A DNA stretch of 29,352 nt from a virus. The position numbers and the translations under genes are program-made. The notes beneath the pieces were generated by a model that was not told the origin of the DNA, did no database searches, and saw nothing but the letters and a program-made list of their open reading frames with translations. This document shows, in pieces, positions 1 to 29,352 of this stretch. The stretch's first letter is position 1. Each line of letters starts with the position of its first letter. The stretch lies in the IMG/VR virus record IMGVR_UViG_3300032360_000037, positions 1 to 29,352 of that record; one strand, 5' to 3'.

Positions 1-796
1 TAGTATCATACATTGTGTCATATATCTTTCTATACAACATCACTGGGTCATTATCAATATTCATTGCAACCCATCTTCTCATATCTGTAAACCTTTTGGT
101 CTTGATATGCTTTATCAATTCTCTTAAACTTTCTTCTTGGACATTGACAAGGATACCAACATCAATATCACCACTTACTGAGTATCTTTGTAATTCGTTT
201 ATAACCCTTCTAAAATCTGGGAAGAACTTCATTATCAGTTCTGCAAGAACATCTTGATTATATTTGATACCTTCTTGAGTTAAGATATCCATCATCCTTG
301 CAAGAAACACACCAGCAAGCCTCGGTCTTTCGTCAGATGGTATTTTGAAATCTATTACAGTACATCTTGAATGTAAAGGTTGTATGATCCTGTTCTTGAA
401 GTTGCATGTTAAGATAAATCTACAGTTCTTGTGAAACTCTTCTATGAATCCTCTCAAAGCAGGTTGAGTTGATTGTGGATTTAGATAATCTGCTTCATCT
501 AAAATAACAACTTTATTACCACCACTTAATGAAACAGTGGATGCAAAGCTCTTAATCTTAGTTCTTAGGACATCTATTCCAGATTCCTCAGAACCATTAA
601 TCATAATCCAGTCTGCATTAATCTGGTCACATACTGCTTTTGCGACAGTAGTTTTTCCAGTACCAGAAGTACCAGATAAAATCATATTGGGAATTTCACC
701 TTTTAGATCAAAAAAAGTTTGTTTAATGTTGGAAGGTAGTACGCAGTCCTCAATTGTTTTAGGTCTGTACTTTTCTACCCATAAGAATTCATCCAT
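1..796 (-). CDS. 44: Clamp loader ATPase subunit gp44 (3' end beyond window)
   Basis: AAA+ ATPase of the T4-type clamp loader, which opens the gp45 sliding clamp and loads it onto primer-template DNA for the phage polymerase. About 265 codons are visible from the ATG at 794-796, and the frame is still open at base 1, so the C-terminus is missing (T4 gp44 is about 319 residues). Visible signatures: the opening MDEFLWVEKYRP, typical of RFC-like loaders; Walker A SGTSGTGKTT at residues 41-50; Walker B VVILDEAD at 96-103; and the SRC arginine-finger motif at 143-145. The gene lies 138 bp downstream of gp45, the usual partner. A weak AGG precedes the start, and a late-type promoter lies in the upstream gap. 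Confidence 0.96.
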   Translation of the reverse strand, partial: MDEFLWVEKYRPKTIEDCVLPSNIKQTFFDLKGEIPNMILSGTSGTGKTTVAKAVCDQINADWIMINGSEESGIDVLRTKIKSFASTVSLSGGNKVVILDEADYLNPQSTQPALRGFIEEFHKNCRFILTCNFKNRIIQPLHSRCTVIDFKIPSDERPRLAGVFLARMMDILTQEGIKYNQDVLAELIMKFFPDFRRVINELQRYSVSGDIDVGILVNVQEESLRELIKHIKTKRFTDMRRWVAMNIDNDPVMLYRKIYDTMYDT

Positions 797-922
797 AATA
801 TACCTGTGTCAGTGTGTTCAAAAAAAATAATGCAAACCCGCCTTTACATTACGAATAAGACCCCTAGATGAGAGAGTTGGCCTTATTGCCCTTAATACCA
901 ATGTCTTAGTATCTACATTCAT

Positions 923-930
923 TATTTATA
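923..930 (-). promoter_or_regulatory. T4-type late promoter motif before gp44
   Basis: The minus strand reads TATAAATA, an exact match to the T4 late -10 element recognised by gp55-programmed RNA polymerase. It begins 4 nt after the gp45 stop codon and would produce a leader of roughly 120 nt before gp44. An 8-mer match in A+T-rich DNA can arise by chance, but its intergenic location and orientation fit. Confidence 0.5.
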
Positions 931-934
931 TGAG

Positions 935-1600
935 TTAAGACCCATACTTTGAATCTGGTTCTAATGCAATGAAGTATTCAACCCCTTTGTTCTTAGAAAC
1001 AAAGTGTGAGATACCTTTAGATGATACATAAACTGTATAATCATCTGCTAATACTTTAAGATTCTCCATCTTAAAATTCATTGAATAGGAACTTCCATCT
1101 CCATCGGCCACTCTTTCCCCAAATCTATTACTTGAGTCATTCTTTCTGTCTTTAACAGTTAAAGTGACATCTGTTCCATCAGACTCCAATACCAAATCTG
1201 GTAATGAAAGAACTGCTGAACCTTTAATAAGTTTATTCAATGTTGCTTGTTCTAAATCAATAACAATCTCTGGACTTGGCATAGTTATATCCTTCTCTGG
1301 ACTAATAACCATTGCAGAATCAGCATAATTATATACTGCTTTTACATTACCACCATTAAGTGTTACTTGTTTATCTGAAAAATCAAAACTTGGTTTATCA
1401 AATAAAGATACTGTTGAAAGGAATTCTGATAAATCATAGATTGAGAACTCTGTATCAAAAGTCTCTTCTACATTTGCTTTACCAAATATGTTTTTCATAG
1501 GACTAATGGTTTTTAGTTCGTTCCCAACTCTTACTGTAATACCAGAATTGATACTACTGAAATTTTGTAAGAGATTTAATGTTTCTTCACTTAGATTCAT
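935..1600 (-). CDS. 45: Sliding clamp gp45
   Basis: DNA polymerase processivity clamp of the T4/PCNA type. The trimeric ring tethers the polymerase to DNA, and in T4 it also activates late transcription by contacting gp55-bound polymerase. The 221-residue length is close to T4 gp45 (228). The opening MNLSEETLNLLQNFSSIN and the following IFGKANVEETF segment resemble marine T4-like clamps. Identification rests on this, on size, and on the position directly before the clamp loader gene. The start is preceded by GAGG seven nt upstream. Its first 14 bp overlap the end of the DUF3310-like gene, so translation is probably coupled. Confidence 0.92.
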   Translation of the reverse strand: MNLSEETLNLLQNFSSINSGITVRVGNELKTISPMKNIFGKANVEETFDTEFSIYDLSEFLSTVSLFDKPSFDFSDKQVTLNGGNVKAVYNYADSAMVISPEKDITMPSPEIVIDLEQATLNKLIKGSAVLSLPDLVLESDGTDVTLTVKDRKNDSSNRFGERVADGDGSSYSMNFKMENLKVLADDYTVYVSSKGISHFVSKNKGVEYFIALEPDSKYGS

Positions 1601-1880
1601 TATTTACCTCGCTATCGTGAACACTAAGTGCAATCAGACCATAATGTAAAATTTTCAAGATATCCTTTCGGTTTTTCCCTTCTTTTTTACCATATCGTTT
1701 TGCATACTTAATGATGTTACCAATACAAAAACCTTCACCATGACCAGCATCCAGAATTACATCTGTTGCTTGATACAGTCCATTACCATAATGTTCTGTA
1801 TAAGTTTCTGCTACATATTCCGAAAGTTCCTCAAGGAGTTTCGGTTCATTGAATTTAAAATCAATTATTAAATCTTTCAT
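1587..1880 (-). CDS. DUF3310-like small protein
   Basis: A 97-residue protein with the core segment GFCIGNIIKYAKRYGKKEG at about residues 50-68, followed by a KDILKILHYG helix. This matches the pattern FCxGNxIKYxxRxGxK...DLxKAxxY of the DUF3310 family, found in many phages and sometimes annotated as a nucleotide-kinase-like protein. No biochemical role can be read from the sequence. It begins a short transcription unit with gp45 and overlaps that gene by 14 bp. Its ATG sits 7 nt after the -10 of a good sigma70-like promoter. The AGAAGG just before the start could serve as a Shine-Dalgarno only if transcription began further upstream than predicted. Confidence 0.75.
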   Translation of the reverse strand: MKDLIIDFKFNEPKLLEELSEYVAETYTEHYGNGLYQATDVILDAGHGEGFCIGNIIKYAKRYGKKEGKNRKDILKILHYGLIALSVHDSEVNNESK

Positions 1881-1887
1881 ACCTTCT

Positions 1888-1915
1888 ATTATCTCATAAA
1901 AGCTGGATTTGTCAA
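1888..1915 (-). promoter_or_regulatory. Sigma70-like promoter for DUF3310-gp45
   Basis: On the minus strand TTGACA (1910-1915), a 16-nt spacer and GATAAT (1888-1893) stand 7 nt before the ATG at 1880. The -35 overlaps or abuts the end of the upstream gene (stop at 1917-1919). The predicted start point is within 1-2 nt of the ATG, so the mRNA would be nearly leaderless. It shares 22 of 29 aligned bases with the uvsY promoter. Confidence 0.7.
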
Positions 1916-1916
1916 G

Positions 1917-2219
1917 TTACCATTTGTCTTTAACATCTGGTATTCCTTTTTTATAATCAAAGGGTCTGGATACACCAGCTGGGTTATGACCACTACCAAT
2001 ATATCTAAATCCTTTCTGAACTGTCATAGGGTCAACATGGTCAAAATATCTATCAACCCAGTAACCTTTATCTTTACAGTAATCTTCTACTTCATCATAT
2101 GTTCCATGAACATACTCTTGGAAGTGTCCTTCTTTGTTTAATACCCTTGCATATTCTTGTGAGTCTATCTGACCTCTAGGAATTTTTGGTAAGGGTAAAT
2201 CTAATTGTTTAACATTCAT
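1917..2219 (-). CDS. Hypothetical protein, 100 aa
   Basis: Not recognised. A soluble-looking, mixed-charge protein rich in aromatic residues (YCKDKGYWVDRYFDHVDP near the middle; IGSGHNPAGVSRPFDYKKG near the C-terminus). No signal peptide, membrane segment or known motif is visible. The start overlaps the endonuclease VII stop as ATGA (2216-2219), so the two are translationally coupled, and the unit ends just before the next promoter. The tight coupling suggests a function linked to the nuclease gene, but nothing in the sequence shows what it is. Confidence 0.7.
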   Translation of the reverse strand: MNVKQLDLPLPKIPRGQIDSQEYARVLNKEGHFQEYVHGTYDEVEDYCKDKGYWVDRYFDHVDPMTVQKGFRYIGSGHNPAGVSRPFDYKKGIPDVKDKW

Positions 2220-2653
2220 ACAAATTTCCTCAAATATTTAACTGCACTTTTTACATTATCTAAATCATCTCTAAACCCAGATAGTCCATTGTTACAATCA
2301 TGACATATCCATCCTCTAAATGTTAAAGTGTCATGACAATGGTCTAAAACCCAAGGCCCTCTTTTATGAGCTCCTTGACTTCTACCTACCATTAACTCTA
2401 TACCAGTCTTTTTACATATAGGACATGTATCAGTCAAGTGTGGTTTGAGACTTGCATATTCTCTTTTTAGTTTTCTAATATCTTTAGATATTTGTTTTCT
2501 ACATGCTTTACATTCATTACGATATCCCTTTCCTCTTGGAGCTGTATGTGGTCTATCCACATCCATTTCGTCTAAAGATTTATACATTCCACAATGAATA
2601 CAAAGTCTTGTTTCATCAAGGTTGTCCCATCCATAAAGTGTAAATACTTTCAT
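2216..2653 (-). CDS. Recombination endonuclease VII family nuclease (gp49-like)
   Basis: A His-Me finger nuclease of the endonuclease VII family; in T4 this enzyme resolves branched DNA and Holliday junctions before packaging. The core fits the family: zinc ligands C77/C80 and C117/C120 around LDHCHD (D104, H105, H107), then FRGWICHDCNNGL with N121. T4 endonuclease VII uses an equivalent Asp-His-His-Asn set. An extra N-terminal pair of CxxC motifs (C18/C21, C48/C51) could form a second zinc site. The ATG at 2651-2653 is preferred over a TTG one codon upstream. The start overlaps the stop of a 55-codon frame as TGATG. Whether it is the essential gp49 counterpart or a free-standing mobile HNH gene is not settled. 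Confidence 0.88.
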   Translation of the reverse strand: MKVFTLYGWDNLDETRLCIHCGMYKSLDEMDVDRPHTAPRGKGYRNECKACRKQISKDIRKLKREYASLKPHLTDTCPICKKTGIELMVGRSQGAHKRGPWVLDHCHDTLTFRGWICHDCNNGLSGFRDDLDNVKSAVKYLRKFV

Positions 2654-2820
2654 CAATGATACTCATCAATCAAATTTGGCGGGATGGGGGCACTGTCTAT
2701 ACTACAAGAGATAGAAATAATTGTGCTCTTTGTATAAGGTTGGCCCCCTGTCCCTGCCCGAGCTTCATCCTCGTGAGATTCGCCCCTATTGTTCAAAAAA
2801 TTAAAATAAAATGGTAACAT
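2653..2820 (-). CDS. Possible 55-aa protein across a GC-rich element
   Basis: An open frame of 55 codons fills the gap between two genes exactly. Its ATG overlaps the upstream stop as TAATG, and its TGA overlaps the endonuclease VII ATG as TGATG, a spacing typical of coupled phage genes. The first nine residues (MLPFYFNFL) are hydrophobic; the rest is hydrophilic with Gly and Pro and matches no family I know. Codon use is unlike the neighbours (CGG, GGG, GGC, CCC, CCG), because the frame runs through a GC-rich inverted repeat. It may be a real small gene, or a chance open frame through a structured RNA. Confidence 0.4.
   Translation of the reverse strand: MLPFYFNFLNNRGESHEDEARAGTGGQPYTKSTIISISCSIDSAPIPPNLIDEYH
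2678..2786 (-). ncRNA. GC-rich structured RNA element before endonuclease VII
   Basis: In otherwise A+T-rich DNA, 2678-2691 and 2743-2758 form a near-perfect GC-rich inverted repeat. The minus-strand arms are GGCAGGGACAGGGGGC and GCCCCCATCCCGCC, with only small bulges. The roughly 50-nt interior holds a second hairpin (2703-2710 with 2726-2734). Directly 5' in the transcript is a third hairpin, CGAG-GATGAAG-CTCG (2759-2773), preceded by GGGGCG at 2781-2786. There is no U-tract after the main stem, so it is not a standard terminator. It could be a regulatory leader, a processed or stable RNA, or a structured coding region. The transcribed strand is inferred from the neighbours. Confidence 0.45.
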
Positions 2821-3065
2821 TATTCTCTGTTTGGACTATTGTCCGATCTCCATCTAACAAACTTATCAACTAAAGATTCTTCTTTTGGATTCTTTCTTTC
2901 CCAATATGATTTGCCAGTCTTACTGTCAGTCCACTGGACATCCCCATTGTTAAGTACAATCTGGGTCTTACCATCTTGTGCAAGAAGGTACTTTACCTTC
3001 TTACCCCATTCTTCTGCTTGCATAATTTCCATTTGTTTGGCAACTACATCTTCAAATTCTGTCAT
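2820..3065 (-). CDS. Hypothetical protein, 81 aa
   Basis: Not recognised. A small hydrophilic protein starting MTEFEDVVAKQMEIMQAEEWGKKV, predicted to be helical at the N-terminus. A central segment (TQIVLNNGDVQWTDSKTGKSYW) looks like beta strands, and the tail is charged. No membrane segment or catalytic motif is visible. The start codon overlaps the stop of a 16-codon upstream frame as ATGA, and its own stop overlaps the next start as TAATG, so it appears to belong to a chain of coupled small genes leading to endonuclease VII. It lies downstream of the cobS terminator, so it needs a promoter of its own. Confidence 0.65.
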   Translation of the reverse strand: MTEFEDVVAKQMEIMQAEEWGKKVKYLLAQDGKTQIVLNNGDVQWTDSKTGKSYWERKNPKEESLVDKFVRWRSDNSPNRE

Positions 3066-3112
3066 AGTTCTTTAAAACTCAATCGCATGATAGTAGCCCC
3101 CCTATTCAGCAT
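3062..3112 (-). CDS. Candidate 16-codon leader ORF
   Basis: A short frame encoding MLNRGATIMRLSFKEL ends in a TGA that overlaps the ATG of the 81-aa gene as ATGA (3062-3065). Its own ATG lies 7 nt after a TATAAT. The same arrangement is seen more convincingly before cobS. It could couple translation into the downstream gene, or be chance. Confidence 0.3.
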   Translation of the reverse strand: MLNRGATIMRLSFKEL

Positions 3113-3335
3113 AAGGATTATTATACCTCTCTACCGCCATTCCCTCTAATCGCAATCGAGATATCTCAATACCATACTGAGAAGTAGCTCCGAATTTTGT
3201 TATATTCCAACCTGTAGAATCTCCATAAACATAAGTAAGTAACTTTTTCGTACTTATATTAGAAAAAGAGGAAGGATTTAAGTCCTTCCTCTTGGGAGAG
3301 TTTCCTTTAGATTGGGATGTCTGATTCTTCCTCAT
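3102..3335 (-). CDS. Possible 77-aa protein overlapping the cobS end
   Basis: Not recognised. The frame starts 29 bp inside the 3' end of the cobS-like gene, and GAGG lies about eight nt before its ATG. The N-terminal third is basic and Ser/Asn-rich (SQSKGNSPKRKDLNPSSFS) and is encoded partly by the cobS terminator hairpin. The rest (GWNITKFGATSQYGIEISRL and an end NNPYAE) looks more protein-like. No other in-frame ATG exists between the hairpin and the last quarter. It could be a real small gene read when the terminator is bypassed, the remnant of a longer gene, or a chance frame. Confidence 0.35.
   Translation of the reverse strand: MRKNQTSQSKGNSPKRKDLNPSSFSNISTKKLLTYVYGDSTGWNITKFGATSQYGIEISRLRLEGMAVERYNNPYAE
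3120..3125 (-). promoter_or_regulatory. Possible -10 element before the 81-aa gene unit
   Basis: The minus strand carries TATAAT 7 nt before the 16-codon leader ORF, matching the spacing of other promoters in this window. No good -35 is seen: at an 18-nt spacer the hexamer is TTAGAG. It lies inside the end of the 77-aa frame. A promoter is expected here because a terminator follows cobS. Confidence 0.3.
3262..3292 (-). terminator. Intrinsic terminator after cobS
   Basis: A perfect 10-bp stem (3267-3276 with 3283-3292; minus strand AGAGGAAGGA / TCCTTCCTCT, 6-nt loop) is followed by a run of T on the minus strand. It lies about 15 nt after the cobS stop codon and fits a Rho-independent terminator for the cobT-cobS unit. 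Confidence 0.82.
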
Positions 3336-4473
3336 TCTTGTTTTCCTCTTCTGTCCCTAAGACCCCAGCATCCACTTTGGTGTAGAGGTCAAGGAATGAT
3401 GCTTTTGTATCATCATCAAATCTTGCAAGACAAACTTCAATACTCTTGATTTTATCATTGAACATTGAATATGCTTTTGCAATGTGAACCAACCTTCTAG
3501 TTGAAATCACTTCATCAACAGCACCTTCGTAGAAGGACTTTCTGATTACATCAGCCCAGTTGACTAAGTTTTCTGCAAACTCATCATCATCAACACCAAC
3601 CAATTCAAAATCCTTTTTGATGATTTTTTGTTCAGTTTTCACTGGTGGATAACTTTGTTCCAAAGTGATTGCAAACCTTTCAAGGAAAGCTTCGTTCAAG
3701 ATGTTAGTTCCAATGAACCTTCCATCTTCTGAACCTTTACCTTTGGTGTTTGCAGTAGCACAGATTGTGAAACCATCAGCGGGTTTTACAAACTCACCAG
3801 TTTTCTTGATTAGATAACCACCACCTTCTAAGATGGATTGTAAACACATCACTTTGTTTGATGCAAGGTCAACTTCATCAAGAAGTAGAACAGCACCTTT
3901 CCTCATTGCTTTGAGGACAGGGCCTTCCCTAAACATGATGTTTCCATTCACCAAAGTGTTGGAACCAATCAAGTCATCTTCATCAGTTTCAATTGTGATG
4001 TTTACTCTAAATAATTCTTTTTGTAGTTTTGCACATAATTGCTCAACCATTAAAGTTTTTCCATTTCCAGAAAGACCAGTTACAAATACTGGAAAGAAAA
4101 TTCCAGATTTCAAGATTTTTTCCAAATCTTTAAAATGTCCAAAAGGAACATAATTTGCAATTTTACTTGGTATAACTTCAAAGTTTTCATCAAGAACATT
4201 GATACCAACATCAGATGTTGGAATTGGAACAACTTGGACATTAGGAACTACGGCAGGTTGTGAAACCGCACCATAATTTTCTGGAACTATTGACTCAATC
4301 GAGTAAGTTCCATATCCAGCTTTAAATTGAGGTTTCCTAATCAACCAAGAAGGAAAAGGTATTTCTGCTGTGTCGCAGATTTTCCTTACTGTCGATTTGG
4401 AGAACTCAACTGCGCCAGGCATCTGTTCTGCACATGCATCAAGAAACCTGTTATGATTTGCATTTAAATTCAT
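3307..4473 (-). CDS. cobS: CobS-like AAA+ ATPase
   Basis: A 388-residue MoxR/CobS-type AAA+ ATPase. Marine T4-like phages often carry this gene, annotated as cobaltochelatase subunit CobS (cobalt insertion into hydrogenobyrinic acid diamide in aerobic B12 synthesis). Visible motifs: Walker A GLSGNGKT at residues 133-140, Walker B AVLLLDEVD around 194-202, and a sensor region CATANTKGKGSEDGRFIGTN with a following LERF arginine region. The N-terminal 110 residues look like a separate substrate- or partner-binding region. The next upstream genes are a small membrane protein and a CobT-like VWA protein, so an ATPase/VWA pair is likely. GGGAGA precedes the start, which overlaps a 14-codon leader ORF as ATGA. 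A role in B12 synthesis is not proven; the pair could instead remodel another metalloprotein. Confidence 0.88.
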   Translation of the reverse strand: MNLNANHNRFLDACAEQMPGAVEFSKSTVRKICDTAEIPFPSWLIRKPQFKAGYGTYSIESIVPENYGAVSQPAVVPNVQVVPIPTSDVGINVLDENFEVIPSKIANYVPFGHFKDLEKILKSGIFFPVFVTGLSGNGKTLMVEQLCAKLQKELFRVNITIETDEDDLIGSNTLVNGNIMFREGPVLKAMRKGAVLLLDEVDLASNKVMCLQSILEGGGYLIKKTGEFVKPADGFTICATANTKGKGSEDGRFIGTNILNEAFLERFAITLEQSYPPVKTEQKIIKKDFELVGVDDDEFAENLVNWADVIRKSFYEGAVDEVISTRRLVHIAKAYSMFNDKIKSIEVCLARFDDDTKASFLDLYTKVDAGVLGTEEENKNEEESDIPI

Positions 4474-4514
4474 TTATTTTCTCCCATTACTAAAAAATCT
4501 ATTAATTTCGTCAT
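4470..4514 (-). CDS. Candidate 14-codon leader ORF before cobS
   Basis: A short frame encoding MTKLIDFLVMGENK begins exactly 6 nt after a consensus TATAAT -10, so its ATG is the predicted transcript start. Its TGA overlaps the cobS ATG as ATGA. The cobS Shine-Dalgarno (GGGAGA) lies within this frame. It may load ribosomes on a leaderless mRNA and pass them to cobS. Confidence 0.45.
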   Translation of the reverse strand: MTKLIDFLVMGENK

Positions 4515-4520
4515 GTTTAT

Positions 4521-4550
4521 ATTATACGATTTTATGTACCCCTGTGTCAA
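4521..4550 (-). promoter_or_regulatory. Consensus sigma70 promoter for cobS
   Basis: On the minus strand TTGACA (4545-4550), an 18-nt spacer and TATAAT (4521-4526) match both consensus hexamers exactly. The -35 overlaps the last codons and stop of the small membrane protein gene. The 16-mer ACACAGGGGTACATAA covering the end of the -35 and most of the spacer (4532-4547) is repeated in the promoter of the CobT-like gene. Confidence 0.8.
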
Positions 4551-4738
4551 TAGAGGACGCTCCAATCTACTGGCATATGCCATAGGACTGCAAAGAATAA
4601 GTAAATCAAACCACCTACCCACAATCCGAGTCTGATGGCTTTATCTTTGATAAATACTCCAATAAGTAGGAATAAACATACTACTGATATATCCCAGTTA
4701 AACATTGCTTTTTGTTCTATTAATTCCCAAAATTTCAT
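4547..4738 (-). CDS. Small membrane protein between cobT-like and cobS-like genes
   Basis: A 63-residue protein with two likely transmembrane helices, around residues 17-30 (SVVCLFLLIGVFI) and 37-53 (LGLWVGGLIYLFFAVLW), joined by a short basic loop (KDKAIR). This suggests both ends on one side of the membrane with the positive loop inside. No family is recognised. Its ATG overlaps the stop of the CobT-like gene as TAATG, so it is translationally coupled to it. Its 3' end contains the -35 of the cobS promoter. The position between two partner genes suggests it may anchor or modulate the AAA+/VWA complex, which is an inference from context only. Confidence 0.75.
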   Translation of the reverse strand: MKFWELIEQKAMFNWDISVVCLFLLIGVFIKDKAIRLGLWVGGLIYLFFAVLWHMPVDWSVLY

Positions 4739-7146
4739 TATGCAACCTTCTTGATGAAGTGTTGTAAAATCTTTCTTTGAGAAAGTTTGTTTTTACCCAT
4801 TCTCATCATTGCACCTTTAAGTTTTTGTTTAGAGGCACCTTCTTCTACATTGAGGTTGTCATCTTCAACTACAATTGACATCTTTTTCTTGTTTAACATG
4901 TAGAATTCTTTCCATCCAGAGGCTTTACCACAATTAAGTTTGATACCGCCATCTCTTCTGAAAAGTTTAAAATCTTCTTTGTTCTTATCCCATTGGTCAT
5001 GGTAATCTATATCTAATTTTGAAAACTGTTCTGCATATCTGTCAAACTTTCTGTATTTTTGGTCACAAACAAAGAACCCAACAGTATCAACTCCAGTAGT
5101 ATCTTCTATCCATTTTAAGAGACAATCAGTAGAACCACTTTCAACATCATCATTATAGTGACTGTAATATCTGTCAGTATGATAATCATAAGTCTTTTTA
5201 AATTTTCTATCGTGGAAGAGATATTTTCTACCACCTTTATAAGTTATCCCATGAGCATGAAAAGAATCTCCATCACTCAAAGTAACAAATTGAAGTTTGT
5301 CAATGTTGTAGTTATGTTTGAATTCTGTGATGTAATCTCTTATGATTAGTAAACTTTCATCCAGTGGAGTACCACCTAAGTTATATTGGTAAACTTGGTT
5401 ATAAGGATTTTGGAAAGGAGCATCATTATCATTTCTGTAATAAGTCATGGAATCAACTTGAATCATCATAGTTGTTAACATTTCTTTCCAATCTCTTTTG
5501 TTCATTTTGTCAGAGAAAAGTTCCAACATTGCAGTTTGTCCTACAAAAACTTCATCTTGTGCTTTTTGATCTTCTAAGTGTTGATGCCATGCTTGTCTTT
5601 CTTCGATAGTTTTTCCTTTTCTATATGCATCTGAAAATGCATAAACTCTATGAGGAATTCCAACCCTTCTGCAAAACATCACTAGGATTGCACACTGTTC
5701 AAAAGTCTCTTTAATGCAGTCGTGCATTGACCCAGACCAGTCTACCAGTAAGATCATACCATGATTCTTACCATCTGGAACAACAGTAACTTTCTTAAAG
5801 ATATCATCTTTAATTAAGTATTGATAAATCTTCTGCATGTCAATCTCACCAGACTTGGCAGTCATTGCCTTCTTGTAATTTGATGCAGCTTTTCTCATGT
5901 CAAATTCCTTTGCCATGTAATTCACAATCTTTTGATTGTGATCTATAAATTCTTGGACATATCTGTCAGCATCTGTATGGTCGCCTACTTCAAGGTAATC
6001 CCATTCTTGAGTTACATTGTTCCAGAATTGTTTTTTATTACCTTCATCTATTTGGTGTTGCCATCCTGCTTTCATTTCTTCAAGAATGGTTTTATAACCA
6101 ACTTTATGATCTTCCCATTTAATTTTTTTGGTGTTTAATTCTAGATAAGAATTATCACTTCCCCATTCTTTATTATTATCGTCATGGAGAAATTCTTGTT
6201 CTTTTTCTCTTGATGCCTTGTCAGTTAAAGATTCTTTTGCATTATCTTCTTGACTGCCAGCACCTTTTCCATATTCAGATTTTTCAGACTCTTTTTCATC
6301 CTTATTATCTTCATCTTTACCATCTTTGGAAGACTCACCTTCTTCATCAGATTCTTCATCACCAGACTCAGCACTTTCATCAGACTCAGAACCTTCTTCA
6401 TCAGATTCTTCATCACCAGTTCCAGTGGTTTCATTTTCTTCACTAGATTCTTCTTGATCTTCTTGAGGAAAAGACATTGATTCACCATCTTCATCTTCAT
6501 CCATTTCCATACCATCTGGGTCTTGAACTTGAGGAACCATCATTTGATTTGGGTCTTCTTGAGGTTCAACTTCTTCTAACTTGGATAACTCATAAAGGTA
6601 ATCTGCCATTTTGACAACTTTTTCCCAAGTATCCATTCTCTCAAGAGCATCAATGATCTTCATTTCTTCTTTAGAAAAATCAAGCATCATAGTATGTCCT
6701 ACTTTGAAGCTAAGATTAATTCTATCAATAAATGCAAGTTTGTTTGCATCCTTATTCTTAATTCCAAAAAAATCTATGTCATTGTTTAATTCTTTGTATG
6801 CATCATAAAAAGACCTTCTCAAACCAGCATACTTGTTTTTGATTGCTTTCTCAATTCTTATATCTTCTAGGACATTGAGATATCCTTTATACTTCATTCC
6901 TTTTTCACATACCGCTGTATGCCATCCATCTTCTGGCGTATTCAATGCATGTCCTACTTCGTGACCCATGAATAGATCATAAAGGTCAGCAGACATATTA
7001 TCTTTAAGGATTGGACAAACGAGTTTTCGTTTTTTAAGTTCAAAATAAGCAGTAGGAACTTTCCTATGCTCTATAATTAAATCTTCCTGTGCGAGTAGCC
7101 TTGCAAGGGAATCTTTAGAAGTTCGTGTATAGTTAAGTTCTCTCAT
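4738..7146 (-). CDS. CobT-like VWA protein with HExxH motif
   Basis: An 802-residue protein with a three-part layout. The N-terminal part has GHEVGHALNTP (HExxH at residues 62-66) and a downstream LEDIRIEK near 93-100 that could supply a third metal ligand, as in VWA-associated zinc metallopeptidases. The middle (about 190-330) is extremely acidic and Ser-rich, as in CobT. The C-terminal part is a von Willebrand factor A domain with a MIDAS motif DWSGS at 469-473 and a later LGGTPLDESLL segment. CobT works with the AAA+ protein CobS in cobaltochelatase, and the CobS-like gene is two genes downstream. The ATG lies 7 nt after a TATAAT and lacks a Shine-Dalgarno, so the mRNA is probably near-leaderless. 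Whether it helps cobalt chelation, acts as a peptidase, or serves a chaperone-like complex is open. Confidence 0.85.
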   Translation of the reverse strand: MRELNYTRTSKDSLARLLAQEDLIIEHRKVPTAYFELKKRKLVCPILKDNMSADLYDLFMGHEVGHALNTPEDGWHTAVCEKGMKYKGYLNVLEDIRIEKAIKNKYAGLRRSFYDAYKELNNDIDFFGIKNKDANKLAFIDRINLSFKVGHTMMLDFSKEEMKIIDALERMDTWEKVVKMADYLYELSKLEEVEPQEDPNQMMVPQVQDPDGMEMDEDEDGESMSFPQEDQEESSEENETTGTGDEESDEEGSESDESAESGDEESDEEGESSKDGKDEDNKDEKESEKSEYGKGAGSQEDNAKESLTDKASREKEQEFLHDDNNKEWGSDNSYLELNTKKIKWEDHKVGYKTILEEMKAGWQHQIDEGNKKQFWNNVTQEWDYLEVGDHTDADRYVQEFIDHNQKIVNYMAKEFDMRKAASNYKKAMTAKSGEIDMQKIYQYLIKDDIFKKVTVVPDGKNHGMILLVDWSGSMHDCIKETFEQCAILVMFCRRVGIPHRVYAFSDAYRKGKTIEERQAWHQHLEDQKAQDEVFVGQTAMLELFSDKMNKRDWKEMLTTMMIQVDSMTYYRNDNDAPFQNPYNQVYQYNLGGTPLDESLLIIRDYITEFKHNYNIDKLQFVTLSDGDSFHAHGITYKGGRKYLFHDRKFKKTYDYHTDRYYSHYNDDVESGSTDCLLKWIEDTTGVDTVGFFVCDQKYRKFDRYAEQFSKLDIDYHDQWDKNKEDFKLFRRDGGIKLNCGKASGWKEFYMLNKKKMSIVVEDDNLNVEEGASKQKLKGAMMRMGKNKLSQRKILQHFIKKVA

Positions 7147-7153
7147 TAACTAT

Positions 7154-7183
7154 ATTATACTAAATTATGTACCCCTGTGTAAA
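7154..7183 (-). promoter_or_regulatory. Sigma70-like promoter for the CobT-like gene
   Basis: Minus strand TTTACA (7178-7183), an 18-nt spacer and TATAAT (7154-7159), with the ATG 7 nt further on. The 16-mer ACACAGGGGTACATAA (7165-7180) is identical to that in the cobS promoter, and both continue with GTATAATATA. The shared spacer goes beyond what sigma70 needs and suggests a common regulator. Confidence 0.75.
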
Positions 7184-7201
7184 GGGATTTAAGAAGTTGA
7201 T

Positions 7202-7906
7202 TTAGAAGTGCTTTTCTGCCCAGTCATACCAATAAGGGTCATCCCTTTGATATAATTCAGCTGGTTTTACCCTTGCGACTCGATCTCTCACGAAATCGTA
7301 TGGCTCATCAAGGTATTCAAACCAATCAACTAGGTGAAGATTGGTTGATTCTGAAGCCCTTTTTCTTGCTTCTTTGACCATTTTTCTGAATTTGAAGAAC
7401 TTAATTGGGCTGAGAAAAAGTGTTCGGAATTGGAACATCCATGAGACAATCTGATATCCTCTCATGTAGGATTGTGCTATTTCATACTCAATTCTGAGTA
7501 TTTCACCAGCTACATCTTGACCATAATCTGTCATTATGTGTGATATATCGTGACAGTCTATAATCCAATTTATGAATGCAATTTGTGGATTCTTAGGTGG
7601 TAGTGTATTTAACTTTCTGAGATCACTTGTTTTTCCAGCATACTGTCCTAGAAATTTAACTAATACATCTCCAACAGAATTTTTAGGGTATGTATCTTTC
7701 AATGGTAATCTCTCACCATTCTGATATTTCTTACCCATAGATGTTTTACTCCATTCATTGATTCTGTCATCAAGACAAGTACCATTCAAAGAAGTATTAA
7801 TATCTACAAATCCTTTAGTATTACTCTTAGACTTTAACAAGATCATCATTGCTTTGATGCCCTTGATTGGTTGTATTTTTTGTTTACCCATCTTTGTAAA
7901 TTTCAT
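7202..7906 (-). CDS. Coq4-like ubiquinone biosynthesis protein
   Basis: A 234-residue protein carrying the Coq4 family signature HDxxH(x11)E exactly: H119, D120, H123 and E135, in the segment WIIDCHDISHIMTDYGQDV followed by AGE. An upstream SVGDVLVKFL segment (77-86) resembles the helix that precedes this motif in Coq4. Coq4 proteins bind a metal through this motif and act in ring modification during coenzyme Q synthesis, associated with membranes. The N-terminus is basic. The start overlaps the stop of a 41-aa membrane protein as ATGA. In a phage this could keep respiratory quinone supply going during infection. The motif match is exact, but the rest is divergent, so substrate and function are inferred. 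Confidence 0.68.
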   Translation of the reverse strand: MKFTKMGKQKIQPIKGIKAMMILLKSKSNTKGFVDINTSLNGTCLDDRINEWSKTSMGKKYQNGERLPLKDTYPKNSVGDVLVKFLGQYAGKTSDLRKLNTLPPKNPQIAFINWIIDCHDISHIMTDYGQDVAGEILRIEYEIAQSYMRGYQIVSWMFQFRTLFLSPIKFFKFRKMVKEARKRASESTNLHLVDWFEYLDEPYDFVRDRVARVKPAELYQRDDPYWYDWAEKHF

Positions 7907-8028
7907 AGATTCTTTATATTCTTAAATCCACTAAAAATAAAATATAAAATCATGTACCAAAATCCAAAGATTAAGGCCCACTTAAAACCTAAAAAAGGCA
8001 ATTCTAAAATTATCCACCATATATCCAT
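7903..8028 (-). CDS. 41-aa membrane micropeptide coupled to the Coq4-like gene
   Basis: A 41-codon gene. AGGAG lies five nt before the ATG at 8026-8028, and the TGA overlaps the Coq4-like start as ATGA (7903-7906). The product starts MDIWWIILELPFLGF, continues with a hydrophobic, aromatic-rich segment (KWALIFGFWYMILYFIFSGF), and ends in basic KNIKNL, which fits a single-pass membrane peptide with a cytoplasmic C-terminus. The good ribosome-binding site and tight coupling make it more than a chance frame. Coq proteins work in membrane-bound complexes, so a recruiting role for the Coq4-like protein is plausible but only inferred from position. Confidence 0.7.
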   Translation of the reverse strand: MDIWWIILELPFLGFKWALIFGFWYMILYFIFSGFKNIKNL

Positions 8029-8036
8029 ATTTTCTC

Positions 8037-8255
8037 CTATTGTAATGTTGGGCTATCATAAGGTCTGATTTTGTCTTCACTCCTAACAATAGTTTCCATC
8101 ATACTTTTAAATTCTTCATCATTAAGAACACTTTTATAAATCCTTAAAGCTTGTACCACCATATTTCCTGCTATTGCTAGTTCAGAATACTTCCCTTGAA
8201 GTTCTAAAACCTTTGTGAATAACTCTTCATAACAATTGCTTAATTCATCATCCAT
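8037..8255 (-). CDS. Hypothetical protein, 72 aa
   Basis: Not recognised. A small, largely alpha-helical, acidic protein (MDDELSNCYEELFTKVLELQ, then a helix AIAGNMVVQALRIYKSVL and a charged tail). No catalytic motif or membrane segment is visible. AGGA lies eight nt before the ATG. It sits between a 2OG-Fe(II) oxygenase gene (gap 9 bp) and the 41-aa membrane protein gene (gap 8 bp) in a tightly packed operon. Confidence 0.7.
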   Translation of the reverse strand: MDDELSNCYEELFTKVLELQGKYSELAIAGNMVVQALRIYKSVLNDEEFKSMMETIVRSEDKIRPYDSPTLQ

Positions 8256-8264
8256 ATTTTTTTC

Positions 8265-8966
8265 CTATAAATCTGGAAAGTATGTATCTTTCCACCAGTT
8301 GCGAAGAGAAGTGAAATTCTTTTCATTGCTTCCCATATCTGGCAATGTTCCTCGATTAGAACCTGCTCTTCCCTCACCACCATGTGATTGAAGTTCCATA
8401 TTCTTCCATTCTGTTGTATACCAAATGGGTATAGTGTATCGGTCATTACCTTTACATGCATTTACCCCATGCCAAAATTTCATTCCTTCAAAGATGGCAA
8501 CCATACCTTGAACTGGCTGGATTTCCATACCACCTTCAAAATAAGTCGTGCCCTCTTCAAAGTTATCGTTTAAATAAAGAATAGATGCAAAATCTGTAAA
8601 TGGGATTGTTGCAGCTTCATCTTCATTTCCCATGACATCAATATGCATCTCCTGTGGGACACCTATTGGCCATCTCATTATTTCTGTTTGTTCTGGATAA
8701 CATCTTTTTTTATATAAAGACCAGATTTCAGAAATGACATCATACTGATATTTTGCAATAATCCTTTTGATGTCTAAGTTATTTATAGTCTCTAAAGGGA
8801 TTCGTCTACCATGATAAATGATATTCGGATCGTCATATGTGACTTTATTCTGATTCGCTTTGTGATACCTTATCAGAAGATTGCATTCCTTCTGACTCAA
8901 CACTTGGTGTAGGTAATGCACCTCTGGTTGCGGTAAACTCTTTAAGCTGTTTGACAAATCTGTCAT
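8265..8966 (-). CDS. 2OG-Fe(II) oxygenase, prolyl-4-hydroxylase-like
   Basis: A 233-residue iron- and 2-oxoglutarate-dependent dioxygenase. The double-stranded beta-helix motifs are visible: HID (H108, D110), FASILYLNDNFEEGTTYF as the central strands, WHGV (H166) as the distal His, and R176 in RYTIP to bind 2-oxoglutarate. The N-terminal LSQKECNLLIRYH is the usual entry helix of P4H-like proteins. The substrate is unknown. The start overlaps the 3' end of peptide deformylase by 122 bp in another frame. A GTG 45 bp downstream would shorten the overlap to 77 bp. The protein N-terminus fits the family, so some overlap seems real. Confidence 0.85.
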   Translation of the reverse strand: MTDLSNSLKSLPQPEVHYLHQVLSQKECNLLIRYHKANQNKVTYDDPNIIYHGRRIPLETINNLDIKRIIAKYQYDVISEIWSLYKKRCYPEQTEIMRWPIGVPQEMHIDVMGNEDEAATIPFTDFASILYLNDNFEEGTTYFEGGMEIQPVQGMVAIFEGMKFWHGVNACKGNDRYTIPIWYTTEWKNMELQSHGGEGRAGSNRGTLPDMGSNEKNFTSLRNWWKDTYFPDL

Positions 8967-9465
8967 ACTTCTTTTTCCGTTTATTCTTTTTCTTAATTGC
9001 TCTTTCTAATTTTATGTGACTTGCATGGTCTACGAATAGGATACCATTTAAATGATCTAATTCATGCTGGAAACATCTTCCAGACATACCACCAAAACCT
9101 AGTTCTCTAACATCACCATCTTCATTCTGCCATCTTGCACGAATAGACTCTGGTCTAGTTAGGATACAAAATATTCCTTCTAACCCACCTGTAAGACATC
9201 CTTCTTCCATAGATGCAGTTTCAACTGAATGATCTACAATCTCTGGATTAACCATCAACATACTTTCTTCTGCACCTTCCCCTCTCATAACAAATACTCT
9301 ATAGGGTACGCCTACTTGTGGTGCAGCCAATCCAATACCACCTTCTTCAATCATAGTATTGATTAACTTGTCTCTAAGTTCTATTAAATCCTCTGGTGGT
9401 TTTTCAAAGTCCCATTGCTTTGCAACTGATCTTAGGGTTGTGTTGTCCTTTGCTATTAATTTCAT
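8845..9465 (-). CDS. def: Peptide deformylase
   Basis: Removes the N-formyl group from new proteins; common in marine T4-like phages, where it may favour turnover of photosystem or other membrane proteins. All three motifs are present: GGIGLAAPQ (42-50), EEGCLTGG (87-94, with metal ligand C90) and QHELDH (133-138, with H134 and H138 as metal ligands and E135 catalytic). Motif II has TGG where most deformylases have SxP. At 206 residues it is longer than typical phage deformylases. The extra C-terminal 30 residues (from about FTATRG) are Ser/Glu-rich and lie where the next gene overlaps. The start overlaps the preceding oxygenase stop as ATGA. Confidence 0.95.
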   Translation of the reverse strand: MKLIAKDNTTLRSVAKQWDFEKPPEDLIELRDKLINTMIEEGGIGLAAPQVGVPYRVFVMRGEGAEESMLMVNPEIVDHSVETASMEEGCLTGGLEGIFCILTRPESIRARWQNEDGDVRELGFGGMSGRCFQHELDHLNGILFVDHASHIKLERAIKKKNKRKKKYDRFVKQLKEFTATRGALPTPSVESEGMQSSDKVSQSESE

Positions 9466-10106
9466 ATACTACCTTTACATTGATATACAACTGATAATCT
9501 TGCATGAAGTGTTTCTCTTGATACTAATCCTGCCTTATGTGGTATGTTTCCTTTGAATACTACCACATTGCCTGGCGTACATGCTACAGCTGCACGAATA
9601 AATTTAAATTCTTCATCAAAGAATAATGTCTCACCACCCATTATCTGAGAATCCCAGTGATTATTTGGATAGAAAATAACTGTGTACTCATACCAATCAG
9701 TATGTCCCCAAGTATTATCTCCATGATTGAATGCATTGATATACTGTTGGATGGGTTCTAAATTCCAATTACATTTAAAAGTAATATTATCCCATATCTC
9801 TTCCATTAGTTCAAATCCTTCTGGTTGTTGTTTATCTACATCAGATACTTTGGACATTATATTTGGATTTTCATTTATCTCTTTAATAATCTCTGGAGAA
9901 TTGAAATTTGCTTGCCACGCATATGCTTGTTGCATTTTAGCATGACCATAATCACTGTCTCCATCTTTATCTGCTGTGGCCATTTGTCGAAAGTGTGCAA
10001 AGGTTTTTATTCTCTGATACCAGTCTTCTAATTGCTCAGAAGATACTACATTCTCATATAAGAGAATGCCATCTTCATCTAAAAAATCAATCCTCTTCGC
10101 TTCCAC
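9462..10106 (-). CDS. 2OG-Fe(II) oxygenase
   Basis: A 214-residue dioxygenase with HTD (H135, D137), a strand segment YEYTVIFYPN, GGETLFFDEE, a distal His in IPHKAG (H190) and R203 in ARLSVVY, matching the HxD...H...RxS pattern of 2OG-Fe(II) enzymes. The substrate is unknown. The frame begins with GTG at 10104-10106; no in-frame ATG lies near the N-terminus, and the first residues (IDFLDEDGILLYENVV) read as a normal oxygenase start. It overlaps the sulfotransferase-like gene by 20 bp and the deformylase by 4 bp, so all are likely made from one mRNA. Confidence 0.82.
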   Translation of the reverse strand: MEAKRIDFLDEDGILLYENVVSSEQLEDWYQRIKTFAHFRQMATADKDGDSDYGHAKMQQAYAWQANFNSPEIIKEINENPNIMSKVSDVDKQQPEGFELMEEIWDNITFKCNWNLEPIQQYINAFNHGDNTWGHTDWYEYTVIFYPNNHWDSQIMGGETLFFDEEFKFIRAAVACTPGNVVVFKGNIPHKAGLVSRETLHARLSVVYQCKGSI

Positions 10107-11055
10107 TTAAATATTTGCTCTTGTAATCTTCTGGTTCGATAAACTCTCCACATTCCACTACATCAACATTAAATCTTTCGTGAAATGAGAAAGGAATAGT
10201 CTTATCCCATAATTCTGAAAACTCATCTGCACTCATTGTTAAATAATCGACATAGTTTTCTACTGGATGTTTTACTCTTTTAGTTATATAGTTCTCTATC
10301 ATTGGAAGGTTTGGGTCTAGTTCACATTCTTTTAAGAACACCTCTGGACTAGTATAGAGTGATTCATAGATACAATATGCATCTGCTGGAACTGATTCTA
10401 AATACTTCTCCACTGTAAGAAAGAAAATCTTTAAAGCAGTAGCATTTACTTTTAGTTTCCCAACAAATTTTTCTCTATTCTTATATAACTGTGTTGCTGT
10501 TTCGTCACTAAAAGCATGCCAACCATTAATACCTATGGCCATGCAAAGTGTACTGGATATAAACCAAGACTTCATATCTTGTCTATGTAAATTTACAATT
10601 TTATATCCCTTCTCTTTCATTTCTTGCCAATTAATGTTGTTCCATTCATTGAATGCACCAAAGACTCCAAAGGGTGGCAGTTCATGTAATTCATTAGGGA
10701 TATTCATTAGTTCTCTTCGGATTTTTACTGGATCACCACTAAACTTATTATCCTTTACTCCTTGAACATCTAATGCAATTCCTATAAATGGCTCAATGGG
10801 ATTAGTGATGTCATGAAAAAAAGTATCAAATGGCTCATCTACATCCATAATAATTTCTCCAGTCATAACACCACTTATCTGTTCAAATGTTAGGTCATGA
10901 TATCTCTGCCAGTTATTAACATCATAAGATAGGTCTCTAACATCACCACCTTCTTTAAACTTCAACCATTTATCTTCCCTCTGTATCAGATTGTGTATAA
11001 TCATTTGCCATGCTTTATACAACCCTGTTCTACAATGACTGTTTAGTATTATCAT
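10087..11055 (-). CDS. Sulfotransferase-like protein
   Basis: A 322-residue protein whose ends of conserved blocks resemble PAPS-dependent sulfotransferases of the Stf0 type. The N-terminus MIILNSHCRTGLYKAWQMI recalls the 5'-phosphosulfate loop (S/R-T-G). Residues 150-180 (YKIVNLHRQDMKSWFISSTL, then GINGWHAF) recall the 3'-phosphate-binding block 'hRRD...S...g.WH'. Divergence is high and the substrate cannot be guessed; lipids, carbohydrates or small metabolites are usual. The start overlaps the gp46 stop as ATGA, placing it firmly in the gp47-gp46 operon. It could instead be another P-loop transferase. Confidence 0.5.
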   Translation of the reverse strand: MIILNSHCRTGLYKAWQMIIHNLIQREDKWLKFKEGGDVRDLSYDVNNWQRYHDLTFEQISGVMTGEIIMDVDEPFDTFFHDITNPIEPFIGIALDVQGVKDNKFSGDPVKIRRELMNIPNELHELPPFGVFGAFNEWNNINWQEMKEKGYKIVNLHRQDMKSWFISSTLCMAIGINGWHAFSDETATQLYKNREKFVGKLKVNATALKIFFLTVEKYLESVPADAYCIYESLYTSPEVFLKECELDPNLPMIENYITKRVKHPVENYVDYLTMSADEFSELWDKTIPFSFHERFNVDVVECGEFIEPEDYKSKYLSGSEED

Positions 11056-12761
11056 TCTGCTACCCTGCTAAAGTTCTTGACTTTCTCAAACTTCATTACA
11101 TGTCTGAACTTGTCATTTAGAACATCTCCTTTGTGTGAAATAATAAAGACATTGGTATCATTTCCTAGTGTTGTTAATATCTTCATGAACTCATCAGTAC
11201 CACCCTCATCCAGTGAACTGTCAAAGACTTCATCTAACATCAATAGGTTTGTATTCACACTATTCTTTAACCTTGCAACTGCTCTCCATGTGAACAGCAA
11301 TGCTAGGTCAATTCTCATTTTCTCTCCTTCACTAAAGTTTGCATAAGAGAATTCATCTCTATATCTAGACTTTATGATCTCATTAAAGTTTTCATCCAAC
11401 TCAAACTGAACAAAGAACTCCATAGATGCAAGATACTTGTTAATCAGTTTGTTCATTACTGGTAAATACTGTTTAACGATCTTGGTTTTGATCCCAGAGT
11501 CCTTCAATAAGAAGGCTGCAAGATCATAATAATGTCTCTTATCAACTAAATTTTCTTTTCCACTCTCATGTTTCTTTAGAGTTTTTTTCTCTTTATCTAA
11601 CTTTTTGGTATCATCTGAGGACTTTTCTTTATCCAATTTATCAATTTCTTTCTGAATCTTAGTGATGTATTGGTTAGATGCATTGATTTCTGTCTGTTTT
11701 TTATTAACTTCTCTTGAAAGTTCGTCAATTTGTCCTTGAACTTCTCTTATTTCCTCAAGTTCCTTATTGATCTCTTTTACCTGTTCATCTAGGTCAGTTA
11801 AAGCAGTTGTGATCTCCTCTAAAGTCCCTTTAGTTGTATTGATCTTCTTTAACTTGAATGTGTCTTCAAGATTATGATGACATGTTGGACACTCATCAGT
11901 AGTTTCATAGAAGGTAATTTCCTTGTTGCCTCTTGTTTTCGCATCCTCTAACTTCTTTTCTATGTCCAAAGTATGTTGTAGTTTGTGTCTTACATCATCT
12001 AAGTGATTAATATCTCCATGTTTTGTATCTACTTGTTCAAGGATTAAAGTACATTCTTCTTGTAGTTTCTCGTTATTTTTCTCTGCTTTTTCAATACTTG
12101 TTCGGAAGTCCGTGACTTTGGCCCGGCGATTAGCTCCAAGAGCTTTTATGTGTTTTTTATAGGTATCAATACGATCTTCGGATAATCTGATGTCATATTC
12201 TAGTTCTTTTAGTTCAGATCGCAATGCACCCATTCTAATCTTTAGGATATCATTCATAATAGAGAATATATTAATATCAAGAATATCTTCTATAATACCC
12301 CTTCTATCTGATGTGTTCATTTGCATGAAAGGTACGAATGTTGAACTACCTAGAATAACAACCTGTGTAAAGGCCTTGTAGTTCATTTTTAGGATTTGTT
12401 TTTCAAGATGATCTTGATAATCTCTCATACTTGCATCTTGATTTAAGAGTTTATCATGTAGATATACCTCAAAGATGTTTGGTTTTGCACCACGAACTAT
12501 CTTATATCTCTTCTGGCCTATAGAGAATTCAACCTCTACCACCATATGTCTACCATTGATAGAGTTAACTAACTGGGTTTTAGGTACTTTTCTGAACCCT
12601 CTACCAAATAAACCAAAGCACAATGCATCTAACATTGTTGATTTACCACTTCCATTTTCACCTATAACTAAACAGGCCTTCCTTTTATCAAGGAAGATTT
12701 CTGTAAAGTTATTGCCTGTGGATAGAAAGTTTTTGTACTTTACACTATGAAATCTTATCAT
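11052..12761 (-). CDS. 46: Recombination nuclease ATPase subunit gp46 (Rad50/SbcC-like)
   Basis: ATPase subunit of the gp46/gp47 complex, which resects DNA ends for recombination-dependent replication and degrades host DNA in T4. Domains in order: Walker A IGENGSGKST (33-42), a coiled-coil arm, the zinc-hook CPTC (291-294) at the arm tip, the second coiled coil, the ABC signature FSEGEKMR, and Walker B LLMLDEVFDSSLDEGG near the C-terminus. The length of 569 is normal (T4 gp46 is 560). It overlaps the 80-aa gene upstream by 17 bp and the sulfotransferase-like gene downstream by 4 bp. Confidence 0.97.
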   Translation of the reverse strand: MIRFHSVKYKNFLSTGNNFTEIFLDKRKACLVIGENGSGKSTMLDALCFGLFGRGFRKVPKTQLVNSINGRHMVVEVEFSIGQKRYKIVRGAKPNIFEVYLHDKLLNQDASMRDYQDHLEKQILKMNYKAFTQVVILGSSTFVPFMQMNTSDRRGIIEDILDINIFSIMNDILKIRMGALRSELKELEYDIRLSEDRIDTYKKHIKALGANRRAKVTDFRTSIEKAEKNNEKLQEECTLILEQVDTKHGDINHLDDVRHKLQHTLDIEKKLEDAKTRGNKEITFYETTDECPTCHHNLEDTFKLKKINTTKGTLEEITTALTDLDEQVKEINKELEEIREVQGQIDELSREVNKKQTEINASNQYITKIQKEIDKLDKEKSSDDTKKLDKEKKTLKKHESGKENLVDKRHYYDLAAFLLKDSGIKTKIVKQYLPVMNKLINKYLASMEFFVQFELDENFNEIIKSRYRDEFSYANFSEGEKMRIDLALLFTWRAVARLKNSVNTNLLMLDEVFDSSLDEGGTDEFMKILTTLGNDTNVFIISHKGDVLNDKFRHVMKFEKVKNFSRVAE

Positions 12762-12987
12762 ACCCTAAACTAATATACTTATCTTGTATCTCAATTGCTT
12801 CATCAAGTGGAACCTTCTTTTCAGTTGAATAGGTTCTACCCTTAGTCTGAAATCTAGGTAAATCCATGATTTCACTTATCACTACTGTAGTAGTATCTAA
12901 TATACGAAATGAAACATAATGTCCTTCACAAACATATTGCCCACTGTATACTATTCCATGTTGATTTCCTACCATTAATCTTTCCAT
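12745..12987 (-). CDS. Hypothetical protein between gp47 and gp46, 80 aa
   Basis: Not recognised. An 80-residue protein predicted to be mostly beta (GIVYSGQYVCEGHYVSFRIL, TTTVVISEIMDLPRF), with a C-terminal helix (LDEAIEIQDKYISLGYDKIS). No catalytic motif is visible. Its ATG directly follows the gp47 stop codon, and its end overlaps gp46 by 17 bp. T4 also has small genes between 47 and 46. A role in the nuclease complex is possible from position alone. Confidence 0.72.
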   Translation of the reverse strand: MERLMVGNQHGIVYSGQYVCEGHYVSFRILDTTTVVISEIMDLPRFQTKGRTYSTEKKVPLDEAIEIQDKYISLGYDKIS

Positions 12988-14049
12988 TTAAAAACTCACA
13001 TCTAATGCTTCGGTGTATAAAGACCTCATTAGATTGTCAAGTTTTGTTTTATCACCAGAGATTTCCATAGCCTCTATGTGTTTAGTTAATATAGTCAGAG
13101 TATCTTCTGCATCTGATAATGCGTCTTCATCAGCCATCATATCCAGATTTCCATGATCCTCTACTACCTTAAAGTCAACTACATCTGCCTTTGCAATTTT
13201 ATCAATAAACATATCGAACCAATAAGGTTGATCTTTACTGATAACAATTATTTTGACAAACATATCCTTTAAATATGAAAAATCTTTTTCTTGTATTGAT
13301 TCTATTGTTTCTTTAGAATCATCATAGAATACTTTTTCAAACATTCTAATTGGATTTGCTACTGGTAACATCTCTCTTGTTGCAGTATCAAATATATGAA
13401 AATGTTTTGGATCACCAAAATCATTCCATGTAAATTCCATCTGAGAACCCAAATAGATTAGGTTATTCATTTCTGACCTAATATGAAAATGGCCACTGTA
13501 CACTTTATCAAATCTTTTAAATGTATCCAGACTCAATCCATGTGTTGAGTAATAGCCTGGCATCATCATTGCACCTTCGATTTCTAAATGTCCCATTGCA
13601 ATACTTGCTTTAGTTGTATCAAGGTGTTCTACTGTATCATCAATGTTTCCCCTATGAATCCACGGCACTAAACAAAGTTTACATCCATCATAGTCTTTGG
13701 TAACAATATCCCCAAAAATTTTTATGTTTGGATGGTTTAACAATGCAGTTGGTGAATTTACTTCGGATGTATTCTTATAATATAGATCATGATTACCAAG
13801 AACCAAGTCCATAGTCAAATCATACTCACTAAGATGATCTACAAAGTGTTCTTTATTCCTTTGAAGTGATAAGAAGTTAATACCTGTTCTCTTGTCAAAA
13901 TAATCTCCAAGATGAAGGATATGTTTAATGTCATGTTCTAATAGATAAGGAAAGAAAAGTTCTTCATAGAATTTTCTCTGCAATTCATGGAATTGTATAT
14001 TATCGTTACGAACACCACAATGTGTGTCGTTTAAAATAGCAATTTTCAT
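12988..14049 (-). CDS. 47: Recombination nuclease subunit gp47 (Mre11/SbcD-like)
   Basis: Metallophosphoesterase nuclease subunit that pairs with gp46 to process DNA ends. The phosphoesterase motifs are in order: LNDTHCG (D8, H10) at the N-terminus, HLGDYFDKR near residues 46-54, VLGNHDLYY near 83-91, MGHLEIEG near 153-160, and YSGHFHIRS near 184-192. These supply the two-metal active site. The length of 353 is close to T4 gp47 (339). The start overlaps the gp55 stop by 1 bp (TAATG). Confidence 0.96.
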   Translation of the reverse strand: MKIAILNDTHCGVRNDNIQFHELQRKFYEELFFPYLLEHDIKHILHLGDYFDKRTGINFLSLQRNKEHFVDHLSEYDLTMDLVLGNHDLYYKNTSEVNSPTALLNHPNIKIFGDIVTKDYDGCKLCLVPWIHRGNIDDTVEHLDTTKASIAMGHLEIEGAMMMPGYYSTHGLSLDTFKRFDKVYSGHFHIRSEMNNLIYLGSQMEFTWNDFGDPKHFHIFDTATREMLPVANPIRMFEKVFYDDSKETIESIQEKDFSYLKDMFVKIIVISKDQPYWFDMFIDKIAKADVVDFKVVEDHGNLDMMADEDALSDAEDTLTILTKHIEAMEISGDKTKLDNLMRSLYTEALDVSF

Positions 14050-14600
14050 TACTTCGTGGACTGGTAAAAGTTTTCAACACCTTTATTTTTTGGTGCTACT
14101 TTCTTTTTTCCTCTGGGTTTATAGTTTATTTCATTCATATTGTCTTGTAAAAACTCAACATATGTATTACTATACTGCTGTGTATCCCCTTCAATAGTAT
14201 CTACCATATCAGTTAGGATACCAGAATTCATTATCGCCTTTTGTTTAATTGCTGACTGTTTCTTTTCCTTTTGAATTCTTCTTAAAAATGCATAGTATAT
14301 AATTTGGGTTATATAGGCAAATGCATTTTGAGATTTCTCTGGATTAAAGTTGTTTATATATTGTAAACAGTTCTCAATTCCATCACAAATCATTTCATCC
14401 CTATAAGAATAGTTAATGAAATTGGGTTTGGTTGATAACCTTGTTGCAATTTTGTAGATACACTCTCCAATGTACTCTGAAACTCTAGGTGGTTCCACTC
14501 CATCTTTGACTGCTTTCTTAACTGCAATGTTATGTTCTGTTATCGCTGCTGTAAACTCTTTATTGTTTACATAATGTTCTGGTTTCTTTTTTGTAACCAT
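14049..14600 (-). CDS. 55: Late-transcription sigma factor gp55
   Basis: The T4-type sigma factor that redirects host RNA polymerase to TATAAATA late promoters together with the gp45 clamp. The 183-residue length matches T4 gp55 (185). The block YRDEMICDGIENCLQYINNF, NPEKSQNAFAYITQIIYYAF and LRRIQKEKKQ corresponds to the sigma region 2-like core that binds polymerase and melts the -10. Late promoters with this exact motif occur elsewhere in the window. The ATG is 6 nt after a consensus TATAAT and has no Shine-Dalgarno, so the transcript is predicted to be leaderless. Confidence 0.93.
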   Translation of the reverse strand: MVTKKKPEHYVNNKEFTAAITEHNIAVKKAVKDGVEPPRVSEYIGECIYKIATRLSTKPNFINYSYRDEMICDGIENCLQYINNFNPEKSQNAFAYITQIIYYAFLRRIQKEKKQSAIKQKAIMNSGILTDMVDTIEGDTQQYSNTYVEFLQDNMNEINYKPRGKKKVAPKNKGVENFYQSTK

Positions 14601-14606
14601 CTATCT

Positions 14607-14634
14607 ATTATACCTCATAATGTAGGCTTGTCAA
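14607..14634 (-). promoter_or_regulatory. Sigma70 promoter for gp55
   Basis: Minus strand TTGACA (14629-14634), a 16-nt spacer and TATAAT (14607-14612), followed after 6 nt by the gp55 ATG. Both hexamers match consensus. The predicted +1 is the A of the ATG. Confidence 0.8.
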
Positions 14635-14653
14635 GTAAAAAAAAGACTTGACA
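14629..14653. promoter_or_regulatory. Inverted repeat over the gp55 promoter -35
   Basis: TGTCAAGT (14629-14636) and ACTTGACA (14646-14653) form a perfect 8-bp inverted repeat around a 9-nt A/T-run loop. One arm contains the gp55 -35 hexamer, so a protein bound here would block or alter the promoter. On the minus strand the loop is a T run, so a terminator role for the upstream gene is less likely than an operator. Confidence 0.45.
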
Positions 14654-14713
14654 GCTTTAGCTTCTCGTGTTAAAATAATATGTACCTTTGGAAAGGGATA
14701 GATATAGCTATTA

Positions 14714-15199
14714 TTAATGTATAGTCCCTTTGGTATCATCACCTTGATCTGCAATCCATTCTGCAAATTCCCTTTCAACTTCCTCTTCACTCATATCCTC
14801 TGGAAGATTTGTCATTTCATTATCAAAGAATTTTCTAGCATGATGTTGGATGAGATTTCGGATTTCAGCACCATGTTCTATTTCTTGTTTTGGTGTTCTT
14901 ATTTCTACACCTAATTCATCTCTCATCTTTATCCAATCTGTAACTCCCTTATCGTAAAACTTTTGAAACTGTTCTGTTATTTCAGCAGAATAAGTTATGT
15001 CAGCTGCATTAATTGTTATTTTACTTTCGTTTGTATAAGGGACTAAAGGTGACAGTTTCATTACTGTTCCATGACCTAACATAGATGGTATCAAGTCTGC
15101 AATCATAGGCATGACCAGATTGACTTGACCTTGTACAACATTCTCTATAATAGAGATTATGTGTTCTCCTGTTCTAAGTCTTAAGTATTTGTAGTTCAT
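14714..15199 (-). CDS. Conserved hypothetical protein, possible Sm-like fold
   Basis: A 161-residue protein that follows uvsW. The first half (YLRLRTGEHIISIIENVVQG, VNLVMPMIADLIP, VMKLSPLVPYTNESKITINAADI) resembles the 'RLkTGE.ii..v....g.i.L..P' pattern of short Sm-like beta barrels seen in marine T4-like phages. The second half is helical and acidic (DMSEEEVEREFAEWIADQGD). If the fold is right, it may bind RNA or a protein partner. The start overlaps the uvsW stop as ATGA. The 113 bp after its stop hold the gp55 promoter and an inverted repeat. Confidence 0.65.
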   Translation of the reverse strand: MNYKYLRLRTGEHIISIIENVVQGQVNLVMPMIADLIPSMLGHGTVMKLSPLVPYTNESKITINAADITYSAEITEQFQKFYDKGVTDWIKMRDELGVEIRTPKQEIEHGAEIRNLIQHHARKFFDNEMTNLPEDMSEEEVEREFAEWIADQGDDTKGTIH

Positions 15200-16629
15200 T
15201 TGAATTTTATGTCATGGATGTTATAGGAAAATCTTTCCTTGTTATAAGTATTTATTCTTTCTTTAAAGTGTTTTAGGGTATAATTCTGTTTTTTTCCAAA
15301 AGATAGATCATCTGCAATATCATATACAGTTGCTTTCCCAGATTTTCCTTTCCTTAATACTCTTCCTATAGATTGTAATATTCGTATCTTCGACTTGGAT
15401 GGGCTTGCAAAGACTATGTTATCTAGGTTTTCCATATTGATTCCAGTAGAGAAAGTACCATAAGATGCAATGATTGTTGTGTTATCTGATTTCTCCAAAA
15501 GGTGCCTAGCCTCTTCTCGTGCAAGGGTATCTGTTTTACCATATATGAAGAATAAACTACCACCCAGTTGTAAGAAGTCACTATGTAATTGTTTTCCATG
15601 TTTTTCTACATACTGGAACAAGATGAGGGTATTACCACCCCTATCCTGTACTAAATTACGAATAAAACGATTTCTTTTGTTATTATCAACTAAAAACTCC
15701 ATTTCTCTTGGATAATCCATTTGACATACTAATTTAGATACTTCTTTAGGGTATTTTAGGACTAAACATTGAATATTTAAGTCTGCAAGAGTGCCATCAT
15801 CTATAAGATCGGCACTGCTAGTAACAAAATGAGTAGGGCCAAAAAGACCTTCCAGTACCAGTTTATGTGTTTGCGAGTCATCTAATGTTCCTGTAGTTCC
15901 CCATCTGTGAGAGATATTCTTCATTTTCTCAAGTATCCCTGTGAGAACTTTTGCTTTAAATAGGTGTGCTTCATCACCAAATACTGCACCAAAGTGGTCA
16001 TAGAAGGACTTAGGCATCCTGCTAAGAGTCTGCCAAGTAGTTACCACTACCTCAGTATCACCTATCTTGTTACCACCATACATCTTATCTATGGGTTTAT
16101 TATATCCATAACTTTCAAAATCTGTTGCCATCTGTTCTACTAATGATGTTGTAGGGACAATAATCAATACTCGTTTCCTATGAATCTTTATAAAATGTTG
16201 TGCAATAGCATATATGATAAGAGACTTACCACTAGCAGTAGGTGAAACCAAGAGAGATCGTCTGCTCGTGATCGCACGAGTAATAGCCTCTGTTTGATAG
16301 TCTCTAACCTCGAAAGGTAATTGTAAGTTTTCCACGAATTTTTCTTCTTCGACATCTGTTTCCCATCTGTATCCATCTATGTCATACTCCCTGTCTTGTG
16401 CAAATTGTTGGACTGCATAATACAATCCTGTGTATAGTTTACCATCTGAATAAGAATACAACCTTATGTTACCATCCCAATATCTGTTACGAACAGAAGG
16501 CATAAACTTTGCGCCTGGCACTGGGAAGGTAAAATAATCTGTTAATTCTTGTTGAACTGATGGTTCTGATGTGACTCTTATATAAGTCTCATCTATTTTT
16601 TCTATTTGAATTGTGGGCCGCATATCCAT
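15196..16629 (-). CDS. uvsW: RNA-DNA and DNA-DNA helicase UvsW
   Basis: A superfamily 2 helicase that in T4 unwinds R-loops and branched DNA, switching replication from origin- to recombination-dependent initiation. The N-terminal part (to about residue 100) resembles the UvsW DNA-binding domain (FMPSVRNRYWDGNIRLYSY). Then follow Walker A VSPTASGKS (128-136), DEAH (219-222), WGTTGTLDD (motif III-like) and the C-terminal motif VI SIGRVLRKGKSG. The length is 477 (T4 UvsW about 500). It overlaps the upstream oxygenase gene by 28 bp. A second ATG two codons in (at 16623) has the better spacing to AGGA and may be the true start. Confidence 0.95.
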   Translation of the reverse strand: MDMRPTIQIEKIDETYIRVTSEPSVQQELTDYFTFPVPGAKFMPSVRNRYWDGNIRLYSYSDGKLYTGLYYAVQQFAQDREYDIDGYRWETDVEEEKFVENLQLPFEVRDYQTEAITRAITSRRSLLVSPTASGKSLIIYAIAQHFIKIHRKRVLIIVPTTSLVEQMATDFESYGYNKPIDKMYGGNKIGDTEVVVTTWQTLSRMPKSFYDHFGAVFGDEAHLFKAKVLTGILEKMKNISHRWGTTGTLDDSQTHKLVLEGLFGPTHFVTSSADLIDDGTLADLNIQCLVLKYPKEVSKLVCQMDYPREMEFLVDNNKRNRFIRNLVQDRGGNTLILFQYVEKHGKQLHSDFLQLGGSLFFIYGKTDTLAREEARHLLEKSDNTTIIASYGTFSTGINMENLDNIVFASPSKSKIRILQSIGRVLRKGKSGKATVYDIADDLSFGKKQNYTLKHFKERINTYNKERFSYNIHDIKFK

Positions 16630-17276
16630 CCTACTAATGAATGCCTTTTACCTCTAGTCACTGGAGTGACCCTATGATAGAGAATTGAGGAGAATACTAT
16701 AAGAGTCCCTTGTTCCTGTGCAGACTGTGGTAATGTTTCTATGAACAATCCCCAATCCATCTCTGAATGATTATGACAAGGGTCTATCCATTCTAAACGA
16801 CCACCATCATAATCATCTGGATGAGATAGTTGAAAGATATAAGAAAGTTTCCTATAGGTATCAACCTGTTCTTCATCCTGAGCTATTAAATCTGTCTCTA
16901 TTTTACTTCCTTCAAGTTGATAGGTATCTGGGCCTCCATCACAATGCCATTGGTAATGTTCATCTGGTGCTCTGTAAGTAGTGAATTGATTATTTTCGTG
17001 GTAGGTTAAATCAAATCCAAAGTGTTTGTCATTGATATCATATACTATTGGTTGTAAAACATCTTCATTAAGTTTAGTTCTACCATCTGCAATAGTCATT
17101 TCTTTTGGAAACCACGACACTCCAGACTTTCTTACATTATAATCTTCCTCTCCACTACTACCACCAATCGCAGCATAACTGGTATCTATATGGGTTCCAA
17201 TGTTTATGATTTCTTCACACAGTTCTGGATTTAATCCCTGTGTAACTATTAAAGGGTCTCTTAAAAAAGATGGCAT
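16602..17276 (-). CDS. 2OG-Fe(II) oxygenase (PiuC/P4H-like) between uvsY and uvsW
   Basis: A 224-residue dioxygenase with HCD (H111, D113) in YQWHCDGGPD, YDGGRLEW, and HRVTPVTRGKRHSLVGWICG (H201; R211 followed by x-S), close to the PKHD-type hydroxylase pattern. Marine T4-like phages often carry such a gene at this place. The substrate is unknown; hydroxylation of a virion or host protein is the usual guess. AGGA precedes the ATG. It lies 3 bp after uvsY, and its last 28 bp overlap uvsW. Confidence 0.87.
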   Translation of the reverse strand: MPSFLRDPLIVTQGLNPELCEEIINIGTHIDTSYAAIGGSSGEEDYNVRKSGVSWFPKEMTIADGRTKLNEDVLQPIVYDINDKHFGFDLTYHENNQFTTYRAPDEHYQWHCDGGPDTYQLEGSKIETDLIAQDEEQVDTYRKLSYIFQLSHPDDYDGGRLEWIDPCHNHSEMDWGLFIETLPQSAQEQGTLIVFSSILYHRVTPVTRGKRHSLVGWICGPQFK

Positions 17277-17279
17277 AAT

Positions 17280-17726
17280 TTATCCTGCTGGGTTAGTAAA
17301 CTTCAACCAGTCAATTGCATTCTTAATGGATTGATGTCTCCATGTAATAATATTTAGTATGTCTTTTAAAGTGGTAACACATTCATCAAGGTATTCCATT
17401 TTTAACTTAAGGTCTGTTAAGTCTTTATCTGCATTAAAGTAATATCCATAGTCTGATTTAAGAACTCTATGGCCATCAAATGGGTCATAAGGCCACCCCA
17501 GTTCGTCTATTTCGTCTTTAGATAACTTATCGGTATACCACAACCACTTATTCTTTAATAGTTGTGAATACTGGACTTCATACTTCTTATATGTAAGTCT
17601 CTTCTCTGCAAGTAGTTCTAGGTATTTTGAGTGTAATTTTGGAGTTTCAAGGGATGCTTTGTCCATGTCAAGTTGTTCTATGACGCTATCTTTCTTCCAT
17701 TCTTCTTGAATTTTTTCTAAGTTCAT
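17280..17726 (-). CDS. uvsY: Recombination mediator UvsY
   Basis: Loads the UvsX recombinase onto gp32-coated single-stranded DNA in T4. The opening MNLEKIQEEWKKDSVIE matches the T4 UvsY start (MRLEDLQEELKKD), and the segment YYFNADKDLTDLKLKMEYLD corresponds to its 'SADKDVLKVDTSLQYW' region. The C-terminus has a helix with SIKNAIDWLKF. About 148 residues (T4: 137). The ATG at 17724-17726 is preferred over a TTG six codons upstream, because a consensus -10 ends 6 nt before it. No Shine-Dalgarno is present, so a leaderless mRNA is predicted. It heads the uvsY-oxygenase-uvsW unit. Confidence 0.88.
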   Translation of the reverse strand: MNLEKIQEEWKKDSVIEQLDMDKASLETPKLHSKYLELLAEKRLTYKKYEVQYSQLLKNKWLWYTDKLSKDEIDELGWPYDPFDGHRVLKSDYGYYFNADKDLTDLKLKMEYLDECVTTLKDILNIITWRHQSIKNAIDWLKFTNPAG

Positions 17727-17732
17727 AATATT

Positions 17733-17760
17733 ATTATACCACAAAAGTGGTATTTGTCCA
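17733..17760 (-). promoter_or_regulatory. Sigma70-like promoter for uvsY with operator-like repeat
   Basis: Minus strand TGGACA (17755-17760), a 16-nt spacer and TATAAT (17733-17738), then 6 nt to the uvsY ATG. The spacer carries a perfect inverted repeat, ATACCAC-TTTT-GTGGTAT (17736-17753), that overlaps the -10, as expected for a repressor operator. Confidence 0.7.
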
Positions 17761-17768
17761 CTTATTTT

Positions 17769-18347
17769 CTAAGAGGTTTCTGCAATTTCAAAGTAGGTAA
17801 AGGCAAAAGATGCACTTGCTGTGACATAAGGGTTATCTGTAGTGGTAGTATCCATTGTAACTTCTGCAAGGTCTATTGGGAAACAATCATGTATTCTGAT
17901 AAACCTATTTGGGTTATTAGCAGCGGTAGTGATTACCATTGTCATGTCGGAGTACATTTGTTTAGGGTCGCCACTGTCATTGAATGGTTGACCTGTTCTG
18001 TCTTGAGCACCAATTAGTAGTCTGTAATCCTTTGAGTCATAGCCTGGTGCTATTTGGATCATCCAATCATATAGTTCTTTCCAATTGGTTAGATTCTCGT
18101 CTACAATAAAGTTAACTGTAAAGGAACCAAACTCAACTCTGTCGCCTGGCATCTTGGGTTGAATACCCAATGTGGTAGGTTGATTAAGTGCAGTTGCACT
18201 AACAGATGGTATGTTTGCACCTGTAGCAAAGTATTTGGTATTGGGTAGTTTTGCAATAACCAACTCAAACTGTGTAGGTGACAGATAAGAGAGATTGTCT
18301 GGTACTGCACCAGCCCAAGTTGCAATATCTATATTTCTAGTAGTCAT
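17769..18347 (-). CDS. Tail-tube-like virion protein (gp19 fold family)
   Basis: A 192-residue protein resembling T4 gp19-type tail tube proteins: an N-terminal SPTQFELVIAKLPNTKYFAT, a GANIPSVSA strand, PGDRVEFGSFTVNFIVDENL and a helix NWKELYDWMIQIAP, then a C-terminal beta region ending in ASASFAFTYFEIAE. This parallels the clear tail tube protein at 24451-24945 (RNNRFKVFVPRAGDKAEFLV, AAGIPAET, EDWTVTVINDVDF), so it may be a paralog. It could be a tube initiator such as a gp54-like baseplate protein, or a variant tube subunit. Its ATG overlaps the stop of a 44-codon gene as ATGA, and a late promoter precedes that gene. Confidence 0.72.
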   Translation of the reverse strand: MTTRNIDIATWAGAVPDNLSYLSPTQFELVIAKLPNTKYFATGANIPSVSATALNQPTTLGIQPKMPGDRVEFGSFTVNFIVDENLTNWKELYDWMIQIAPGYDSKDYRLLIGAQDRTGQPFNDSGDPKQMYSDMTMVITTAANNPNRFIRIHDCFPIDLAEVTMDTTTTDNPYVTASASFAFTYFEIAETS

Positions 18348-18478
18348 TTAGTTCTATGAGGGGAATTATCCCACCTGTAAAATTTCCTTTCGAGATGATC
18401 CCAAAACCATCCCACATGTTTTTGTTCGGTTTGAGGTGTTTTAGATTCAACATATTCCTTGTTTATTATCTTTTCCAT
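18344..18478 (-). CDS. Small 44-aa protein before the tail-tube-like gene
   Basis: A 44-codon gene ending in TGA that overlaps the start of the tail-tube-like gene as ATGA. The product is hydrophilic and aromatic-rich at its end (MEKIINKEYVESKT, HVGWFWDHLERKFYRWD). No family is recognised. The ATG is 5 nt after an exact late-promoter TATAAATA, so the predicted transcript starts at the ATG itself, with no Shine-Dalgarno. The overlap and the promoter position argue that it is expressed late with the tube-like protein, perhaps as a small virion or assembly factor. Confidence 0.65.
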   Translation of the reverse strand: MEKIINKEYVESKTPQTEQKHVGWFWDHLERKFYRWDNSPHRTK

Positions 18479-18483
18479 AATAC

Positions 18484-18491
18484 TATTTATA
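18484..18491 (-). promoter_or_regulatory. T4-type late promoter for the tail-tube-like unit
   Basis: Exact TATAAATA on the minus strand, placed directly between an intrinsic terminator and the ATG at 18478. T4 late transcripts start about 6 nt after this motif, which here is the A of the ATG. Confidence 0.75.
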
Positions 18492-18493
18492 AC

Positions 18494-18520
18494 AAAAGAG
18501 AGGGACAAGTCCCCCTCTCT
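18494..18520 (-). terminator. Intrinsic terminator after the 72-aa gene
   Basis: Minus-strand AGAGAGGG (18513-18520) pairs with CCCTCTCT (18497-18504) around an 8-nt loop that can pair further (GGAC/GTCC), followed by TTTTG. It lies 12 bp after the 72-aa gene stop. Confidence 0.75.
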
Positions 18521-18531
18521 GTTAAGAATAG

Positions 18532-18750
18532 TTACTTCTCGTTGATAAATGTATTAAACTGTCTTGCAGTTTTGATAACATCTTCTACAGTAATGTCTAT
18601 TACTGGTAACTCACCTGTAACAAGTTTATTATCTACATTGAAGTAATGTGCATCAACTTGTCGTTGTGCATTTTGTTCAAGTAGTCCTTGTGCTTGGGAG
18701 AGTAAATCGGCTCTGATCTCGAACCCAGATTTATTAATATATTCAACCAT
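18532..18750 (-). CDS. Conserved small late protein after the capsid gene, 72 aa
   Basis: Not assigned to a function. A 72-residue protein (MVEYINKSGFEIRADLLSQ, then AQGLLEQNAQRQVDAHYF and a C-terminal helix VEDVIKTARQFNTF), soluble and mostly helical. An upstream-extended frame exists, but the start at 18748-18750 is chosen because a perfect AGGAGG lies six nt before it. The unit is isolated: a terminator and a late promoter precede it, and a terminator follows it. This implies strong, separate late expression, as for an abundant structural or assembly protein. Confidence 0.8.
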   Translation of the reverse strand: MVEYINKSGFEIRADLLSQAQGLLEQNAQRQVDAHYFNVDNKLVTGELPVIDITVEDVIKTARQFNTFINEK

Positions 18751-18805
18751 GACGGCCTCCTGTGTGTTTGTGTGTATGGGTTGTCCCTTTGACTTCCCTA
18801 TAGTA

Positions 18806-18813
18806 TATTTATA
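18806..18813 (-). promoter_or_regulatory. T4-type late promoter for the 72-aa gene
   Basis: Exact TATAAATA on the minus strand, between the capsid-gene terminator and the 72-aa gene. It leaves a leader of about 50 nt that includes the AGGAGG ribosome-binding site. Confidence 0.75.
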
Positions 18814-18842
18814 ACACCAAAAAGACCTGCTAAAGACAGGCG

Positions 18843-18870
18843 AAAAAAGGGACTCCAATACTGGAGTCCC
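18843..18870 (-). terminator. Intrinsic terminator after the major capsid gene
   Basis: Minus-strand GGGACTCCA (18862-18870) and TGGAGTCCC (18849-18857) form a perfect 9-bp stem with a 4-nt loop, followed by six T. It lies about 40 bp after the gp23 stop. Confidence 0.88.
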
Positions 18871-18910
18871 CTTTAATTGACTAAAGAATAGTAATCTCTA
18901 GAAGAAAATA

Positions 18911-20218
18911 TTAAAGAATATTTTCGACTTCGACTGTTCTGTAGTAGAAGTTTGTATCCGCAGATGCAAGGCCTGAACTTGGAGTCGCTCCAACGAAAGG
19001 ATTTGAAATCATTCCGTATCGAGTTTTGAAACCAATTTTAGGCTGGAAAGTATTTTCACCAACCGCACGAACCATTTGTAATGGGACATATGGGCAGTAG
19101 AATATACCAGCATCGTAAGGATTAGAACCTCTGTATCCAACTGTCAAGTAACCTTCGTTACTATGGCCAGTCACTGGGTCGAGAGTGTAGTATGGGTCAA
19201 TGTACACTTTGTACCTACCATTTAAGACACCGGCAAAAGTATTACCAGCATCATCTACATTCAAGTTAGTGTTGAGTGCAGGAGCATAGTCAAGTACACC
19301 AGCCATAGCTAGTGCAGATGCTACATCACTTGAACAAAGGATAAAGTTACCCTTTCCTCTTCGTGATTCTCTTGCAATTGTGTTGGCTTCTCTTTCAACA
19401 TGGAAAAGAAGACCTTTGAACTTCTCAACAGACCAACGACCAGATGAATCAACATCTAGGTCAAATCGACCAGCGTTAGCAGTACCAGACTGAGCACCAG
19501 TTTTGGCTTGCAAGTTAACAGTTCTAACTACTTCCCTGTTGATTTCCGATAGGATTTCAGCAGACAAGATATTAGCAAGTTCTGTTTCTGCATCAAGACC
19601 ATGAATTGCTTTAAGGTCTTGAGCAAGCTCAATAGTATACTCTGCTTTTAATGCTCTTGTTTGAGCAGTAACAGTTGCTTTCTCAATGGTAAAAGCCATT
19701 GAAGCAAACGCGTTACTAGCAGAGTCACCGAGTGCTTCCCCAGCGGCAGTTGTCATACCAGTACCAGTAGCATAAGCAGCAGCATCACCGAAAGGATCAG
19801 TTCCCGCTTGTGTACCAGAACCAGCAAATCCTGTATCAGACTCGTCAAACAATGCTTCGGTCATTGCTAACCTTGAAGTATTGTCATTGTAACGAGCTTT
19901 CATACAGAAAACTAAGCCAGTAGGGCCAGTCATAGGTTGGACACCACAGATGTCATATGCAACCAAGTTAGGCAGTGATCGTCTAACTAGTGAGATCAAA
20001 ATTGGATCCCAGTTAGATATTCCAGACCCATCAGAACCAACAGCAGCGTTAACTGGTGATGCTTCAGTGATGTATCCAGAGTCTTCTCTCAAAGCTCTTT
20101 CTTGGTTTTCTAGAATTACAGAAGTAACGGCTCTTTTGTAAGAATCATCAATCTTTGGAAGATCGGGATGTTCTAACACAGGCTGCCACTTTTCTTGTAA
20201 GGATTCTGACATAAACAT
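18911..20218 (-). CDS. 23: Major capsid protein gp23
   Basis: The main hexamer-forming shell protein with the HK97-type fold. The 435-residue protein is shorter than T4 gp23 (521), as in other marine T4-like phages. Features: an N-terminal propeptide with a likely prohead-protease site after residue E52 (SGYITE|ASPVN), then NWDPILISLVRRSLPNLVAYDICGVQPMTGPTGLVFCMKARY, the hallmark opening of the mature protein; later YIDPYYT and an end GASPSSGL...FYYRTVEVENIL-like region. GAGG lies about eight nt before the ATG. It follows the scaffold gene by about 55 bp and is followed by a strong terminator, as suits a very abundant product. Confidence 0.97.
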   Translation of the reverse strand: MFMSESLQEKWQPVLEHPDLPKIDDSYKRAVTSVILENQERALREDSGYITEASPVNAAVGSDGSGISNWDPILISLVRRSLPNLVAYDICGVQPMTGPTGLVFCMKARYNDNTSRLAMTEALFDESDTGFAGSGTQAGTDPFGDAAAYATGTGMTTAAGEALGDSASNAFASMAFTIEKATVTAQTRALKAEYTIELAQDLKAIHGLDAETELANILSAEILSEINREVVRTVNLQAKTGAQSGTANAGRFDLDVDSSGRWSVEKFKGLLFHVEREANTIARESRRGKGNFILCSSDVASALAMAGVLDYAPALNTNLNVDDAGNTFAGVLNGRYKVYIDPYYTLDPVTGHSNEGYLTVGYRGSNPYDAGIFYCPYVPLQMVRAVGENTFQPKIGFKTRYGMISNPFVGATPSSGLASADTNFYYRTVEVENIL

Positions 20219-20273
20219 TTTGTGTTTCCTCTTACTCTAAAAAGTTAATATTAAGTAAATTATCCACTATGAG

Positions 20274-21596
20274 TTATAGTGGGTTTACCCTCTTAATTGC
20301 GGCAGTATAAGCAGCCATGGAAGGGTCAACAACAGTGTTGTCAGTCGTTCCACTTTCTTCGCCGTCATCCGCGACTATTGATTCGTCTAATTGAACCTTC
20401 TCTTTTTCTCCAGAGAAGTAAGACTCCTTAATAGTTTTGACATTTGATTCAAATTCTGAATCATTTTCTATGTCTTCGATAAGTTTTGTAAGTTTCTCAA
20501 CTTCACTTTCAGTGAGGTCATTAGAAACTTCTCTAACCACTTTATCACGAGTTAGATCGTCATTGTTTTGAGTAAGTTCTATATTCTTAGCAACTTCCTC
20601 ATTGAGTTTTTGCTCAATTGACTCGATTCTACCCGCAAGTTCGTCAACAACATCAAGCTTATCACTTGGTACTTCGACATAATGGTCTTCAAACAAGTCT
20701 TTAAGACCTGTAATGAAATTCTCAGTGAGTTCGGACTTAAGTCCTCTCTCGATGGCAAGTTCGTTATCTTTAACCCACTCTTCTGCAACATAAGATAAGA
20801 AAGCATCAACTTTCTCTACGAGTTCAGATTTGACTTCATTAGTTGCAGTTACAACTTCGTCTCTCTTCTGTTCTTCTAAAGTAGATTGTACTTCTTTAAT
20901 TTTTGCAGATACAGCAGCTTCAAATACTACTTTTGCCTTGTTTTGAAATTCTTCACTAAGATCGTCTTCACCAGAAATTAAAGCTTCAATGTCATCAGAC
21001 ATATCAATTTCTACTTCTTCTTTCTTAGTCTTTTCGTCAACTTCATCTTCGTCTTCATCAGAATCATCTTCTGAATCGTCTTCGTCTTCGTCATCTTCCT
21101 TGACTTTCTTAGTTTCGTTTATGGATGCATATGCATTCTTAACGACTTCTTCATCCTCTGTTTTGAAATGTTCAGCAATTTTTCTGAGAAGGTCAGCTTT
21201 GGTTGATTCATCAACTTCTTCCTCGTCTTCATCATCCTCATCATCTTCATCTTCTTCTTTCTTAACCATTTCAGCATAGAGGGATTTGATTTCTGCCTTT
21301 TCCAGACCTTTCAATGATTCAATCATTGCACGAAGAGCTTCCATTTTGGTCATATCTTCGACATCAACACCTTCCTCATCAGACTCAACTTCTTCCTGTT
21401 TAGGACTAGTCTTGTCTCCAGCATCCTTATCACCTTTCCTTTTTTTAGAAGGTTTGGTAGCATCACCAGCTTTATCAACTGATGCAACTGCTTTCTTAGG
21501 AGCATCTGGGTCTGGGGTAACAGCACCAGAAGTTGTAGGAACTTTTGCTTGTGTTCCAGCCTCTTCTATGGTTTCTAAATTATCTTTATCAGACAT
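20274..21596 (-). CDS. 22: Prohead core scaffolding protein gp22
   Basis: Internal scaffold around which the gp23 shell assembles; it is later degraded by gp21. The 440-residue protein is highly charged and mostly helical. Residues about 110-200 carry long Asp/Glu runs, and the second half is heptad-rich (LAGRIESIEQKLNEEVAKN). The assignment rests on composition, size and position between gp21 and gp23. T4 gp22 is shorter (269), so this one has an enlarged acidic N-terminal half. GGGG lies before the ATG, and a late promoter lies 65-72 bp upstream. The stop codon falls in a weak hairpin (20264-20283) that is not a convincing terminator. Confidence 0.88.
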   Translation of the reverse strand: MSDKDNLETIEEAGTQAKVPTTSGAVTPDPDAPKKAVASVDKAGDATKPSKKRKGDKDAGDKTSPKQEEVESDEEGVDVEDMTKMEALRAMIESLKGLEKAEIKSLYAEMVKKEEDEDDEDDEDEEEVDESTKADLLRKIAEHFKTEDEEVVKNAYASINETKKVKEDDEDEDDSEDDSDEDEDEVDEKTKKEEVEIDMSDDIEALISGEDDLSEEFQNKAKVVFEAAVSAKIKEVQSTLEEQKRDEVVTATNEVKSELVEKVDAFLSYVAEEWVKDNELAIERGLKSELTENFITGLKDLFEDHYVEVPSDKLDVVDELAGRIESIEQKLNEEVAKNIELTQNNDDLTRDKVVREVSNDLTESEVEKLTKLIEDIENDSEFESNVKTIKESYFSGEKEKVQLDESIVADDGEESGTTDNTVVDPSMAAYTAAIKRVNPL

Positions 21597-21660
21597 AATA
21601 GTTTTCCCCTGTTTAATACTTACATTAAAAAACGAAGGACATAATTGTTCTTCTGTGTAG

Positions 21661-21668
21661 TATTTATA
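21661..21668 (-). promoter_or_regulatory. T4-type late promoter for gp22-gp23
   Basis: Exact TATAAATA on the minus strand in the gp21-gp22 gap, just after the gp21 stop. The leader of about 60 nt includes the GGGGAAAA ribosome-binding site. It would drive the scaffold and capsid genes. Confidence 0.75.
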
Positions 21669-21672
21669 AGTT

Positions 21673-22323
21673 TTATAATTTAGAAAAGAAGTTTTTCATG
21701 ATTTCTAACTTCTTTTCTTCTAATTGGCGTTGTTTGGTCTGTTGAATCTGTATTTTCCAAGACTCAATCTCTTTCGCTTTAAAAACTCCATTCTCTTGTA
21801 TCCAATCTACACCTTCCATGATACCTTCTACGAAAGCATCTGGTGCAGATGGGTCTGCAACGATATCCGCTGCAGTTGCAAGCATAAAGTCGTTTTGTAC
21901 ATATTGTGCATTACCTTTTTGTTCTACTGAACCCATACCCCTACTGGATACGCCTAGTTTAGCACCATCATTTAAGAGGCCCCTAACTATATTTCCCATT
22001 GGAGTGTTAAGAATTTTAGCTTTACCTATGAAATTCTTTCCATCTTGTCTTAGTTCGGTTATCATATGAGATACCCTTTCCAAGTTGATGGTGGGGCCTT
22101 CTGGATGACCCAGTTCCCCATATGCACGATTTTTATTTACGAATTCTTTGTTGTATCGTTTTACTTCATTTGCCATTGTGTCAACTGGGTAAATACGACC
22201 ATTTCTGTTTTTCATACCAGCTTGAAGAAAGACACCTTGAATGTATTGTTCTTTCTTTCCATTCTTATCTGCTTCGGTTATTAACTCAACCTCTTCGCAT
22301 TGTTGTTCTGACAATAAAAACAT
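21673..22323 (-). CDS. 21: Prohead protease gp21
   Basis: Serine protease that matures the T4-type prohead by cutting scaffold, core and capsid proteins. The family motifs are visible: AYGELGHPEG with the catalytic His (H73) and KLGVSSRGMG with the catalytic Ser (S126 or S127), plus the N-terminal GVFLQAGMKNRNGRIYP opening. The start at 22321-22323 (216 residues) is preferred to an in-frame ATG 20 codons upstream, because GAGGAAG lies just before it and the longer form would overlap the previous gene by 50 bp. The resulting gap to that gene is 10 bp. Confidence 0.94.
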   Translation of the reverse strand: MFLLSEQQCEEVELITEADKNGKKEQYIQGVFLQAGMKNRNGRIYPVDTMANEVKRYNKEFVNKNRAYGELGHPEGPTINLERVSHMITELRQDGKNFIGKAKILNTPMGNIVRGLLNDGAKLGVSSRGMGSVEQKGNAQYVQNDFMLATAADIVADPSAPDAFVEGIMEGVDWIQENGVFKAKEIESWKIQIQQTKQRQLEEKKLEIMKNFFSKL

Positions 22324-22333
22324 CTCTCTTCCT

Positions 22334-22690
22334 CTAAATTTTGTGAACCTTTTCTTCTGATTCGTTATATGTTTGATTTCCAACTAATCCATCAGAGAAT
22401 CCAAATGAATCCTCAATGTCAAATTGTTCTATAAAATCATCCAAATCTTCACCAAGTAGTGCAATTAATTGTTTTGCATTCTTTCTTGCTTCCTTTTCAG
22501 TCCTATAGATTGCAAGTTCCTGTCCATCCACATAAACCTTGAACTTACTTGCTTTCTTAGCGATGACTATGGGTACTTTCTTCCCCTTTGCACCTTTTTC
22601 AAAATAAGAATCTATCTCCTGCTCGCCACGAGGGAGTTTAAACTTTTTAGCCTCTAGTATTCTAACTAGTTCCTTGAACTTCTGAGTCAC
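22334..22690 (-). CDS. Prohead core protein, gp68 position
   Basis: A 118-residue basic then acidic protein (FKLPRGEQEIDSYFEKGAKG, then YRTEKEARKNAKQLIALLGED and an acidic tail). In T4, gene 68 lies between 67 and 21 and encodes a prohead core protein; this gene has the same place and a similar size. I cannot confirm sequence similarity by eye. Translation begins at GTG (22688-22690), overlapping the gp67-like gene by 29 bp; no suitable in-frame ATG exists. Confidence 0.6.
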   Translation of the reverse strand: MTQKFKELVRILEAKKFKLPRGEQEIDSYFEKGAKGKKVPIVIAKKASKFKVYVDGQELAIYRTEKEARKNAKQLIALLGEDLDDFIEQFDIEDSFGFSDGLVGNQTYNESEEKVHKI

Positions 22691-22850
22691 TTGTCTCTTT
22701 CTCCAACCAGTTCATTTGAACATCCAGTCTCTTAGAATCTATTGCATTTTTCTGCTGATCTATCATTGCAGCCGTGAACGCATCACTTGCTTTAATATTG
22801 TCATCAGCTTCTATTGCACTAACTAAGTCTTCTACATTTTTCTTACTCAT
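22662..22850 (-). CDS. 67: Prohead core protein gp67-like
   Basis: A 62-residue protein whose first 45 residues follow the T4 gp67 pattern: an N-terminal helix VEDLVSAIEADDNIKASDAF, then TAAMIDQQKNAIDSKRLDV and a short acidic tail. T4 gp67 has an equivalent E-x-LI-x-AI...F-x-x-AM...I block and a longer acidic tail. It lies directly after the portal gene, as in T4. AGAGGA precedes the ATG. In T4, gp67 is an internal core protein needed for correct prohead shape and is cut by gp21. The assignment is by pattern plus gene order. Confidence 0.72.
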   Translation of the reverse strand: MSKKNVEDLVSAIEADDNIKASDAFTAAMIDQQKNAIDSKRLDVQMNWLEKETSDSEVQGTS

Positions 22851-22866
22851 AATTTAATCCTCTAGG

Positions 22867-24408
22867 TTAATAACTGTCAAAGGAGTCATCTCCTTCCCCA
22901 TCATCATCATCCGTTTCTTTGTTATCTTCTATCTCTTGGTCAATCTGAATAATTTCATCCTCAGATTGTCTAAGTATATTCTTTCTAATCCAGTTAGTTG
23001 AGAAGTATTTACCTACATACTCATCTAACTCCCTTAAAGTATTTGCTCTTTCCCTGTAAATTTCAGCTTCCTTCATTTCTACAAAGTGAGAATCCTTTTG
23101 ATAATCGAAAGTTATAAATTCTTTAATCTCATCCCATTCCTCAGATGGCATAACACCTTTCAGTATTAATTGTACCCTTAGAATTTCTAAGAATAGAATA
23201 GAGAACTTATGTCTCAGTTTATCTACAAAACGAGAGAACTTAACTTCATCTCGTGTTATCTCACTTGATCTTCCAAGTGAGAACTGTTGATCTGATTCTA
23301 ATCTACTAACAGGCACATTCAATGCCTTGTATAGTTTCTTTTGGAAATAGATTATATCTTCTATTTCACCTAAATTCTGTCCGCCTGGCAGAGTCGTAAT
23401 CTCTGTTCCTCTACCACCTTCTCTTCTTGGTAGCCAGAAATCCTCCAACATACTCATATGTCTTCGGTCATCTCTGATCTCACCAGTGTCAGCATTGTAA
23501 ACCAGTTTGTTCTTGTATCTGGTCATAGTATCTGCAAGATACTGTTCTGCTTTCACTTTTGGAAGGTTTCCTACATCAATGTAGAATATCCTTCTTTCTG
23601 GTGCCCTTGTTATTCTATATATGACAAGAGCATCTTCCATCATCCTTAATTGGTTTGCACTCTTTAGTGCTTTATGTAAATGACCAATTATTTGGGTTCT
23701 GGTTGCATCCATCATTCCAGATGTTACATTTACTACTGCATCTGGACTAATCCTTAAGTGTTGTCCACTATTAGTAGAACCAGTTTTATCAAACCCTGCG
23801 TCTGCAAAATGATAATACTCTTCTACTTTATCAATTACTTCAACACCAGTCTTATCATCTTTCTTCTTATGGATTTCCCTAATCTTCTTGATCTTCATAG
23901 GGTCAATATATCTCAACCCTTGAATACCCTTTTTGGGAGCTCCCTTCTCAGTAAGTACATGGAAATACATTCTTCCATCTATGTACCACTTTCTGAACAA
24001 GTCCATACCAGAGTGATTGAATCTTAACATTGCTAAGATTTCGTCATACTCATCTCTGATTATGGATTTAATTTGGTCTGAAAGTTCGGTTTGATCTAAG
24101 TTAATAGATACTGGAGAGTCTAAATCGTTGGTCGCAATAGCTTCGTGAATTATATCATCTATGGCTTGGTCACACTCTGGTATGAGGGACATAGAACGAT
24201 AACGAGTAATGAGATCAATCTCAGACTTGATCGCTCCTTCCATATCAATATATGACGAAAGATACTGTCCGCCTGCAAACTGAGACCCCAATGGTGAGGA
24301 CTCAATAACTTGAGCCCCATCATCATTGACAGGTGCAACAAAAGATGGTGCTTTCTTTGATGCACTCAAATCTTTCTTTCGATTTATTTCAAATCCAAAT
24401 ATGTCCAT
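22867..24408 (-). CDS. 20: Portal protein gp20
   Basis: Forms the dodecameric portal vertex for DNA entry and exit and head assembly initiation. The 513-residue length matches T4 gp20 (524). Typical segments include MYFHVLTEKGAPKKGIQGLRYIDPMKIKKIRE, RAPERRIFYIDVGNLPKVKAEQYL, DFWLPRREGGRGTEITTLPGG and LNVPVSRLESDQQF, which are hallmarks used in marine myovirus gp20 surveys. The C-terminus is acidic. The ATG lies 7 nt after a late promoter motif and has no Shine-Dalgarno. Confidence 0.97.
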   Translation of the reverse strand: MDIFGFEINRKKDLSASKKAPSFVAPVNDDGAQVIESSPLGSQFAGGQYLSSYIDMEGAIKSEIDLITRYRSMSLIPECDQAIDDIIHEAIATNDLDSPVSINLDQTELSDQIKSIIRDEYDEILAMLRFNHSGMDLFRKWYIDGRMYFHVLTEKGAPKKGIQGLRYIDPMKIKKIREIHKKKDDKTGVEVIDKVEEYYHFADAGFDKTGSTNSGQHLRISPDAVVNVTSGMMDATRTQIIGHLHKALKSANQLRMMEDALVIYRITRAPERRIFYIDVGNLPKVKAEQYLADTMTRYKNKLVYNADTGEIRDDRRHMSMLEDFWLPRREGGRGTEITTLPGGQNLGEIEDIIYFQKKLYKALNVPVSRLESDQQFSLGRSSEITRDEVKFSRFVDKLRHKFSILFLEILRVQLILKGVMPSEEWDEIKEFITFDYQKDSHFVEMKEAEIYRERANTLRELDEYVGKYFSTNWIRKNILRQSEDEIIQIDQEIEDNKETDDDDGEGDDSFDSY

Positions 24409-24415
24409 AATAAAG

Positions 24416-24423
24416 TATTTATA
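24416..24423 (-). promoter_or_regulatory. T4-type late promoter for the portal gene
   Basis: Exact TATAAATA on the minus strand with the gp20 ATG 7 nt after it. T4 late initiation is about 6 nt after this motif, which predicts a leader of only 1-3 nt. Confidence 0.7.
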
Positions 24424-24438
24424 TCATTAAGAAAGAGT

Positions 24439-24458
24439 CAGTCTAGAAAACTAGACTG
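24439..24458 (-). terminator. Hairpin at the end of the tail tube gene
   Basis: A perfect 8-bp stem CAGTCTAG / CTAGACTG with a TTTT loop includes the gp19 stop codon. The following minus-strand sequence (ACTCTTTCTT) is only moderately T-rich, so it is a possible weak terminator or an mRNA-end stabilising hairpin. A late promoter follows at once. Confidence 0.5.
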
Positions 24459-24945
24459 TTCTTTCAAAATGACTGTAAGCGAATGTGATATCGTAAGTCT
24501 GTACATCCTCAGAGTCCATATCCAACGCAATTGCACCCAAAGTTGTTGGGAACATGTTGAAGAACTCATATGTTGCTAGGATTGAATCATCCCTATGCAA
24601 TTGAGATACAGAAGCACGAGATACCAAGTAATCGAGATCGACAGCACCAATGCCACTATCTCTTTCTTGGATTTCTCCCATCCAATCTTCTATTCCTGTT
24701 CTTATACTAAAATCTACATCATTAATAACTGTTACAGTCCAATCTTCGTAAGTTCTTTCACCAGCAATCTTTAAGGTTGCACCCCTAAATTTTACTTCTG
24801 CCATCGGAATGGTTTCTGCTGGAATGCCTGCAGCCTTCACTAAGAATTCTGCTTTATCACCAGCTCTGGGTACAAAAACTTTAAACCTATTGTTACGAAC
24901 ACCACCAGCAGTTAGTTGAGATTTGAATTGATCTATTGTAGCCAT
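24451..24945 (-). CDS. 19: Tail tube protein gp19
   Basis: Subunit of the inner tail tube through which DNA passes. The 164-residue length matches T4 gp19 (163). The segments MATIDQFKSQLTAGGVRNNRFKVFV, KAAGIPAETIPMAEVKFRG, EDWTVTVINDVDFSIR and the C-terminal FFNMFPTTLGAIALDM plus ITFAYSHFER are typical of T4-like tube proteins. It follows the sheath gene by about 10 bp, with GGGAG before the ATG. Confidence 0.94.
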   Translation of the reverse strand: MATIDQFKSQLTAGGVRNNRFKVFVPRAGDKAEFLVKAAGIPAETIPMAEVKFRGATLKIAGERTYEDWTVTVINDVDFSIRTGIEDWMGEIQERDSGIGAVDLDYLVSRASVSQLHRDDSILATYEFFNMFPTTLGAIALDMDSEDVQTYDITFAYSHFERTV

Positions 24946-24955
24946 ATCTTACTCC

Positions 24956-26965
24956 CTAGCTCCCAGCTAATGTGTTAGTAGCACCATATACTTCTTCAAA
25001 CTCAACTCCAGACCTTGCAGCCACGAAGTTAAGAGTGATAAAGTTGATACTCTTATTTGGTTTAACGAAAATAGATGCTTGGAATTGATTTGCATCAACA
25101 ATTGCTTGTGTGTTGTTAGTCTCATCACAAACGACTTGGAAATCTACGATTCCTCGTCTTCCTTGCACTGCCCTTAAGAAAGGTTCTATCGTTGCTCTAA
25201 AGTTTGCTCTTGTGAATGCATCATTGAACTCAAAGAGTTGAAACTTAGCAGCAGTTGATATTGCTTTCTCTAAAATTATGAATAATCTACGAACATTGAT
25301 TCGATCAAATGCACTTGGAGAACTCAATAGAGTTTTGTCACCAAACAGCACTGTTCCCTCGCCGGGAAAAGTTACTATTGGATTAACTCTCTTCTTGTAT
25401 AGTTCATCCCTATTTGCTTGATTAGGATTCCATGCAAGTTTAGTTACACCAAAGTATTGACCTCTGTTAAATCCTGCTGGTGAATACCATGCATCTCTAA
25501 CAAGATCAGTTCTTGCCATAAGACCCGCAGTAGAACCACAAGCTGGAACATAACAATATTGATCGTTATATTTGTCATAAACATATAACCAGTTACTATC
25601 CATAACTGCATATGAAGTTGAAGTTAATGTATCTGCAAGAGTTGTTACCGCACTCTGTTCTGAGCTTGTGTTGTTCACAACATCTGCTCTTCGAGGACTT
25701 GCCACAACCACACAATCTTTCCTTGACTCGGCAATTGTTATTAGATTGTTTATGTGACTAGTAGCTTCGGCAACAGTAGCACTGTCAGACCCACTTCCAT
25801 CATCTGCACTATTTGGCCCTGCAATTAAGAAGGCAACATCAACTGTTTCTGCATCACCTAAGTAGGTAGAATAACCTGTATTCTTTTGTGCAGTAGTTGG
25901 ATTCCTTCCATCAACACCATTAGATAGACTGTCCGTTTCTGGTAAACTGTAGGTACTAAAAGTACGACCAGTACCAGATGATTGTAATGTTACACCAATT
26001 GTAGTAGATATGTTAGAGTTGTGGTCTAACCACCAAAGGTATTGAGACTGATTTCTGATTACATCTCTGTAATAGTTACCAGCACCAAAAGTGTCTTTAG
26101 CATCAGAAGCTTTGGATAATCCTACGAATACTTCAAGAATTTCTCCAACTTGTCCTGTGATATCCCCATCTTCGTCAACAACAATAACATGCATCTCATC
26201 ATTAGACGCACCTTTACTTGTTGCATTGACAGAAGTGCCTGGAGCTACATCAAAGTAAGTTGCATATTCCCATTCCCTAGAAATATTTAAACCACTTGTT
26301 ACTGCTACTTGCAATCCTTTGGTTGTATCCGAAGCAAGAGCGACAGTTATGTCACCCGCACCTGTACTTCCAGAATCATATGTGATCGCACTGACAGAAT
26401 ACTGATTGGTATCAGCACCAACAGTTATCTTATCTCCTACATAAAAAACCTCACCCGCTGCCACTGGAACAGTTGTTCCATCTACGGCTGCAGTAGAGTT
26501 AGTAGTTGTCACATTTGATGCACTGAAAGCTGCAGAACTGGATGCCATAGAAACTTTTATCGAGTTTCCTAATCCACCAGCATATTTAGCACCCCAATCT
26601 CCAACACTACCAGAACCATTCGCAAATGATTCGTTCCAGTGAGTGTCGTTTTTGACTAATAGACCAGAAGAACCACCACTAGTTGCATTAAGCATATTCG
26701 TTGTTGTACAACGAACTACCTTAATTGCACTCGCATACCTTAAAAAAGTTGCAACAGTGTAGAAATGTTCTCTTGATGTATTGTCATCATTGGGTTGACC
26801 AAATATTTCTGCTAATCCCTTTTCAGAGACTACAGTCTTTACTTCATCAACAGGGCCCCAACTAAACATACCAGAGTATCCACCTATACTAGATGATACT
26901 GCTGGAACTACATTAGTGACATCAATTTCTTTTACCTGTACGCCAGGTGATACTTGAAATGCCAT
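24956..26965 (-). CDS. 18: Tail sheath protein gp18
   Basis: Contractile sheath subunit around the tail tube. The 669-residue length matches T4 gp18 (659). The N-terminus MAFQVSPGVQVKEIDVTN with GGYSGMFSWGPVDEV is the conserved sheath linker and opening, and the C-terminal part (VFGDKTLL-like region, FDRINVRRLFIILEKAIS, TIEPFLRAVQGRRGIVDFQV) is the conserved core. The variable middle (about 130-270) is Ser/Thr/Gly/Ala-rich and probably surface exposed. GGGAG lies before the ATG. The 100 bp upstream contain only a two-mismatch late-promoter-like motif. Confidence 0.96.
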   Translation of the reverse strand: MAFQVSPGVQVKEIDVTNVVPAVSSSIGGYSGMFSWGPVDEVKTVVSEKGLAEIFGQPNDDNTSREHFYTVATFLRYASAIKVVRCTTTNMLNATSGGSSGLLVKNDTHWNESFANGSGSVGDWGAKYAGGLGNSIKVSMASSSAAFSASNVTTTNSTAAVDGTTVPVAAGEVFYVGDKITVGADTNQYSVSAITYDSGSTGAGDITVALASDTTKGLQVAVTSGLNISREWEYATYFDVAPGTSVNATSKGASNDEMHVIVVDEDGDITGQVGEILEVFVGLSKASDAKDTFGAGNYYRDVIRNQSQYLWWLDHNSNISTTIGVTLQSSGTGRTFSTYSLPETDSLSNGVDGRNPTTAQKNTGYSTYLGDAETVDVAFLIAGPNSADDGSGSDSATVAEATSHINNLITIAESRKDCVVVASPRRADVVNNTSSEQSAVTTLADTLTSTSYAVMDSNWLYVYDKYNDQYCYVPACGSTAGLMARTDLVRDAWYSPAGFNRGQYFGVTKLAWNPNQANRDELYKKRVNPIVTFPGEGTVLFGDKTLLSSPSAFDRINVRRLFIILEKAISTAAKFQLFEFNDAFTRANFRATIEPFLRAVQGRRGIVDFQVVCDETNNTQAIVDANQFQASIFVKPNKSINFITLNFVAARSGVEFEEVYGATNTLAGS

Positions 26966-27065
26966 GTTAGTTTTCTCCCATATATAATATTGTTAACATT
27001 AAGTTTGCCGAATCAAATATGTTTTTTAATTCGTCATAACTATTTAGTATTCTTTAAATCTAGAC

Positions 27066-27671
27066 TTAACAGAAAGGGACATATTGGTTTCCAACTGGAG
27101 TATTCCAATTCTCCCACCAATTGTGAAATCCTAAAATATCGAAAGCAAGAGTGATACGAGGATGCTCCGATTCGTTTGGAGATGACCTATGTTCAGTCAA
27201 CATATCACTTATAATGTGACCACATCCCTGTTTAGAAGGTATTGTATGGATAATCTCTTTATTTTGGTCTCTATATTCAGTATATGAGTCTCCAGAGGCA
27301 TTAACTACCACAACACCATGAAACATATGAGGTGAAACATTACTACAGTGAGAATGCCACCCTATTCTATCTCCCTTTTCAAAGATATTCACCCATCCAT
27401 GAAACATATGAGGGATACTAGTATCCACTCCTATCTCTTCTTTCTTGTCAAAAAACTGTTCTCTCACTTGATAAAATATATCATAAAAATTCTTTTCTGG
27501 GAAAGTTGCCCAGTTATATTGGATACTATCGTATACCCAATCGTCTCTCTCAATAGTTTCTCTACCTTCTGGACTAAGAATAAATCTTTCAACTGCATCC
27601 CAGTCTACTCCTAACTCTTCTATAGGAGTTATGTGTCCAAATTCTTTATTGCTTTCTGGGACTCTATCCAT
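27066..27671 (-). CDS. 2OG-Fe(II) oxygenase superfamily protein
   Basis: A 201-residue protein resembling the putative 2OG-Fe(II) oxygenase family seen often in marine phages: IGWHSHCSNVSPHMFHGVVVVN (H106, H108), then DSYTEYRD, PSKQGCGHIISDMLTEHRSS (H161) and HPRITLAFDIL (R172). The first metal site reads HxH rather than HxD. If active, it would hydroxylate an unknown substrate. It lies between the large terminase and the sheath gene, 6 bp after the terminase stop, so it is probably expressed late with virion genes and may modify a structural protein. Confidence 0.7.
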   Translation of the reverse strand: MDRVPESNKEFGHITPIEELGVDWDAVERFILSPEGRETIERDDWVYDSIQYNWATFPEKNFYDIFYQVREQFFDKKEEIGVDTSIPHMFHGWVNIFEKGDRIGWHSHCSNVSPHMFHGVVVVNASGDSYTEYRDQNKEIIHTIPSKQGCGHIISDMLTEHRSSPNESEHPRITLAFDILGFHNWWENWNTPVGNQYVPFC

Positions 27672-27677
27672 AATATA

Positions 27678-29284
<1,607 letters not shown>

Positions 29285-29288
<4 letters not shown>

Positions 29289-29352
29289 TTTTCTTCTTCA
29301 ATAGTTTTTGTAATTCTGATGTAGAACCTACGAAGAGCTGATTTGTTGTATT
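29285..29352 (-). CDS. 16: Terminase small subunit gp16, C-terminal end only
   Basis: The last 21 codons of a frame that enters from beyond the window edge, ending SALRRFYIRITKTIEEEK and a TGA that overlaps the gp17 ATG as ATGA. Gene 16 (small terminase, which recognises DNA for packaging) precedes gene 17 in T4-like phages, and the basic then acidic helical end fits. Too little is visible for a sequence-based identification; the call rests on position. Confidence 0.6.

Follow-up and report, generated by a model that had tools for sequence, protein, structure and literature searches.

Background

Ubiquinone is an electron carrier of respiration, and Escherichia coli carries out the C1 decarboxylation step of its biosynthesis through UbiX/UbiD. 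In vitro, COQ4 was shown to decarboxylate C1 in a Zn-dependent manner (PMC7615680), and in human cells it is reported to act as an oxidative decarboxylase (PMC11495197); other C1 decarboxylases exist, e.g. UbiN (PMC10626278). Although UbiX/UbiD and UbiN act at the step reported for Coq4 (PMC7615680, PMC10626278), they are enzymes unrelated to it, UbiD working with prenylated FMN and UbiN being a flavin monooxygenase. The Coq4 family includes the yeast and human COQ4 proteins, Alr8543 from Nostoc (PDB 6e12) and 3msq, the last two being the two solved structures of Coq4 homologues. The metal ligands of Alr8543 are H120, D121, H124 and E136 (PMC9774615).

Auxiliary metabolic genes of phages are known, and those acting on the host quinone pool include the cyanophage plastoquinol terminal oxidase (ptoX) and viral ubiG (PMC7472177, PMC9301287). 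Quinone-linked phage genes have so far been mainly the cyanophage plastoquinol oxidase and ubiG annotations. Whereas ptoX oxidises quinol and ubiG methylates the ring, a phage Coq4 would work on C1 while the ring is being assembled, and would let phages intervene in a step that builds the ubiquinone ring in marine heterotrophs.

Here we analyse a coq4 gene and the small membrane peptide gene preceding it in a 29-kb virus record (IMG/VR record IMGVR_UViG_3300032360_000037), studied over its 29,352 nucleotides (hereafter, the window). In our preferred interpretation, to which we give slightly better than even chances, marine T4-like phages carry the pair as an auxiliary metabolic cassette that serves the C1 decarboxylation of ubiquinone synthesis, and the peptide may be a partner of the enzyme in the membrane.

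Results and discussion

Genomic context of the phage coq4 locus

The terminase of the window matched 2,527 phage records, the best match being Phage C48C1 (Kyanoviridae) with 58% identity, followed by Synechococcus T4-like phages, which identifies the window as belonging to a T4-like phage of marine type. Both ORFs described in an earlier sequence-only reading were recovered on the minus strand, one of 234 aa (7202-7906) and one of 41 aa (7903-8028). Along this strand, a 2OG-Fe(II) oxygenase-like gene (8265-8966; PHROG 2297 and 61) is followed by a 72-aa ORF (8037-8255), the 41-aa peptide, the 234-aa protein and a large PHROG 459 'peptidase' (4738-7146). coq4 therefore sits in a phage genome, with conserved phage genes on both sides and a T4-like terminase in the same record.

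The IMG/VR collection was searched for relatives and few were found. The peptide/coq4 locus is shared by L001, L009, L010 and L146, whose Coq4 proteins are 73% (L001), 46% (L009 and L010) and 37% (L146) identical to that of the window; a further group, L002 plus four contigs that carry its Coq4, shows 42% identity and does not share the locus. Both flanking genes are conserved in L001, L009 and L010, with identities of 69-83% for the oxygenase-like protein and 61-80% for the 'peptidase'. Among 80 loci compared for the PHROG 459 downstream neighbour, coq4 adjoins it only in the phages nearest to the window. The 72-aa ORF, which matched no Pfam family at the family cut-off, is conserved in L001, and a Gcw_chp beta-barrel gene takes its place in L009, L010 and L146.

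Two further features of the region were observed. Over about 120 bases (8845-8966 in the window), the end of a peptide deformylase gene and the start of the 2OG oxygenase gene occupy the same DNA in different frames, and this overlap is kept in L001, L009, L010 and L146. The Gcw_chp-like (PF09694) genes adjoining the peptide/coq4 pair, of outer-membrane type, lie at L009:5217-5822, L010:4993-5823 and L146:3097-3747, and in the L002 contig a similar ORF lies 8 kb away from coq4 (entry L228:16733-17329).

The 234-aa protein is a divergent Coq4

The sequence-only reading had described the 234-aa protein as Coq4-like, proposing a comparison of profiles and predicted structures as a check. In Pfam, PF05019 (Coq4) was the sole family retrieved at E ≤1, scoring 33.5 bits against a cut-off of 22.9; among the relatives, L001 (25.4 bits) and L002 (24.0 bits) also exceeded this cut-off, while L146 (20.2 bits), L010 (13.6 bits) and L009 (12.4 bits) fell below it. 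When a profile of seven phage Coq4 sequences was compared with the PDB, it retrieved Alr8543 (6e12, E 5.5e-8) and 3msq (E 5.9e-6). The AlphaFold2 model of the protein (pLDDT 80.8, pTM 0.77) reproduced the all-helical Coq4 fold over nearly its full length, matching 6e12 with a Foldseek E of 1.5e-5 and a VIA Z of 17.3 over 197 residues, at 15% identity in the structural alignment, and 3msq with a Z of 16.4; the next chain, of unrelated fold, reached 3.5.

The metal motif, located at 7502-7552 on the minus strand, was found exactly as claimed, with H119, D120, H123 and E135 and 11 residues separating the last two. These four positions align with the ligands H120, D121, H124 and E136 of Alr8543, and the motif HDxxH(x10-13)E is kept in all 38 of the Coq4-family sequences compared. 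Short HD motifs are common, and the motif could in principle be a coincidence in a protein from another HD-type family. We regard this as highly improbable, since Coq4 is the sole Pfam family at E ≤1 and profile and fold, with no better match elsewhere, indicate Coq4 alone. The 234-aa protein is thus almost certainly a member of the Coq4 family. Its real start may be codon 6, giving 229 aa, as the L001 Coq4 begins, in the alignment, at the position of M6 in the window protein.

A conserved membrane peptide gene precedes coq4

The 41-aa peptide gene is preceded by the good ribosome-binding site noted previously, an AGGAG (8034-8038, minus strand) located 5 nt before its ATG and identical in L001. 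In each of five divergent phage contigs (the window, L001, L009, L010 and L146) the gene immediately precedes coq4; the most diverged homologue, that of L146, was recovered with the peptide profile at E 7.8e-5. Residues I7, P11, F12, F15, W17 and W24 are invariant; position 9 is occupied only by E or D, and position 16 only by K or Q. Estimates of dN/dS, rough values because few sites are available, were 0.25 (window/L001), 0.10 (L009/L010) and 0.35 (a third pair), and the peptide is under purifying selection. Its model consists of a single helix spanning residues 3-40 (pLDDT 90), in agreement with the single-pass membrane protein proposed from sequence. Being conserved, selected and predicted to form one helix, the peptide is a real gene.

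The ATGA overlap described between the two genes is present in the window, but the junction differs in the other contigs: a 1-nt gap in L001, a 14-nt overlap in L009 and L010, and a 5-nt gap in L146. What is conserved is the tight adjacency of peptide and coq4, not the exact overlap.

The peptide had no match in Pfam, PHROG, NCBIfam or the PDB, and no database match related it to small subunits of respiratory complexes such as CydX or CcoQ; sequences this short are easily missed in such searches. It was absent from the bacterial coq4 loci compared, so that the phage genes of this locus differ from these in being paired with a membrane peptide gene. A degenerate search of IMG/VR for the peptide core returned three coq4 contigs and three chance matches, the latter (L022, L026 and L027) rejected because the pattern lay antisense to, or within, larger phage genes. 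Weak peptide-profile matches were also obtained in L178 (E 5.1) and L183 (E 0.03), with no Coq4 in the region of either record.

The pair is known from five contigs of a few metagenomes, in collections that may omit records near the window. Nevertheless, its recurrence down to 37% Coq4 identity, together with the low dN/dS of the peptide, indicates more than chance association. That the peptide is a dedicated partner of Coq4 is plausible, at or somewhat short of an even chance, and a role as membrane anchor is less certain still. The peptide could instead be an independent small phage membrane protein merely sharing an operon with coq4, for instance a modulator of host respiratory complexes or a lysis or exclusion factor, to which we assign slightly less than even chances. 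T4-like phages carry many small ORFs, contact between peptide and Coq4 is a proposal, and the L002 group carries coq4 and lacks the peptide, which indicates that not every phage Coq4 needs it. Against independence, the peptide stays immediately 5' of coq4 in five contigs while the preceding gene is exchanged (72-aa ORF or Gcw_chp), and in IMG/VR its core pattern occurs, chance matches aside, only in coq4 contigs. Should the peptide be a dedicated partner, a selected micropeptide tied to Coq4 would offer a short, testable handle on the contact between Coq4 and the membrane.

Quinone context and proposed function

The best contextual link between phage Coq4 and quinones is indirect, as it comes from the group without the peptide. 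In the sister group, L002, coq4 lies less than 1 kb from an alternative (quinol) oxidase gene (AOX, 221.9 bits), with cytochrome c and glutaredoxin genes also nearby and IscU farther along. This region (L002:3160-7437; IMGVR_UViG_3300017767_000003 and four related contigs), with NrdA/NrdB-like genes before it, looks like an electron-transport gene cassette made up of cytochrome c, AOX, glutaredoxin, Coq4 and IscU. No AOX was found in the peptide-bearing contigs tested, a set that left out the L146 contig. IscU was present in eight of the nine coq4 phage contigs tested; a NifU-like gene is also found in C48C1, and IscU is therefore not specific to coq4 phages. The neighbourhood of AOX and coq4 suggests that some phages handle the quinone pool and its oxidation jointly.

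By analogy with animal COQ4, the metal site of the phage protein would remove the C1 carboxyl of the prenylated ubiquinone ring precursor at the inner membrane, and would thereby sustain ubiquinone supply and respiration during infection. More tentatively, the peptide, translated just ahead of Coq4, might sit in the inner membrane and hold or position the peripheral enzyme. Of the sequence-only reading, the Coq4 assignment, the single-helix peptide and the conserved pair hold, whereas its two-part quinone module and its membrane anchor are what we infer from them.

Family membership alone does not prove a role in ubiquinone synthesis, because bacterial Coq4 genes can be multicopy, with up to six matches per genome in some alphaproteobacteria, and one copy, on a Sphingopyxis plasmid, lies beside P450 and acyl-CoA dehydrogenase genes in a catabolic-looking cluster. 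The phage protein could accordingly use the Coq4 fold on another lipid or aromatic substrate, or in binding or scaffolding prenyl lipids. Besides these copies, such a role would fit the oleic acid present in the solved structure 6e12, the strong divergence of the phage clade and the occurrence of Coq4-fold proteins (6e12, 3msq) in cyanobacteria, which use plastoquinone. The full retention of the metal-site residues and the quinol oxidase gene near coq4 in the sister phage speak against it, and we consider this alternative unlikely. A role of phage Coq4 in ubiquinone synthesis is likely, if by a modest measure.

Candidate hosts

The AOX of L002 is 67-79% identical to proteins of mostly marine gammaproteobacteria, foremost SAR86 and Porticoccaceae, and a copy in an OCS116 alphaproteobacterium is 72% identical to it. 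The IscU of the L001 phage scored highest against G049 (0.9 Mb; 186 bits) and the SAR86 chromosome G009 (181 bits), with lower scores in other gammaproteobacteria (162 bits) and alphaproteobacteria (155 bits). Taken together, IscU and AOX hint at SAR86-like gammaproteobacterial hosts; genes of this type are exchangeable, and the host signal is consequently suggestive only.

Coq4-family genes occurred in 21 of the 240 alphaproteobacterial and 2 of the 229 gammaproteobacterial genomes sampled. Coq4 was found in none of four SAR86 genomes, and UbiD in none of 13 (G009, G013, G014, G017 and G605-G613), one of them a complete chromosome. UbiD was present in several other marine gammaproteobacteria searched, and an OCS116 genome contained Coq4 with no match to UbiD. 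Since the SAR86 and comparison genomes are mostly partial and alternatives such as UbiN exist, a gap in the host ubiquinone pathway is only possible. Speculatively, in SAR86-like hosts lacking both UbiD and Coq4 the phage enzyme might add a missing or alternative route. The stronger proposal that these phages supply such hosts with an enzyme for C1 decarboxylation, and that Coq4 has in the peptide a new and dedicated partner at the membrane, one restricted to these phages, we hold to be improbable as a whole. Phage Coq4 also bears on ubiquinone synthesis in marine bacteria without UbiD.

Relationships of phage Coq4 proteins

The earlier suggestion that the pairing may be undescribed agrees with our searches: the literature search returned no paper on Coq4 in phages, the coq4/peptide pairing is new to the literature searched, and tblastn with four phage Coq4 queries against 50,697 GenBank phages yielded no relative. 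Neither did a viral structure library (no match at E ≤0.001) nor a viral-profile scan of genome contigs for Coq4. In the tree, the Coq4 proteins of the locus-sharing contigs and of the L002 group fall into a single, fully supported clade on a long stem of 4.27 changes per column. The best bacterial matches of their profile were alphaproteobacterial (e.g. OCS116 genome G011, L114), with E 2.8e-19. These proteins share the motif but have about 260 aa, compared with 234 aa in the phage protein, and no micropeptide in the flanks searched. Bacterial homologues are distant from phage Coq4, and the tree points to no donor.

Two other Coq4-related sequences were observed in phage contigs. An unrelated phage carries a separate Coq4 of bacterial type (L143:4561-5340, contig 3300012952_003062; 86.8 bits), an independent acquisition, with 2OG-oxygenase-like, Hsp20-like and IscU-like genes nearby. 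Finally, the contig of L146 (3300009593_000010, ~102 kb) contains a second ORF of 359 aa with a C-terminal Coq4 domain (L227:4142-5221; HDLYHVLLGVGRDQLGE); before it lies a short ORF whose N-terminus is hydrophobic, and after it come ORFs of secretion- or fibre-like type.
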